A stretch of 64,000 nucleotides of DNA from Sulfurimonas sp. (GTDB lineage: Bacteria > Campylobacterota > Campylobacteria > Campylobacterales > Sulfurimonadaceae). Made by a program: the position numbers and the translations under genes. How positions within the stretch are numbered: the stretch's first letter is position 1; each line of letters begins with the position of its first letter. The DNA lies in NCBI RefSeq assembly GCF_028713515.1, contig NZ_JAQTOD010000001.1:124001-188000 (forward strand), read 5' to 3'. This document shows, in pieces, positions 1 through 64,000 of this stretch. The notes below the pieces were generated by a model. That model saw only the letters and a program-made list of their open reading frames with translations, ran no database searches and was not told the origin of the DNA.

Positions 1-516
1 CCACTCCATATGCTCGCGAACATCTACTAGTTTAAAATCAACCATGCCAATAGCACGAGCTTCAAGCAGTGACTCAAGCTCATCGCTATCCAGCTCTTTT
101 TTGTTTACTAATACTTGGCACTCTTCTTTTGTTAGACCACGAGAGTGTTGGTGTACTGCGCTCTCCATTCCAAGCTCTAATTTTTTTGCTTCCGCGTACT
201 CTGGAGTACAATATATCTGACAGTGACACACACCATCTTCTGGAATCTCTTTTTCAATCGCTATAGTGCAAGGACATGTTCTGTTATCTGTACTTTGGAA
301 TTTTCCATCGACCTCTTCAACCATATAGCATGGACAAAATCTCTTGTTGTACATTACTTTATTTCTAGCAAGTCCAAGTTGTACACCTTCATTTATCTCT
401 GCCATAGGATTATATTGCCAGTTGAACTGTTTTATGACTTTATCTGTAAATTTAATTGTTTTCTCTAGTTCGGCTTGAAATTCTGGTGAATTCATATCTA
501 TTTTAATGATACTCAT
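1..516 (-). CDS. Ferredoxin-thioredoxin reductase catalytic-chain-like protein fused to rhodanese domain (3' end outside window)
   Basis: The gene runs off the left edge; 172 codons are visible from the ATG at 514-516, which has AGGA upstream. Three Cys-x-Cys pairs (C61/C63 in CPC, C81/C83 in CPC, C97/C99 in CHC) match the pattern of the ferredoxin-thioredoxin reductase catalytic beta chain, whose 4Fe-4S cluster and redox-active disulfide pass electrons to thioredoxin. From about residue 158 the sequence (VDFKLVDVREHMEW) begins a rhodanese domain, truncated before its active-site cysteine. It starts 17 bases after argG on the same strand, so the two are probably co-transcribed. The fold assignment is good; the electron donor and target are unknown. 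Confidence 0.8.
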   Translation of the reverse strand, partial: MSIIKIDMNSPEFQAELEKTIKFTDKVIKQFNWQYNPMAEINEGVQLGLARNKVMYNKRFCPCYMVEEVDGKFQSTDNRTCPCTIAIEKEIPEDGVCHCQIYCTPEYAEAKKLELGMESAVHQHSRGLTKEECQVLVNKKELDSDELESLLEARAIGMVDFKLVDVREHMEW

Positions 517-533
517 ATTTTTTTCCTGGTTCT

Positions 534-1754
534 TTATTTTCTATTTTTTCTAGCTTTACCAGCTATTATAAAACGCAGTGCATTGAGCTTAATGAACCCT
601 GCGGCATCTTTTTGATTATATACAGAATCTTCTTCAAAAGTACAATACTCTGGGTTGAAAAGTGAATACTCAGATGCACGACCAACAACAGTTACATTCC
701 CTTTGTAGAGTTTTAATCTTACAGTTCCAAATACATTTGTTTGTGATTTGTCAATTGCCGCTTGAAGCATTTCTCTCTCTGGAGAGAACCAAAAGCCGTT
801 ATAGATAAGTTTTGCATATCTAGGCATCAACTCATCTTTTAGATGTGCCTCTTCTCTATCGAGCGTAATTGACTCAATTGCACGATGAGCTTTAATCATA
901 ATAGTTCCACCTGGAGTCTCATAACATCCACGGCTTTTCATTCCTACAAATCTGTTTTCTACTATATCTGCGCGACCAATTCCATGTTTTCCGCCAATTT
1001 GATTTAGTGTAGCAAGCATTGTTGCAGGTGAGAGCTCTTCTCCATTTAACGAGACTGGATCACCATTTTTATAGCCGATAGTGATATACTCTGGAGTATC
1101 TGGAGCATCTTCTGGTTTTGTAGTCCAAAGCCACATGCTATCTTCTGGCTCTGCGTTTGGATCCTCTAAAATTCCACCTTCGTATGAGATGTGAAGCAGG
1201 TTTGCATCCATAGAGTATGGAGATTTCTTGCCTTTCTTCTCTATCTGAATTCCATGTTCTGCCGCATATGCTAAAAGTTTTTCTCTTGAGTTTAGATCCC
1301 ACTCCCTCCATGGAGCGATAATTGTCAGCGTTGAATCTTTGCCTAAATAACCCATCTCAAAACGAACCTGATCATTTCCTTTCCCAGTTGCACCATGACT
1401 TACGCCATCGGCGCCAGTGATATGAGCGATTTCAACTTGTCTTTTTGCAATTAGGGGTCTTGCAATTGAGGTTCCTAAAAGGTACTCTCCCTCATAGATG
1501 GCATTAGCTCTAAACATTGGGAATACATAGTCTTTTACAAACTCTTCTCTTAAGTCGTCAATAAAAATATTTTCAGGTTTAATGCCTAAAGATAGCGCTT
1601 TAATTCGAGCTGGTTCAACTTCTTCTCCTTGACCAATATCCGCAGTAAAAGTTACAACTTCGCATTTATACTCGTCTTGAAGCCATTTTAAGATTACGCT
1701 TGTGTCTAATCCACCAGAGTAAGCCAGAACTACTTTTTTAACATTTTTTTTCAT
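534..1754 (-). CDS. argG: Argininosuccinate synthase
   Basis: This 406-residue protein condenses citrulline and aspartate with ATP to give argininosuccinate, the penultimate step of arginine synthesis, in the cytoplasm. The N-terminal P-loop SGGLDTS (about residues 14-20) is the PP-loop ATPase signature of the family, and the length is normal for bacterial ArgG. The body contains the expected [13 protein letters not shown] segment. It is transcribed leftward into the FTR/rhodanese gene, 17 bases away. No arginine attenuator or operator was recognised upstream. Confidence 0.97.
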
Positions 1755-1910
1755 ATAACAGCCCTTGTAAAATAAATAATTGTTGGGATTTTACAACAAA
1801 AGAGTTTAAAAGAGAGTTAGTTGTGCGAGGGTAAGTCTCTGATATAATTTAGTGCAGAGTTTTGCTAGATAAATCTTAAAAGAATAAATGCGGATACAAA
1901 AGAGCTTTTA

Positions 1911-2288
1911 TTACCCTTTTGTATCAAATAGTATCCCAGTAACTTCTTGCATTTTTGGAAGAAAATCAGCTGCTTGTTCCGCTGGAAATCTTCTTAGTAG
2001 TTTACTTGTTTCAGATTCTACAACTGATACATAAAATACATCTTGTGAATCAACACCAAACTTAATATTTGTACTCATTGGAGCTAGGGCTTTATTTAAT
2101 TTAGCTACTAAGTCTTGAACATCTTCTTTGGAATCTATTTTTAAACCAGAACCACCTTTTTGTTGCTCCTTAACATGGTTATCACTTTTTTGAACCTGAT
2201 TAACTTGTTCAACTTGAGATTTGTTTTGAGTTTGAGGTGAACTTAACTGTGTTTGTTGCTGTTTTGCAACATTTGCTATGCCATCCAT
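1911..2288 (-). CDS. flaG: FlaG family flagellar protein
   Basis: This is a 125-residue protein with a Gln/Ser-rich, low-complexity N-terminal half (residues 8-45) and a conserved C-terminal FlaG domain (about 50-125) containing LVAKLNKALAP and LLRRFPAEQAADFLP. FlaG proteins influence flagellar filament length and motility; their exact mechanism is not settled. The gene stands alone on the minus strand, away from other filament genes. A near-consensus sigma-28 promoter lies 41-67 bases upstream, which places it in the late flagellar class and supports the assignment independently. Confidence 0.9.
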   Translation of the reverse strand: MDGIANVAKQQQTQLSSPQTQNKSQVEQVNQVQKSDNHVKEQQKGGSGLKIDSKEDVQDLVAKLNKALAPMSTNIKFGVDSQDVFYVSVVESETSKLLRRFPAEQAADFLPKMQEVTGILFDTKG

Positions 2289-2328
2289 GACTACCCCTTT
2301 TTTTACTAGAGAAAATTATACAGTAACC

Positions 2329-2355
2329 ACATCGGCATAAAAAATAAATACTTTA
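2329..2355 (-). promoter_or_regulatory. Sigma-28 (FliA) promoter of flaG
   Basis: Read on the minus strand there is TAAAGTAT, an 11-base spacer and GCCGATGT. The enterobacterial FliA consensus is TAAAGTTT-N11-GCCGATAA, so 13 of 16 positions and the spacing agree. The -10 element ends about 40 bases before the flaG ATG. Use of this element is inferred from the match and the flagellar gene behind it. Confidence 0.75.
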
Positions 2356-2405
2356 ATTTTTTTAAGCAATAAAAATTTTGCACTATTTATGATAATCTTG
2401 CATTT

Positions 2406-3611
2406 ATGAACGAATATATAAAATTATTAAAATCAGAGTCTATTCTTAGACGATTATCGACTATTCAGTTAATATCATATTTTGGTGCATGGTTTAGCAA
2501 TGTTGCCATCTATACTTTACTATTACAGATGAGAGTATCCGCAGAAGTTGTGGCATTTGTGGCAATGCTCCACTTTTTATCGGGTGTTGTCCAAGCTCCT
2601 ATTTCAGGTTCGATAATAGATAGGATGGAACCAAAAAAGCTTATGTTGATTCTGGTATCTTTTGAAATTATTGCAACTATATCTCTGGTTTTTATAGATA
2701 ATATGTCTGATTTATGGTTGCTTTATGTATTGATATTCGTGAAGATGGCGGCCGCTAGTTTTTACTTTACAACAGAGATGTCACTACTTCCAAAATTTCT
2801 TAGTGGTGAAAAACTACAAAGAGCAAATGAGCTTCACTCTATAATTTGGTCATTTTCTTATACTCTTGGAATGGCGTTAAGTGGATTTTTTGTTTACTTT
2901 TTTGGAATTAAGACAGCTTTTATTTTGGATGCTTTTATCTTTATGGTAGGATTTGCTTTGCTTTACAATACAAAGATAAAAATAGAAATGTTTAGAAGCA
3001 GTGAAAATTTAATAAAAATGATGGGAGATACATTTAAATATCTTAAAAAATCTCCCTATGCAATTCACCTCATGCTTGTTCATGCTTTTGTTGGTTTAAC
3101 GGCTTTTGATGCCCTAGTTGTGTTGATGGTTGATAAATATTATGCTTCAGTGATTGCAACATCATTGGCCCTAGGGCTTTTGCACGCTTCTAGAGCTTTG
3201 GGGCTAGTCATAGGACCTATTTTGTTAAGTAGATGGGTTAATAATAAAAGAGTGGCTTATATATTTATATTTCAAGCACTAGCTGTTTGGTTATGGGCTT
3301 TTTTAATGAAAGATTTTTATATGTCACTTCTTGCTAGTGTTGTTGTTGGTCTTTTTACTACTACTCTTTGGTCATATACATACACGATTCTTCAAAAAAA
3401 TATAGAACAAAAATATTATGGCAGAATCGTTGCCTATAATGATATGCTTTTTTTAGGTTCAGCTTCTACAACATCATTTATGATAGGATTTTTGGCAACG
3501 CGTGATCACTCTTTGGAATTTATCACTGTACTTATTGGGGTAGGATTTTTAGTTGGCGGAATTTACTTTTCATGGGTAATGAAAACTCAAAAGATTAAGG
3601 ATATATATTGA
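2406..3611 (+). CDS. Major facilitator superfamily transporter
   Basis: This 401-residue protein is almost wholly hydrophobic, with about 12 predicted membrane segments in two halves. The loop SGSIIDRMEPKKLMLIL near residues 67-83 resembles the cytoplasmic loop 2-3 motif of MFS drug exporters (EntS/MefA-like). It is therefore probably a proton-coupled exporter in the inner membrane; the substrate cannot be read from sequence. Its TGA stop overlaps the TTG start of the next small gene, so the two are translationally coupled. It diverges from flaG. Confidence 0.8.
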   Translation: MNEYIKLLKSESILRRLSTIQLISYFGAWFSNVAIYTLLLQMRVSAEVVAFVAMLHFLSGVVQAPISGSIIDRMEPKKLMLILVSFEIIATISLVFIDNMSDLWLLYVLIFVKMAAASFYFTTEMSLLPKFLSGEKLQRANELHSIIWSFSYTLGMALSGFFVYFFGIKTAFILDAFIFMVGFALLYNTKIKIEMFRSSENLIKMMGDTFKYLKKSPYAIHLMLVHAFVGLTAFDALVVLMVDKYYASVIATSLALGLLHASRALGLVIGPILLSRWVNNKRVAYIFIFQALAVWLWAFLMKDFYMSLLASVVVGLFTTTLWSYTYTILQKNIEQKYYGRIVAYNDMLFLGSASTTSFMIGFLATRDHSLEFITVLIGVGFLVGGIYFSWVMKTQKIKDIY

Positions 3612-3862
3612 TTACATTTGCTGTTATTGGTGGATTGCTTTTAAATGTTGGAGCATATTTGACCCTAAAGGGGAAGATATATGAAGCTGTTATTGTTTAT
3701 CTTTTTGCTGATGTTTGTTGGATTGCAGTGGCTTATGAGAGAGGTGATTTTTTAGGAACACTATTTACAGTTGCTGGTGTTATATTTGGATTTTTAGCAT
3801 TTTGGAAAATGAAAAATGGAGAGATGAGTAAAAATTTAAATGGGGAAAAAGATGATTTATAA
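3608..3862 (+). CDS. Small inner-membrane protein, function unknown
   Basis: This 84-residue protein has three hydrophobic stretches (about residues 3-20, 25-42 and 49-67) and a charged, Lys/Asn-rich C-terminus. It starts with TTG overlapping the stop of the MFS gene, and its end overlaps the next gene. I do not recognise a family. The overlaps on both sides suggest production with the transporter and a role linked to it, but that is inference only. Confidence 0.65.
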   Translation: MITFAVIGGLLLNVGAYLTLKGKIYEAVIVYLFADVCWIAVAYERGDFLGTLFTVAGVIFGFLAFWKMKNGEMSKNLNGEKDDL

Positions 3863-4118
3863 GTCAAAAATAGGTGATATAGATCTAAGTAAATTAACTA
3901 GACTCTATCCTGCTGCAGTTGTAAATGTTGATGGTGAGATTGCCGAGATGAGCCTAGAGTGGGCCGATATGAATGAGGATAAGGTAAATATAACTTCGTT
4001 TGTTTTAGTTTTTGATTTTACTCTACCAAAAGAGAAAGTAAGAGACAAAAAAGAGCTGCATTTTCAAACAAAAGATGAGCTTATACTAGCCATTCAAGAG
4101 GTTTCACAATTTTTTTAA
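3852..4118 (+). CDS. Conserved-looking small cytoplasmic protein, function unknown
   Basis: There are two in-frame starts, ATG at 3840 and ATG at 3852 (MIYKSKIGDIDLSK). I prefer 3852 because GGGGA lies just upstream and the protein then begins at the folded-looking segment. The product is about 88 residues with no membrane segment and alternating beta-like and helical stretches. It overlaps the preceding gene by 11 bases. It ends CAA TTT TTT TAA on a run of seven T, immediately before a MATE gene that lacks a normal start in the correct place. Confidence 0.6.
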   Translation: MIYKSKIGDIDLSKLTRLYPAAVVNVDGEIAEMSLEWADMNEDKVNITSFVLVFDFTLPKEKVRDKKELHFQTKDELILAIQEVSQFF

Positions 4119-4177
4119 TCTCAAATGACACTAAAAAAGTATTTTCGATAGCAATCCCAGCGGCCCTCAAGCATCTA

Positions 4178-5431
4178 GTGGATATCTCGCAAATTCTCAT
4201 AGATATGTTAATGGTTGGTATGATTAGCGTCTCAGCTATAGCTGCAGTTGGTATGAGTATGCAATTTATGATGATTATAAATGTTTTGATGACTCTTTAT
4301 GTTGTTGGTGGAAATACTTTAATATCGAGATTTATTGGACAAAGGAGAAAAAGGAGAGCGTCAGCACTTTTGTACTCGCTTGCTATTCTTGCTATTATTT
4401 TGTCCGTATTTGTAACTATTGGCGGATATTTTGGAAGTGAATATCTCTACTCAATTATGGGAGCAGAGGCTGATGTTGTTCATCAGGGCACACTATATTT
4501 TAAGATACTCTCTCTTGGCATTGTCTTTATATTTATTGATACGCTTTTGTACAACGCTCTCTCGGCGGCCGGAGACACGACCCACTCTCTTTACATAAAA
4601 CTGGTCTCCGCGGCAATTAATGCTTTTTTAAACTATGTTTTTATTTTTGGTCACTATGGATTTAGTGCCATGGGAATTGAGGGCTCTGCTTATGCTACAG
4701 TTGTAGCTTATATTTTTAGTGTTATTGCATATATTGTGCTTATCAAAAAACCGCACTCTAAGCTAAATGTGATTCCAATAATTAGATTTAAAGATATAAA
4801 AAGAGTCTTTAGCGTTGGGTGGAGCGCCGCGCTTGATAGGGGAATATCCAGTATCTCATTTTTGTTTTTTGTGGCAATTATCGCTGCGTATGGGACCGCA
4901 GAGTTTGCAGGCTATCAAGTTGGTCTTCGTGTGGAGGGTATAGCTTTTATGCCTGGATTTGGTTTCGCTATAGCTGCAATGGCGCTAGTTGGACAAAATT
5001 TAGGGGCAAAAGATAAAGAAAAAGCCTACAACATGGGCATCATAAGTGGAAGAGTTGCTTATGTTTTTATGGGAAGTGTCGGTGCTTTGCTTATAATATT
5101 TCCAGAGTTTTTGGTTGGGTTTTTTACAAAAGATGGCGCAACAATTGCGGTCGCATCTGAGTACCTGATATTGGTTGGTTTAGCACAGATTCCACTTGCC
5201 ATAATGTTTGTCTATTCTGGGGCACTTAGAGGTGCTGGAGCTACTAAAACAACGCTATTTGTAAACCTTTTTTCACTCTGGTTTTTTAGAGTAATTCCAT
5301 CATATATTGCCTATGAAATGGGATATGAAATTGTTGTGATTTTTATGATTATGAACATTGAAACGCTCATAAAAGGAATCGTCTATATTTACATATACAA
5401 AAAGAGAGTTTGGTTGGACACTAAGGTTTAA
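4178..5431 (+). CDS. MATE family efflux transporter (true N-terminus probably upstream)
   Basis: This 417-residue, 11-12-segment membrane protein has the MATE-type repeats (MISVSAIAAVGMS, GGNTLISRFIGQRRK, AGYQVGLRVEGIAFMPG, GALRGAGATKTT). MATE proteins export cationic drugs or other organic compounds using a sodium or proton gradient. The GTG at 4178 is the first standard start codon in frame, but it falls inside membrane segment 1. The codons upstream (4133-4177: KKVFSIAIPAALKHL) read as normal MATE N-terminus. The frame stays open to 4079 with only ATT, ATC or ATA as possible starts, or entry by frameshift from the gene before it. Confidence 0.85.
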   Translation: MDISQILIDMLMVGMISVSAIAAVGMSMQFMMIINVLMTLYVVGGNTLISRFIGQRRKRRASALLYSLAILAIILSVFVTIGGYFGSEYLYSIMGAEADVVHQGTLYFKILSLGIVFIFIDTLLYNALSAAGDTTHSLYIKLVSAAINAFLNYVFIFGHYGFSAMGIEGSAYATVVAYIFSVIAYIVLIKKPHSKLNVIPIIRFKDIKRVFSVGWSAALDRGISSISFLFFVAIIAAYGTAEFAGYQVGLRVEGIAFMPGFGFAIAAMALVGQNLGAKDKEKAYNMGIISGRVAYVFMGSVGALLIIFPEFLVGFFTKDGATIAVASEYLILVGLAQIPLAIMFVYSGALRGAGATKTTLFVNLFSLWFFRVIPSYIAYEMGYEIVVIFMIMNIETLIKGIVYIYIYKKRVWLDTKV

Positions 5432-5447
5432 AAATAGACATTTTTGA

Positions 5448-5453
5448 TATAAT
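5448..5453 (+). promoter_or_regulatory. -10 element of probable ligA promoter
   Basis: TATAAT is preceded by TTTTTGA, the usual look of a housekeeping promoter in Campylobacterota, where a T-rich stretch often replaces a clear -35 box. It lies 92 bases before the ligA start. Confidence 0.5.
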
Positions 5454-5541
5454 CAACCTTAAAAATTTAAATTATTAGAGAAAATATTACCTTTTTGGCC
5501 TAGCAATATTAACTCTTCAAAATACACAAAAAATGGCATAA

Positions 5542-8200
<2,659 letters not shown>

Positions 8201-8223
8201 AATATGATAAATCGCAATACTTT

Positions 8224-8793
8224 ATGATGCCTTTTAATAACCTTGGATTCGTCTTTAAACATTTCGGCTCTATTATATATTCTAAACCAATCTTAGAGGA
8301 TTTGTGTATATTTTTGCATGGCTTTACCGATAAAGAGAGTGTCTTAGACATAGGCGCAGGCACGGGAGTGATGAGCGAGTTCGCTTACAGATGCAACAAC
8401 ACCCTCAAATATGTCGCCGTTGACCCAGCAGAGGGTATGCTAAAGTACGCCCCTGAATATCTGGAGACTCACATAGGCACAGCAGAAGCACTACCGTTTA
8501 AAGATAGCAGTTTTGATGCCGTTTTTATGGGGGAGTCGCTGCATCATTTCAATGACATAGATGCCGCGCTTAGCGAAGTAGTGCGAGTACTAAAAGATGG
8601 CGGAAGGCTTTTCATCTATGATTTTGACAGAGGCACTTTTTTGGGCAAGAGCGTTTGCTTTATGGAAAGAGTATTTGGGGAACCTGCCAATTTTTATGAA
8701 CCTGCCGTATTAAAAGAGGTGCTAGAGAGTTACGGCTTTAGCGTAAGTATAAAGAAACACGGATGGCGGTATACCGTGAGTGCTTCTCTCTAG
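8224..8793 (+). CDS. Class I SAM-dependent methyltransferase
   Basis: This 189-residue protein has the methyltransferase-11 motifs: VLDIGAGTGVMSEFA (motif I), VAVDPAEGML (acidic loop), GTAEALPFKDSSFDAVFMG (motif IV) and EVVRVLKDGGRLFIYDF. The substrate is unknown; the set resembles small UbiE/type-11 enzymes acting on small molecules. The reading frame is richer in G and C at many third positions (GACATAGGCGCAGGCACGG) than ligA and tlyA. Together with the accessory neighbours this hints at later acquisition. Confidence 0.85.
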   Translation: MMPFNNLGFVFKHFGSIIYSKPILEDLCIFLHGFTDKESVLDIGAGTGVMSEFAYRCNNTLKYVAVDPAEGMLKYAPEYLETHIGTAEALPFKDSSFDAVFMGESLHHFNDIDAALSEVVRVLKDGGRLFIYDFDRGTFLGKSVCFMERVFGEPANFYEPAVLKEVLESYGFSVSIKKHGWRYTVSASL

Positions 8794-8812
8794 CAAATCA
8801 ACTTATTTTGTA

Positions 8813-8818
8813 TATAAT
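8813..8818 (+). promoter_or_regulatory. -10 element upstream of HNH gene
   Basis: TATAAT with TTTTGTA immediately before it, 45 bases upstream of the HNH endonuclease ATG. No convincing -35 box was found. Confidence 0.5.
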
Positions 8819-8862
8819 AGCTGTTTAGTAGATAGTTATGTGTATAGAAAGAGAATGAACTT

Positions 8863-9177
8863 ATGGCAAATAACTGGAATATTCCATTATGGTTGGAGCA
8901 AGAGGTAAGAGAGCGAGACAAAAAATGCGTTTATTGTGGTGTTGAGTTTACACTTTCAAAAATCTCCAAAAAAACAGCTGCAAGCTGGGAACATATTATC
9001 AACAATGTCAAGATCATTACAAGAGAAAATATTGCTCTGTGCTGTTGCGGCTGCAACGCAAGTAAAGGGCGAAAACAACTTTCGATTTGGCTTCAAACGA
9101 AGTATTGCCAAGAACGAAATATTACCCCTAACACAGTGGCACCGATAATTAAGCAGGCAATACAAAATGGGTTGTAA
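8863..9177 (+). CDS. Small HNH endonuclease
   Basis: This 104-residue protein has a first Cys pair CVYCG (about residues 24-28), a catalytic-type region WEHIINN (about 44-50), and the segment NIALCCCGCNASKG (about 57-70) that supplies the second Cys pair and the N of the HNH motif. HNH nucleases bind one catalytic metal and cut DNA. Stand-alone small ones occur in mobile elements, restriction systems and anti-phage loci. It is monocistronic with its own -10 box. Two inverted repeats follow its stop. The target is unknown. Confidence 0.8.
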   Translation: MANNWNIPLWLEQEVRERDKKCVYCGVEFTLSKISKKTAASWEHIINNVKIITRENIALCCCGCNASKGRKQLSIWLQTKYCQERNITPNTVAPIIKQAIQNGL

Positions 9178-9194
9178 ACCACGTAACAACCAAA

Positions 9195-9222
9195 AGCAGG
9201 CCAATCAAAAGCCTGCTGATTG
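9195..9222 (+). other. Possible H-type pseudoknot or terminator between HNH gene and small membrane gene
   Basis: AGCAGGC (9195-9201) is complementary to GCCTGCT (9211-9217). The loop segment CAATCA (9202-9207) is complementary to TGATTG (9217-9222). The two helices share one base and interleave, the geometry of an H-type pseudoknot. A weaker hairpin, GGTTGT (9170-9175) with ACAACC (9186-9191), precedes it. It lies about 30 bases before the next ATG. A simple terminator is the plainer explanation. Confidence 0.4.
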
Positions 9223-9252
9223 ATTTAATATCTAGAAAACGGAGATAAAAAA

Positions 9253-9510
9253 ATGGATACTTTAACAATAGATATCATCGGTATCTTAGGAGTAGCTATA
9301 GTCGTGGTAGTATATTTTTTACTCCAAAGCGAAAAAATAGACCCAAAAGGGTTTTTGTATTCGTTTTTTAATGCTGTGGGTTCACTGCTTATTTTGTATT
9401 CACTTTTGTATAACTGGAATCTCGCCTATTTTATCATAGAATTTATCTGGATTTTGATAAGCTTGTATGGGCTTCGTAGATGGTATAGAAACAAAAATCA
9501 AAACGCATGA
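9253..9510 (+). CDS. CBU_0592-like small membrane protein
   Basis: This 85-residue protein has three hydrophobic segments (about residues 6-24, 33-48 and 54-74) and the arrangement YFLLQSEKIDPKGFLYSFFNAVGSLL, followed by a short basic tail. This resembles the small CBU_0592 family of membrane proteins, which has no established function. A purine-rich ribosome site (ACGGAGA) precedes the ATG. The gene sits between an HNH nuclease and a toxin-antitoxin pair. Confidence 0.7.
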   Translation: MDTLTIDIIGILGVAIVVVVYFLLQSEKIDPKGFLYSFFNAVGSLLILYSLLYNWNLAYFIIEFIWILISLYGLRRWYRNKNQNA

Positions 9511-9533
9511 AGTTGCGCCATGGCACTAGCAAC

Positions 9534-9562
9534 TTGACATAGCGTACGATATTAAGTACAAT
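9534..9562 (+). promoter_or_regulatory. Sigma-70 promoter and YefM-type operator of the toxin-antitoxin operon
   Basis: TTGACA (9534-9539), a 17-base spacer and TACAAT (9557-9562) form one of the best sigma-70 promoters in the window. Two hexamers with a GTAC core, CGTACG (9543-9548) and AGTACA (9555-9560), overlap it with centres exactly 12 bases apart. The E. coli yefM-yoeB operator is two palindromes with TGTACA cores 12 bases apart, so conditional repression by the antitoxin-toxin complex is a reasonable inference. Confidence 0.7.
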
Positions 9563-9590
9563 TTACAAAATTAATCGAAAAGGCACCTCT

Positions 9591-9836
9591 ATGATAAGAG
9601 TAATGTCGGCAAGCGAAGTTAGAGCAAATATTTACAATGTTATGGATGAAACTGCGCAAAGTCATGAGCCTGTGCTTATAACAGGAAAAAGAAATAATGT
9701 CGTGATGCTCTCCCTTGAGGATTGGAATGCGATAGAAGAGACGCTATATTTAAATTCTATACCAAATTTAGCATCTTCCATACAAGATTCGATGAAGTCG
9801 GATGATAGCGAATTTAGTGAAGATATAGAGTGGTAA
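9591..9836 (+). CDS. YefM/Phd family antitoxin
   Basis: This 81-residue protein begins MIRVMSASEVRANIYNVMD, the conserved N-terminal DNA-binding part of the Phd/YefM fold, followed by PVLITGKRNNVVMLSLEDWNAIEETLYL. The acidic C-terminal tail (SMKSDDSEFSEDIEW) is the part that normally wraps and neutralises the toxin. It overlaps the toxin gene by 7 bases and follows a strong promoter with GTAC operator repeats, as expected for an autoregulated antitoxin. Confidence 0.92.
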   Translation: MIRVMSASEVRANIYNVMDETAQSHEPVLITGKRNNVVMLSLEDWNAIEETLYLNSIPNLASSIQDSMKSDDSEFSEDIEW

Positions 9837-10099
9837 TTAATAAAATACTTTATAGCAAATTGGCATTAAAAGATGCTAAAAAGTTATCTAGTGCCAGTTT
9901 AGATAAAAAAGCAAAAGAACTAATTGAGATTATTAAAAAAGATCCATTTCAAAATCCGCCGTCTTACGAGAAGTTAGCTGGAAATTTAAATGGCACATAC
10001 TCAAGAAGAATAAATATCCAACATAGAATAGTTTATGAAGTAAGAGAGAGCGATAAAGTCGTGAGAGTGCTTAGGATGTGGTCGCATTATGGAGAGTAG
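9830..10099 (+). CDS. yoeB: YoeB/Txe family toxin (ribosome-dependent mRNA endonuclease)
   Basis: This 89-residue basic protein of the RelE superfamily ends RINIQHRIVYEV ... VRVLRMWSHYGE, the YoeB/Txe C-terminal signature that supplies the catalytic His and the final residues next to the active site. YoeB cuts mRNA at the ribosomal A site when freed from YefM. The GTG start at 9830 overlaps the antitoxin end, the usual translational coupling. The frame is intact and full length, so the pair is probably functional. Confidence 0.92.
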   Translation: MVINKILYSKLALKDAKKLSSASLDKKAKELIEIIKKDPFQNPPSYEKLAGNLNGTYSRRINIQHRIVYEVRESDKVVRVLRMWSHYGE

Positions 10100-10123
10100 T
10101 TGCTCAAATAAAGGAGTATTGGT

Positions 10124-10954
10124 TTGAAAGATATAAAAAATAGCACCTCTATTGCAATTGGCGGGTTTGATGGGATGCACATAGGGCACCAACAGCTTTT
10201 TAAGGCGCTGGACAAAGATGGTACAATTGTGGTTATTGAAACAGGCTATGCAAATCTTACTCCAAAGAGAGAAAGAGAGCATTTTTCGCAATACCCAATA
10301 CTCTATCTTGAACTTGATGAGATTCGTCACTTAGGCGGAGAGGAGTTTGTGATTTTCTTAAAAGAGAAGTTTCCTAGACTCAAAAAAATAGTGGTCGGAT
10401 ATGATTTTCACTTTGGGAAAAATAGAAAATACTCATCTGAAGATTTAAAAAATATTTTTGATGGTGAGGTTGAGGTTATCAAAGAAGTAGCTTTTCATGG
10501 AGACTCTGTTCACTCACACAAGATAAGAGCAAAACTTCAGATTGGCGACATAAAAGGTGCTAACGCTTTTTTAGGGCATAATTACACTCTAAAAGGCGGT
10601 GTTGTCTCTGGTCAGGGCATAGGCAAAAAAGAGCTAGTCGCAACTATAAATATAGAAGCAAAAGAGTACCTTGTGCCAAAAGAAGGCGTTTATGCAACGC
10701 TTACTCGTATTGATGATGAAGAGCATTTGCATCCATCTGTCTCATTTGTCGGACATAGAGTAACTACGGATGGGAGTTTTGCTATAGAGAGCCATATTCT
10801 TGACGGTGAAGTTTTATGTAAAGATAAAGCGGCGATTAGTTTTGTCTCTTTTATAAGAGATAATAAAAAATTTAACTCAATGGATGAGTTAAAAGTAGCA
10901 ATTAAAAAAGATATATCGATTGCTTCAAAGGAGCTAAAATTTTTACAATTATGA
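10124..10954 (+). CDS. ribF: Bifunctional riboflavin kinase / FAD synthetase
   Basis: This 276-residue protein makes FMN from riboflavin and FAD from FMN. The N-terminal nucleotidyltransferase domain shows GGFDGMHIGHQQLF (about residues 13-26, with the HIGH-like motif) and VVGYDFHFGKNR. The C-terminal kinase region (from about 150) has GVVSGQGIGKKELVATIN and PKEGVYATL. The length is slightly short of the usual 300. The start is TTG at 10124, with AAAGGAG 8 bases upstream. It overlaps truD by 4 bases. Confidence 0.92.
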   Translation: MKDIKNSTSIAIGGFDGMHIGHQQLFKALDKDGTIVVIETGYANLTPKREREHFSQYPILYLELDEIRHLGGEEFVIFLKEKFPRLKKIVVGYDFHFGKNRKYSSEDLKNIFDGEVEVIKEVAFHGDSVHSHKIRAKLQIGDIKGANAFLGHNYTLKGGVVSGQGIGKKELVATINIEAKEYLVPKEGVYATLTRIDDEEHLHPSVSFVGHRVTTDGSFAIESHILDGEVLCKDKAAISFVSFIRDNKKFNSMDELKVAIKKDISIASKELKFLQL

Positions 10955-11982
10955 ACAGAGAGTATTTGCAAAGTACGCAAGATATTAACTTTAAATTTTA
11001 TCAAAATGAGAGAGATTTCGTAGTAGATGAGATACCGCTTGCTGGGTTTTTAGGTAGAGGAAACTATCTGATTTTGCATGTATCAAAGGTTGAGCTAACT
11101 ACTTGGGACATGATAGCAATATTCGCAGAATTTTTAGCGATTCCAGCGGAAAAAATAGGTTATGCAGGACTAAAAGATAAACATGCCACAACTTCACAGT
11201 ATCTTTCAGTTGAGACAAAATACGAGAATTTACTTAAAAAATTTCAACATAAACAGATAAAAATACTTAGCACAATAAGACACTCTCACTCTATTAGAAT
11301 GGGAGATTTGGCTGGAAATAGATTTAGCATAAATCTTCATGAGGTTGATAATATAGATGCTGGAAAAATAGAAAAAATTGCTAGAAAGATAGCTAAAACA
11401 GGGCTTCCAAACTACTTTGGTTATCAGAGATTTGGACGAGATGCAGATAGTATAAACCAAGCAAATGAGATGATAAAAGGGGAGCTTTTTGTAGAGGATG
11501 CAAAGCTTAAAAATTTTCTAATTTCAATTTATCAAAGCTATCATTTTAATGAATGGTTAAGAGAGAGAGTTCTTTTATCAAAAGAGCAAGCTAGTTCTGA
11601 GTTTATTCTCTTAAGTGGGGATGTTTATCAGCTAAGTGATAAAAAATTAACAATTCCAAATTTAGTTCCAAACAAAGATTTTCCAATGAAGGGAGCTGTT
11701 GTTACTGGGCTTTTATGTGGAAGAGATACTATTCGTGCAAAAGGTGCAGCAAGAGAGATAGAAGTAAAGTATGATGATGAATTTTTACAAGAAAAAGGAC
11801 AAAGAAGAGAGGCCTTAATCTATCCGAGTGATATTGATTGTAAATACATCAGAAAAGAGACTATGTTAAATCTCTCTTTTACTCTGCCTAAAGGTTCATA
11901 CGCAACTGTGTTTTTAGAGAGCATAGCGGGAAGAAACTACAGCGCAAAAGATGTTAAGATGAAGGAAAAGAAAAGAAAATAG
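10951..11982 (+). CDS. truD: tRNA pseudouridine(13) synthase
   Basis: This 343-residue protein isomerises U13 of tRNA-Glu to pseudouridine. The catalytic motif GYAGLKDKHATTSQY (about residues 70-84) contains the nucleophilic Asp, and LPNYFGYQRFGRD (about 151-163) is the second TruD hallmark, at the boundary of the inserted TRUD domain. The ATG overlaps the ribF stop (ATGA), so both are read from one message. Confidence 0.95.
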   Translation: MNREYLQSTQDINFKFYQNERDFVVDEIPLAGFLGRGNYLILHVSKVELTTWDMIAIFAEFLAIPAEKIGYAGLKDKHATTSQYLSVETKYENLLKKFQHKQIKILSTIRHSHSIRMGDLAGNRFSINLHEVDNIDAGKIEKIARKIAKTGLPNYFGYQRFGRDADSINQANEMIKGELFVEDAKLKNFLISIYQSYHFNEWLRERVLLSKEQASSEFILLSGDVYQLSDKKLTIPNLVPNKDFPMKGAVVTGLLCGRDTIRAKGAAREIEVKYDDEFLQEKGQRREALIYPSDIDCKYIRKETMLNLSFTLPKGSYATVFLESIAGRNYSAKDVKMKEKKRK

Positions 11983-12025
11983 ATAATTTTTTATATCTAT
12001 TATAAAAGTTTAATCCAATTTTCAA

Positions 12026-12031
12026 TATAAT
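12026..12031 (+). promoter_or_regulatory. -10 element of probable atpB promoter
   Basis: TATAAT lies 33 bases before the atpB ATG at 12064, in an AT-rich gap after truD. There is no clear -35 box. Confidence 0.5.
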
Positions 12032-12063
12032 TGCGCAATTTATTTAAGACAGGGAGCGCTTAT

Positions 12064-12768
12064 ATGCCTGAGTTGTTTACTTTTGTAGGTACTATTTTTG
12101 GAGTATCTCACCACATTGATCCACAAACATATAAAACAGTTATTTATTTAACGCACATGTTCCTTTCTGCAGGTATTGCCTTAGTAATTGTTAGAATGGC
12201 TATGTCAAATCTTCAGATGGTTCCAAGAGGAGCTCAAAATGTTATGGAAGCATACATTTCTGGTGTTCTTAAAATGGGAACGGATGTAATGGGAGCAGAA
12301 GCTGCTCGTCGTTATCTTCCCCTTGTTGCTACAATTGGTCTTTTTGTTGGTATTGCAAATCTTATCGGGGTTGTTCCTGGTTTTGAAGCTCCAACAGCAT
12401 TTTTAGAGTTTGCTTTAACTCTTGCTATCTCTGTGTTTATCTACTATAACTTTGAGGGTATCCGTCATCAAGGTGTTGTGAAATATTTCAAACACTTTTT
12501 AGGTCCAGTTTGGTGGTTGTATTGGTTAATGTTCCCAATTGAGATAGTTTCTCACTTTTCTCGTTTAGTTTCTCTTAGTTTCCGTCTATTTGGAAATGTT
12601 AAGGGTGATGATATGTTCTTGATGGTTATTTTGATGCTTGCCCCTTGGGTTCTTCCGATGATTCCATACGCACTTCTTACTTTTATGGCGTTTCTTCAAG
12701 CATTTATTTTCATGATGCTAACTTATGTTTATTTAGGTAGTGCAATAACTGTTGAAGATAACCACTAA
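12064..12768 (+). CDS. atpB: F0F1 ATP synthase subunit a
   Basis: This is subunit a, the proton half-channel of the F0 sector. I take ATG 12064 (MPELFTFVGTIFG) rather than the in-frame TTG at 12031 because AGGGAGCG lies correctly just before it; the product is 234 residues. The penultimate helix contains SLSFRLFGN with the essential arginine that faces the c-ring carboxylate, and the last helix ends AFIFMMLTYVYLGSAI. As usual in Campylobacterota, it is separated from the rest of the atp genes. Confidence 0.95.
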   Translation: MPELFTFVGTIFGVSHHIDPQTYKTVIYLTHMFLSAGIALVIVRMAMSNLQMVPRGAQNVMEAYISGVLKMGTDVMGAEAARRYLPLVATIGLFVGIANLIGVVPGFEAPTAFLEFALTLAISVFIYYNFEGIRHQGVVKYFKHFLGPVWWLYWLMFPIEIVSHFSRLVSLSFRLFGNVKGDDMFLMVILMLAPWVLPMIPYALLTFMAFLQAFIFMMLTYVYLGSAITVEDNH

Positions 12769-12780
12769 AACTACAAAAAA

Positions 12781-13035
12781 ATGCAAAAAGATATATTCGA
12801 TAGAATTATAGGTTTTTTGCTTGGAGCATCATGGGCAGTTTTGCTCTTTGGTGCCATTATAACTTTTAAATTTTTCTCTTATCTCGAAACCCCAATTACC
12901 CTTTTTATAACTATTTTATTTATTGTGATTTCTCTCTTTCTGATTCTAGCGCTTGATGCTTTTTCAATAAATAGACAAAGACTAGAAGAGGCAAAAAAGC
13001 AGACAAAACTACTTGAAGATATTTGCTCTAAGTAA
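12781..13035 (+). CDS. Small membrane protein, function unknown
   Basis: This 84-residue protein has two hydrophobic segments (about residues 10-30 and 38-58) and a charged, probably coiled C-terminal tail (INRQRLEEAKKQTKLLEDI). It starts 12 bases after atpB and so is probably in its operon. I do not recognise a family and cannot say whether it contacts ATP synthase. Confidence 0.65.
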   Translation: MQKDIFDRIIGFLLGASWAVLLFGAIITFKFFSYLETPITLFITILFIVISLFLILALDAFSINRQRLEEAKKQTKLLEDICSK

Positions 13036-13044
13036 AAAACAATT

Positions 13045-13437
13045 TTGACAAAAAAACAGTTCTCATTTATTTCTGCTATTGTTGCAATTATTATCTGTAT
13101 TTTGGGTGGTTGTAGCACCTATTTTGAAAATCAAAATACACAAACACACGATGAAAAATATTATCAAACCAAAATGTGTAATGAGCTTAAAGGAACTATG
13201 GAGTATGTCTTGTTTGATAGAACAAGGGTTGATTGCCTAACCGATAAATATGCCATAGAGGTAGACTTTGCAAAAAAGTGGGCAGAGAGTATTGGTCAAG
13301 CACTTTACTATGCGGATGTAACAAACAAAGAGCCAGTGGTTGCGCTTATAGTTGGCAAAGATGATGAGAGATATATTGAGAGAGTGAAAAGAGTTGCAAA
13401 AACTCACGGTATAAAGGTTATGATTTTAGACAGGTGA
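13045..13437 (+). CDS. Putative lipoprotein, function unknown
   Basis: This 130-residue protein starts at TTG 13045, nine bases after the preceding gene. A hydrophobic signal segment ends in a lipobox, CILGGCST, with Cys at about residue 23, so it is probably an anchored envelope lipoprotein. The mature part (DRTRVDCLTDKYAIEVDFAK, then VALIVGKDDERYIERVKRVAK) looks like a compact alpha/beta domain, possibly nuclease-like in shape, but I cannot assign a family. Confidence 0.65.
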   Translation: MTKKQFSFISAIVAIIICILGGCSTYFENQNTQTHDEKYYQTKMCNELKGTMEYVLFDRTRVDCLTDKYAIEVDFAKKWAESIGQALYYADVTNKEPVVALIVGKDDERYIERVKRVAKTHGIKVMILDR

Positions 13438-13491
13438 TGTTTCTATTTATGTTGTAACCTCTTTGAAATAAATTAGCTCTAAACTTTCAAT

Positions 13492-15252
13492 ATGAAAAAT
13501 GACCTATCAAAAAAATGGATAAATAATCTAGAGGTTTTAGATATTGCTTTTCAACCTATTCTGAATATACATACTGGAAAATTATTTGCAGTTGAAGCAC
13601 TTCTTAGAAATCATGAAGAGGCTGGATTCAAATCGATATTTTCTCTATTTGATAGAGCATATAAGGATGGTATGCTTTACTCTTTTGATATTAGACTGAG
13701 AAAGAAAGCATTAAGAAAATTTACAGAAATCAGTGATTATGAGGGTATAAAACTTTTTTATAATCTGGATAACAGACTTCTTGAGATGCCAAATTTTGGG
13801 CAAGGAAACACAAGTAAGCTGTTAAATCTTTATGGCATAGACAAGCATAGTATATGCTTTGAAATTTCAGAGAGACATGAGATACCAAACAGCTCAAATA
13901 TGGAAGCTATATTGGCTCATTACAGAAGTGAAAAATACTGCATAGCAATAGATGATTTTGGAGTTGGTTATTCTGGATATAAGCTTCTTTATGACAGTAA
14001 ACCAGATATCATAAAAATAGATAGATTTTTTCTTGCAGATATCAACAAGGATGTTAAGAAAAAATTAATGGCACGAAGTATTACGCATCTTGCCATTCAG
14101 TTAGGTATAAAAGTTATAGCTGAGGGAATAGAGACAAAAGAGGAACTTCTAGCCTGCCGAGATATAGGTTGCCATTTTGTGCAGGGTTATCTAGTACAAA
14201 AACCAACTGTTAATGCAGAAAGTATTTTTGTAGAGTATCCACATATTTCTAAAATTTTGAAAAGTGAGCGAAGATCTACAAATAGCGATTGCAAGATAGA
14301 AGCAAATCTGGATAAAAAAGAACCATTTTTTATTGATACAGATTTAAATATTATAGTGGAGTATTTTCAAAAAAATCCAGAGATAGTGGTTGTTCCTGTT
14401 GTAAATTCCAATAATGAACCTATTGGAATTTTACAAGAAAGTAAGATAAAAGAGCTTGTATACTCGCCATACGGCAGATCACTTATGCTAAATAGTAGTA
14501 TAAAAAAGTCAAAATTAAAAAATATAATCCAGCCTTGTGGCATCACTGAGATAAACTGCAATATATCAACTATTATAGAACTTTTTTCAAATAATCCTGA
14601 ATCTGTTGGAATCGTACTTACAAAAAACTCAAAATATTTTGGTTTTTTGTCTGCTAGGGCAATAATTACTATTATGAATGAGCAAAACCTAATTTATGCT
14701 GTGGAGCAAAATCCACTCACTAAACTTCCTGGAAACAGCATGATAGAGAAGTATATATCCGAAGTTAATACAAGCAGTGACCCCTATATTTTGTGCTACT
14801 TTGACTTGGACAATTTTAAGGCATTTAATGATGTTTATGGATTTAGAAATGGTGATAGAGCAATACAGCTCTTTGCTGATATTTTGAGAAAAAATTTATC
14901 TCAAGAGTTTTTTAAAGCACATATTGGGGGAGATGATTTTTTTGTTGCTATAGAGTGCAAAGAGGATACTCAAGAGCAATACATAAGCGATATCTCAGAG
15001 ATAATAAGAAAATTTGCCGATGATGCAAGAGGGCTATACTCAAAAGAGGACAAAATAGCAGGCTATATTGTATCGACTGACAGAGAGGGCAACAAAAAAG
15101 AGTTTACTCTACTCACTGCTAGTGCGTCAATACTGCTAGTTGATGTTAGCTCAAAAAAAAGAGATAAACAGAGCATAAATCAAGCTCTCTCTTCTGGAAA
15201 AAAAGCTGCAAAACAAGAGAGCTCCCATATCTATTTGAGCAAGTGGCAATAG
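13492..15252 (+). CDS. EAL-CBS-GGDEF cyclic-di-GMP signalling protein
   Basis: This 586-residue cytoplasmic protein has no signal or membrane segment. An N-terminal EAL phosphodiesterase domain (about residues 10-250) keeps EALLR, the Asn of FYNLDNR, CFEISERHE, IDDFGVGYSGYKLL, IKIDR, IAEGIET and FVQGY. The middle (about 265-410) looks like a CBS pair, a possible nucleotide sensor. The C-terminal cyclase domain (about 415-580) has DLDNFKAFND and GGDDF, an acceptable variant of GGDEF; I see no RxxD inhibitory site before it. Both activities look possible, with the EAL domain the more intact. Confidence 0.9.
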   Translation: MKNDLSKKWINNLEVLDIAFQPILNIHTGKLFAVEALLRNHEEAGFKSIFSLFDRAYKDGMLYSFDIRLRKKALRKFTEISDYEGIKLFYNLDNRLLEMPNFGQGNTSKLLNLYGIDKHSICFEISERHEIPNSSNMEAILAHYRSEKYCIAIDDFGVGYSGYKLLYDSKPDIIKIDRFFLADINKDVKKKLMARSITHLAIQLGIKVIAEGIETKEELLACRDIGCHFVQGYLVQKPTVNAESIFVEYPHISKILKSERRSTNSDCKIEANLDKKEPFFIDTDLNIIVEYFQKNPEIVVVPVVNSNNEPIGILQESKIKELVYSPYGRSLMLNSSIKKSKLKNIIQPCGITEINCNISTIIELFSNNPESVGIVLTKNSKYFGFLSARAIITIMNEQNLIYAVEQNPLTKLPGNSMIEKYISEVNTSSDPYILCYFDLDNFKAFNDVYGFRNGDRAIQLFADILRKNLSQEFFKAHIGGDDFFVAIECKEDTQEQYISDISEIIRKFADDARGLYSKEDKIAGYIVSTDREGNKKEFTLLTASASILLVDVSSKKRDKQSINQALSSGKKAAKQESSHIYLSKWQ

Positions 15253-15284
15253 CTCTTTATAGAGTTTGCATGATAGATGCAAAA

Positions 15285-15290
15285 TATAAT
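15285..15290 (+). promoter_or_regulatory. -10 element of probable gatB promoter
   Basis: TATAAT lies 72 bases upstream of the gatB ATG, in the gap after the EAL-GGDEF gene. Confidence 0.45.
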
Positions 15291-15361
15291 TGAATATGTT
15301 CTTATGAATCTTAAAAGCATAAGTTAGGTAAAATCCGCATAATTATTATCCAAGGAATCTT

Positions 15362-16786
15362 ATGTTTGAAACAGTTATCGGACTTGAAGTCCATGTTCAA
15401 CTAAACACAAAAACTAAACTTTTTTGCTCTTGCCCAACAAGTTTTAATCACAAACAAAATACCAATACTTGTCCTACCTGTCTGGCTCTTCCAGGTGCTC
15501 TTCCGGTTTTAAACAAAGAGGTACTTCATAAGGCAATAATGCTGGGCACAGCAATTGATGCGACAGTAAATAAAACTTCATATTTTGATAGAAAAAGCTA
15601 CTTTTATCCAGATAGTCCATCAGCGTATCAGATCACTCAACTATACACTCCGGTGGTTGAGCATGGAAAACTTCAAATCGATTTTGAAGATGGTTCACAT
15701 AAAACTATCCGTATAAATCGTGCTCACATTGAAGCGGATGCTGGGAAAAATGTTCATGATGGTGATATCTCAAAGGTTGATTTGAACCGTGCAGGAACCC
15801 CGCTTCTTGAGATAGTATCAGAGCCTGATATGAGAAGTGCGGATGAAGCGATTTTGTATCTTAAGAAGCTCCACTCAATCATTCGTTATCTAGATATTGG
15901 TGATGCAAATATGCAAGAGGGCTCGTTCCGTGTAGATGTAAATGTCTCCATCCGACCTAAGGGTGATAAAAAACTATATACTCGTGTTGAGATAAAAAAT
16001 ATAAACTCTTTTAAATTTATCCAAAAAGCAATTGAGCTTGAAGTCTCTCGCCAAAGTGAAGCGTGGGAAGATGGAGTTTACGACAAAGAGATAGTTCAAG
16101 AGACTAGACTTTTTGACCAGACAAAACAAGAGACTCGCTCTATGCGCGGAAAAGAAGAAGCTGCTGATTATCGTTATTTTCCAGAACCAGATCTACTAAA
16201 AGCTGTAGTAACTGACGAGATGCTTGAGAGATATAGCGTCATTCCAGAGTTGCCAGATGAAAAAATGGCTAGGTTTGTAAAAGATTATGGCATGAATGAG
16301 TACAACGCTAGTGTACTTACTTCAAGCGTTGAGATGGCACACTTTTTTGAAGCTATGATGAGCGAGAACATAACTGCTAAAAATGCTCTCACATGGCTAA
16401 CTACGGAACTTTTAGGTCGTCTAAAGGGAGAGTTAAATATTTCAAACTCGCCAGTTGATGCAAAAAAACTTGGACTTCTAGTTAGGAGGATTGAGGATGG
16501 CACAATCAGCGGAAAAGCCGCCAAAGATGTACTCGATTATCTGATGGAAAATGAAACAGATGTTGATAGTGTAATTGATACTCTTGGATTAAAGCAGGTT
16601 AGTGATAGTGGTGCAATTGAGGCTATTTGCGACACTGTTATCGCTTTAAATCCAGATAAAGTTTCGGAGTATAAAGGCGGAAAAGATAAGCTTTTTGCAT
16701 TTTTTGTTGGTCAGGTTATGAAAGAATCAAAGGGAAGCGCAAATCCTCAGTCGGTAAATGAGATGCTAAAAACAAAATTAGGATAG
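15362..16786 (+). CDS. gatB: Aspartyl/glutamyl-tRNA amidotransferase subunit B
   Basis: This 474-residue subunit of GatCAB phosphorylates mischarged Glu-tRNA-Gln or Asp-tRNA-Asn so that it can be amidated. The N-terminus [20 protein letters not shown], the four-Cys zinc site (CSCPTSF ... [11 protein letters not shown]), [15 protein letters not shown] and [10 protein letters not shown] are family hallmarks. The C-terminal Yqey-like tail is complete. AAGGAA sits 7 bases before the ATG. No gatA or gatC is nearby, which is common in this phylum. Confidence 0.97.
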
Positions 16787-16850
16787 ATTGCAAAAACGCC
16801 GTACAGCCTTCGAAAAATCATTTTTTTATAGCTTTAGTTGGGTAGCATTA

Positions 16851-16872
16851 ACTAGAGAGACTACTCTCTAGT
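16851..16872. terminator. Inverted repeat between convergent gatB and cytochrome c genes
   Basis: ACTAGAGAG (16851-16859) pairs perfectly with CTCTCTAGT (16864-16872) across a 4-base loop. The loop holds the TAG stop of the minus-strand cytochrome gene. There is no T-run on either side, so as a terminator it would be weak or factor-assisted. Confidence 0.4.
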
Positions 16873-17235
16873 TTCACCCAAAATATAAGTAGAAATTTTC
16901 TCAATCTCCTCTTTTGTAACTTTCCCGCTCATCGATGGCATCAGTCCAAATCTATTAAAAGTCTCTATCGGAAACATCATCTTCTCTCTTTTTGGATTGA
17001 AGGCAAACTCAACCATAAACTTAATCTTGTTTTCTCTCGTGAGCTCAGCTTCTCTTAGTTTTCTAGCTATTGCCCAATATGGTGGAGCTTTCATGTTATC
17101 CACTTTTTCTTTTGTTATAGTTCCCATAAGATGGCAATTTCCACACTTTCTCACTGCTAAATCTTCTGCGCTCTCAGAAGCAAGTACCACTGTTGATACT
17201 GATAGTATGGCAAGCAAACCTAAAAATATTTTCAT
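16861..17235 (-). CDS. Periplasmic monohaem cytochrome c
   Basis: This 124-residue protein has a Sec signal peptide (residues 1-20, cut after VLAS or nearby) and one haem-binding motif, CGNCH (about residues 31-35). Two candidate axial methionines lie near FGLMPSMSGKVTKEE. The C-terminal helix EEIEKISTYIL is typical of class I cytochromes c. It probably carries electrons in the periplasm; the partner is unknown. It converges with gatB. Confidence 0.85.
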   Translation of the reverse strand: MKIFLGLLAILSVSTVVLASESAEDLAVRKCGNCHLMGTITKEKVDNMKAPPYWAIARKLREAELTRENKIKFMVEFAFNPKREKMMFPIETFNRFGLMPSMSGKVTKEEIEKISTYILGETRE

Positions 17236-17596
17236 AATTTTTCCTTAATTATTTAATCTAATCATAATTATAACACCAATTTATAAGAATATGTAAATTT
17301 ATTTTTATTTGATGATTTTGTACTTTTTGGATTATAGTTTATAAAACATCTTTTATATGAGTTTAGTGTAATAATTTATATCATAGTATTTAGGTTTAAA
17401 GAAGAAAATAGAGTAGAAGTGAAAAAATTAGATACCTACGCAACACGCCCAGAGCGTTTAAAAGTTATTGAATTGATAAAATCTGTAACTATTGAATCAA
17501 AAATTGTTGATTATAATAATGTAAACTGATATTTATCAATATTTTTTCTTATTTTATGAGTTAGAATTCGTAAATTTTAAAATATAGGAAAAAAAG
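17236..17596. other. 361-base gap with one possible small ORF
   Basis: An AT-rich stretch between two divergently transcribed cytochrome genes. It holds the promoters of both, which I cannot place with confidence, and an open frame from about 17338 to 17529 described separately. No RNA structure or repeat stands out. Confidence 0.4.
17419..17529 (+). CDS. Possible 36-residue ORF or gene remnant
   Basis: GTG 17419 opens a frame of 36 codons (VKKLDTYATRPERLKVIE and on) ending TGA at 17527-17529. The same frame is open upstream to about 17338 without a good start. The mixed charged composition looks protein-like, but there is no clear ribosome site. It could be a small gene, a remnant or chance. 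Confidence 0.25.
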   Translation: MKKLDTYATRPERLKVIELIKSVTIESKIVDYNNVN

Positions 17597-18715
17597 ATGC
17601 GTAAAATATTTCTAATTGTATCGGCTATTTTAATAGTAAACTCACTGGAGGCAAACGAGGGGAAAGTTTGTCAAAAATGTCATCCAATAATATACTCAGA
17701 GTATTATGAATCTTCACATAGAAAAGCTTCAGCAGAGAATAATCCAATTCATAAAGCCATGTGGGATAAACATCCAAAAGATGAGAAGGGCTACACTTGT
17801 GCAAAATGCCATTCTCCTAATGATTTGGAAGTTTTAAAAAGTGGTAAATTAGTTAAAAATGAGATTCAAACGGAAGAGCCAATCTCATGTATATATTGTC
17901 ATACAATTAAAGATGTTCAAGAAGAGACAAACACAAATATAAGCAGTAATAAAAAAAGAGAGTTCTATACAGCTGAAAAAGGCAAACATGGTAAAGCAAA
18001 ATATGAGACCAAAAAATCATGGTTTGGCCTAGTAAAAGAGCCAGAGAGTTCACCTTATCATAAAATAGATTACTCGAATGAGAATTTCTATAATGGAAAT
18101 ATATGTATGGGTTGTCACTCCCATGTAAACAATGAGCATAGTTTTGATATATCACTGTTGGATGCAGTAATAGGAAAAGAGGATAAAAATAGTTGTGTAA
18201 CTTGTCATATGCCTCAAGTTTTAGGCACAAAAGTGACTATCAACGAGACTAAAACTCACGCATACCATGGAATTGCTGGGATATATCATAAAAGCACAAG
18301 CATGGGAGAGCATATAGATTTTAATCTAACTAAAACTAACGGTAGCTTTAGTGTTATGGTTACAAACAAGTCAAATCATGCTCTTTTTGGTCAGGCTCTT
18401 AGACAGGGAGTTTTAAAAATAACCATTAGCAGAGAAGGCAAAAATATTGAGCTAGAGCCATTTATATTCGAGAGAGTTGTTGGTAAGGATGGCAAAGTTA
18501 CTATGCCTTGGGATGCAGATAAATCACTTAAAGATACACTGGTTTATGCTAAAAAAGTTGTACCTTTTAACTACACAATCAAAAAAGGTGATGAGGTAAA
18601 AGTGGAGCTTGGCGTACAGATAATCTCCAAAGATGGTGCAAACAAATTAGGATTAAAAGATAGTAAAGAGTTTACGAAGTTTAGATTGTTAAAGGCAGAG
18701 AAATTTAATTTTTAA
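17597..18715 (+). CDS. Periplasmic pentahaem cytochrome c (c554-like)
   Basis: This 372-residue protein has a Sec signal peptide (residues 1-19, ending SLEAN). Five CxxCH motifs are visible: CQKCH, CAKCH, CIYCH, CMGCH and CVTCH, all within the first 205 residues, with further His residues (ESSHRKAS, HAYHG) as possible distal ligands. The last 150 residues carry no haem and look like a beta-sandwich (GSFSVMVTNKSNHALFG). This layout recalls cytochrome c554/multihaem oxidoreductase families. The reaction is unknown; electron transfer to or from small nitrogen or sulfur compounds is plausible. Confidence 0.85.
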   Translation: MRKIFLIVSAILIVNSLEANEGKVCQKCHPIIYSEYYESSHRKASAENNPIHKAMWDKHPKDEKGYTCAKCHSPNDLEVLKSGKLVKNEIQTEEPISCIYCHTIKDVQEETNTNISSNKKREFYTAEKGKHGKAKYETKKSWFGLVKEPESSPYHKIDYSNENFYNGNICMGCHSHVNNEHSFDISLLDAVIGKEDKNSCVTCHMPQVLGTKVTINETKTHAYHGIAGIYHKSTSMGEHIDFNLTKTNGSFSVMVTNKSNHALFGQALRQGVLKITISREGKNIELEPFIFERVVGKDGKVTMPWDADKSLKDTLVYAKKVVPFNYTIKKGDEVKVELGVQIISKDGANKLGLKDSKEFTKFRLLKAEKFNF

Positions 18716-18781
18716 GAGTCATTCTTAAGATTGCTAGAGGCACCATGATGTTAGAATTGCGCAAAAAATAAGGCAATTTAA

Positions 18782-20038
18782 ATGTTAATGACTCTAGTTG
18801 GTATCTATACCCTATTTGTACTAATCACGATTTACACAAGTGTTATGCAGATAGGTTTTGTAAACAGAGCAAAAAGAGGTAACGCTGTTCTTTTGTCTCA
18901 AAATGATTTTCTTAAGGCCGGAAATTATAGTGTAGCAAAAGAGAAGATGAGCGTTGTCTCTGCTTTTGTTGACTACATAATATTTGTTTTGTGGTTGGGT
19001 GTTGGTATAAAATTTTTACAAAGTACTATTTTGTTCGAGAATGAAGCAGTTTTAAACATCGCTTTGGTTCTTGGATTTTTAATCATCGGTTCCATCATTT
19101 CACTCCCATTTTCTTACTATGAAAAATTTGTACTAGATGAAAAATTTGGTTTTAACAAATCAACTCTTGCTCAATGGATAAGAGATACTTTTGTCTCCTT
19201 TATCACAACTCTTATTTTTGGCTCTTTGGTTGTCTTTGGCGTTTATCTCATCATAATAAGCTCAGCTCTATGGTGGTTATGGAGCTTCATTTTTATTTTT
19301 GTAGTGATAGTTTTTATAAATATGCTCTATCCAACCTTTAGAGCTCTTTTTTTTGACAAACTGACTCCGCTTCAAAATGAGGAGTTAGATAAAGAGATAA
19401 AAAGCTTGATGGATAGAACTGGATTTGTAAGTTCTGGCGTTTTTATAAGCGATGCAAGCAAGAGAGATGCAAGACTTAATGCCTATTTTGGCGGAATCGG
19501 TAAATCTAAAAGAGTTGTTCTGTTTGATACTCTGATAGAAAAACTAACAACAAAAGAGCTTCTCGCGGTCTTAGGACATGAATTGGGTCACTTTGCTCAT
19601 GGGGATATCTATAAAAATATCGCTTTGATGGGCGCCATGCTGTTTGCTATGTTTGGTATATTTGGAAATCTTCCAGATTCACTTTATTTGGAGCTTGGAG
19701 TTGCAAAATCTCCAGCCGTTATGATGATTTTACTAATGCTTTTTATGCCAGTTTTAGGCTTTTTTATGATGCCAATCATGGGAATTGTTAGTAGAAGCAA
19801 TGAGTACGCAGCGGATAAAATGGGAAGTGAACTAGCTGGAATTGGCGGAGCAGTTGAGCTTGCAAACGCACTTAAAAAACTTGTAAATGAAAACAGAAGT
19901 TTCCCACTCTCGCATCCACTTTATATATTTTTTCACTACACACACCCTCCTGTTTTAGAGAGACTAAAAGAGCTTGGTATGGATATAAAAGAGATGGATA
20001 AAAATGCAATGGCTGAACAGTGTCAAGCGGATATTTAG
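18782..20038 (+). CDS. M48 family membrane zinc metalloprotease (Ste24-like)
   Basis: This 418-residue protein has several N-terminal membrane segments, the zinc motif HELGHFAHGD (about residues 262-271) and the third ligand in SRSNEYAADKMG (about 337-348). The length and topology match the CAAX/Ste24-type branch rather than short HtpX. It probably degrades or trims membrane proteins. The end overlaps prmC by 19 bases. Confidence 0.9.
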   Translation: MLMTLVGIYTLFVLITIYTSVMQIGFVNRAKRGNAVLLSQNDFLKAGNYSVAKEKMSVVSAFVDYIIFVLWLGVGIKFLQSTILFENEAVLNIALVLGFLIIGSIISLPFSYYEKFVLDEKFGFNKSTLAQWIRDTFVSFITTLIFGSLVVFGVYLIIISSALWWLWSFIFIFVVIVFINMLYPTFRALFFDKLTPLQNEELDKEIKSLMDRTGFVSSGVFISDASKRDARLNAYFGGIGKSKRVVLFDTLIEKLTTKELLAVLGHELGHFAHGDIYKNIALMGAMLFAMFGIFGNLPDSLYLELGVAKSPAVMMILLMLFMPVLGFFMMPIMGIVSRSNEYAADKMGSELAGIGGAVELANALKKLVNENRSFPLSHPLYIFFHYTHPPVLERLKELGMDIKEMDKNAMAEQCQADI

Positions 20039-20850
20039 TTAAAGATGTTTTAAAAGAGATAACTACAGCGCTTGAGCCTTTTATAGAGAGAGCTTCCAGG
20101 GAGGCTCAACTGCTTCTTATGTATCATTTGAGTGTAGATGAACTTTGGCTTTTGACAAATCAAAACAGTAGTGTAGAAAATATTGAAAAGCTTTTTGAGT
20201 GGGTTAAAAGACGCACTAAAAATGAGCCTTTGGAGTATATAACCAAGAGGGTTAGTTTTTATAGCGAAGAGTTTTATATAGCTAAAGGCGCACTCATTCC
20301 ACGCCCAGAAACAGAGCTTTTAATAGATGAAGTTCTAAAAAATGCACCAAATAGAGATTCTGAGATAAGATTTGTAGAGGTTGGTGTTGGAAGTGGAATT
20401 ATATCCATAATGCTCGCAAAGTTTTTTCCACGAGCCAAAATTATAGCAGTTGATATTTCACAAGATGCACTAAATATTGCCAAAATAAACATAGAGAAAT
20501 TTGGTTTTGAGAATAGAATAGAGCTTAGGTTAGGTTCTCTTTTGGAGCCGATACATGAGCATATAGACTATTTGATTTCAAACCCGCCCTACATTGCAGA
20601 TGATGAAAAACTAGAGTCAAATCTCTCTTATGAGCCACAAAATGCACTCTTTGGTGGGGAGATTGGTGATGAAATTATAAAGAAACTTCTTGATGAACTC
20701 TTAAGCAGAAATATTAACCTCTTTACATGTGAGATGGGTTATGACCAAAAAGATAAAATACAGAATTATTTAAGCGATAAGACACTGAAAAATTTAGATT
20801 TTTATAAAGATTTCAGTGGTTTTGATAGAGGCTTTACACTGAGGTTATAA
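20020..20850 (+). CDS. prmC: Release factor N5-glutamine methyltransferase
   Basis: This 276-residue protein methylates the GGQ glutamine of release factors RF1 and RF2. It has an N-terminal helical domain and a SAM domain with RFVEVGVGSGIISIML (motif I) and the catalytic SNPPYIADDE (NPPY, about residues 190-193). GTG 20020 lies within the preceding gene and is the only start that keeps the complete helical domain. It is followed two bases later by the next gene. Confidence 0.93.
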   Translation: MSSGYLVKDVLKEITTALEPFIERASREAQLLLMYHLSVDELWLLTNQNSSVENIEKLFEWVKRRTKNEPLEYITKRVSFYSEEFYIAKGALIPRPETELLIDEVLKNAPNRDSEIRFVEVGVGSGIISIMLAKFFPRAKIIAVDISQDALNIAKINIEKFGFENRIELRLGSLLEPIHEHIDYLISNPPYIADDEKLESNLSYEPQNALFGGEIGDEIIKKLLDELLSRNINLFTCEMGYDQKDKIQNYLSDKTLKNLDFYKDFSGFDRGFTLRL

Positions 20851-20852
20851 TT

Positions 20853-21332
20853 TTGAAAAGACGAATTTATTTAGATTTTGGTTATTTGATTGTTCTGGCG
20901 ACTTCGTTGGGAGCCGTTATAGTTTTAGGCGCATTTGTGGCTCCTGTTATTTTTCATGCTGACAGAATTGTTATTGGAATGACCATAGACAACTACAATG
21001 CAGGAATTATTATGGGGGAGATTTTTCACCGTTTTAGTTACTGGATCTATCTACTAGCAGCTTATGTCGTTGTTTATGAGCTTATGGCATATAAAAGTGG
21101 ACAACGAGATAGTATAGTTTTTGGAAGTTCCGTAACTGTAGTTTTTTCATCTCTTATGTTTAGTGCTGTTTATGCTCCAAGAATTCTATCTATGCAAGCG
21201 CTCGGCGTGGAAGCTACACAAAGTGATACTTTTGCAAATATTCACATAGCAAGTGAACTTGATTTTAAGATTTTAGCTATTGCCATTCTTGTGCTTTTTA
21301 TCAAAAGATTAATGCTTCTTAGGATAAAATAG
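20853..21332 (+). CDS. DUF4149-like integral membrane protein
   Basis: This 159-residue protein has four hydrophobic segments and the pattern LGAVIVLGAFVAPVIF ... GEIFHRFSYWIYL, which resembles the DUF4149 family of unknown function. It starts with TTG 20853, two bases after prmC. The conserved F-APVIF and F-R segments are all present and the length is normal. Confidence 0.7.
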   Translation: MKRRIYLDFGYLIVLATSLGAVIVLGAFVAPVIFHADRIVIGMTIDNYNAGIIMGEIFHRFSYWIYLLAAYVVVYELMAYKSGQRDSIVFGSSVTVVFSSLMFSAVYAPRILSMQALGVEATQSDTFANIHIASELDFKILAIAILVLFIKRLMLLRIK

Positions 21333-21353
21333 CTCAAAAACAAGGCTTTACCA

Positions 21354-22451
21354 ATGCCAATAAAACCTATCTCCCTCCTGTTTGTCACACTATTTTTACT
21401 GTCTTTAAATCTCCTTGGGAGTAGTTTTACAAAAACTGCAACAGTTGCTCCGACGCTTCTTCAAGAAGGCTCGCAAAAAGAGTGGTGCCCAGTATGTGGT
21501 ATGAAAATAGAGGATTTTTATAAAACTTCTCACACTTCAGTAACGCATAATCATAAAAATAGACAATACTGCTCAATGAGATGCTTGGTTGTTGATATGA
21601 AAGAACAAGATATAAAAATAGATGACATAAAAGTTGTAGATGCCTCAACGCAAAAGCTCATAGATGCAAAAAAAGCTTTTTATGTTGTTGGTTCAGATGT
21701 AGCTGGAACTATGTCAAAAGTTAGCAAATTAGCTTTTGCAAGTAGAGAAGTAGCAGAAGATTTCAACATGGAGCACGGTGGAAAAATTGTTGATTTCAAT
21801 ACTGCGATTGATATAGCAAAAGAGTCATTAACATCCGATGTGGAGATGTTGGAGAGCAAAAAAAGCATACAAATTTATCCGATGGGTGAGAAAATATTTA
21901 ACAAAAACTGCAAAAAAGAGATAGAGATAGATAAATATTTTCAAATAAATGAACTAAAATCAGCCATAAAAGATAAAAAACTGTGTGGTGAGCTAAAAGA
22001 GAGTGAACTTCAACCACTCTCTTTATATCTTTGGGAAGTAAAAAGATTTGCCAATTTGAAGAGTGTTGATGGGGTGATTAAAGTTACTAAAGATGAGAAA
22101 TGCCCAATCTGTGGGATGTTTGTATATAAATATCCAAAATGGGTAGCGCAGATATTTTACAAAGATAAACGCATATCTTTTGATGGCGTAAAAGATATGA
22201 TGAAGTACTATTTTTCGCACAAGAATGGTGTAATAAAAATTTTAGTAACGGACTACTACTCTCAAAAAACTCTAGATGTCAGAAAAGCTTATTTTGTCGT
22301 TGGTAGTGATATTTATGGACCGATGGGCGATGAGCTGATACCTTTTGATTCTAGAAATAGCGCAAAGAGTTTTAGCGTGGATCATAAAGGGTTTAAGATT
22401 TTAGGTTTTAGTGAGATAAAAAACGCTGAGGTTTTAAAGCTTGATAAATAA
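21354..22451 (+). CDS. Tandem NosL-domain protein with a haem-less cytochrome-like linker
   Basis: This 365-residue exported protein has a hydrophobic N-terminus (residues 5-22). Domain 1 (about 40-155) has WCPVCGMKIEDF and YCSMRC, and domain 2 (about 243-360) has CPICGMFVYKYP and SFDGVKDMMKYY. Both are NosL-like and end with a shared YFVVGSD/YVVGSD segment. NosL binds Cu(I) and helps mature nitrous oxide reductase. Between them (about 175-228), GEKIFNKNC ... LCGELKESELQPLSLYLWE reads like a class I cytochrome c whose CxxCH has become CKKE. No nosZ is in the window. It overlaps the next gene. Confidence 0.8.
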   Translation: MPIKPISLLFVTLFLLSLNLLGSSFTKTATVAPTLLQEGSQKEWCPVCGMKIEDFYKTSHTSVTHNHKNRQYCSMRCLVVDMKEQDIKIDDIKVVDASTQKLIDAKKAFYVVGSDVAGTMSKVSKLAFASREVAEDFNMEHGGKIVDFNTAIDIAKESLTSDVEMLESKKSIQIYPMGEKIFNKNCKKEIEIDKYFQINELKSAIKDKKLCGELKESELQPLSLYLWEVKRFANLKSVDGVIKVTKDEKCPICGMFVYKYPKWVAQIFYKDKRISFDGVKDMMKYYFSHKNGVIKILVTDYYSQKTLDVRKAYFVVGSDIYGPMGDELIPFDSRNSAKSFSVDHKGFKILGFSEIKNAEVLKLDK

Positions 22452-22734
22452 AAAAAGCCGTTTTGTAATCTACTCTTTTTTAGGGTTAGTTGTTTTTTTA
22501 TTTGTTGAAGTTGCCTATATTTACGGCACAAAAAGTATGAGCAGAGAAGGACTAAGCTCTAAAAGAGAGTTCGTTGGAGTCATTCAACTGCCTGATTTGG
22601 CTATATCAACAGAAGCTTTTTTTATAAGACACAGAGCTCTAAGTGATTTTTTCTCGGCATATAGAGATGATGGAACTTTGAGGGAGTATTTTGCATCAAC
22701 CTTTGTTTTTTCTAGGGATAAAAATGAGAAGTAG
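22441..22734 (+). CDS. Single-pass envelope protein in NosL-ABC operon, unknown
   Basis: This 97-residue protein starts with TTG inside the end of the NosL-like gene and overlaps the permease start by 11 bases. It has one membrane segment (about residues 8-29) followed by a soluble, probably periplasmic part (FVGVIQLPDLAISTEAFFIRHR). I recognise no family. Its fixed position between the NosL-like protein and the permease suggests a component of the same machine. Confidence 0.65.
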   Translation: MINKKSRFVIYSFLGLVVFLFVEVAYIYGTKSMSREGLSSKREFVGVIQLPDLAISTEAFFIRHRALSDFFSAYRDDGTLREYFASTFVFSRDKNEK

Positions 22735-23899
22735 GGTGAATTTTTACATCGTAGAGTACGCCATAAACTCTCTTATTCGTCAAAAATATAAAACTTTTTT
22801 TGTCGTATTAGTTTTGAGCACCTTGGTTTTTTTGCTCGCTTCACTTTTTTTTATAACAAACTCTATAAAATATGAACTAAGCGCAACTGTTAATTCTCTT
22901 CCTGAAATAATTGTTCAAAAAACCAAAGCAGGGCGGCATTATGATATTGATGTTAGCGCTGTTGATGAGATTTTGGACATCGCAGGGGTTGAGAGCGTAT
23001 CCGCTAGAGTTTGGGGTTATTACTATTTTGAAAATGCTGGCGTAAATTTTACTTTAGTTGGAATTGATGAGTATGAGGAGCAATATAAAAACAGTTTTAA
23101 AAGTGCTGTGCAAAAACTGAACTTCAAAACATCTTCCATGCTGGTTGGTATTGGTGTTAAAAAGATTATGAGAAACAACTACTACAAAGAGTATTTTAAC
23201 TTTATAAAACCAGATGGAAAACTGAAAAAAATGAATATTGGCGGTGAATTTAGCGCTGATACGGAGCTGGAATCAAACGATGTGATGCTTATGAGTAAAG
23301 ATGATGCAAGAGAGATTTTTGATATTGATGAGTCAAAAGCTACAGATATTGTTGTTAGAGTTGCAAATGTGAACGAAATAGCAACTGTGGCATCTAAGAT
23401 AAAACGACTTCATCCAGATAGCAGAGTGATAACAAAAGATAATCTAAAGATAAGCTATCAAAATATTTTTGATTATAAAAGCGGCGTTTTTCTATCGTTT
23501 TTTACTATCTCACTTTTTACATTTTTTATCATTATTTATGACAAGATAAGCGGACTTAGCAGTGAGCAAAAGAGAGAGATAGGGATATTAAAGGCTATTG
23601 GCTGGAGGGTTGATGATGTGCTAAGGGAGAAGTTTTATGAGGGCTTGATAATCTCTCTTTTCTCATATATAGTGGGCATAATTTTGGCATTCGCGTTCGT
23701 TTACATCTTTAATGCGCCTCTTATGCAGAGTATCTTTTTGGGATACTCGAAATTAAAAACTACATTTGAACTTCCTTTTGTGTTTGATATCCAAACGCTT
23801 GCACTTATATTTTTTCTAAGTGTGCCAATTTATATAGCTGCAACCATAATACCATCATGGAGAAGTGCAACTATAGAAGCAGATGAGGTAATGAGATAG
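22724..23899 (+). CDS. FtsX/MacB-like ABC transporter permease
   Basis: I chose ATG 22724 (MRSRVNFYIVEYAIN, AGGG upstream) over TTG 22691; the product is 391 residues. It has one N-terminal membrane helix, a large periplasmic domain (about residues 45-250) and three C-terminal helices with EQKREIGILKAIGWRVDDV. That segment is the coupling signature of the FtsX/LolC/MacB permease family. These transporters move lipoproteins, peptides or act as mechanotransmitters rather than pumping small solutes. One base of overlap joins it to its ATPase. Confidence 0.88.
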   Translation: MRSRVNFYIVEYAINSLIRQKYKTFFVVLVLSTLVFLLASLFFITNSIKYELSATVNSLPEIIVQKTKAGRHYDIDVSAVDEILDIAGVESVSARVWGYYYFENAGVNFTLVGIDEYEEQYKNSFKSAVQKLNFKTSSMLVGIGVKKIMRNNYYKEYFNFIKPDGKLKKMNIGGEFSADTELESNDVMLMSKDDAREIFDIDESKATDIVVRVANVNEIATVASKIKRLHPDSRVITKDNLKISYQNIFDYKSGVFLSFFTISLFTFFIIIYDKISGLSSEQKREIGILKAIGWRVDDVLREKFYEGLIISLFSYIVGIILAFAFVYIFNAPLMQSIFLGYSKLKTTFELPFVFDIQTLALIFFLSVPIYIAATIIPSWRSATIEADEVMR

Positions 23900-24567
23900 T
23901 GATAGAGTTAAAAGATATTACAAAAGAGTACAGCTCAAATGGTGCCCATATAGTTAGAGCTCTTAAGGGTATAAACCTATCTGTAAAAGAAGGTGAGTTG
24001 GTTGTTTTAAGGGGTGCTAGCGGAAGCGGGAAGAGCACCATTTTATCACTTATCGCGGCTTTGAGCAAACCAACTACTGGAGAGGTTGTTGTTGATGGTG
24101 AGAGAGTCTCTAAACTTCAAGATAATTTCGCGTCAGAATACAGAAGAGAAACTATAGGATTTGTATTTCAAAGATATAATCTTATTCCAACACTTAGTGT
24201 AAAAGAGAATATTATCTTGCCACTTATCCCGATAAATCTAGATGCAAAAGAGCTAGAAGATAGACTCTTTAGAGTTCTGAAAATGTTTCATATTGAGCAT
24301 AAAAAAGAACAACTTGTAAAAAATTTATCTGGCGGAGAGCAGCAAAGAGTGGCAATCGCAAGAGCAAATATAAATAACCCTAAGATAATATTAGCTGATG
24401 AGCCAACAGCAAATCTGGACGAGAAGCTATCGCTGCACTTTATAGAGATGTTAAGAGAGCTAAAATTGCAAGGAAAAACCATAATTATCGCCACACATGA
24501 CCCGCTATTTTTTAACCTTGATTTTGTAGATAGAGTGTTTGAGATACATCAAGGAGAGATAATCTAA
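23899..24567 (+). CDS. LolD/MacB-like ABC transporter ATP-binding protein
   Basis: This 222-residue ATPase has Walker A GASGSGKSTIL (about residues 39-49), Q-loop VFQRYNLIPT, signature LSGGEQQRVAIARA, Walker B IILADEPTANLD and the switch His in ATHDP. The Q-loop and signature sequences are those of the LolD/MacB/FtsE group, consistent with the FtsX-like permease before it. The GTG start shares a base with the permease stop, and its own stop overlaps the next gene (TAATG). Confidence 0.95.
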   Translation: MIELKDITKEYSSNGAHIVRALKGINLSVKEGELVVLRGASGSGKSTILSLIAALSKPTTGEVVVDGERVSKLQDNFASEYRRETIGFVFQRYNLIPTLSVKENIILPLIPINLDAKELEDRLFRVLKMFHIEHKKEQLVKNLSGGEQQRVAIARANINNPKIILADEPTANLDEKLSLHFIEMLRELKLQGKTIIIATHDPLFFNLDFVDRVFEIHQGEII

Positions 24568-25514
24568 TGCTTTTGATGCCAGAAGTGCTTACTATGATTA
24601 TTCTAAATCTTATATTCGCGCTTTTTGGCTTGGTCGCCTTTGTGTTTAGCCTTAGAATTTATCTAAACTGGAATATAAATGCAACCACGCAGCTCCAATA
24701 CCAACTCGAAAAACAGAGTTTTTTAGCCTCCACAATTATAAAATTTATCTTTAGTATAAAAATCCCACTTTTTCTGTTTTTTATCTTTACGCTTGATAAA
24801 ATCTCAAATGTAATCATGGGTGCCATGTGTGCAGCAGGAGTTGTGGATGCCACAAAATATGGAACTTATCTGATAATACTAAAGATTTTAAATCTATACT
24901 TTTTTGCTTTTTGGCTGAAAATAAACAAAGAGGATTTAAGAGAGAAAAACCAACCATACACGAAACAGAAGTTCCTTCTTTTTTGCATACTTTTTCTGTT
25001 TTTAATTGCTGAAATAGTTTTGGAAACACTTATGTTTAGCGGAATAAAAGTTGACAAGATTGTGAGCTGTTGCGGAAGCATATATTCAAGCACGGCAAAC
25101 TCTGCAATTTCATCTATTTTTTTATTAGATAAATCAGCTCTGTTGGCTATTTTTTATGGCAATTATCTACTGATGCCAATTCTATATTTTTTTAAAAACA
25201 GGTATATGTTTGCTGTTGTAAATCTCGTTTTTATAGCGACATCTCTAATCTCTTTGATACTATTTTTTGGTACATATATCTACGAACTCCCATCTCATCA
25301 CTGTCCATTTTGTTTTTTACAGAGTGATTACTATTTTGTTGGTTACCCAATATACTCACTTTTATTTGTCGGCACATTTTACGGTTTGAGCGTTGGCTTC
25401 ACTAAACAACTAGCAAAAAACTACAAGATGTCACTTCTATTTAACTCTCTTTATGTTATATTGGTGTCGCTCTTTGCCATCATTTATTATTTTACAAATG
25501 GCGTTTTATTATAA
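24567..25514 (+). CDS. Polytopic membrane protein with paired-cysteine motifs, unknown
   Basis: This 315-residue protein has about eight membrane segments. Two cysteine clusters stand out: KIVSCCGSIYSS (about residues 163-174) and PSHHCPFCFLQSDYY (about 241-255). The second is a CxxC preceded by His-His, a type of site that could bind a metal or form a redox disulfide. It is the last gene of the NosL-ABC operon. I do not recognise a named family; metal or thiol handling is inference from the cysteines and the context. Confidence 0.7.
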   Translation: MLLMPEVLTMIILNLIFALFGLVAFVFSLRIYLNWNINATTQLQYQLEKQSFLASTIIKFIFSIKIPLFLFFIFTLDKISNVIMGAMCAAGVVDATKYGTYLIILKILNLYFFAFWLKINKEDLREKNQPYTKQKFLLFCILFLFLIAEIVLETLMFSGIKVDKIVSCCGSIYSSTANSAISSIFLLDKSALLAIFYGNYLLMPILYFFKNRYMFAVVNLVFIATSLISLILFFGTYIYELPSHHCPFCFLQSDYYFVGYPIYSLLFVGTFYGLSVGFTKQLAKNYKMSLLFNSLYVILVSLFAIIYYFTNGVLL

Positions 25515-25655
25515 AGAGAAAAAGAGTGTTTAAAATTAAATTATTGTGCATTGCTCTATTTTAGGGTCTTTTGAGTATAGTGCATATAAATTTAAAAAGT
25601 CTATGAAAAATGACAATCGTGTTTTAATATATAACAAAATCATAAGAAGTGTAAA

Positions 25656-26285
25656 ATGAAAATACAGCTTAAAAATATAGTGCTTTTCCAAAATGTAGAT
25701 GAGGATATCATAAAAAAGATTGAGAGTTTTACACAAGAGCATAAAATTTCAAAAGATCATATTGTTTTTTATGAGGGCGATGAATCAAAATATCTATATC
25801 TCTTAGTAAGTGGGGTAATAAAACTCTACAAAACATCTTCCAACCATAAAGAGGTAGTGCTTAAATATTTTCATGAGAATGAGCTTATCGGTGAAGTTGC
25901 AAACTTTGAAGGCATACCATATCCAGCTACAGCGAAGGCATACAGCGATGTAGAGATTATGAAAATAGATTTTGAAAAGTTGAAAGAGATTATATTTTTA
26001 AATCCAAACTTAGCATTTAATATCCAAACTTCCCTTATTAAAAAGATTAAAAATCTTGAAAACATTATATCAACTAACTTGGTTTTAGACTCAAGAGAGA
26101 GGGTGGCAAAATATATATATGATCACTCAAAAGATTTTTTTGAAACAAAAAATATTGAGATCGCAGAAATTTTAGGGGTATCACCTGAGACACTTTCTAG
26201 AATTTTGAAGTTTTTTAAAGATGAAGATATTATAGATACAAAAAAGAAGTTTATAGATAGAGACGCACTAGTAGAATTTTTTTAA
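25656..26285 (+). CDS. Crp/Fnr family transcriptional regulator
   Basis: This 209-residue protein has an N-terminal cyclic-nucleotide-binding-like barrel (about residues 10-120, GDESKYLYLLVSGVIKLYKTS) and a C-terminal helix-turn-helix (IAEILGVSPETLSRILKFF, about 167-185). There is no N-terminal Fnr cysteine set, so no oxygen-sensing 4Fe-4S cluster of the classic type. Such proteins often respond to NO, redox or a small ligand in this phylum. It has its own gap of 141 bases and may control the operon before it. Confidence 0.9.
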   Translation: MKIQLKNIVLFQNVDEDIIKKIESFTQEHKISKDHIVFYEGDESKYLYLLVSGVIKLYKTSSNHKEVVLKYFHENELIGEVANFEGIPYPATAKAYSDVEIMKIDFEKLKEIIFLNPNLAFNIQTSLIKKIKNLENIISTNLVLDSRERVAKYIYDHSKDFFETKNIEIAEILGVSPETLSRILKFFKDEDIIDTKKKFIDRDALVEFF

Positions 26286-26332
26286 TAATCACTTTTAAAT
26301 AGCATATAAACCACTCTTAAACAACTCTTAGA

Positions 26333-26338
26333 TATAAT
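26333..26338 (+). promoter_or_regulatory. -10 element of the ABC-F operon
   Basis: TATAAT lies 60 bases upstream of the ABC-F ATG, leaving a leader of about 50 bases that contains a strong ribosome site not used by the main gene. Confidence 0.5.
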
Positions 26339-26364
26339 CGCGAAAAAATAACAGGGAGGCATTT

Positions 26365-26433
26365 TTGCTCTTCCTAAGTGAAAGAAAACATCATGGTAAC
26401 TGTACAAAATCTAGTCATGCGTTATGGAAATAG
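26365..26433 (+). CDS. Possible 22-residue leader peptide upstream of and overlapping the ABC-F gene
   Basis: The strongest ribosome site in the leader, AGGGAGG (26353-26359), is about 6 bases before TTG 26365. This opens a 22-codon frame (LLFLSERKHHGNCTKSSH and on) that ends TAG at 26431-26433, 38 bases inside the ABC-F gene. The ABC-F ATG itself has only a weak site. A regulatory leader is plausible because some ABC-F genes are controlled by translated leaders, but chance cannot be excluded. Confidence 0.3.
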   Translation: MLFLSERKHHGNCTKSSHALWK

Positions 26434-27997
26434 GGTTCTATTTCAAGATATAAACTTAAAACTTGACCGTCATAAAAGATATGGTCTTATTGGTGCAAAT
26501 GGTGCTGGAAAAACAACATTTTTAAAAATTCTTTGTGGTCAAATACATGAGTTTGAAGGTGAAATCAGAATCGGGAGTGGTTTAAAAGTTGGTGTTTTAG
26601 GACAAAATCAATTTGCTTTTGAAAATTACACAATCATGGACGCTGTTCTTTATGGCAACAAAAGACTCTATGATGCCATCAAAGAAAAAGATGTAATTTA
26701 TGCAACCGGAGATTTCGAGGATGATGCAGTAAATAACCGTCTTGCTGATTTAGAAGTTATCTGTGTTGAAGAAGATCCAACATACGAGTATGATATAAAT
26801 ATCGCTAAAGTCTTAGAAAATGTTGGCATACCAGCAAGTAAACATAACGATTTGATGAGTACGCTAGATAGTGCTGATAAGTTTAAAGTTCTTTTGGCAC
26901 AAGTTTTATACCCAAAACCTGACATACTATTTTTAGATGAGCCGACAAACAATCTCGATATTCAAACTATTACATGGTTAGAGAATGAGCTTCAACGCCA
27001 TGAGGGAACTATGGTGGTAATCTCGCACGATAGACACTTTTTAAATTCAGTTGTAACAAATATACTAGATGTTGACTATCAAAAAATCCGTGAATTTACA
27101 GGTAATTTTGATGATTGGTATATTGCTGCAAATGTTATAGCAAAGCAAAATGAGCTAAACAATGCTAAAAAAGAGAAAGAAAAAGACCAGCTAGAAGCTT
27201 TCGTTCGAAGGTTTTCAGCAAATGCTTCAAAAGCAAAGCAAGCGACTTCAAGACAAAAACAACTTGAAAAACTTGTAATTGAGGATATAAAACCATCTTC
27301 TCGCAGAGACCCGAGTATCGTATTTAAAGCGAAGAGAACTATGGGCGATGAGGCACTAAATCTTGTGAATATCAATCACTCTTATGGTGATAATGAAGTA
27401 TTAAAAAATATAAATCTAAAGTTTATTCCAGATGAAAAAGTCGCACTTATAGGACCAAATGGTGTTGGTAAAACAACTCTTTTGAAAATAATAATGGAAG
27501 AGATAAAGCCGATTTCTGGAGAGATTCAATGGGGCGCTACTATAGAAAATAGTTATTTTCCTCAAGATACTGCTGACATTATAAGCGGAGATGGAACTCT
27601 CTATGATTGGTTAAGAGGATTTGACCCAAAAAGAGATATGTCTGAAATAAGAAACTGTTTAGGGCGAATGCTTTTTAGTGGTGAGCAACAAGAAAAATCT
27701 GTTGTAAGCATCTCTGGTGGTGAAAAACATAGAATGATGCTCAGTAAAATGATGTTGGAGGGTGGAAACTTTTTAGTTTTGGATGAGCCTTCAAATCACC
27801 TTGACTTAGAGGCAATTGTAGCCCTTGGTGAGGCTCTTTATGAGTTTAAAGGCAATGTTATCTGTGTATCTCATGACCGTGAACTCCTAGATGCGTTTGC
27901 AAATCGTATAATCGAATTAAGAGCGGATGGAACCTATGTTGATTTCAAGGGCTCGTACGAAGAGTTTGCTGAGGCGAAAGCAAATGGACAAATATAG
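26393..27997 (+). CDS. ABC-F family ATPase, YbiT-like
   Basis: This 534-residue cytoplasmic protein has two ABC domains and no membrane part. ABC-F proteins bind the ribosomal E site and relieve stalling. I use ATG 26393 (MVTVQNLVMRYGNRVLF), which matches the family start, over GTG 26378. Walker A motifs are GANGAGKTT and GPNGVGKTT. The first signature is degenerate (LDSADKFKV in place of LSGGE), a feature shared with YbiT, while the second, SGGEKHRMM, is normal. The linker (about residues 240-300) is Lys-rich. It overlaps the next gene. Confidence 0.92.
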   Translation: MVTVQNLVMRYGNRVLFQDINLKLDRHKRYGLIGANGAGKTTFLKILCGQIHEFEGEIRIGSGLKVGVLGQNQFAFENYTIMDAVLYGNKRLYDAIKEKDVIYATGDFEDDAVNNRLADLEVICVEEDPTYEYDINIAKVLENVGIPASKHNDLMSTLDSADKFKVLLAQVLYPKPDILFLDEPTNNLDIQTITWLENELQRHEGTMVVISHDRHFLNSVVTNILDVDYQKIREFTGNFDDWYIAANVIAKQNELNNAKKEKEKDQLEAFVRRFSANASKAKQATSRQKQLEKLVIEDIKPSSRRDPSIVFKAKRTMGDEALNLVNINHSYGDNEVLKNINLKFIPDEKVALIGPNGVGKTTLLKIIMEEIKPISGEIQWGATIENSYFPQDTADIISGDGTLYDWLRGFDPKRDMSEIRNCLGRMLFSGEQQEKSVVSISGGEKHRMMLSKMMLEGGNFLVLDEPSNHLDLEAIVALGEALYEFKGNVICVSHDRELLDAFANRIIELRADGTYVDFKGSYEEFAEAKANGQI

Positions 27998-28820
27998 AGA
28001 TTTTTTAGGGTTAGGAATCGCTGGCAATTTTGCTCTGCATCTTGCCCAAGCTGGTGAGCTAGAAGATTTTAAAAACATAATAACGGAAGATGAAGCAGCC
28101 CCAAAAGGGATGTTTCCATTTTATCTGCCAAAAATAGTCTCAGGTGCCAAAGAGATTTTAAACACCTATCCAATTTCTAGTTCTACTATAGAGCTTCCAG
28201 ATAACACAACAAATGTTCAAGCAGAGCCAGAAGTTGGGGTTGTTTGTGAGCTTGAGTACGCAAATAATCAGCTTATAAAAGTAACTCCAACTCACTTTGG
28301 TGCATATAATGACTGCTCCATCAGAGTGGCAGGTGCTTCAAAAATTAGTGATAAAAAAAATTGGGGTGCAAACTCAAAAGGGATAAGTGAAAACCTCATA
28401 ACTATTGACAAGTTTAGCGATGGCGGAGTTATGGATAGTTACTCAATATGCAGTTTTTTGCGTCGTGATGGAGAGTTTCATGCTTATGGTGAAGATGTTG
28501 AACTAAACGGGTATAGCTATTTTTATGAAAAACTAACCGATTGGATTGTAAATCAGATAAATACGCAGGTAGATTTTGGACCACTTGAGCATCTGAGCGA
28601 GTACATAAAAGAGTGTGATTATCCAAAAAAAGCAGTTATAAGCATCGGTGCAACAAGATATACGCCTTATGGCGAGAAAACATTTCTGAAATCAAATGAT
28701 GAAGTTTTTGTAGTTTTATATAATAGAAGCAAGATAGATTCTTGTGATATTTTAAAAAAACTTGATAGTGGCAGCTATGATAATGCTAATATGAGCGTAC
28801 TAAAACAACAAGTTCTATAA
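27984..28820 (+). CDS. DUF5718-like protein
   Basis: This 278-residue protein begins MDKYRDFLGLGIAGNFALHL from ATG 27984, inside the ABC-F end. Earlier in-frame starts would only add a tail read out of frame from the ATPase gene. The GLGIAGNFA-HL-QAGE segment recalls the DUF5718 family of Campylobacterota and relatives. The PEVGVVCELEYANN and GVMDSYSICSFLRRDG segments suggest a fumarylacetoacetase-like fold, but I cannot assign a reaction. Its stop overlaps the next start (TAATG). Confidence 0.65.
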   Translation: MDKYRDFLGLGIAGNFALHLAQAGELEDFKNIITEDEAAPKGMFPFYLPKIVSGAKEILNTYPISSSTIELPDNTTNVQAEPEVGVVCELEYANNQLIKVTPTHFGAYNDCSIRVAGASKISDKKNWGANSKGISENLITIDKFSDGGVMDSYSICSFLRRDGEFHAYGEDVELNGYSYFYEKLTDWIVNQINTQVDFGPLEHLSEYIKECDYPKKAVISIGATRYTPYGEKTFLKSNDEVFVVLYNRSKIDSCDILKKLDSGSYDNANMSVLKQQVL

Positions 28821-29164
28821 TGAGCAGAGGCAATAAGTTAGATTTTTTTATTGGTGCCAAGATAGATGATGGTTGGGCTAAAGTGGAAACCACTACTACC
28901 CAAACCACTTCTAACCAAAAGATAGAACCATCTAAACACTTTTTAGTTTTTAAAAAAGAGAAAAGAAATGGAAAAACTATCACAATAGTTGGAGAATTTC
29001 TTATATCAAAAGATGATGCAGAAATTTTACTCAAGAGCATAAAAAAGAGTCTTGGTTGTGGCGGAGTTTACAGGGATGGATGGATGGAATTTCAGGGCGA
29101 ACTTAAAGATAAAATTAGAGCAGTTTTATTAGAAAAAAGCTTTAGATTTAAAAATGGTCACTAA
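28820..29164 (+). CDS. SUI1/YciH-like translation factor
   Basis: In this 114-residue protein the core from about residue 50 (GKTITIVGEF ... LLKSIKKSLGCGGVYRDGWMEFQGELKDKIRAVLLEKSF) follows the SUI1/eIF1 fold pattern, including the CGCGG-like turn and the FQG-D segment. Bacterial homologues such as YciH act at the initiation step on the small ribosomal subunit. The N-terminal 45 residues are Thr/Gln-rich. It is coupled to the DUF5718-like gene and lies downstream of an ABC-F ribosome factor. Confidence 0.8.
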   Translation: MSRGNKLDFFIGAKIDDGWAKVETTTTQTTSNQKIEPSKHFLVFKKEKRNGKTITIVGEFLISKDDAEILLKSIKKSLGCGGVYRDGWMEFQGELKDKIRAVLLEKSFRFKNGH

Positions 29165-29179
29165 AAACAGTCTCTAAAC

Positions 29180-29209
29180 TTGACATCAACGCTTTGATTG
29201 TTGTAAAAT
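29180..29209 (+). promoter_or_regulatory. Sigma-70 promoter of rho
   Basis: TTGACA (29180-29185), an 18-base spacer and TAAAAT (29204-29209). It leaves a leader of roughly 95 bases before the rho ATG, C-containing and largely unstructured, consistent with the autogenous control known for rho. Confidence 0.6.
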
Positions 29210-29311
29210 TCCATCACTGATTTAGTAAACAACAATACAGCTTCTCGCATTATCCTTCATACAGACATATAAGCAGGGTAACAAATCCAAAAAAATTAAG
29301 GTAGCCATTTT

Positions 29312-30649
29312 ATGAGTGAAAACAATTCACAACAACCTCGCAAAACCACTAAGCCCGTCGCAAAAACAAGAACACATAACCCAGTAAAAGGTGTTGGTGT
29401 AGAAGATCTTCGTCTAAAGAGCATAGAAGATTTAACAGCTATGGCTGTTGAGTTAAATATTGAACAACCGTATGAACTCAAACGACAAGATTTGATTTTT
29501 GAGATACTTAAGGCTCAGACAGAGCAGGGTGGATTTATCCTTTTTAACGGTATTTTAGAGATTATGCAAGATGGCTACGGCTTTATGCGCTCAATCGATA
29601 AAAGTTTTGATGAGAGCATAAATGATGCTTATGTTTCAAATACTCAAATTAAACGCTTTGCACTTCGCAATGGAGATGTTGTAACAGGTCAAGTTCGCCC
29701 TCCAAAAGACCAAGAGAGATACTACGCACTTATAAAAATAGAAGCCGTTAACGGCTTGCCTCCAGAAGAGAGTAAAAAAAGACCTCTTTTTGAAAATCTA
29801 ACCCCGTTATACCCACAAGAACAGATTAAACTAGAGTATAGAGAAAAGGGCTTAACGGGTCGTATGATGGACCTTTTTGCACCAATAGGCAAAGGGCAGC
29901 GCGGACTTATTGTGGCACCTCCAAGAAGCGGTAAAACAGAACTTTTAAAAGAGATTGCTCATGGTATAACGAACAATCATCCAGAGATAGATTTGATGGT
30001 TTTACTTGTTGATGAGAGACCTGAGGAAGTAACAGATATGGAGAGAAGTGTTAAGGGTGAAGTTTATAGCTCAACTTTTGATATGCCTGCGAAAAACCAT
30101 GTTAAAGTTGCCGAGATGGTAATAGAAAAAGCAAAAAGACGCGTAGAGCTTGGGCGAAATGTTGTGATTCTTCTTGACTCTATCACTCGTCTGGCTCGTG
30201 CTTATAACACAGTTACTCCATCAAGCGGTAAAGTTTTGTCAGGTGGAGTTGATGCAAATGCTCTTCACAAGCCAAAACGCTTCTTTGGAGCTGCTAGAAA
30301 TATCGAAAACGGCGGAAGCTTAACCATCATCGCAACTGCGCTTATTGATACTGGAAGCAAAATGGATGAAGTAATCTTTGAAGAGTTTAAAGGTACTGGA
30401 AACTCTGAGGTTATATTGGATAGAAAAATTGCAGAAAGACGCGTATTCCCAGCTATTGATATTCTTAAATCAGGAACTAGAAAAGATGAACTTCTTGTTG
30501 GTTCAGAGGTTCTTCAAAAAGTTTATATTCTTCGCCAAATGATTCATAAGCAGGATAATGAGACAGAAGCACTTAAATTCATCTACACAACGATGGGCAA
30601 GAAAGCTACAAATGAAGAATTTTTAGAAAGCATGAACACAAACCAATAG
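29312..30649 (+). CDS. rho: Transcription termination factor Rho
   Basis: This 445-residue hexameric RNA helicase terminates transcription. It has a short basic N-terminal extension (about residues 1-30), the cold-shock-like RNA-binding domain ([19 protein letters not shown], about 69-87), Walker [13 protein letters not shown] (about 203-214), the Q-loop/R-loop region [13 protein letters not shown] and [18 protein letters not shown]. Length and motifs are normal. murI starts two bases later on the same strand. Confidence 0.97.
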
Positions 30650-30651
30650 CT

Positions 30652-31395
30652 ATGAGAGTAGGTGTTTTTGATAGCGGAATTGGCGGACTTAGTGTTGTAA
30701 AATCGCTTCTGTCTCACAAGCTTTTTAAAGAAATTGTCTATTTTGGAGATACAGCTAGAGTTCCTTATGGTATAAAAGATAAAAACACAATCATTCGTTA
30801 TGCGATTGAGGCTGTTGAATTTTTCAAAAATTTTGAATTAGATCTCATTATAGTGGCTTGCAACACTGTCTCAGCTTATGCTCTTGCTGAGATGAGAGAA
30901 AACTCAACTTGTCCTGTTATTGGGGTTGTGGAGGCTGGTGTTTTAGCTACGGCTAATGCACTTAAGAATAAAAACTCAACCATTCTTATAATTGGAACAA
31001 AAGCAACAATTAACTCAAAAGCTTATGAGTTAGGGCTAAATGCTATTGGCTATAATAATCTTAGTGCCAAAGCTACTGGACTTTTTGTTCCACTTGTTGA
31101 GGATGAGATTTATGATGGCGAGATAATTCAAGCAACTTTTAAACACTATTTTCATGATATAAAATCCCCAGATGCTGTTATCTTAGGATGCACTCACTTC
31201 CCATTAATCTCAGATGCGCTCCAAAACTATTTTGGTAAAAATACAATTCTTATTCATTCGGGCGATGCGATAGTTGAACAACTTGAGAGAGAGTTTGTAT
31301 TTACACAGAAGTACGAAAAACCAGAATTAAAGTTTTTCGCTTCAGAAAATCCAGAGGCACTTAGAAAGATTGCTAAGAAGTGGCTAGAGCTTTAA
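30652..31395 (+). CDS. murI: Glutamate racemase
   Basis: This 247-residue enzyme interconverts L- and D-glutamate for peptidoglycan, using two cysteines: VACNTVSAYA (about residue 70) and ILGCTHFPLIS (about 179). The N-terminus VFDSGIGGLSV supplies the catalytic Asp. It follows rho directly and meets dnaX tail to tail with a 4-base overlap. Confidence 0.96.
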   Translation: MRVGVFDSGIGGLSVVKSLLSHKLFKEIVYFGDTARVPYGIKDKNTIIRYAIEAVEFFKNFELDLIIVACNTVSAYALAEMRENSTCPVIGVVEAGVLATANALKNKNSTILIIGTKATINSKAYELGLNAIGYNNLSAKATGLFVPLVEDEIYDGEIIQATFKHYFHDIKSPDAVILGCTHFPLISDALQNYFGKNTILIHSGDAIVEQLEREFVFTQKYEKPELKFFASENPEALRKIAKKWLEL

Positions 31396-33053
31396 ATCTT
31401 TAGTTGAACAGTTCTTTTTGTTGCTTCAAATAGCTCAGTTGCTTTTTGAACCATTGGCTCATCCAAAATATCCGCTCCATTTATCTCTTTTGCGAAATCA
31501 TTTTGTTCACATGATGCAACACAGCTCGCACTCGTGCCAATCTCTGCATCTTCTATCATAGATGTTGACTGCTCAAACGGCATTGTGGGTTGGTTGGTTG
31601 GCTCTGTTTCTGGTTCCAAAGTAGGTTCTTCTTCTGTTTTTGTGCAAGCTTGGTGTTTTATGCTTGTACCAAATCCAAAAACTTCTCTTACTAATTGCTT
31701 TATGACAGAGTAGCCATGAGTCAGTGATTTTTTACACTCTTCATTAGTACAGCTTTCCCAAACTAGCGTGTCGTTTTCGTATGAGATAAATGAGATACTC
31801 TTTTTAAAACACTCGCCTAACTCAAAATTTCTATCTTCTATTTTTGCTATAAGCTCATTAAAGTTTTTTTCGCCAACACTCTCTTTTTTTGAAGTTTGGG
31901 TAACTTTTTTGGGTTCACTTATTTGTTTGGATTCTGTTTTATATGAACTAAATTCTGGAGATGAGTGTGACAGTGGTATGCTGTAAATCTCTTTTTGCAG
32001 AGACTCTATCATCTGGTCAATCTCTTTTATGCGAAGAGCTTCTATCATTTTGAAAAATATAAGTGAGAGAACAAAAGAGCCATCCGCATTTATGCTTAAA
32101 AGGTATTTTGAGTCGCTTAAAATTCTAAAAAATCTATCTAGCACAAGAGTAGAATATAGCGCATCTGAAGCGTACATTCTGTCTTTTAGGTAAGCAATGA
32201 GTTCATCTACAACCATATCTGGTTCATAATCTTGTAAAATTTTTGTTTGTTCAATAAGCTTTGTGTAATCTTTGGTAAAAACAGCATTGAATAGTTCTGA
32301 TATAAATTTAGGGTCAACAAGTCCTAACATATCCGTAACAGTTGCTACATCTACAAAATTTTTAGAGTAGATTATCGCCTGATCTAGTAATGTCAGCGTA
32401 TCTCGTAAACTTCCATTGCCACTTCTAGCTAGAATCTCTAGTGCATCTTTTTCGTATTTTATCTCTTCAATATTTAAAATATGTGCTAGATGATCAATTA
32501 CCTTATTTTGTGCAATTGACTTAAATCTAAAGTGTTGCGTTCGACTAAGAATAGTTGCTGGGAGTTTAAGCGGGTCTGTTGTTGCTAGTATAAACTTAAC
32601 ATATTCTGGTGGCTCTTCAAGCGTTTTTAGGAGTGCATTAAAAGCTTGTGGAGTTAACATATGGACTTCATCTATTATAAATATCTTAAATCTAGCAGCT
32701 GCAGGACGATATTTTGTCTGCTCTATTAATACTCTGATGTCATCGATTCCTCGATTTGAAGCAGCATCCATCTCAATTACATCAATATGACGATTTTCAA
32801 GTGCCATGATACAGTTTTGACAAACTCCACAAGGTTTATGAGTGATGCCCTGCTCACAAACAAGCGCTTTTGCAAAGATGCGAGCAGTTGAGGTTTTTCC
32901 ACTTCCACGAAGTCCTGAAAATAGATAAGCATGAGAGAGTCTGTTTGCATCTAGTGCTAAAGATAGGGTTTGAGAGATTGTCTCTTGGCCTATTAGCTCA
33001 TCAAAATTAATAGGTCTATATTTTCTGGCTAATACTTCTGAGCTTCTTTTCAA
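31392..33053 (-). CDS. dnaX: DNA polymerase III subunit gamma/tau
   Basis: This clamp-loader ATPase has Walker A LRGSGKTSTARIFAKA, a four-Cys zinc site (VCEQGITHKPCGVCQNC), Walker B IIDEVHMLTPQAFNALL and sensor LATTDPLKLPATILSRTQHF. The C-terminal half (from about residue 360) is a less conserved tau-like region. I take TTG 33053 (LKRSSEVLARKYRP), which has GGAG 8 bases upstream; an in-frame ATG at 33080 would add nine residues but has no good ribosome site. I saw no slippery A-run suggesting programmed gamma production. Confidence 0.93.
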   Translation of the reverse strand: MKRSSEVLARKYRPINFDELIGQETISQTLSLALDANRLSHAYLFSGLRGSGKTSTARIFAKALVCEQGITHKPCGVCQNCIMALENRHIDVIEMDAASNRGIDDIRVLIEQTKYRPAAARFKIFIIDEVHMLTPQAFNALLKTLEEPPEYVKFILATTDPLKLPATILSRTQHFRFKSIAQNKVIDHLAHILNIEEIKYEKDALEILARSGNGSLRDTLTLLDQAIIYSKNFVDVATVTDMLGLVDPKFISELFNAVFTKDYTKLIEQTKILQDYEPDMVVDELIAYLKDRMYASDALYSTLVLDRFFRILSDSKYLLSINADGSFVLSLIFFKMIEALRIKEIDQMIESLQKEIYSIPLSHSSPEFSSYKTESKQISEPKKVTQTSKKESVGEKNFNELIAKIEDRNFELGECFKKSISFISYENDTLVWESCTNEECKKSLTHGYSVIKQLVREVFGFGTSIKHQACTKTEEEPTLEPETEPTNQPTMPFEQSTSMIEDAEIGTSASCVASCEQNDFAKEINGADILDEPMVQKATELFEATKRTVQLKI

Positions 33054-33124
33054 ACTAATTCTCCATTTTTTATGTGGCATGATTTTACCATTTTGAGTGT
33101 TAAATTTTACAAGAAGTTATTGAT

Positions 33125-33190
33125 ATGTTTCAAATTGTAAGCTTTTTGCTGTGGTTCTTTGGTTATATATTTGGATTTATCAAACTCTAA
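33125..33190 (+). CDS. Possible 21-residue hydrophobic membrane peptide
   Basis: ATG 33125 opens a 21-codon frame ending TAA 33188-33190. The product starts MFQIVSFLLWFFGYIFGF and is hydrophobic throughout with a single basic residue near its end, like a one-pass membrane peptide. It lies alone between divergent dnaX and the malic enzyme gene. The ribosome site is weak (AAGAAG), so the call is tentative. Confidence 0.3.
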   Translation: MFQIVSFLLWFFGYIFGFIKL

Positions 33191-33240
33191 TTGAGTAATG
33201 GATAAAATCGCCACACAAAAATAAAAACCCAGGAGAAACA

Positions 33241-34524
33241 ATGGCTTCTTTCGAACAAGATTCACTAGATTATCACAAGGCTCGTAATGAGTTTGAAGGT
33301 AATGGAAAAATAGGAACGCTAATCACAAAACCGTGTGATACTGTTGCGGAACTTGCAATGGCATATAGCCCAGGTGTTGCTTACCCTTGTCTTGAAATAG
33401 AAAAAGATATCAGCACTGCTTACGATTACACAAATAAAGGCAATTTAGTTGCAGTTATTTCAGATGGTACTGCTGTTCTTGGATTAGGGGATATTGGACA
33501 CTTAGCCGGTAAGCCAGTTATGGAGGGTAAATGTGTTCTTTTTAAAGCATTTGCTCATGTTGATGCTGTTGATATTGAAATCAACACAAAAGATACTGAA
33601 GCGATAATCGCAACAGTTGCTGCTATTGCGGACACTTTTGGCGGAATCAATCTTGAAGATATTGGAGCACCAAAGTGTTTTGAGATCGAAGAGAGACTAA
33701 AAGAGATTTGTAATGTTCCTGTTTTTCATGACGATCAACACGGAACAGCAGTTATTACGACTGCTGGACTTATCAATGTTTTAGAGATGAGCGGTAAAAA
33801 AGTTGATGAACTGAAAGTAGTTGTAATCGGTGCCGGAGCAAGTGGAATCGCTTGTGCAAATATGTACAAAGCATTAGGCGTAAAAAACATCACTATGCTT
33901 GACTCTAAAGGTGTTATCCACACTGGAAGAACAGACCTTAACAAACAAAAATTAGCTTATGCAATCGATACTGAAGATCGTACTCCAGAAGATGCAGCAA
34001 GAGGTGCTGATATGATTCTTGGTCTCTCAGGCCCAGAGCAAATCACACAAGATATGGTTCGTTCAATGGCAGCTAACCCAATCATCTTTGCTTGCGCAAA
34101 CCCAACTCCAGAAATTATGCCAGACCTTGCTAAAGCAGTAAGAGATGACCTTATCATTGGAACTGGAAGAAGTGACTTTGCAAATCAAGTAAACAATGTT
34201 CTTGGTTTCCCTTTCATATTCCGTGGTGCATTAGATGTAAGAGCAACTAAAATCACTGAAAATATGAAAATGGCTGCTTCAAGAGCACTTGCTGCACTTG
34301 CAAAAGAGCCGGTACCTGAAAATGTTAAACTAGCTCACAAAAGAGATAATATGGTTTTTGGACCAGAGTATATCATTCCATCACCTTTTGATAAAAGACT
34401 TCTTGTGTTTGTATCATCAGCGGTAGCGCAAGCTGCTGTAGAAGACGGTGTTGCCGGAGTAAAAGATTTCAATCTTGAAGCTTATAAAGCAAAACTACAA
34501 AGAATGGCAGACAACTCAAAGTAA
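33241..34524 (+). CDS. Malic enzyme (malate dehydrogenase, decarboxylating)
   Basis: This 427-residue enzyme converts malate to pyruvate and CO2 with NAD(P). [16 protein letters not shown] is the conserved N-terminal part, [21 protein letters not shown] carries the metal-binding Asp residues, and [20 protein letters not shown] is the dinucleotide fold. This is the short form lacking the C-terminal phosphotransacetylase-like domain of MaeB. CAGGAGA precedes the ATG. A strong terminator follows. In an autotroph it may link the reductive TCA cycle to pyruvate. Confidence 0.95.
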
Positions 34525-34537
34525 TCTCCACTTTCCC

Positions 34538-34576
34538 TCAAGAGCCTAGCGCTCTTGAATATTCCTCTTTTTTTTT
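34538..34576 (+). terminator. Rho-independent terminator of the malic enzyme gene
   Basis: TCAAGAGC (34538-34545) pairs perfectly with GCTCTTGA (34551-34558) over a 5-base loop, followed within 10 bases by an uninterrupted run of nine T (34568-34576). This is the clearest intrinsic terminator in the window. Confidence 0.85.
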
Positions 34577-34638
34577 AAAGTCCAAATCCACTTTTATCGT
34601 TATGATTTTTTAATGCTATGTAAGCTTAAATTTTTATA

Positions 34639-35100
34639 TTAGAATTTTTGGTTACTAATTAGGGAGTGTGTTGGGCGTTTTATGGAAATAAACCCATACC
34701 CACTGCTTTGATGACAGGATGTACAAGCATCCGAGAGTTTATCAAATGATTTTACAAACTCCTTGTAATTCTTGTTTTTAATTGCCTGCTCTATCTGGCT
34801 TGTCGGCTGTAGTGTGTTTGAGTCAATCATTTTTGCAATCGGCTTGTCTTTAAAATTTGGATGATACTTGACTGTGTCATCCAAAGCTTCTTTAATTTCA
34901 TCAAGTTCATAAGCTGCGAGTTCCCAGTTTTTCATTTTTCCTGCAAACCAGAGTTTGGCATGTCGTATTTGAATAGTTCCCATTATGTCTCCTAAGCCCG
35001 GCACATAATTTGTGTTTTTAGCTATAGGATAGGGAGTAGGTAAATCGTTTGCTCCATGGAGAATGAGTGTTATTAAAGTGATAGCAATAAATGGTTTCAT
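34639..35100 (-). CDS. Periplasmic monohaem cytochrome c (c'/c-556-like)
   Basis: I chose ATG 35098-35100 (MKPFIAITLITLILHGAN), which begins a signal peptide; the longer frame has no matching start features. The product is 153 residues. The single haem motif CTSCHQSSGYG (about residues 124-134) lies near the C-terminus, after a helical body (MGTIQIRHAKLWFAGKMKNWELAAYEL). A C-terminal haem on a helical bundle is the class II layout. It is divergent from a two-component system and may be controlled by it. Confidence 0.8.
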   Translation of the reverse strand: MKPFIAITLITLILHGANDLPTPYPIAKNTNYVPGLGDIMGTIQIRHAKLWFAGKMKNWELAAYELDEIKEALDDTVKYHPNFKDKPIAKMIDSNTLQPTSQIEQAIKNKNYKEFVKSFDKLSDACTSCHQSSGYGFISIKRPTHSLISNQKF

Positions 35101-35149
35101 AAGAGTTCCTTTGGGATTTGGCAATAAAATAAGAAACTGTATCTTAAGA

Positions 35150-35185
35150 CCGTTAACGGAGTATAAGTGCGTTAAATGGTACAAT
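35150..35185 (+). promoter_or_regulatory. Promoter region with repeated CGTTAA sites before the response-regulator gene
   Basis: CCGTTAACGG (35150-35159) is a perfect 10-base palindrome. Its CGTTAA (35151-35156) recurs at 35170-35175, 19 bases away, and TACAAT (35180-35185) fits a -10 box. The position between the divergent cytochrome and regulator genes suits an operator for the adjacent OmpR-type regulator. Confidence 0.4.
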
Positions 35186-35217
35186 TGAAGAAACATTTTG
35201 TGATAGGTGAGTTATAA

Positions 35218-35853
35218 ATGGGACGAATTTTACTTCTTGAAGATGATGAGATGCTGTCTCAGACCATCCTTGGTATATTGAGGGCGGAAGGTCATGAAGT
35301 TTATAGAGCAATTAATGGTCGTGAAGCGTATGAGCTGACATTTTCAACTCATTATGATCTATATCTGTTTGATGTCAATATCCCGATATTTAACGGCTTT
35401 GAAGTGTTACGCGAACTGAGAAATGCTGGAGATACTACACCTGCATTTTTTATTACAGCACTCAATGATATTGATTCAATAGCACGGGGTTTTAAGGCAG
35501 GGGCAAATGATTACATCAAAAAACCTTTTGATTTGGATGAGTTTTTGATTCGTGTGCGAGCTGTATTGAAGCGTAAAGAGAAAGTTGTTGTTTATAGGGA
35601 TATAGTGTTTGAATCGGCTACTAAACAAGTCCTTATCAATGGTTTAGAGTGTGATCTCTCGCCGGTTGAGAGGATGATTTTTTCACTCTTGATACATCAA
35701 TTGGGTCGTACGGTTTCCAAAGATTCATTTTATGAAATTATGGAAAAATCCTCTGATGCAGCATTGCGTGTCCATGTGAATCGTTTGAAGCAAAAACTAG
35801 GGATTTCGATTACGAATATTAGAAGTGTGGGGTATCGCCTTGAATCGTCGTGA
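35218..35853 (+). CDS. OmpR-family response regulator
   Basis: This 211-residue regulator has an N-terminal receiver domain with acidic pair EDDE (residues 8-10), phospho-acceptor Asp in LYLFDVNIPIFNG (about residue 51), the Thr/Ser switch in FFITALND and Lys in YIKKPFD. The C-terminal winged-helix (about 120-210) ends NRLKQKLGISITNIRSVGYRLE, typical of OmpR/PhoB. It starts just after a promoter with CGTTAA repeats. The kinase gene follows and overlaps by 14 bases. Confidence 0.95.
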   Translation: MGRILLLEDDEMLSQTILGILRAEGHEVYRAINGREAYELTFSTHYDLYLFDVNIPIFNGFEVLRELRNAGDTTPAFFITALNDIDSIARGFKAGANDYIKKPFDLDEFLIRVRAVLKRKEKVVVYRDIVFESATKQVLINGLECDLSPVERMIFSLLIHQLGRTVSKDSFYEIMEKSSDAALRVHVNRLKQKLGISITNIRSVGYRLESS

Positions 35854-36883
35854 AAGAGAGTCATTTTTAAAATCGTTTACTATATTTTTTGTAGCATTGT
35901 TTAGTATGGGGAGTGTAGCACTTTGGCTTTATCATGAGGAGCAACAGCGATTTTACCATCTTCAGCTTCTAACCGAGATGGATGCATTTAGCTATGCGTT
36001 GCAGAGTAAGGAATTTTCTCACAAGATTTTAAAGATAGATAAACAGCAGCCGATGCATGAACTCATTGTTACTGATAATGAGGTGTATGCTCTTTTTCCA
36101 TGGGTTAAAAATCCCGATTATGAGATGGTAAAAATCTCTTATTCGTATGAGAAATATCTAAAATACATGGATGCCGAGTCGCATAAGATGTGGATGTTGT
36201 TTGCCATACTAGGATTAATAACAGCGCTGTTGTCGGTATTTTTTGCCCGTTATACTCTTTTGCCGATGCGCCGCTCTCTGATATTGATGGAAGATTTTCT
36301 AAGAGATATTATTCATGATCTCAATACCCCAGTCTCCTCAATTCTGCTCAATGCACAGCTTCTGAAACGAAAGTACCCAGATGAAGAGATTAATCGTATT
36401 TACATCAGTACTCAAACAATTACCGGTTTATATAAAAATCTTGAAGTGCTATATCGGGAACTTCCTATTGAGCAGGAGCATGTTAGTTTGGACACTTTTT
36501 TGTATGAACGCATGAGATATTTTCAGACACTTTTCCCTTTGCTGACTTTTAAGATAGAAGGTAACAAAAAAGTTGTTATTACAATTAATCGTGATATTTT
36601 AATGCGAATTGTTGATAATCTCCTCTCTAATGCCTGCAGATACAATGTTTCAAGCGGAAAAGTGACAATTCGTTATAGTGAGAATTCTTTATATATTGTT
36701 GATACTGGAGTTGGTATTAAGCACATAGATAGAGTGTTTGAGCGTTTTTATAAAGAGAGTGAACGAGGATTGGGAATGGGACTCTATATTGTTAAAACAC
36801 TCGCTGATAAGGTGGGAGCAGAGGTGGAAATTTTCAATAATACAGAAGCGGGTGTAACGGTAGAACTTCTTTTTTCACGCTAA
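35840..36883 (+). CDS. Membrane sensor histidine kinase
   Basis: I prefer TTG 35840 (LNRRERESFLKSFTIFFV), where the protein begins at its first membrane helix; GTG 35825 would add five residues. The product is about 347 residues. It has two membrane segments (about 12-34 and 120-142) enclosing a small periplasmic sensor, then, without an obvious HAMP domain, the phospho-His box DIIHDLNTPVSS and ATPase boxes DNLLSNACRYN, DTGVGI and GLGMGLYIVK. It probably senses a stress relieved by the efflux pump that follows. Confidence 0.9.
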   Translation: MNRRERESFLKSFTIFFVALFSMGSVALWLYHEEQQRFYHLQLLTEMDAFSYALQSKEFSHKILKIDKQQPMHELIVTDNEVYALFPWVKNPDYEMVKISYSYEKYLKYMDAESHKMWMLFAILGLITALLSVFFARYTLLPMRRSLILMEDFLRDIIHDLNTPVSSILLNAQLLKRKYPDEEINRIYISTQTITGLYKNLEVLYRELPIEQEHVSLDTFLYERMRYFQTLFPLLTFKIEGNKKVVITINRDILMRIVDNLLSNACRYNVSSGKVTIRYSENSLYIVDTGVGIKHIDRVFERFYKESERGLGMGLYIVKTLADKVGAEVEIFNNTEAGVTVELLFSR

Positions 36884-36940
36884 TACTACATTAATACTCT
36901 TTAGGTAAAGTTCCCAAAAATCTTACAAAAAGAGTGCGAT

Positions 36941-39900
36941 GTGTTAAGTTTTGCCTTCAAAAACAAACATTTTATTATTGTATTGTCGCTGTTGATTGCA
37001 GTTGTTACTGCTGTTATTATTGGACGGATACCTGTTGATATCTTGCCGAGCTACAAAACACCTGCTGTACAGCTACTTACTCTCTATCCGGGGATGCCAG
37101 CTGAGGTGATGGAAAAAGATATTACAATGCGACTAGAGCGATGGACAAGTCAAGCTAATGGTATTGCTAAACAAGAGAGCAAAACAATGGGCGGTGTTAG
37201 TATTGTTCGAACCCACTTTACTGAAGATACAGATCCTAGTGCCGCACTTGCGCAAATTTCGGCTTTAGCTATGTCGGATTTGTATTTTTTGCCACCCGGA
37301 ACACTTCCTTCTATGATTATGCCTTATGATCCAACTGCTTCTACTCCTTTGGCATTTTTAGCGGTGAGCAGTGATAAGCTAAGTGAAAAAGAGCTATACG
37401 ACACTGCTTATTTTGATCTGCGTGCACAGCTTGGTTCCGTTAAGGGAATTATTGCCCCAGCAGTTTATGGCGGACAGTTGCGTCGTATCTTTTTGTATGT
37501 TCTTCCTGATAAACTTCGCGCCTACAACCTCTCACAAACTGATGTTCTTGAAGCACTTCAGAAAAATAATGTCATGATTCCCACTGGAGATATTAATATC
37601 GGTGGGATGAACTACAGCGTTAATGCAAATGGAATTCTTCCAAAAGTTGAGGATTTTAACAATATTGTTATTAAGATGGGTTCAAACAACTCTCCAATTT
37701 TTCTTAAAGATATCGGTTACGCTAAAGATAGTGGAGCCATTCAGACCAACATCGTACATATAGATGGAAAACGACAAGTTTATCTCCCTATTTTTAAACG
37801 CCCTGGAGCCAATACGATAGCAGCAGTTGAAGCAGTCAAAGCAAAACTTCCTGAAATGAAAGAGAAGCTCGACCACTCCATAAAAATGGAAGTGTTGATG
37901 GATCAGTCAAGCTATGTTCGACACTCAATTGATGGATTGGTGAAAGAGGGATTGATTGGATTGGCTTTAGTTTCTGTGGCGCTGCTTCTATTTCTTGGAA
38001 ATTTTCGCTCAACTTTTATTGTGGCACTTAGTATCCCACTCTCAATTATGGTTGCTTTGATTGGATTGTATTTTACAGGCAACACTATCAATGCTATGAC
38101 GCTAGGCGGAATTGCTTTGGCAATTGGATTGCTTGTTGATGATAGTATTGTTGTTTTAGAGAACTTTGACAAACATTTGCGACTTGGTAAAAATTCTGCT
38201 CAAGCGGCATTTGACGCTGCCAAAGAGGTATCTTTGCCGGTACTGGTTACTACTTTGAGCATTATCATCGTTTTTTTTCCAATTGTATTTTTGACAGGTA
38301 TATCAAAGTTTCTCTTTACTCCTTTGGCTATTGCCGTCTCGCTCGCAATGATTGGTTCAAGATTTTTCTCTATGACACTTATTCCTATTATGGCGGCGGC
38401 ACTCTTTAGCGATCACAATGGACAAGAGAGACCTAGAGGATTTTTAGGAAAATTTGATAGAGCCATTTATTCGTTAACTCACCGCTATGTTCATGGTGTA
38501 GAGAGGGCATTGAGGCATCATTGGATTATTTTAAGCGGAGCCATACTTCTGTTTTTAATCTCTGTGATGGGTATCCAAAATATAGGCAAAGAGCTGTTTC
38601 CACATATGGATGTGGGGCAAATCTCCATAGATGTACGAATGGAGACGGGGACACGAATTGAGAAAACGGAACAGACTATCACAAAGATTGAGCAATTTCT
38701 CAAAAAAGAGATAGGGGAAGATAGTAAGGTTGTCATAACAAATATCGGTGTCTTAAATGATTGGCCAGCAGCTTATACTACTAATTCCGGAACACAAGAT
38801 TCTACTATCTCAATCCAATTGAATGAGAACCGTACAACCAAAACCGCCGATTATGTCAAAAGTTTGCGCATAAAACTAAAAGAGGCGTTTCCTGGTGTGC
38901 AGTTCATCTTTAATACAGGAGGACTTATCACTAATGCTCTGAATTATGGGTTGCCATCACCAATTGATATTAAGATTTCAGGTAAAGACCTCTATAAAGC
39001 TCATGAGTTTGCAGTAAAGGTACGAAATATCGTTCAAAATGTAGAAGGAACACAAGATGTCCGAATTCATCAGCGATATGATCATCCAGAGATAAAAGTT
39101 GATATAGATAGAACCAAATCGGCTATGCTTGGAGTAGATGCAGAGAGCGTTGTTAAAAATACCGTCTCGGCTTTAAACTCATCAGTAAATTTTAAACCAT
39201 CTTTTTGGATTGACCAAAAAAACGGAAACCACTATTTTGTTGGTGTTACATATCCAGAGATGGAGTTAAATGACCCTATAGCGGTTGAAAATATTGCTGT
39301 TGCAAGCGGAAAAAACAGTGCTATACAGTTAAAAAATATTGCTAAAACATCGATTACATCGGCACCAAACGATATTAGTCATCTCAATATCCAAAGAGTA
39401 ACAGATGTGTATGCTAATGTGGAGAAGAGAGATATTGCCTCTGTAACGGCAGAGATTGAAGAGAAACTAAAAGTGCTTCGTAAAGATCTGCCTGAAGGAT
39501 ACAAGATTGAGTTTAAAGGCGAAATCCAGAGTATGCAAGAGAGTTTTAGAGATCTAGGGCTTGGTTTGGTGTTGGCAACTATTATGGTTTATTTAGTAAT
39601 TGTGCCACTGCTAAGATCATTTAAATTGCCTCTAATTATCATCTCTGTTATTCCTTTGGGGTTAATCGGTGTTGTTGCGATGTTATATTTCACTTCCACT
39701 TATCTTAATATCCAGTCTATGATGGGAATCATTATGATGGTGGGAATTAATGTCGCATATAGCAATCTGCTAGTTGATAAAATAAACAATCTTTATAAAG
39801 ATGGCAAACCGCTCAAAGATGCAATTTTGGAGGGAGTAGCCAACCGTTTCCGTCCTATCACAATGACAGCAATCGTTGCTATTTTAGCACTGTTGCCGAT

Positions 39901-40051
39901 GGCGATAGGATACGAAACGGGGGCAGAAGCAAATATCCCGCTTGCTCGTGCTATTATCGGAGGAGTCGGTGCAGCTACCGTACTTTCACTCTTTGTTGTT
40001 CCAATTTTATTTTATCTTTTTCATAAAAAATCGCATACCCAAGGAAATTAA
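36941..40051 (+). CDS. RND family efflux transporter, inner-membrane subunit
   Basis: This 1036-residue proton-driven pump has the two-fold RND layout: a membrane helix, a large periplasmic domain, six helices, then the same again. Helix 4 carries the relay pair in IGLLVDDSIVVLENFDKH (about residues 396-413). VDILPSYKTPAVQLLTLYPGMPAEVME is the family N-terminus. The sequence lies between the HAE and HME branches, so drugs or metals cannot be decided. The start is GTG 36941. It is followed at once by its adaptor and outer-membrane channel. Confidence 0.92.
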   Translation: MLSFAFKNKHFIIVLSLLIAVVTAVIIGRIPVDILPSYKTPAVQLLTLYPGMPAEVMEKDITMRLERWTSQANGIAKQESKTMGGVSIVRTHFTEDTDPSAALAQISALAMSDLYFLPPGTLPSMIMPYDPTASTPLAFLAVSSDKLSEKELYDTAYFDLRAQLGSVKGIIAPAVYGGQLRRIFLYVLPDKLRAYNLSQTDVLEALQKNNVMIPTGDINIGGMNYSVNANGILPKVEDFNNIVIKMGSNNSPIFLKDIGYAKDSGAIQTNIVHIDGKRQVYLPIFKRPGANTIAAVEAVKAKLPEMKEKLDHSIKMEVLMDQSSYVRHSIDGLVKEGLIGLALVSVALLLFLGNFRSTFIVALSIPLSIMVALIGLYFTGNTINAMTLGGIALAIGLLVDDSIVVLENFDKHLRLGKNSAQAAFDAAKEVSLPVLVTTLSIIIVFFPIVFLTGISKFLFTPLAIAVSLAMIGSRFFSMTLIPIMAAALFSDHNGQERPRGFLGKFDRAIYSLTHRYVHGVERALRHHWIILSGAILLFLISVMGIQNIGKELFPHMDVGQISIDVRMETGTRIEKTEQTITKIEQFLKKEIGEDSKVVITNIGVLNDWPAAYTTNSGTQDSTISIQLNENRTTKTADYVKSLRIKLKEAFPGVQFIFNTGGLITNALNYGLPSPIDIKISGKDLYKAHEFAVKVRNIVQNVEGTQDVRIHQRYDHPEIKVDIDRTKSAMLGVDAESVVKNTVSALNSSVNFKPSFWIDQKNGNHYFVGVTYPEMELNDPIAVENIAVASGKNSAIQLKNIAKTSITSAPNDISHLNIQRVTDVYANVEKRDIASVTAEIEEKLKVLRKDLPEGYKIEFKGEIQSMQESFRDLGLGLVLATIMVYLVIVPLLRSFKLPLIIISVIPLGLIGVVAMLYFTSTYLNIQSMMGIIMMVGINVAYSNLLVDKINNLYKDGKPLKDAILEGVANRFRPITMTAIVAILALLPMAIGYETGAEANIPLARAIIGGVGAATVLSLFVVPILFYLFHKKSHTQGN

Positions 40052-40052
40052 T

Positions 40053-41132
40053 ATGACAGCGTTTAAATATTTTCTGATTCCATCTCTTGCACTTCTCATT
40101 TTTGGCGGATGCAAAAGTGAGGAGAGACAAAAAAGTATACAAAGCACCCAAGAAAAAATGGCGACAGTTTTAGTAGCTCATCCACAAAATCACCAATTTA
40201 ATACTCTTCTTGCCATTTCTGGCGTCACAAAACCAAATCAGCAGGTTAAGATATTTGCTATGAGTAACGGTTATCTCAAAGAGATTCGTGCCGATATAGG
40301 GGACGCAGTATCAAACGGTCAAATTGTAGCTCTGCTTGATAATCCTGAACTTTTAAGCCAAAAATCTAAACTCCAAGCTGAACTAAAGGGGAAACAGGCA
40401 CTTTACGAGAGACTTAAAAGTATTTATGCAAAAACACCACAGCTCACTACTGTAATTGATGTAGAAAATGCCGAGGTGGAGTACGAGAGCCTAAAGGCAC
40501 AGCTTAAAAGTGTCGAAGTACAACTTGGTTATCTGACGGTACGAGCCCCATTTTCTGGAGTTATAACTAACCGTTTTGTAGATAAAGGTGCAATTTTGCA
40601 AAGCGGTCTAAGCAGTGCAAGTGCCACACCGATATTTGAGATTCAAGATGTCAACCCGGTTCGCTTAAGTGTAGAGGTTCCAGAAACAGATGTTGCTTTG
40701 CTTACAAAAGGTAGCAGAGCTACAGTTGAGTTTCCTGAACTTCCGGATCAAAAACTAAAAGCTCTGGTTTTGCGAACAGGTTTTAGTCTCAACCCTGCCA
40801 CAAGAACCATGGAGATACAGTTTGACATTCCTAATCCAAATCGTAAAATTCGTCCAGGAATGTACGCAAAAGCAAGCTTTGAACGAGGTGGGTTTAAAGA
40901 TACCCTCTCACTTGTAAACGAAGCAATCGGGAATTTAAAAGGAGAGTCCTATGTTTTTGTTGTAACCAAAGGCATTGTACATAAGATCCCGGTAAAAACA
41001 GGGGTTCATGATGAGAAATATACTGAAATTTTAAATGGAGCAGTGAGTGTTGGTGATGAGATTGTTGTTCAGGGAAAAGAGTTGTGTTCAGATGGCACGA
41101 GTGTTAAAACAAAACTGATTCAAGATAAGTAG
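40053..41132 (+). CDS. RND efflux periplasmic adaptor (membrane fusion protein), lipoprotein
   Basis: I chose ATG 40053 (MTAFKYFLIPSLALLIFGGC), 1 base after the pump stop and with AAGGAA upstream. The product is 359 residues. A lipobox FGGC gives an N-terminal lipidated Cys at residue 20. The lipoyl-like half motifs (GYLKEIRADIGDAVSNGQIVALLD and LTVRAPFSGVITNRFVDKGAI) flank a short helical hairpin (about 105-160), followed by beta-barrel and membrane-proximal domains. It links the RND pump to the TolC-like channel. Confidence 0.93.
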   Translation: MTAFKYFLIPSLALLIFGGCKSEERQKSIQSTQEKMATVLVAHPQNHQFNTLLAISGVTKPNQQVKIFAMSNGYLKEIRADIGDAVSNGQIVALLDNPELLSQKSKLQAELKGKQALYERLKSIYAKTPQLTTVIDVENAEVEYESLKAQLKSVEVQLGYLTVRAPFSGVITNRFVDKGAILQSGLSSASATPIFEIQDVNPVRLSVEVPETDVALLTKGSRATVEFPELPDQKLKALVLRTGFSLNPATRTMEIQFDIPNPNRKIRPGMYAKASFERGGFKDTLSLVNEAIGNLKGESYVFVVTKGIVHKIPVKTGVHDEKYTEILNGAVSVGDEIVVQGKELCSDGTSVKTKLIQDK

Positions 41133-41140
41133 ATAGTCAT

Positions 41141-42460
41141 ATGAAAAAGATAAAAAATAGCATCATAGTAACACTTTTGGCGGGAGTTCTTCAAGCGCAA
41201 GAGGCAATGCCAATTAATTTGCAAAATGTTTTAGAACTAGCAGGTGCAAATAATTTAACTATTAAAGAGTTTCAGCAAAAACAGGAGGCAGCTAATGCTA
41301 ATTTTACTCGTGCTGGGGAGTGGTGGTACCCCAAACTCTATACAGGGGTAAAAACTCAGCAGGTTTGGGGTGCAAGTATGGGCGCAAATGGAGCTTTTTT
41401 TACTGATGTTTCCAATGAAAATCTTTGGGGAGGCGTTGGAGCCAATGTTGCGTTAAACTTCGCCGATGCAAAGTATAAAACAAAAGCGGCACAACTTAGG
41501 GCAAAAGCAAGCTCTTATGACACACAAGCACAGAGAAACAAAACTTTACTTAAGTGCATAAATGCCTACTATGATATGCTGGGTGAACAGCTTAAGATGC
41601 AGGCTTATGCTGATTTAGTTGCTCAATCTAAAGAAATTATGCAACAAATTGATATTCAAGTACAGGTTGGCTTGCGATATCAATCTGAACTGCTACTTGC
41701 CAAAAGTAATCACACTTACTTTAAACTAGAGGTACTAAATAGCCAAAATGCTTACAAGCTAAAATCAAACGAACTAGCTAAACTTCTTGATTTGGATTTA
41801 GATATAGTTTTAATGAGTAGCGAGAAATTTTCTATACCGCTTGAGTTTGAGGCAATAACACCTTTTGGCGAAGAGTCTGCTTATGAAAATAGATTTGAGA
41901 TTAAAGCCATTGAGTCTACTATCAGTGCTACTAAAGAGCAGAAAAAAAATATAACCAATGGGCTTTGGTTGCCAGAACTCTCAGTTGATATGTACACATC
42001 ATATTTTGGAGGTTTGAGTGGTGATATTGTCAACGCAAGCCCAAATCATGGTGCAAAACAGCTATATCCTACGACTGGATTAAGTGCTTCATTGATGTGG
42101 AAAATTCCTTTAGAGAGATTGGTTTCCAGCGGAGAGGTTCAGTTATGTGATGTTGAGATTAAGTCGCAGATGCTCAAATCCAAACAGCTAAAACGAGAGA
42201 TTAAGCAAGAGATTGATGATGCAAAACAGCAGCTTTTAGTCGGTAGAGAGCAGATTATTCTTGCCAAAGAGGCACTTGAATTGACGGCAGAAGCACTGAA
42301 TCAGAGTATAGAACGCCAGAAGCTCGGCACTGTTAAACCTTTTGAAGTTTTTCAGGTACAGCAAATTTATATGCAAGCCAAAATTGATTATTTTAAAACT
42401 ATCAATAATTACAACAAAGCACAGTTTGCTCTAAGAGTTGCAAAAGGGGAGACGCTATAA
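41141..42460 (+). CDS. TolC-family outer-membrane efflux channel
   Basis: This 439-residue protein has a signal peptide (residues 1-20, ending LQAQE) and long helical repeats rich in Ala, Gln and Glu (LRAKASSYDTQAQRNKTLLK; KQLKREIKQEIDDAKQQLLV). The second half ends LGTVKPFEVFQVQQIYMQAK, the usual OMF pattern. It completes the tripartite pump; gene order is regulator, kinase, pump, adaptor, channel. Confidence 0.92.
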   Translation: MKKIKNSIIVTLLAGVLQAQEAMPINLQNVLELAGANNLTIKEFQQKQEAANANFTRAGEWWYPKLYTGVKTQQVWGASMGANGAFFTDVSNENLWGGVGANVALNFADAKYKTKAAQLRAKASSYDTQAQRNKTLLKCINAYYDMLGEQLKMQAYADLVAQSKEIMQQIDIQVQVGLRYQSELLLAKSNHTYFKLEVLNSQNAYKLKSNELAKLLDLDLDIVLMSSEKFSIPLEFEAITPFGEESAYENRFEIKAIESTISATKEQKKNITNGLWLPELSVDMYTSYFGGLSGDIVNASPNHGAKQLYPTTGLSASLMWKIPLERLVSSGEVQLCDVEIKSQMLKSKQLKREIKQEIDDAKQQLLVGREQIILAKEALELTAEALNQSIERQKLGTVKPFEVFQVQQIYMQAKIDYFKTINNYNKAQFALRVAKGETL

Positions 42461-42502
42461 AAGTTATCATTTAATAGCGATTTTTTAGATATTTAAAGCA
42501 AA

Positions 42503-43099
42503 TCATTTCTCATAGATTTCATCATAAGAAAAATATGAGTCGTGCAATCCTCTCTCAATCATCTCCTTCGCAGATGAATATACTTTTTTATACAGCTCAT
42601 GTTGATTGTCATGATTCTTTTTCATTTTAGCGTATCCATAGTATGTAACAGCAAGTATAAGAGCATAAAGAGAGTAAACCAAAAAAGTGTGAGTTGTGTA
42701 TAGTTCCGTAAAAAGCGCTATAAGATTGTGAGCAGTGAAGAGAACCATTACTCCAAGACTTCCGATCCAGATGGAGTAGGCACTGTTTTTTGAGTCAACT
42801 TCAAAATTTTCAAGATTTCTTAGTATCTGTACTTTTTCATTTATATCTTTTTTAAACTCTTTTGTCTCGCTGCTGTCTTCGTTTTTGATGATTAGTTTTT
42901 TTACTTGAACGCTTGATAGCTCACTGTGTCTGTTGATCTCTTTGTACTCTTGAATAAACGATGGATCTTCTTTTAGTAGAGCCATAATCATATCAATGCT
43001 GATATTTTTAGTTGAGAGTCTCTCTCTCATCTCAAAAAGTAGAGTGTTGTAGAGTCCATCATATAAAATCTGTTCTGATGTTTTTTTAATATTTACCAT
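42503..43099 (-). CDS. Two-pass membrane protein downstream of NOR, unknown
   Basis: This 198-residue protein has a soluble, charged N-terminal half (residues 1-105, helical, with SSVQVKKLIIKNEDSSETKEF), two membrane helices (about 108-130 and 137-155) and a charged, Tyr-rich C-terminus. No family recognised. AGGAG precedes the ATG. It lies downstream of the two NOR genes on the same strand, across a 122-base gap filled with inverted repeats, and may belong to the same regulon. Confidence 0.6.
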   Translation of the reverse strand: MVNIKKTSEQILYDGLYNTLLFEMRERLSTKNISIDMIMALLKEDPSFIQEYKEINRHSELSSVQVKKLIIKNEDSSETKEFKKDINEKVQILRNLENFEVDSKNSAYSIWIGSLGVMVLFTAHNLIALFTELYTTHTFLVYSLYALILAVTYYGYAKMKKNHDNQHELYKKVYSSAKEMIERGLHDSYFSYDEIYEK

Positions 43100-43111
43100 T
43101 TTAAACTCCTA

Positions 43112-43189
43112 CTAATAAATCTCATATAATTTGAACTCGTCCAAATTATATTCAGTCACTAAAGCTTCGCCTTTGGCGAGAGGAGTCAT
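43112..43189 (-). CDS. Possible 25-residue small ORF between NOR gene and membrane-protein gene
   Basis: ATG at 43187-43189 has AAGGAG (43195-43200) five bases upstream, an ideal ribosome site. The frame of 25 codons starts MTPLAKGEALVTEYNLDE and ends TAG at 43112-43114, 12 bases before the next gene. The ribosome site and start are inside a perfect 8-base hairpin, and the frame runs through two more inverted repeats. It may be a real small protein, a leader peptide or a chance frame across a regulatory region. Confidence 0.4.
   Translation of the reverse strand: MTPLAKGEALVTEYNLDEFKLYEIY
43124..43151. repeat. Perfect 10-base inverted repeat in the NOR downstream gap
   Basis: ATATAATTTG (43124-43133) and CAAATTATAT (43142-43151) are exact complements around an 8-base loop. 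AT-rich dyads of this size are typical of regulator-binding sites but could also be an RNA hairpin. It ends 24 bases before the start of the 198-residue membrane protein gene, well placed for control of that gene. Confidence 0.6.
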
Positions 43190-43199
43190 TTTGACTCCT
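43167..43199 (-). promoter_or_regulatory. Two adjacent hairpins, one masking a ribosome-binding site
   Basis: AGGAGTCA (43181-43188) and TGACTCCT (43192-43199) form a perfect 8-base stem with a 3-base loop. On the minus strand this encloses the AAGGAG and ATG of the 25-codon frame. Next to it TCGCC (43167-43171) pairs with GGCGA (43175-43179). There is no T-run on the minus strand, so a translation switch or RNA-stabilising structure is as likely as a terminator. Confidence 0.5.
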
Positions 43200-43221
43200 T
43201 TATGTGATTTCAGAAGCAGTT

Positions 43222-44859
43222 TTAAGCTTCTGGAATCAAATCTTTTGTTTGTAGTTTTGATTTGCTAAATATGCCAAGAAGACCTTGCAGTCCGATGCTC
43301 ATCAAAACATTTACTAGAAATACAACCCAAGCAGATAGCAGAAGAAGCCCACAAATGCCCGCCAATATCATATAAGTTTGAAACTCTCCATTCATATAGA
43401 GTGTTCGTCTAAGAGCGCCGTCCATTGCAGCCATTCCCATAAATGCACCCATTCCGATTCCACCGATTAGATGTGCCCAGAAGTGGTAATTTGCTAGTTT
43501 TTGACTATAAAGTTTTACCTCGTTTGTAAGTGTTGGCCATAGTATATAGATGGCACTATATAGCGTCATAGTAAGTCCAACCAAAATCGCCACATGAAAG
43601 TGAGGACCTGCTACCCATTGAGTGTTGTGTAATATTCTGTTAAGTCCCATATCTGCTTGAATAATTCCAGCAGGAACAGCCAGCATAAAGCCTAAAATAC
43701 CAGCTAAGAGGAACTTTAACTCGTTTGTCATCTTAAGAGGTCTAGCGCTCCAAAGAGTAACTAAAGTGATAAAAATTGCAATCCCTTGAGTTACAAGTTC
43801 AAATGCAGTTACCATTTCTCCACTTACAAGTTTCATCATGTTGTATTGACCTTGATCAGCCAATAGGTGATGTGACCAAACAGCCCATGAAACAATCAGC
43901 TCAAGCAAAAGCGCAGCTCTTGCGATATTTTGCATAAAAAGCTTTTTGCCAGTGATGAGCATTGCTAAAAGATACCAAGAACCTGCTATATAAATAAGCA
44001 CTAAACCATCAGCAATAAGGTCAAGTCCCCACCAGAAAAAGTTTTTGTATAAAAGAGCATTTACTGCTGAATAGCTCATAGAAACACCAGATAAATCACC
44101 AACGATGTAAACTAAAATCAAAATTCCACAAGTCAAAATAACAAGCGCATCTAAGAAAGTATCAATCGTTCCTCGAAAGATAGCAACAACAGGAAGTGCA
44201 ACTGCCGGCTCTTTTGCGTATGGCTCTCTGCCTGTTAATTTGTAAAGAATGTTTAGCATACCGTCAATACCGAGTGCCGAAATAAGCAGAGGTTTAATTG
44301 CTCTTTTTTCATGTCCATCTTCAGTATAAAAAACTGTTGCAAATATGTTGTAGATAAAACCTAAAGTTCCAAGCATAATAAGTGCAATACCACTTATAAA
44401 AACAAGTCCGCCAACTGCATCAAACTGTTTAAAGTCCACAGGCAATGGCCAATAAAGCGTATATAGCGGAGCATAGTGAAACAAGAATCCACCAAGCCAA
44501 GATGAAAGTGTACCAACAGCAATTAGTATCCAAGTAGCATTTGCAAGCTTGATGCTATAGAGTGGTTTTTTCATTAAATAAGGCACAAGAAACGTAAATG
44601 CTCCAAAAACAATCAAATATGTTGAGCCAAATATTCCAACAATCGGATGAACCGTTAGTACGGAAAAATAATGCGCATCGTCTAGCATAGGAAGAGGTGA
44701 GATTGCATGAGCTCTCATCATCATCCCCTCCAGTGCAGATAAACCGTAGTATAAAACTCCAATAATTACAGCTCTAAGAGTTACTTTTTGGGTCGGTGTT
44801 AAGCCATCAGTTTTGAGTCCGCCTTCGTGTCCATGTATTAAAGTTTTTAAAAAGCTCAT
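43222..44859 (-). CDS. Heme-copper-superfamily nitric oxide reductase, catalytic subunit, with Asp at the FeB histidine position
   Basis: This 545-residue protein has about 13-14 membrane helices. Visible ligand candidates are H71 (TVHPIVG, low-spin haem), H330/H331 (VWSHHLLADQ), and H420/H422 (VAGPHFHVAI, the two haems of helix 10). The helix that carries the remaining metal ligand reads WWGLDLIADG: by alignment with cNOR WVVHLWVEG, the histidine becomes D280 and the FeB glutamate becomes D284. No cross-linked Tyr motif of oxygen reductases is present. NO reduction is therefore the likely reaction. It overlaps the subunit II gene by 4 bases. Confidence 0.85.
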   Translation of the reverse strand: MSFLKTLIHGHEGGLKTDGLTPTQKVTLRAVIIGVLYYGLSALEGMMMRAHAISPLPMLDDAHYFSVLTVHPIVGIFGSTYLIVFGAFTFLVPYLMKKPLYSIKLANATWILIAVGTLSSWLGGFLFHYAPLYTLYWPLPVDFKQFDAVGGLVFISGIALIMLGTLGFIYNIFATVFYTEDGHEKRAIKPLLISALGIDGMLNILYKLTGREPYAKEPAVALPVVAIFRGTIDTFLDALVILTCGILILVYIVGDLSGVSMSYSAVNALLYKNFFWWGLDLIADGLVLIYIAGSWYLLAMLITGKKLFMQNIARAALLLELIVSWAVWSHHLLADQGQYNMMKLVSGEMVTAFELVTQGIAIFITLVTLWSARPLKMTNELKFLLAGILGFMLAVPAGIIQADMGLNRILHNTQWVAGPHFHVAILVGLTMTLYSAIYILWPTLTNEVKLYSQKLANYHFWAHLIGGIGMGAFMGMAAMDGALRRTLYMNGEFQTYMILAGICGLLLLSAWVVFLVNVLMSIGLQGLLGIFSKSKLQTKDLIPEA

Positions 44860-45449
44860 TTAACTTCCCCTTTTTGTGAATGTTTGTCATCTTCGCTGCA
44901 TCCTGATACTTCAAAAACATCTTTGACAAACATATGTGCACCTTTTGGTCCGGAGTATTCAGTAGATCTTAGGTCATAAACGCCGTTTTTACCAAATTTC
45001 CACATAAGGTCGTTTTTGCTTCCTGGAACAACTTGCATCTGTGTTACCATTGAGCTGTTTTGTCTAAAGATACCAAAGCCGTAGGTTAGGTCGTTTGAGA
45101 CAACATTAAAAAGTACAAATTCATTACATTTTATATCTATTTTTGGGCTAGGTAATATAAATTTATGATCCTCGATTGTTACATTAACAACTTGCGCGGG
45201 AGTGATTGAGCTTCTTTTAAAGTCAATCTCAACCCATGGAATTTTGTTAAATGTTAAGATGTGAATAGCCACACCGACGGTAATTAATGCTCCTACATAA
45301 CCATAAAATATGGATGATTTTACTATGTTGGGTTTTCCTTCTGGATTTACAACTCCAAGTGAAAACCAACCAATAAGCGAAATAACGGCTAAAGTATATA
45401 GGGTATAAACAAGCTTTAGCATGTTTAACACATCAACTGAATCTGTCAT
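44856..45449 (-). CDS. Cupredoxin-like subunit II of the NOR, lacking CuA cysteines
   Basis: This 197-residue protein has two N-terminal membrane helices (about residues 12-32 and 46-65) and a periplasmic cupredoxin domain (about 85-182). The CuA region of oxidase subunit II normally reads CSExCGxxH; here it is STEYSGPKGAHM, with S162 and S166 replacing both cysteines, and the upstream CuA histidine position reads DLTYGF. H172 and M173 remain. It therefore probably cannot hold CuA, and electrons must enter the catalytic subunit another way. AAGGAG lies before the ATG. Confidence 0.85.
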   Translation of the reverse strand: MTDSVDVLNMLKLVYTLYTLAVISLIGWFSLGVVNPEGKPNIVKSSIFYGYVGALITVGVAIHILTFNKIPWVEIDFKRSSITPAQVVNVTIEDHKFILPSPKIDIKCNEFVLFNVVSNDLTYGFGIFRQNSSMVTQMQVVPGSKNDLMWKFGKNGVYDLRSTEYSGPKGAHMFVKDVFEVSGCSEDDKHSQKGEVK

Positions 45450-45529
45450 TTTTTCTCCTTTTGTATTTAAAGTTTTCTTAATTAAAAAATTAACAGCAAA
45501 ACTTTATCAAAAAATATTATTTTTAGTAC

Positions 45530-45539
45530 CAACTAGTTG
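45530..45539. promoter_or_regulatory. Palindrome upstream of the NOR operon
   Basis: CAACTAGTTG is a perfect 10-base palindrome, 81 bases before the subunit II start in an otherwise AT-rich gap of 179 bases (45450-45628). A possible operator; no consensus NnrR/Dnr or Fnr box (TTGAT-N4-ATCAA) was seen in the gap. Confidence 0.3.
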
Positions 45540-45628
45540 TATATAATTTAATCATTAATTTGAATATAAAATGCAGATAATAATATTTTTTTAAGAAAAT
45601 AGATAAATTTATATAAAACTGAGTTATT

Positions 45629-47248
45629 TTATTTTGAATTTATCCAGATAAGCAGGGCTATATTTATGATTGTCATGGTTATGAAAGAGAGTTTGTAGAA
45701 GAAAACTTCATGCTGTTTGATAAGAGAGATATTTTTTGAAAAATAGGGTACCACTTTTTGAGGATTTTTTAATTCATAAGCCATCTCAGAGTAGTGTGCA
45801 TATCTCTGCTCTTTGTCAAGTGCGATTGAGCGCAAGATGATGCTATCTAACCAGTGCGGTATGTTTTGATTGTAGAAACTTGGCTTTTTTGCCTCTTTAA
45901 ATGAAGGTGTTTGAAAGGGCTCTATCTCTCCATAAGGATACTTTTTAGTAAGAGCATAGTAGAGTGTAATGCCGATAGAGAAAATCTCGCTTGATTCACT
46001 TATTGCCTCATTTAAAAATCTCTCAGGAGATAAAAAACTGGGTGTTCCTGCTTTAGAGTTTGTAGAAAAAATCTCAGTTGTTAAACCAAAATCCACTATC
46101 TTAAATTCCACATTTTGCCCATTTGCTACAAGCATGATGTTGTGAGGTTTTATATCGCCGTGAACAAGATCGTATTTTAAAAGGTAAGTGGACATTTTCA
46201 GTAATACATCACAAAGTTTTAGCGCATCATCTATTCTAAGAGGTTGCTCATGTAGTATTTCGTGAAGATTTTGCCCCTCAATCTTTTGCATGACATAGTA
46301 TCTATGAGTTCTCTTTTTTGGAATAACTGTTTTTGGGAAAAATGGAGCTTTTAATCTTTTTGCATTCCAAGCCTCTTTTATGAAGAGATCTAGTATTTTC
46401 TCATCTTCAAGTGCAACTTCAGGCGCAAATTTTAGTATATATTTTTTTGTTTTTTTGTAAGCTTCCCAAGTGTTCTCATTTAGTGAGACCTCAAGCGTGT
46501 ATCCATCTATGATATTTTTAGCTTGAAGATTTTGTGCGATACTAACTTTTTGCATCTTTAGAGTGTTAAATTCACTCTTTTTTACTATCTCAATAACAAG
46601 GGCTGTCGTGTCATCTGCTAAATTGTCGCTTGTTAAATAACTTGCCTCTTTTACTAAATAGTGAGCTCCAAGATGCAAGTTTTTCTGTATGTACTCATAC
46701 GAGAGAGTATTGTAGAGTCCATCACTGCAAAGAAGTATCTTATCGTTTTGCTCTAAGATATTTTCAAAGTAAAATGGCTCAATACTATCTTGTGCACCAA
46801 TGGCTTGAGTTAGAATGTGGCTTTTTTCTTGCTCTATGTGGTCATAAGATAACTGCTTTAAAACACCGCCTCTGTGAAGATAAACTCTGCTGTCGCCAAC
46901 ATTTGCACCATAAAGTCTATCTCCCTCTATTACAACCAATGCAAGAGTGGTTAGCAGTTCGCTTCTCTCATAATTTTCAATACTCTCTTGATATAAAATT
47001 GTATTTATTGAAGCTATGAAAGTTCGTACAGATTTTTCTATACTCCAAGTTTTAGGGCGTATTTTAAAGTTATTGGATAAGTAGCTCGATACTCTTTGTG
47101 CTGCTCTGCCACCAGCTTCAGCGCTTCCAACGCCATCGCAGATGATGGCGATAGTTGTTTGTGCATTTGAGTTAATGGCGTAAAAATCATCACTAGTTAA
47201 ATCTCTGCCTTTAGCAAGACCAAATGCAGAGTGTTTAATCTCTTGCAT
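45629..47248 (-). CDS. PP2C phosphatase / Ser-Thr protein kinase fusion
   Basis: This 539-residue protein has an N-terminal PP2C phosphatase domain (about residues 1-235; ICDGVGSAEAGGRAAQ, GANVGDSRVYLHRGG, LLCSDGLYN and DNLADDTTALV with the metal-binding Asp residues). A Hanks-type kinase follows (about 255-500; ATP-binding Lys in KKYILKFA, VHGDIKPHNIML, KIVDFGLT, GTPSFLSPERF). A single C-terminal membrane helix (about 518-537) anchors it. Both enzymes look complete. It overlaps narK (TAATG), so it is made together with the nitrate transporter and may act on it. Confidence 0.92.
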   Translation of the reverse strand: MQEIKHSAFGLAKGRDLTSDDFYAINSNAQTTIAIICDGVGSAEAGGRAAQRVSSYLSNNFKIRPKTWSIEKSVRTFIASINTILYQESIENYERSELLTTLALVVIEGDRLYGANVGDSRVYLHRGGVLKQLSYDHIEQEKSHILTQAIGAQDSIEPFYFENILEQNDKILLCSDGLYNTLSYEYIQKNLHLGAHYLVKEASYLTSDNLADDTTALVIEIVKKSEFNTLKMQKVSIAQNLQAKNIIDGYTLEVSLNENTWEAYKKTKKYILKFAPEVALEDEKILDLFIKEAWNAKRLKAPFFPKTVIPKKRTHRYYVMQKIEGQNLHEILHEQPLRIDDALKLCDVLLKMSTYLLKYDLVHGDIKPHNIMLVANGQNVEFKIVDFGLTTEIFSTNSKAGTPSFLSPERFLNEAISESSEIFSIGITLYYALTKKYPYGEIEPFQTPSFKEAKKPSFYNQNIPHWLDSIILRSIALDKEQRYAHYSEMAYELKNPQKVVPYFSKNISLIKQHEVFFYKLSFITMTIINIALLIWINSK

Positions 47249-48528
47249 TAGATTCTACCACCTGCATTTACGCCCCATGTTGTTCTCCATCTTGTTTTTA
47301 CTAAACTAATACCAAGAATTGCTATAAAAACTATGATTGCAAATATCATAAAACCCTCTTTGTATCCGCCAAAAATCTCTTTGCTCCATCCAAAAGCATT
47401 TATAAGAAAAGTTCCTCCAAACCCGCCAGCAGCACCAACTAGCCCAGTCATAATACCTATGTCTTTACCGAATCTTTGAGGTACAAGCTGAAAAACAGCA
47501 CCGTTTGCCATTCCAAGATTTGCCATAATAAGAAACAAAATCAAGATCGCAAATCCAAAAGGTAAAACCAAAAAAGCATTTAAGAGTGCAAAAGCAAGAA
47601 CTAAACCAAAAAATATATATAGTGATTTTACTCCACCAAACTTGTCTGCAATTGCACCACCAACTGGGCGAAGCACTGCCCCTGCAAAGATACATAAAGC
47701 TCCAAAATAACCAGCAGTTACTTTGACATTTTCCTCATTTAACATATCTAATCCAAAAGCGCTCATATCGGCTTGATAAGTGTTCATCAGATAGACTTTC
47801 ATATATCCGGCAAATCCCACAAAACCGCCAAAACTTACTGCATAAAATAGGTTGAACCACCATGTGTCTCTATCTTTAAGGAGTTTACCATAATCACGCA
47901 ATTTTTTTGGACGCGGTGTATAAACTTCTGCCGGAGCGTCTTTTGCTATAAAAAGATATGTTACAAAGATAATACTAGATAAAACAGCGCCCACTAAAAA
48001 TACGCTTTCCCATCCCCAAATTTGAGCAATTTTAGGTGCAAACAAAAAGTCTATAACAACTCCGATGTTTCCAGCTCCAGCGATTCCTAAAACAACTCCT
48101 TGAAGTTTTGGGGGATACCACTGTCCAGCCTGAGGAAGAGCCACCGCAAAAGATGCACCTGCAAAACCAAGACCAAGAGCAACCGCTAAAAGCTCCTCAT
48201 AAGTAATGTTACTACCTTTAAAATAAGCGTAAAATAGAACCAAGATAACTATAAGCTGAGAAGATAAAGCAGTTTTTTTAGCACCAAATTTATCAACTCC
48301 AAAACCTAAAACTATACGAAGAATAGCCCCTGCTAATACAGGAATAGAAAGCAGTGTGGCTTTTTGCGTCTCACTGATTAAAAATCCGCCAACCGCCAAA
48401 GATTCCGCTATCTCACTAGATAATGGTCCAAGCATTGTCCAGACCATAAAACTAAAATCAAAATATAAAAATGCTGCTAAAAGTGTGGGCCAATGCCCTT
48501 GTCCTCTTAATGCGCTAAACCCTGCCAT
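47248..48528 (-). CDS. narK: NarK-type nitrate/nitrite MFS transporter
   Basis: This 426-residue, 12-helix transporter starts at ATG 48526-48528 (MAGFSALRGQGHWPTLLAAF), which has AGGAGG 6 bases upstream; the frame extends further without a ribosome site. The NNP family motifs are GLGFAGASFAVALPQAGQWYPPKLQG (about residues 117-142) and GFGGTFLINAFGW. It imports nitrate or exports nitrite at the inner membrane. It shares a divergent promoter region with the assimilatory nitrate reductase gene. Confidence 0.93.
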   Translation of the reverse strand: MAGFSALRGQGHWPTLLAAFLYFDFSFMVWTMLGPLSSEIAESLAVGGFLISETQKATLLSIPVLAGAILRIVLGFGVDKFGAKKTALSSQLIVILVLFYAYFKGSNITYEELLAVALGLGFAGASFAVALPQAGQWYPPKLQGVVLGIAGAGNIGVVIDFLFAPKIAQIWGWESVFLVGAVLSSIIFVTYLFIAKDAPAEVYTPRPKKLRDYGKLLKDRDTWWFNLFYAVSFGGFVGFAGYMKVYLMNTYQADMSAFGLDMLNEENVKVTAGYFGALCIFAGAVLRPVGGAIADKFGGVKSLYIFFGLVLAFALLNAFLVLPFGFAILILFLIMANLGMANGAVFQLVPQRFGKDIGIMTGLVGAAGGFGGTFLINAFGWSKEIFGGYKEGFMIFAIIVFIAILGISLVKTRWRTTWGVNAGGRI

Positions 48529-48555
48529 AGTAACCTCCTGTTTTTTGATGAGAAA

Positions 48556-48561
48556 ATTATA
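48556..48561 (-). promoter_or_regulatory. -10 element of narK
   Basis: TATAAT on the minus strand, 28 bases before the narK ATG, in the divergent region shared with the nitrate reductase gene. Confidence 0.45.
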
Positions 48562-48592
48562 GTGACAAAATAGTGCCAATATTTAAAATTAT

Positions 48593-48633
48593 TGATTAAA
48601 AATTAATCAGATGAATTGCATAAATATTAATCA
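48593..48633. promoter_or_regulatory. Probable operator between divergent nitrate-assimilation genes
   Basis: TGATTAA (48593-48599) and TTAATCA (48603-48609) form an exact inverted repeat with a 3-base centre. The half-site ATTAATCAG occurs again at 48626-48634, 24 bases on. The elements lie between the narK and nitrate reductase -10 boxes, so one regulator could control both directions. The regulator is not identified; the spacing does not fit an Fnr/NnrR box. Confidence 0.5.
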
Positions 48634-48664
48634 GTAATCTTTATATATTTAAAATGATTTATCC

Positions 48665-48670
48665 TATAAT
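48665..48670 (+). promoter_or_regulatory. -10 element of the nitrate reductase-nirA operon
   Basis: TATAAT, 31 bases before the nitrate reductase ATG; AGAGGA is the ribosome site between them. Confidence 0.5.
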
Positions 48671-48700
48671 TTTTTTAATAAAAATATAAGAGGAACTATT

Positions 48701-50689
48701 ATGATTAAGTCTGTGTGTGGTTACTGCGGTGTCGGTTGCGGTGTCGAATATGAGAGCGACAAACTCAGCGGAAACTCATCTCATCCAATCAACAAAGGCA
48801 CTCTTTGCCTAAAGGGTGCATCACAACTGAGTAGCATGGGACTTGATTCGAGATTTACATCCCCACTGATTCGTAAAAGTATCGATGATGAGTTTAGAGT
48901 CTCTTCATATGAAGAGTGCATATCTACTATTGCAGCGAAGATTAAAAGTACTCCAAAAGAGAGGGTCGCATTCTATCTTTCTGGGCAGTTGCTCACAGAG
49001 GATTATTACATAGCAAACAAACTTGCAAAAGGGTTTATCGGTACAAACAGCGTAGATACAAACAGTCGTACATGTATGGCAAGCGCTGTTGTTGGTTACA
49101 AAAAGAGTATTGGTGCGGATTTTGTTCCTCTTAGGATGAATGATATTTTTAGTGCAAATTTGCTTATTTTAGCAGGAGCAAACACGGCGGAATCTCATGT
49201 AATCTTTCATAATAAGATAAAAAAAGCAAAAAAAGATGGACTGCGTGTTGTAGTTGTTGACCCTAGATTTACAGAGAGCGCTAAGAGTGCGGATATTTAT
49301 CTGCCCATAAAAGTTGGTGGTGATATAGATTTTTTTAATCTTATATCTAAGAGGTTAATTGAAGAAGAGCTGTATGACAAAGAGTTTGTAAAAAACAAAT
49401 TAAATGGCTTTGAAGCCCTAAAAGATGGGCTTTTATCTTTGAAAAGTGAAGATATGCTCAATGGTTGCGGTTTAACGAATAAGCAGTTTGAAGAGTTTTT
49501 TTCTCTATACAAAGAGAGTCAAAACATTATCACAGCGTGGACGATGGGGATAAACCAGTCATCTCAAGGCGTAGATAAAAACCTCTCGCTTATAAACACA
49601 CACCTTCTCAGCGGTAAGATTTTCAAACAAGGAAACGGTCCCCTTAGTCTTACAGGTCAGCCCAATGCAATGGGTGGAAGAGAAGTCGGAGGACTCTCAA
49701 CCATGCTTGGTGTTCATCTTGGTTTTGATGAGCAGAGTATAGAAAAAGTATCAAAATTTTGGCATACAAAAAATATAGATAACAAAGCAGGAGTCTGTGC
49801 AACCCAGATGTTAGAGGGTGATTTTGATGTTCTCATTATCTGTCACACGGATCCAATCTATCATCTTCCAAACAGAAATAAAAATGAGACTCTTATAAAA
49901 AGAATCCCATTGGTTGTAGAGATAAACGCATATGACAATTCTCAAACCTCAGAGTTTGCACATATAAGGATTCCAGCAACTCCGTGGGGCGAGAAAGAGG
50001 GGACTCAAACAAACTTGGATAGAACAATCACTAAACAGCAAAAACTCGGTAAAACATTTAAAAATATCAAAGCAGATTGGGAGATTTTTATGCACTTAGC
50101 CCAAGAGTTAGGCTATAAAAAAGAGTTTGACTATAAAAATCCAAAAGAGATATTTGAAGAGTATCAGCAGATGAGTAAACTTAACAGCTATATGGATATG
50201 AGCGAAGCTTCTTATGATGAACTCTCAAATAAGCCATTTGTTTGGGGAGAGAAGATTAAAGATTTTCTCACTCCCTCAAAAAAAGGAAACCTCTTTTTTG
50301 TCCAAAATCTAAATCTCAGTGAAGCAACAACTGATGAGTACCCGTTTTTACTTCTAACTGGAAGAACAAGAGATCAGTGGCATAGTGGAACAAAGTCCGC
50401 AAATGTGACATCTTTGATGAAGTATAAAGCACTTAATTTTTGTGAAATAAGCCCACGAGACGCAACTAGAATGAGTATAAGAGATGGTGATAAGCTAATA
50501 GTGTCATCCATAAGAGGCTCTTTAACAACTAGCGCACTTGTCAGCTCTAGTGTAAGAGAAGGAGAAATTTTTATCCCAATTAGCAACAGCGATGTGAACT
50601 ATCTTACAAATAATCTACTAGATCCTGAGTCACTGCAACCGGATTACAACCATAGTGCAGTGAATATTGAAGTTGTGTATAAAAAATAA
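48701..50689 (+). CDS. nasA: Assimilatory-type nitrate reductase, molybdopterin catalytic subunit
   Basis: This 662-residue molybdoenzyme has an N-terminal 4Fe-4S motif, VCGYCGVGCGVEYE then GTLCLKG (Cys at about 5, 8, 12 and 40). The Mo-bis-MGD domains include NSRTCMASAVVGYKKSIGAD (with the likely Mo-ligand Cys), NQSSQGVDKN and QPNAMGGREVGG. A C-terminal molydopterin dinucleotide domain carries LLTGRTRDQWHSGT. There is no Tat signal, so it is cytoplasmic. The NasC/NarB-type length and neighbours narK and nirA point to assimilation rather than respiration. Confidence 0.92.
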   Translation: MIKSVCGYCGVGCGVEYESDKLSGNSSHPINKGTLCLKGASQLSSMGLDSRFTSPLIRKSIDDEFRVSSYEECISTIAAKIKSTPKERVAFYLSGQLLTEDYYIANKLAKGFIGTNSVDTNSRTCMASAVVGYKKSIGADFVPLRMNDIFSANLLILAGANTAESHVIFHNKIKKAKKDGLRVVVVDPRFTESAKSADIYLPIKVGGDIDFFNLISKRLIEEELYDKEFVKNKLNGFEALKDGLLSLKSEDMLNGCGLTNKQFEEFFSLYKESQNIITAWTMGINQSSQGVDKNLSLINTHLLSGKIFKQGNGPLSLTGQPNAMGGREVGGLSTMLGVHLGFDEQSIEKVSKFWHTKNIDNKAGVCATQMLEGDFDVLIICHTDPIYHLPNRNKNETLIKRIPLVVEINAYDNSQTSEFAHIRIPATPWGEKEGTQTNLDRTITKQQKLGKTFKNIKADWEIFMHLAQELGYKKEFDYKNPKEIFEEYQQMSKLNSYMDMSEASYDELSNKPFVWGEKIKDFLTPSKKGNLFFVQNLNLSEATTDEYPFLLLTGRTRDQWHSGTKSANVTSLMKYKALNFCEISPRDATRMSIRDGDKLIVSSIRGSLTTSALVSSSVREGEIFIPISNSDVNYLTNNLLDPESLQPDYNHSAVNIEVVYKK

Positions 50690-50761
50690 TCAATAAATTG
50701 CCTACTATAGTTTTTGTAGCTGATAAAATTGTGACTATATTCGATAGAGATCGGAGTTACG

Positions 50762-52669
50762 ATGCAAGAGTTACAAAAAGCTTATGACGCAAGAGCAAAA
50801 AAAGTAAATAAAATAGAAGAGATAAAAGCGCTTAGAACTCCAAAAGAGGCTTTTGAGATGCTGGAGCAGTATGCAAAAAATGGTTATGACTCAATTTTAG
50901 AGGAGGATAAGAGCTACTTTTTGAAATGTTTTGGAATTTATGATAAAGACTCACAAACACCAAAAAAGTTTATGATACGAGTTCGTATAACCGGTGGATA
51001 TCTAAATGCAGCTCAAGCAAAAGTTTTAGGTGAGATTGCAAAAGAGTTCGGAGATGATTACATAGACATAACCACAAGAGCGCAGATAGAGTTTCGCTTT
51101 ATAGATATAAAAAACATACCGCTAATTTTTGAGAAGATGAGAGCTGTTGGTATAAGCTCTTATCAGACTGGCGTGGATAACTTTAGAAACATAGTAACAG
51201 ATCCACTTGATAGTCGTGGATTTGACAATGTTTTACCATCATTTTTGCTGCTCAAAGAGCTCGAGAGCACTTTTTTACATAATTATGAGTGGATAAGTGC
51301 ACTTCCAAGAAAGTTTAACACTTCAATTACAGGCTCAATCTCAAACAGATGTAACGCTTTTAGTCATGATTGCTGTTTTGTGTTAGCTCAAAAAAATGGT
51401 ATCTATGGCTACAACATGTATCTCGGCGGAAAAGTTGGAAGAGTTGCAAAAAGTGCAGATATTTTTTTACTTCCAAACCAAGTAAAGTTCGCATACAGCG
51501 CACTGACGGATATTTTTAGAAGATTTGGTTTTAGAGATAATAGAAATAAAAACAGACTCTCATTTTTGATAGAAGCCGTTGGAATGCAAGAGATAAGTAG
51601 CGCAATAAGAGAAAATGCTGGGATTCAGTTTTTGGGTGCTGGTGAGACTATGACAAAGCTTGATTTTAATGATCCAGATCACGGAAAAGTACAACTGCGT
51701 GATGGAACTTTTGGAGTTCATATGATTGTCCCTGCTGGAATATTTAGCGGAAGTGATCTGATAGAAGTCTCACGCACAAGCGAGAAATTTGGAAATGGTG
51801 AAATTCATTTTGATATAGAGCAGAGCATCTACATATTTGGGGTTGTGGATTATGATGCTCTTTTGCAAGAGAAGATATTTCAAAAATACAAAAGTGTAGA
51901 TTCGCCATACAAAAACCATCTAATCGCCTGCGCAGGTTCACAGCATTGCTCGTTTGGAGTTATAGAGAACAAGAGCGATGCGTTAAGTATGGCGGAGTAT
52001 CTTGAAAAAGCTGTACCGCTAAGTGATGCAAGAATAAGAATGTACTGGTCTGGATGTGTAAAAGGATGTGGTCTGCATGGGCTTGGAGATATAGGATTTG
52101 AGGGTTGTAAAGTAAAAATTGGCAATGAAATGGAAAGCGGTGTGCACATCTCTTTGGGTGGAAAAATAACAAGTGAGGGGCTTGAGGGATACAGCGTCAT
52201 AAAATCCGCTCCGCTTAGATATGCCAACTTTTATGTAGAGACACTTATGCTTGAGTATAAAAGATTAAAAAACAGAGATGAGAGTTTTGAACTATTTAAT
52301 GAGAGAGTTCTAAAACTCTACACACCCTCTGCAATAGGCTTTTTAATGAAACTTGGTGCTTATTTGAGAGAGCGAAAAATAGATATAGAGATAGGTTTTA
52401 GCGAGAGAGTAAACAGCGGAAAAAATGAGGAGTTTGAACTCTTTGAGATAGGCAGAAAGCTTTACTATAAACTCTCACAACAAGAGGCTTACTCGGCATA
52501 TGATAGATTTACAAACACTCTTAAAAATGAGAAACTTCAAAATATTCGCTCCTTAGCACCAAATATAGATGAAAATCTTGCTCTGCTTTGTGAGAGAATC
52601 TTAGACACTAAAGAGTCCAATAGAGCGGTTGTTTTCTCGGAAATTGTCTCTTTTATATCACTGGATTAG
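50762..52669 (+). CDS. nirA: Siroheme nitrite reductase, ferredoxin-type (NirA family)
   Basis: This 635-residue enzyme reduces nitrite to ammonium with six electrons. It shows the sulfite/nitrite reductase half-domain motif DITTRAQIEFRFIDI (about residues 100-114) and the SITGSISNRCNAFSHDC segment. The 4Fe-4S/siroheme ligands are CAGSQHCSFG and SGCVKGCGLHG (C-x5-C then C-x3-C, about 390-440). The C-terminal 120 residues extend beyond the usual core. A sulfite reductase role is possible by family, but the nitrate reductase gene 72 bases upstream favours nitrite. Confidence 0.88.
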   Translation: MQELQKAYDARAKKVNKIEEIKALRTPKEAFEMLEQYAKNGYDSILEEDKSYFLKCFGIYDKDSQTPKKFMIRVRITGGYLNAAQAKVLGEIAKEFGDDYIDITTRAQIEFRFIDIKNIPLIFEKMRAVGISSYQTGVDNFRNIVTDPLDSRGFDNVLPSFLLLKELESTFLHNYEWISALPRKFNTSITGSISNRCNAFSHDCCFVLAQKNGIYGYNMYLGGKVGRVAKSADIFLLPNQVKFAYSALTDIFRRFGFRDNRNKNRLSFLIEAVGMQEISSAIRENAGIQFLGAGETMTKLDFNDPDHGKVQLRDGTFGVHMIVPAGIFSGSDLIEVSRTSEKFGNGEIHFDIEQSIYIFGVVDYDALLQEKIFQKYKSVDSPYKNHLIACAGSQHCSFGVIENKSDALSMAEYLEKAVPLSDARIRMYWSGCVKGCGLHGLGDIGFEGCKVKIGNEMESGVHISLGGKITSEGLEGYSVIKSAPLRYANFYVETLMLEYKRLKNRDESFELFNERVLKLYTPSAIGFLMKLGAYLRERKIDIEIGFSERVNSGKNEEFELFEIGRKLYYKLSQQEAYSAYDRFTNTLKNEKLQNIRSLAPNIDENLALLCERILDTKESNRAVVFSEIVSFISLD

Positions 52670-52758
52670 AACTTCTTTTTTATTTTTTAGTGCTACTCGC
52701 AAGTCAGGAGATTTCTTCAAAGCAATATCAAAGAGAGTTTTAAGTATCATTCGCGTAA

Positions 52759-53487
<729 letters not shown>

Positions 53488-53513
53488 AGATTAAAAATAA
53501 AGTTATTTAAGTA

Positions 53514-53571
53514 GCTCAAAAGGACGAGTTCCTTTGAGCGTTCAAATCAAATGAGGGGATTCCCTTCATTT
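53514..53571 (+). terminator. Tandem hairpins between pyrH and rpoZ
   Basis: Hairpin 1: GCTCAAAAGGA (53514-53524) with TCCTTTGAGC (53530-53539), one bulged A. Hairpin 2: AAATGAGGGG (53549-53558) with CCCTTCATTT (53562-53571), one G-T pair and a 3-base loop. Neither is followed by a long T-run. They probably stop or attenuate pyrH transcription, or set the 5' end of the rpoZ-spoT message. Confidence 0.5.
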
Positions 53572-53598
53572 TATAAAATAAAATTAAGGGAAAACAGT

Positions 53599-53817
53599 AT
53601 GAAAGTAGAAGTATTAACAGCAAAGATTTTAAATGATAATCCAAACATAGATAGATACCAGTTGGCAATCGCAATAGCAAAGAGAACGGATGAACTTTTA
53701 AATGGTGCAATAAGTAAGCTTAGTGCTTCAAAAAATATAAAGGCATCAGATTTGGCTTTAATGGAAATGGCGGAAGGTCTTGTAAAAGTCAAAGGTTTTA
53801 TAAATATATCTGAATAA
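53599..53817 (+). CDS. rpoZ: RNA polymerase omega subunit
   Basis: This 72-residue protein from ATG 53599 (MKVEVLTAKILNDNPNIDRY) has AAGGGA upstream; the longer frame from 53551 has no ribosome site. RYQLAIAIAKRTDELLNG corresponds to the conserved omega helix that clamps the beta-prime subunit. The gene lies directly before spoT, the arrangement seen in many proteobacteria, and omega is also part of a ppGpp-binding site on polymerase. Confidence 0.88.
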   Translation: MKVEVLTAKILNDNPNIDRYQLAIAIAKRTDELLNGAISKLSASKNIKASDLALMEMAEGLVKVKGFINISE

Positions 53818-53826
53818 GGATCTACC

Positions 53827-55974
53827 CTGAGTCAAATTGATATAGAGACGGTCAAGCATCTCCAAGATGTTGACTCAGCAATCAACTATCTTTTTTTACA
53901 GATTCCACAAAGTGATGCTCTTAAAAATGCTTTAGAGTACTCAAAAAAAGCTCATCAAAATCAGTTTCGCAAAAGTGGTCAGCCATATATTGTTCATCCA
54001 ATACTGGTGGCAAGTATTGTTGCATCAATTACAAATGATGAAGCTATGGCTATTGCTGCTCTCCTTCATGATGTAGTAGAAGATACAGAGATATCCATAG
54101 ACGAAGTAAATTCTGTTTTTGGAAGCGATGTTGCTCACCTGGTTGAGGGGCTTACAAAAATAGATAGCATAAGAGATATAGAGTTAATCTCATCTAGCTC
54201 TAACGAAAAGCTAGTTGTCTCAGCGCTCTCTTTTAGAAAAATGCTTCTTGCTAGTACCGAGGATGTAAGAGTTCTGGTCGTGAAGCTTTGTGACAGACTT
54301 CACAATATGTTAACTCTAGACGCTCTCTCTGAGCAAAAACAGCAACGAATAGCAGAAGAAACACTTGTGGTTTATGCTCCAATAGCTCATAGATTGGGTA
54401 TCTCTTTTTTAAAAAATATATTAGAAGATTTGAGTTTTTCATACCTTTTTAAAGAAGAAAAGCAAAATATTGATAACTATTTTGAGTCACATTACCACGC
54501 TATTGAGATGAGACTAAGTGAATTTAAGGAGTTGATTAACAAAATCCTTATTCAAAATGGTTTTTGCGAGGAAGATTTCGAAATACTCTCGCGTGTAAAA
54601 CATAAATACTCTATCTATCTGAAAATGCAAAGAAAAGGTGTTGGAATAGAGGAGGTTTTAGATCTCTTAGCTGTTAGAATCTTAACAACAGACGCAGTTA
54701 AATGCTATAACATTCTAGGCTTGATTCATCTAAACTTCCAACCACTCTCCTCAAGATTTAAAGATTATATAGCAGTTCCAAAAGATAATGGCTATAAAAC
54801 AATTCATACGACGGTCTTTTATAATGCAGCGATTATTGAAGTTCAAATACGAACCTATGAGATGCACAATACTGCAGAACTTGGCGTTGCTGCTCACTGG
54901 AAATATAAAAATGGTGGAAATAATAATATAAAACTAGATTGGCTTAATAATCTAGGATATCAAAATGAGTCCGTCGAAGATTTTTATGATCTTATCAAAA
55001 ATGATCTCTACAGTGAAGATATATCTGTTTTCTCTCCTAAGGGTAAGGTTTATACACTGCCTCGTGGTGCTGTCGTTCTCGATTTTGCATATGCGGTTCA
55101 TACGGAAGTTGGAGACAATGCAAAAGCTGCATTAGTAAATAAAACTAAAACATCACTTCTTGCAGAGTTGCAAAATGGAGACATTGTAAAAATAGAGCTC
55201 TCAGATAAACCAATAACAAGATGTAGTTGGATTGATGCAGTCAAGACATCTAAAGCAAAAACAAATATGAAGCATATGTGTAATGCTAGGGTTAAGGATA
55301 TAGATTTAAAATCTAGTGTAAATATTTTAGCAACGGCCATGAATCTAAATAACTCAAGAGTTGAAGAGTGGTTTGAAGAGAGCAATTGCGAAAAAAGAGC
55401 AATGATTCCTGTGGATATTGACCACTTTCATGAGGTTATTAACAAGTATATTTCAGAAATAAGGCAAAATAGTCGCTTTAAGGGGTTCTTGTCTAAACAT
55501 AGATTTAAACTAAGACAATTCAATCTTAGAGATTTAGAAATATACAGCACTTCGCATATAAGCGATGTTGTTTTTGACTACTGTTGCCATCCAAAGAACG
55601 GAGATGAAGTAATGGCTTTTTTAGAGAAAGGAAAAGCGCATGTTCATCATAAAATGTGTAAAACAGCAATAAAAAAAGTTGAAGCAAAAGAGCCAATGGT
55701 TTTTGTGAGATGGGAAAAGACAAATACATATAACTATAATATGATAGTTTCGCTTCATAGTGGAGTAGGGACTTTAGCTGAATTTCTAAATTTTTTAGCA
55801 AAACTAAAAATAGATATAAATTTAATAGAACTTGGTAAAAACAAAAGTGAGTCAACAAAATTTTGTGAGATAGGCTTTGAGTCAAAAGAAGCGGATATTA
55901 ACGCGCTGCGTGTTAAGATTGAGCAAAAAATAAAAGTTATACATCTTATCAGAACTGATGATGCTTATAAATAA
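53827..55974 (+). CDS. spoT: Bifunctional (p)ppGpp synthetase/hydrolase, RelA/SpoT family
   Basis: The protein needs residues upstream of the first standard start (GTG 54007): codons 53929-54006 read EYSKKAHQNQFRKSGQPYIVHP, the conserved start of the HD hydrolase domain. The frame begins after the rpoZ stop, and CTG 53827 has AAGGA six bases upstream, so I take CTG (715 residues). Domains: HD hydrolase (LLHDVVEDT), synthetase (LLAVRILT, SSRFKDYIAVPKDNGYKTIH, EVQIRTYEMH), TGS (VFSPKGKVYTLPRGAVVLDFAY) and C-terminal ACT. It both makes and degrades the stringent-response alarmone. Confidence 0.93.
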   Translation: MSQIDIETVKHLQDVDSAINYLFLQIPQSDALKNALEYSKKAHQNQFRKSGQPYIVHPILVASIVASITNDEAMAIAALLHDVVEDTEISIDEVNSVFGSDVAHLVEGLTKIDSIRDIELISSSSNEKLVVSALSFRKMLLASTEDVRVLVVKLCDRLHNMLTLDALSEQKQQRIAEETLVVYAPIAHRLGISFLKNILEDLSFSYLFKEEKQNIDNYFESHYHAIEMRLSEFKELINKILIQNGFCEEDFEILSRVKHKYSIYLKMQRKGVGIEEVLDLLAVRILTTDAVKCYNILGLIHLNFQPLSSRFKDYIAVPKDNGYKTIHTTVFYNAAIIEVQIRTYEMHNTAELGVAAHWKYKNGGNNNIKLDWLNNLGYQNESVEDFYDLIKNDLYSEDISVFSPKGKVYTLPRGAVVLDFAYAVHTEVGDNAKAALVNKTKTSLLAELQNGDIVKIELSDKPITRCSWIDAVKTSKAKTNMKHMCNARVKDIDLKSSVNILATAMNLNNSRVEEWFEESNCEKRAMIPVDIDHFHEVINKYISEIRQNSRFKGFLSKHRFKLRQFNLRDLEIYSTSHISDVVFDYCCHPKNGDEVMAFLEKGKAHVHHKMCKTAIKKVEAKEPMVFVRWEKTNTYNYNMIVSLHSGVGTLAEFLNFLAKLKIDINLIELGKNKSESTKFCEIGFESKEADINALRVKIEQKIKVIHLIRTDDAYK

Positions 55975-55998
55975 AATTAAAATAGGAAAATATAGAAT

Positions 55999-57198
55999 AT
56001 GTTACAAGTTGCCCTAAAAGAGATACGAAGAGGAAGTGCCGAAATCATTGATGATGCTAGGATTGAAAAGTTGCTAGAAGCATATTTTAAAGATGGTAAA
56101 AGCTACACTGTTAAGGCTGGGTTTGATCCAACTGCGCCAGATTTGCATTTAGGTCACACGGTTCTTTTGCAAAAACTAGCAGCTTTTCAGAAGTATGGAG
56201 CAAAGATTCAGTTTTTAATAGGTGATTTTACAGCACAAATTGGTGATCCAACAGGAAAAAACGTAACAAGAAAAACACTAAGTGCCTCTCAAATACAAGA
56301 GAATGCAAAGAGTTATAAGGATCAAGTTTTTAAAATTCTTGATGCTTCTAAGACGGAGATTGTTTTTAACTCTCAGTGGATAAATGCTCTTGGAGCAACT
56401 GGAATGTTGTCTCTAACAACTACTTTTAATGTAGCGAGAATGTTAGAGAGAGATGATTTTGATAAAAGATATAAAAGCGGTACTTCTATCGCTATAAGCG
56501 AGTTCATATATCCGCTTTTGCAGGGCTATGATAGTGTGCATCTGGCGAGCGATATCGAGATAGGCGGAACAGACCAGAAATTTAATCTTTTAATGGGTCG
56601 TCATCTTCAAAGGGCTTATGAGATAGGTAAAGAGCAAGCCGTGCTTATGATGCCTATTTTAGAGGGTTTAGATGGCGTTCAAAAGATGAGTAAATCTTTA
56701 AATAACTATATTGGAGTTGCTGATGAGCCAAATGATATGTTTGGGAAGATTTTAAGTATATCTGATGAGTTAATGTGGAGATATTATGAGCTTCTTAGTG
56801 CAAAAACATTGCAAGAGATTGAGCTCTTAAAAAAAGGTGTAGAAGATACAACTCTGCATCCAAAAACAGTTAAAGAGAATTTAGCTCTAGAGATAACTGC
56901 TAGATTTCACTCACAAGAGTTAGCCAACAGTGCAAAAGCTGAATTTGAAAAAGTGCACTCAAATCATGAAGTTCCAACAGATATAGAAGAGTTTAGTTGT
57001 AAGGGTGAAGTTTGGGTAGCTAAAGCCTTAGTAGATTGTGGTATGGAACCATCTACTTCACAAGCAAGAAGAGATATTAAGCAAGGTGCTGTTAAAATAA
57101 ATCAAGAGAAGATATTAGACGAACAGTTACAATTGGTGGCTGGAGAGTATATTCTTCAAGTTGGAAAAAGAAAATTTGCAAAATTGAAGGTAGATTAA
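55999..57198 (+). CDS. tyrS: Tyrosyl-tRNA synthetase
   Basis: This 399-residue class I synthetase charges tRNA-Tyr. DPTAPDLHLGHTVLL carries the HIGH motif as HLGH (about residues 52-55), VQKMSKSLNNYIG is the KMSKS loop (about 230-236), and an S4 RNA-binding domain is at the C-terminus (MEPSTSQARRDIKQGAVKIN, about 347-366). This is the TyrZ-like branch. It follows spoT by 24 bases, and its stop overlaps the next start (TAATG). Confidence 0.95.
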   Translation: MLQVALKEIRRGSAEIIDDARIEKLLEAYFKDGKSYTVKAGFDPTAPDLHLGHTVLLQKLAAFQKYGAKIQFLIGDFTAQIGDPTGKNVTRKTLSASQIQENAKSYKDQVFKILDASKTEIVFNSQWINALGATGMLSLTTTFNVARMLERDDFDKRYKSGTSIAISEFIYPLLQGYDSVHLASDIEIGGTDQKFNLLMGRHLQRAYEIGKEQAVLMMPILEGLDGVQKMSKSLNNYIGVADEPNDMFGKILSISDELMWRYYELLSAKTLQEIELLKKGVEDTTLHPKTVKENLALEITARFHSQELANSAKAEFEKVHSNHEVPTDIEEFSCKGEVWVAKALVDCGMEPSTSQARRDIKQGAVKINQEKILDEQLQLVAGEYILQVGKRKFAKLKVD

Positions 57199-58289
57199 TG
57201 AGTTTTGAACCATTAAAAATAGGTAAGCACACTATACAGAAACCGATTGTTCAAGGTGGTATGGGTGTTGGCATTAGTTGGGATAAACTTGCCGGAAATG
57301 TTTCAAAAGAGGGTGGTCTTGGCGTTATTAGCGCTGTTGGAACCGGCTATTATGAAAACAAAATACATGCTTCAAAATTAGTATCGGGAAGACCTCTTGA
57401 TTCGCTCGGTTTTTACTCAAGAGAGGGTTTTGATGCTATTATAAAAAATGCAAGAAAAGTTTGTGATGATAAACCACTAGCAGCAAATATTTTATATGCT
57501 ATAACTGATTATGGGCGCGTTGTTAGAGATGCTTGTGAATCTGGGATTGATATTATCATAACTGGAGCAGGACTTCCTACAAATATGCCAGAGTTTACGG
57601 AAGGTTACCCAGATGTAGCACTTGTTCCTATTGTTTCGTCTGCGAAAGCGCTTAAGATTATCTGCAAAAGATGGCAGATGAGATATGGCAGGCTTCCAGA
57701 TGCAGTAGTTCTTGAAGGTCCAAAGAGCGGCGGACATCAGGGATTTACCTATGAACAGTGCTCAATGCCTGAAAATCAATTAGAAAATCTTGTTGCACCT
57801 GTTGTTGCAGAGGCTGCACTATGGGGAAATATCCCAGTTATTGCAGCTGGTGGAATTTGGGATAAAAAAGATATAGAAGAGATGCTCTCACTAGGTGCAA
57901 AAGGCGTTCAGATGGGGACTCGCTTTATTGCAACTCACGAGTGCGATGCTCATGAAAATATGAAGCAGGTTCTAATAGATGCAAAAAAAGAGGACATTGT
58001 GCTTATGGCTTCACCTGTTGGCTATCCGGCACAGGGTGTTAGAACTAATCTCACAAGACTAGTAGAAAAGCGAGAAGGTCCAGCGATAAAATGTATATCA
58101 AATTGCGTTGCTCCTTGTAATCGTGGAGTAGAAGCAAAAGAGGTTGGTTTTTGTATAGCAGATAGGCTAAGCGATGCCTTTGAAGGGAATCTTGAAACAG
58201 GACTCTTTTTCTCTGGCACAAACGGATACAAAATTGACAAAATTATTTCAGTAAAAGAGCTGATGGATAAACTTATAGATGGTGAATAA
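57198..58289 (+). CDS. Nitronate monooxygenase / FabK-like flavoprotein
   Basis: This 363-residue FMN TIM-barrel of the 2-nitropropane dioxygenase family has IQKPIVQGGMGVGISWDKLA (FMN phosphate region), IIITGAGLPTNMPEF, VVLEGPKSGGHQGFT (with the catalytic-type His) and VIAAGGIWDKKDIEEMLSLGAKGVQMGTRF. The family includes nitronate monooxygenases, which detoxify alkyl nitronates, and FabK enoyl-ACP reductases; sequence alone does not separate them. It is coupled to tyrS by a one-base overlap. Confidence 0.85.
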   Translation: MSFEPLKIGKHTIQKPIVQGGMGVGISWDKLAGNVSKEGGLGVISAVGTGYYENKIHASKLVSGRPLDSLGFYSREGFDAIIKNARKVCDDKPLAANILYAITDYGRVVRDACESGIDIIITGAGLPTNMPEFTEGYPDVALVPIVSSAKALKIICKRWQMRYGRLPDAVVLEGPKSGGHQGFTYEQCSMPENQLENLVAPVVAEAALWGNIPVIAAGGIWDKKDIEEMLSLGAKGVQMGTRFIATHECDAHENMKQVLIDAKKEDIVLMASPVGYPAQGVRTNLTRLVEKREGPAIKCISNCVAPCNRGVEAKEVGFCIADRLSDAFEGNLETGLFFSGTNGYKIDKIISVKELMDKLIDGE

Positions 58290-58295
58290 TTCAAT

Positions 58296-59699
58296 ATGAT
58301 TCGTTTACTCTCTATTTTTTTTATTTTCTATATAGCCCTTTATGCTCTTAGTGATGAAGCGTCACTAAAAAAAGCAGATAGACTTTTAAGAAGTACAAGT
58401 AAGAGTGATCAATTTAGAGCATATGATAGCTATAAAGATATGTATCTTCGTGCCGTTATGTCTGGCGATTCAAAGCTAGAGAGTAGTTCACTAAAAGGGA
58501 TAGTCAAAAGTGGAACCCTTTTAGATATAGATGTTTCACAATATTCAGATGAGTTAAAAAACAAAACACCAAAACAGGTAAATTTTAAACAATCAAAAGA
58601 GATAGCAACAGCAGCGTTCGATGAAACTAAAACTAAAAAGCAAGATGATATTTGGAACAGATCATTAAACAGCTTGGTTGGCACCGAATGGGTGGAGTCT
58701 AAACTTATTTTAACATTTGATAGAGAGCTCAAAGAGAATGAAGTTCACTATTTTACACTTCACAACCCAAAGAAAAATCTATATAAATATGTTTTTGATA
58801 TATCTTCATCGGCTTTAATAAAGTCACAAATTATCAAAAAAAATGGCATAGATAAGATTAAGTTTGCACAAAATGGCTCTGACTCTATAAGGATAGTGAT
58901 AGAAAATAGTACAAAAATAGAGATAGAACACTCTCTTGAATCCGAAAAACTTATCATTAATCTGCAAGCAAACTCAGTCGAAGAGGCGAGAAACGCTAGT
59001 TTGCCACCAAAAAGAACTGATAGAACAAAAACCATAATGATTGATGCTGGTCATGGCGGTACAGATCCGGGGGCTATTGGATATAATAAATATAGAGAAA
59101 AAGATGTTGTTTTTAGTATTGCTCAAGAGTTAAATAAAATTCTAAAATCTCGTGGATACACGGTGTATATGACGAGAGACAGTGATGTTTTTGTAAAATT
59201 AAGTGGTAGAACTAGATTGGCAAATGATAAGGGAGCAGACCTTTTTATCAGTGTGCATGCAAATGCTGTCGGTAAAGAGAGTTCTGAATCAGTGAATGGA
59301 ATAGAGTGTTTTTTCCTCTCTCCATCTCGCTCAGACAGAGCTAAGAGAATTGCCTCCAAGGAGAACTCGGCAGATATTAGTGATATGAATATGTATGCAA
59401 AAGATAGTATTTTAAGCCTAGTTAACCATCATAATATTTTGGCTTCAAATAAACTAGCAATCGACCTGCAAAGAGGAATGCTCGGCGCTCTTAAATCAAA
59501 ATACGATGGTGTAGTTGATGGTGGAGTTAGAGAGGGACCATTTTGGGTTTTGGTTGGAGCATCTATGCCATCGGTTCTAATAGAGGTTGGTTTTATAACA
59601 AATCCAACGGAGGCAACAAGATTGGTTGATTTGAAATACCAGCAAACAATGGCAAAAGGTATGGCAGATGGGGTTGAGAGGTATTTCGCCAATAACTGA
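58296..59699 (+). CDS. N-acetylmuramoyl-L-alanine amidase
   Basis: This 467-residue exported protein has a signal peptide at residues 1-20 (FIFYIALYALSDE), a middle beta-rich region (about 120-230) resembling an AMIN peptidoglycan-targeting domain, and a C-terminal Amidase_3 domain (about 245-465). The zinc ligands appear in IDAGHGGTDPGAIG, the Glu of REKDVV and FISVHANAV, with the catalytic Glu in VLIEVGFITNP. It cleaves the stem peptide from glycan at division, like AmiA/AmiC. Confidence 0.92.
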   Translation: MIRLLSIFFIFYIALYALSDEASLKKADRLLRSTSKSDQFRAYDSYKDMYLRAVMSGDSKLESSSLKGIVKSGTLLDIDVSQYSDELKNKTPKQVNFKQSKEIATAAFDETKTKKQDDIWNRSLNSLVGTEWVESKLILTFDRELKENEVHYFTLHNPKKNLYKYVFDISSSALIKSQIIKKNGIDKIKFAQNGSDSIRIVIENSTKIEIEHSLESEKLIINLQANSVEEARNASLPPKRTDRTKTIMIDAGHGGTDPGAIGYNKYREKDVVFSIAQELNKILKSRGYTVYMTRDSDVFVKLSGRTRLANDKGADLFISVHANAVGKESSESVNGIECFFLSPSRSDRAKRIASKENSADISDMNMYAKDSILSLVNHHNILASNKLAIDLQRGMLGALKSKYDGVVDGGVREGPFWVLVGASMPSVLIEVGFITNPTEATRLVDLKYQQTMAKGMADGVERYFANN

Positions 59700-59735
59700 T
59701 GTTGTGCATTTAAACTGACAATTCCCCTTTGTGTA

Positions 59736-59773
59736 GAGTATAAAAATGAAGCTTAAGCCTCTTTTTTATACTC
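59736..59773. terminator. Long inverted repeat between convergent amidase and DHH genes
   Basis: GAGTATAAAAA (59736-59746) is the exact complement of TTTTTATACTC (59763-59773), with a 16-base loop that contains the palindrome GCTTAAGC and the stop codon of the minus-strand gene. Runs of A and T on both arms would serve either strand, so a bidirectional terminator is likely. Confidence 0.6.
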
Positions 59774-60832
59774 CAAATCCCCTGCAACAGCCTCTTTTTC
59801 ATTTATAAGACTCTCAATCTGCTTCTTTACTTTATCGTAGCGATACTGCTCTTTAAAGCCTATAATTCGCCCTCCAGAAGCATTTGGATGTCCTCCTCCA
59901 TCTACCCACTCTTTTGATATTTGTGAAACGCTTACTTTGTTGTTTGCTCTAAAACTCATAGTTCCACGGTAGCTTACATCTACTATGAAATCATACTCTG
60001 GATACCCAAGTAAAAAACCATTTCCAACTATTGATGTATTTCCAACACCGTAGCTTAAAAAGCCTCTATAGCCTTTATAGTAGATTGTTTTTTCACTTCT
60101 TGCCTCACCTAGAAGTTTAACAATATATTTTGTTGCAAGATTATCCAGTGTGTCATTGTTCCCATCTCTAAAAAATCCTTTTTTAAGATTGTGAATATTT
60201 TCATCCAAAGTAATGTTTGCATTTTCATTATCAATATATTTTGTTGATGCCATAAGAAGCGAGATTTTATAGTTGTTGTCGTCATCTGCAAACATAATTT
60301 TATTGAGCTCTCTGGCTTCAGATATAAGACGCATACAAACTTTTCCATATTCAAAGTTCTCCGTCTCCTCCATTTTCCATAAGTCAACAGCATTTACGAT
60401 ATTTACAAACTTTTCCATCCAAGTGGGCTCATTAAATTCAAAATTCTCTTTTGCATAATCATATGTCATTTTTGTAGCACATCTTGATGTATCAAGGTTG
60501 TACCAACTGTATTTTTTTGCACTATCCTCGCCGCTTCCATGGTGATCAAGAAGCAGAAGTGTAATATCTCTTTTATTCTCTTTTAGCTTATTTACTTCAT
60601 TGTCAAGCCATCTTGACTCATCCGCAGTGAGATTTAAATCAGTTATAAGGATAGTTGCATCTACGGTACTTTTTGTAATATTTTCTACGATTAATTCAAG
60701 TGTCTGTTTCACTTCCGCACCATAGTTTGCATTGTAATTAAACAATTTATATGGAGTCTGTTTCATAACCAGTTGACAACTGTAGCCGTCAAGATCGGTA
60801 TGTGATAGATGGTGGATGGTTTTAGTGTTCAT
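59753..60832 (-). CDS. DHH family phosphoesterase
   Basis: This 359-residue protein has the metal-binding motifs HTDLDGYSC (about residues 10-18), ILITDLNLTADE and LLLDHHGSGED (DHH, about 95-97), and a C-terminal DHHA1 motif WVDGGGHPNASGGRI (about 313-327). The superfamily holds nanoRNases, c-di-AMP phosphodiesterases and RecJ; the layout is closest to oligoribonuclease-type members. It follows flhA by 8 bases on the same strand. Confidence 0.88.
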   Translation of the reverse strand: MNTKTIHHLSHTDLDGYSCQLVMKQTPYKLFNYNANYGAEVKQTLELIVENITKSTVDATILITDLNLTADESRWLDNEVNKLKENKRDITLLLLDHHGSGEDSAKKYSWYNLDTSRCATKMTYDYAKENFEFNEPTWMEKFVNIVNAVDLWKMEETENFEYGKVCMRLISEARELNKIMFADDDNNYKISLLMASTKYIDNENANITLDENIHNLKKGFFRDGNNDTLDNLATKYIVKLLGEARSEKTIYYKGYRGFLSYGVGNTSIVGNGFLLGYPEYDFIVDVSYRGTMSFRANNKVSVSQISKEWVDGGGHPNASGGRIIGFKEQYRYDKVKKQIESLINEKEAVAGDLEYKKEA

Positions 60833-60840
60833 TTTTTTCC

Positions 60841-63012
60841 TTAAATTTTTATAGAGATTGAACCCATAACCTCAAAAGAGGCGCTTGAGTCTATCTCTGC
60901 ATGCGAAAGTGTTACGATATCAAGAGAAAATCTTTCAAAAATCTCAGCAATTCCTCTGCGTAGTTGTGGATCAACAATAACTATAACTGGAGAGATTCCT
61001 TTTTGTAGAAGCTCTGCTGCTTTTGCACTTGTTGCTTGTATGAGGGCGTTAATCTCTGCAACATTAAGCATGAGGGTTCTTCTTCCATCTATCTCTTTGG
61101 ATTTTTCAAGCATAAGTTGTTCTGATGCCGTGTCAAATGTGAGAAGTCGTACGATTTTATCTTCACCGGTGTAGAGTTTTGTAATAATGCGAGAGAGTTT
61201 TGCTCGTACTTGTTCTGTGATAATATCTACATTTTTTGTGTACTCTGCTATGTCTGCTATGGTTTCAAGTATGCTTAGCATATCTTTAAGCGGAATTTTC
61301 TCATGTAAAAGAGCTTTTAGAACTCTTTGAATTAGCCCAATAGAAGCCACTTTTAGTAAGTCATCAACAATAACAGGAAAGTCAACTTTGATTTTATTGA
61401 TGATAGTCTGAATCTCTTGACGAGTAAGTAGATCTTCCGCATTTCTTTTGACAAGCTCGCTCATATGTGTTGAGATAACAGTTGCGGGGTCAACAACTGT
61501 ATATCCATTTATGATGGCATCCTCTTTTTGCTCAGGATTTATCCAGAATGCATCAAGTCCAAAAGCTGGTTCTTTTGTTGGCTCTCCATTAATCTCCCCA
61601 GTTGCCATACCACTGTCCATCGCTAAAAACTTATCTGGTTTTATCTCTCCCTCACCGATAGAGATACCCTTTAAGAGTATTTGATACTGTTGTGGTTTTA
61701 GATGGAGGTTGTCTCTTATGCGTACTTGTGGCATTAAGAAACCAAAATCTGAAGCTATCTTTCTTCTCATAGAGCGAATTCTCTCTAATAAATCGCCACC
61801 TTGATGCTCATCAGCTAAACGAATGAGTTGGTAACCAAGGGTTAATTCAAGCATCTCAACTTTAAGTATATCTTCAAGTGCATTTTGTTCATCTTGTGCA
61901 ATCTCTTCGTTTGTTCTTTTGAACTTTTGAGGAGCCTGTTCGCCTGATTGTTGATCTTTTGATTTTGAGGACATCTTGTTAGCAGTATCAAGTATGCCAA
62001 ACTCGCCTTTTTCAAATTTATATAAAGACCAGCCAAGACCAGCAAAGATGATACCGACAAGACCCATAGATATAGTAGGGAGTCCAGGAACTAGTGCGAA
62101 CAAAATCATAATGAAACCAACAATCATCATGGTTTTTGCGTTACCCATTATCTGGTTGATTGCACCCTCAGCGAAGTTGTCGCCCTCACCAGATGAGCGA
62201 GTAATCATAATACCAGTTGCAGTAGAGATGATTAGCGCAGGGATTTGTGCAACCAAACCATCACCGATAGTTAGAAGTGTAAATGTGGATGCGCTATCAG
62301 CCATGCTCATATTGTGTTGAAAGACACCAACTAAAAATCCACCAATAATATTGATAAGAGTAATGATAATGCCAGCAACTGCATCACCTTTTACAAACTT
62401 ACTAGATCCATCCATTGCTCCGTAGAAGTTGGCATCTTGAAGGATTTCAGCTCTTCTTTTTTTTGCTGTTGCGTCATCAATAAGTCCAGCATTTAAATCG
62501 GCATCAACAGCCATTTGTTTACCAGGCATCGAGTCAAGTGTAAAACGAGCAGCAACTTCCGCAACCCTTGTTGAGCCCTTTGTGATAACCATAAAATTAA
62601 TAAGGACTAATATGGAGAAGATAATAATACCAATTACAAAATTTCCACCAACAACAAAGTTACCAAAACTGCTAATAATATCACTAACGGCTTCAGGTCC
62701 TTCACTTCCTTTGCTTAATATCAATCTTGTTGTAGCAACATTTAACGAGAGCCTAAAGAGCGTTATGATAAGGATGAGAGTTGGAAATGTTGTTAAGTCA
62801 GTTGGTTTTGGAATATATAGTGAAATAAGAAGAACTAAAACAGCTACGGCGATAGAAATAGTAAGAAGAAAATCTAGCATCCAAGATGGTAGAGGGACAA
62901 TAATAATGGCTAAAATAGCCATTACGAAAGCAACTACACTTAAATCTTTTTGCCCAAGTAGAAAGTTTAAGGCTGTTCCGACTTGCTGTTTGGTTGTGAG
63001 TTTTTTTGCCAA
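60841..63012 (-). CDS. flhA: Flagellar export apparatus protein FlhA
   Basis: This 723-residue core component of the flagellar type III export gate has about eight N-terminal membrane helices (residues 20-320), the FHIPEP signature between helices (STRVAEVAARFTLDSMPGKQ and VDADLNAGLIDDATAKKR), and a large cytoplasmic domain (about 370-723) that docks export chaperones. Full length. It lies 4 bases downstream of an Rrf2 regulator gene, so export-gate expression may be tied to that regulator. Confidence 0.97.
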   Translation of the reverse strand: MAKKLTTKQQVGTALNFLLGQKDLSVVAFVMAILAIIIVPLPSWMLDFLLTISIAVAVLVLLISLYIPKPTDLTTFPTLILIITLFRLSLNVATTRLILSKGSEGPEAVSDIISSFGNFVVGGNFVIGIIIFSILVLINFMVITKGSTRVAEVAARFTLDSMPGKQMAVDADLNAGLIDDATAKKRRAEILQDANFYGAMDGSSKFVKGDAVAGIIITLINIIGGFLVGVFQHNMSMADSASTFTLLTIGDGLVAQIPALIISTATGIMITRSSGEGDNFAEGAINQIMGNAKTMMIVGFIMILFALVPGLPTISMGLVGIIFAGLGWSLYKFEKGEFGILDTANKMSSKSKDQQSGEQAPQKFKRTNEEIAQDEQNALEDILKVEMLELTLGYQLIRLADEHQGGDLLERIRSMRRKIASDFGFLMPQVRIRDNLHLKPQQYQILLKGISIGEGEIKPDKFLAMDSGMATGEINGEPTKEPAFGLDAFWINPEQKEDAIINGYTVVDPATVISTHMSELVKRNAEDLLTRQEIQTIINKIKVDFPVIVDDLLKVASIGLIQRVLKALLHEKIPLKDMLSILETIADIAEYTKNVDIITEQVRAKLSRIITKLYTGEDKIVRLLTFDTASEQLMLEKSKEIDGRRTLMLNVAEINALIQATSAKAAELLQKGISPVIVIVDPQLRRGIAEIFERFSLDIVTLSHAEIDSSASFEVMGSISIKI

Positions 63013-63016
63013 TTTA

Positions 63017-63418
63017 TTACTCTAATATATCTGCCAAAGTTAGTTTTTCAAGGAAATGATCTATTCTGCCTTGAAGTTTATTAAAAAATGGCCAGATAGA
63101 GCATAGCTCGGCTTTGCTTGATGGACAATCATGTATAGATGCGGCACAATCAAAAACAGCGGGCGCTTTTCCTTCAACAGAGAGCATAATCTGCAGCATA
63201 TTTATGCTTTTTGGATCAAGCAAAAGAGCAAAGCCACCGTTGACGCCTTTGTATGACTTTAGTATCCCTTGTTTTGCTAAAGATTGCAAAATTTTTGCTA
63301 AAAAACTCTTAGGAATAGAGAGCTGGTTTGATAGTGTTTCGCTGTCCATTGGCGAGTTTGTTTTAGACAGAACTATGAGTGAGAGTATGGCATATTCACT
63401 TGCACGAGTTATTAACAT
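63017..63418 (-). CDS. Rrf2 family transcriptional regulator
   Basis: This 133-residue winged-helix protein has the Rrf2 N-terminal pattern LITRASEYAILSLIVLSK, the recognition region SIPKSFLAKILQSLAKQGIL, and the wing YKGVNGGFALLLDP. Three cysteines (FDCAASIHDCPSSKAELCSIW; spacing C-x6-C-x7-C) could hold an Fe-S cluster as in IscR or NsrR. Iron-sulfur status or nitric oxide are therefore possible signals. It is transcribed with flhA. Confidence 0.9.
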   Translation of the reverse strand: MLITRASEYAILSLIVLSKTNSPMDSETLSNQLSIPKSFLAKILQSLAKQGILKSYKGVNGGFALLLDPKSINMLQIMLSVEGKAPAVFDCAASIHDCPSSKAELCSIWPFFNKLQGRIDHFLEKLTLADILE

Positions 63419-63461
63419 TTTGCTACTTTTATATTATTATTTTTTTAGATTATATCCAATG

Positions 63462-63505
63462 AAGTTGAATTAAAAGAAAAATTAGGTATCGTTTCACTTC
63501 AACTT
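63462..63505. promoter_or_regulatory. Separated inverted repeat in the rrf2-rpsO divergent region
   Basis: AAGTTGAA (63462-63469) and TTCAACTT (63498-63505) are exact complements 28 bases apart, between the Rrf2-type gene and rpsO. They could be paired operator half-sites or flank an RNA structure. Confidence 0.3.
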
Positions 63506-63555
63506 TTATGGCATATGCAATAAAATGTTAGATTACATACCATTTGGAGGCTATT

Positions 63556-63831
63556 ATGGCTTTAGATTCGGCTAAAATACAAGAAATTGTTGCAAAATAT
63601 GGTCGTAAAGAGAATGACACTGGTTCAAGTGAAGTTCAAATTGCGCTTTTAACACAAAGAATTAGTGACTTAACTGAACACTTAAAAACATTCTCAAAAG
63701 ATCACGCTTCAAGATTAGGACTGCTTAAACTAGTAGGACAACGCCGTCGTTTGATGAAATACCTAAAAAGAACAAATAGAGCTGGTTACATGACTCTTAT
63801 TCAAGATTTAAGTATCCGTGATAACATCTAA
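63556..63831 (+). CDS. rpsO: 30S ribosomal protein S15
   Basis: This 91-residue protein begins at ATG 63556, with GGAGG 5 bases upstream; the earlier TTG is within the ribosome site. [25 protein letters not shown] and [17 protein letters not shown] are S15 signatures. It binds the central domain of 16S rRNA early in small-subunit assembly. A perfect hairpin follows the stop. Confidence 0.98.
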
Positions 63832-63849
63832 GTTCTAGTTTTTTTACTT

Positions 63850-63874
63850 AGCTCTTTGGATTATCCAAAGAGCT
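63850..63874. terminator. Terminator hairpin between rpsO and the convergent cyclophilin gene
   Basis: AGCTCTTTGGA (63850-63860) and TCCAAAGAGCT (63864-63874) are exact complements with a 3-base loop. The following T-run on the plus strand is short. It probably serves both convergent genes. Confidence 0.65.
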
Positions 63875-63882
63875 TTGAAAAT

Positions 63883-64000
63883 TTATCTATTTTCCAACAC
63901 TTCAATAGAGTTAATTGTGTCTCTGCCCTTAATACTATCAAGAACATCAAAACTATCATTATCATCTTTCTCAATAGCACCAAAAACAGTATGAACGCCA
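63883..64000 (-). CDS. Cyclophilin-type peptidyl-prolyl cis-trans isomerase (C-terminal part only)
   Basis: The gene enters from the right edge; the last 38 codons are visible, ending TAA at 63883-63885. The segment GVHTVFGAIEKDDNDSFDVL then DSIKGRDTINSIEVLE matches the C-terminal cyclophilin pattern, where HTVFG is followed by the last helix and strand. Such enzymes speed proline isomerisation during folding. The active-site arginine region is outside the window. Confidence 0.8.
   Translation of the reverse strand, partial: GVHTVFGAIEKDDNDSFDVLDSIKGRDTINSIEVLENR

Follow-up and report, generated by a model that had tools for sequence, protein, structure and literature searches.

The gNOR family is reportedly tied to the work of Hemp and Gennis (2008), Sievert et al. 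(2008), and Murali et al. (2024), the last of which, a PNAS paper to which PMC11388526 and PMC12569097 refer, is said to discuss the gNOR active site. To our knowledge, no gNOR has undergone laboratory testing.

It was from phylogenomics that gNOR was “proposed” as a relative of the B-family oxidases, and sNOR, eNOR, bNOR, and nNOR are likewise proposed or shown to be NORs related to these oxidases (PMC11388526). The family is listed with D as its active-site residue in Sulfurimonas, Sulfurovum, and Persephonella (PMC8756737, Table A4), the residue at the same place being, by published description, N in sNOR, Q in eNOR, and N in CuA-NOR, and a cupredoxin second subunit has been attributed to sNOR, gNOR, and eNOR (PMC8756737). 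Reference sets or profiles for gNOR are already in use (PMC12569097, PMC11707229). Regarding its energetics, gNOR has no proton channel according to PMC8756737, whereas PMC6349771 predicts that it conserves energy via proton translocation. In the literature that we searched, which did not extend to the 2024 PNAS article of Murali et al., no text was found on a His-to-Asp change in gNOR or on the third gene described below.

The cNOR enzyme (NorCB) shares with gNOR the superfamily fold, the metal-site helix, and the HH pair, but it has a three-His FeB, a Glu within the HLWVE motif, and the heme c partner NorC; in gNOR, the motif is DLIAD and the partner subunit is a cupredoxin. In qNOR, a likely quinol donor is shared with gNOR, together with a site made of His plus carboxylate (PMC10256718); by description, qNOR differs in being a single fused chain with a three-His FeB plus Glu and with other quinol-site residues (PMC10256718), whereas two genes and a metal-site helix free of His are found here. 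The E. coli cytochrome bo3 also has a CuA-less cupredoxin subunit II, and its D75 and H98 resemble E44 and H63 of gNOR, but it is an oxygen reductase with a three-His CuB and Tyr288.

A gNOR locus in Sulfurimonas

The window, meaning the whole stretch of 64,000 nucleotides of Sulfurimonas DNA analysed here, comes from a near-complete assembly of 2.0 Mb, and two of its genes very probably encode gNOR, a predicted membrane NO reductase (Table 1). The minus-strand gene row runs from subunit II through subunit I to orf3, with a 4-base overlap between the two subunit genes and a gap of 122 bases between subunit I and orf3. Upstream of gNOR, the minus strand also carries a gene for a fused PP2C phosphatase/protein kinase and one for a NarK-type transporter, and beyond the transporter come plus-strand molybdopterin oxidoreductase and sulfite/nitrite reductase-like genes. 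Relatives of the PP2C/kinase and NarK-type genes recur around gNOR in about 16–20 loci, together with the molybdopterin oxidoreductase and the sulfite/nitrite reductase-like gene.

Table 1. Coordinates of the gNOR genes and associated features (positions in the window, unless a contig is given)
Feature	Position	Strand	Description
gNOR subunit I gene	43222..44859	(-)	545 aa, heme-copper superfamily, Pfam COX1 E 4.8e-48
gNOR subunit II gene	44856..45449	(-)	197 aa, two N-terminal helices + cupredoxin domain
orf3	42503..43099	(-)	198 aa, conserved gNOR-linked membrane protein, no recognised family
Fused PP2C phosphatase/protein kinase gene	45629-47248	(-)	adjoins NarK-type transporter gene
cNOR (NorCB) of the same genome	G000:C2:372789-374102		

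The preliminary description of this DNA had placed the pair in a NOR family outside cNOR and qNOR with altered ligands and a CuA-less cupredoxin partner, and this placement stands, except that the family already carries the name gNOR. A search of named genomes returned homologues, 64–92% identical, from Sulfurimonas, Sulfurovum, Nitratiruptor, Nitratifractor, Persephonella, other Aquificota, and some Bacteroidota, the nearest named ones being from Sulfurimonas, and those of Sulfurimonas, Sulfurovum, and Persephonella fall in one clade. These taxa agree with those published for gNOR and its active-site D, and the locus is therefore a member of the named family, this assignment being founded on the published residue, subunit type, and taxa. 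By description, the published gNOR shares with the present enzyme the active-site Asp at the Tyr/Glu position (D284, in 84/84 homologues), the cupredoxin second subunit (here with overlapping genes and a cupredoxin model), and the genera, and no difference was found. Within its family, this gNOR is ordinary, the Asp metal site and the loss of CuA being family-wide. With its long outgroup branches, the tree does not fix the place of gNOR within the superfamily. The gNOR genes of Bacteroidota genomes (L050, L051, L066, L070, L072, and L074) group beside one Campylobacterota subclade, and horizontal transfer is suggested by this grouping.

The metal site of subunit I and the CuA site of subunit II

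Translation reproduced what had been read earlier from the letters, namely the metal-site helix WWGLDLIADG with D280 and D284 and the intact H330/H331 and H420/H422 in subunit I, as well as S162 and S166 (STEYSG) in place of the CuA cysteines in subunit II. In subunit I, H71 is also intact, and the heme ligands by homology are H71, H420, and H422. An alignment of 84 homologues showed D280, D284, H71, H330, H331, H420, and H422 to be invariant, and all 84 have the metal-site helix motif WWG[LF]DL[VI]ADG[LM] in common.

The claim that D280 occupies the position of a metal-site His was borne out by an ungapped alignment to the Thermus ba3 oxidase, in which D280 lies opposite a CuB His and D284 is the counterpart of the ba3 oxidase Tyr. 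In profile alignments, B-type and cbb3-type oxidases likewise have the CuB His opposite D280; the B-type comparators (Geobacillus, Halarchaeum, and Caballeronia sequences) came from a plasmid search for sNOR/eNOR comparators that returned only oxidase-like sequences, 22–30% identical and not classified. Frames from Halorussus and Azospirillum were left out because they proved to be in the wrong reading frame. The companion claim, which put D284 at the FeB Glu position, agrees with an ungapped count in which D284 pairs with the Glu in WVIHLWVEA, the corresponding stretch of the cNOR encoded in this genome. In alignments to A-type oxidases, the register slips by about one residue via a gap near G278, and this slip brings no His to the metal site. 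A profile comparison with cNOR alone, with 3 rows only on the cNOR side, gave an uninformative probability of 2.5%.

A different His serving the metal site, which the preliminary description had named as a case against its reading, is ruled out, as no member among the 84 homologues has a His within residues 265–300. Sequencing error, chance, and lineage-specific decay are ruled out as well, since the metal-site positions are conserved family-wide and invariant in all 84. D280 thus placed probably acts as the third ligand of the non-heme metal beside H330 and H331.

The loss of CuA goes further than the two cysteines, given that in the alignment to CuA domains one His is replaced by Y123 and the other by G170, and only E164 and M173 are kept among the CuA residues of subunit II. 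The CuA ligands are missing in 84/84 partner subunits: one Cys is Ser (Thr in two subunits), the other Cys is Ser or Ala, and the two His are Tyr and Gly. Every partner retains the CuA Glu, and 83 retain the Met. Subunit II also carries an invariant patch formed by Y123, R129, M138, W150, E164, and Y165.

The model of subunit I (pLDDT 79, pTM 0.84) superimposes on heme-copper oxidases with an rmsd of about 3 Å over about 450 residues and Z values of 31–34 (Foldseek, VIA-align), as in the matches to cNOR 4xyd_A (Z 32.1; 424 residues at an rmsd of 3.1) and cytochrome bo3 8qqk_A (Z 33.2; 458 residues at an rmsd of 2.9). These structural matches are near-tied, and the fold therefore cannot tell the families apart. 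At the metal-site segments, around 261–290, 331–350, and 401–420, the pLDDT falls to about 44–61 in a model built without cofactors, and we rejected this AlphaFold model as proof of the metal pocket because of the low confidence in those segments. The model of subunit II (pLDDT 90) combines a cupredoxin domain with two helices; its cupredoxin matches reach Z values of about 10, and CuA domains and bo3 subunit II are found among its best structural matches.

Electron entry and the third gene

The preliminary description had called the electron entry route unknown; a quinol site is suggested here. E44, R49, H63, and Y64 of subunit I align with D75, R80, H98, and Y99 of E. coli CyoB, and the ubiquinone site of bo3 comprises D75 and H98 in a cluster R71-D75-H98 with residue 101 (PMC10256718). 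E44 is present in 84/84 homologues and H63 in 79/84, with Q in the other 5, whereas bo3 R71 corresponds to L40 and Q101 to S66 or A in gNOR, so that 2/4 of the bo3 quinol residues are matched. The aligned cytochrome c oxidases are without the equivalents of both E44 and H63. Direct oxidation of quinol is our best guess because CuA is lost, the cupredoxin fold is kept, and E44/H63 match D75/H98 of bo3; judging from these two residues, quinol is most likely the electron donor of gNOR.

It is somewhat unlikely, by our estimate, that the low-spin heme of gNOR instead takes electrons straight from a soluble periplasmic protein, either a cytochrome c or a copper protein, the CuA-less cupredoxin domain serving only as a docking surface. 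The cupredoxin fold of subunit II, close to that of CuA domains and bearing the invariant patch, would suit such docking, and a few loci (7 for cluster 10) have small cytochrome c genes in the vicinity of gNOR, but the operon has no conserved cytochrome gene, subunit II has no metal ligand set, and E44/H63 have the look of a quinol site.

The third gene, orf3, which the preliminary description had missed, accompanies the two subunit genes in most loci. Among the 79 loci whose downstream sequence is 900 bases or longer, a homologue of orf3 follows subunit I directly on the shared strand in 71 and overlaps subunit I in 1 more. The seven orf3-less loci, of which four are Campylobacterota rows and three are Bacteroidota rows, together make up one side of a single branch with a support of 100, and because they share this branch side, a single loss or gain of orf3 suffices. 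In the class set of 298 genomes, all at least 90% complete and 32 of them with gNOR, orf3 was found in 28 genomes, all within the 32 having gNOR, and in 0/266 of the others. No convincing match to orf3 was obtained in Pfam, NCBIfam, or the PDB. A simple hydropathy scan gave a hydrophobic stretch at 110–133, and Y52, N87, and E97 are invariant in 38 sequences. We propose that orf3 may be either a subunit of gNOR or a factor in its assembly, specific to gNOR in both cases. In 35 loci including L084, but not in the window, orf3 is followed by another gene for a small membrane protein (about 167 aa, weak YcxB match).

Tentatively, and with considerable doubt about all its parts holding together, we put forward that gNOR oxidises quinol, holds its metal on two His and one Asp, and possesses in orf3 a dedicated third component exclusive to gNOR. 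Going by sequence, the candidate novelties could be orf3 and the residue-level quinol proposal. The invariant Asp in place of the metal-site His, the loss of CuA, and the gNOR-only third gene offer concrete residues and a gene for testing.

Predicted NO reduction and the link to nitrite reductase

The same genome encodes an ordinary cNOR directly beside nirS, with the CxxCH heme site in NorC and HLWVE in NorB, as well as a cbb3 oxidase, and a search confined to clade II NosZ found none. A gene for a 110-residue membrane protein (L095 416-748, G000 contig C2) lies immediately ahead of norC, norB, and nirS.

The gene for cd1 NirS was found in 12/12 gNOR genomes vs. 16/31 overall (Fisher p 1.6e-5; own genome and relatives), and in the class set in 28/32 gNOR genomes vs. 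46/298 overall (p 5e-23), these p values ignoring shared descent among genomes that are not independent and so overstating the link. It is missing from 4/32 gNOR genomes of the class, and no strong cd1 NirS was found in the four Bacteroidota gNOR genomes searched (L050, L070, L072, and L074). The linkage with cd1 NirS is supporting evidence for a putative role of gNOR in NO removal.

An oxygen reductase, or some other oxidase of the superfamily, in place of an NO reductase is very improbable. Automatic models do call subunit I a cytochrome c oxidase subunit I, far under the cut-off (77.9 of 670.75 bits), in line with its Pfam COX1 match, but the catalytic Tyr of the oxygen reductases is missing at both places where it is known to occur (residue 284 is Asp, and residue 334, a Tyr in cbb3, is A, G, or S here), D280 replaces a His of the three-His CuB, and the linkage to cd1 nitrite reductase is tight. 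The NirS linkage and the loss of the Tyr at both positions therefore favour NO over O2 as the predicted substrate of gNOR. Standard annotation mistakes gNOR, as it does several other proposed NO reductases, for a cytochrome c oxidase, and consequently N2O-producing capacity may go unnoticed in sulfur-oxidising Campylobacterota.

In the mechanism that we propose for gNOR as an NO reductase, subunit I would carry two hemes, one low-spin and one high-spin, as well as a non-heme metal, iron or copper, on H330, H331, and probably D280, with D284 near the metal presumably taking the role of the NOR glutamate. Two NO would be converted to N2O at the pair formed by the high-spin heme and the non-heme metal, and the electrons may come, as a less firm part of the proposal, from membrane quinol beside the low-spin heme, near E44, R49, and H63. 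An enzyme of two, perhaps three, subunits would thus act alongside cNOR, clearing the NO from cd1 nitrite reductase.

Since this genome also encodes a complete cNOR, the two enzymes may share their tasks in more than one way, and a protective function has been suggested for the Methylomirabilis NO reductases, including gNOR (PMC6094997). Another nitrogen-oxide role for gNOR, either NO dismutation or service as a protective sink for NO that yields no energy, is quite unlikely, as no sequence feature points to dismutation and a protective sink would still be NO reduction.

Elsewhere in the genome (L097 703-2244, G000 contig C5), a gene situated after an ABC transporter ATPase gene encodes a membrane protein of 513 residues that matches COX1 weakly (E 5.4e-6); an HAH motif is present in it, and no HH pair stands in the usual place. 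Weak COX1 matches like this one also occur in a few related genomes.
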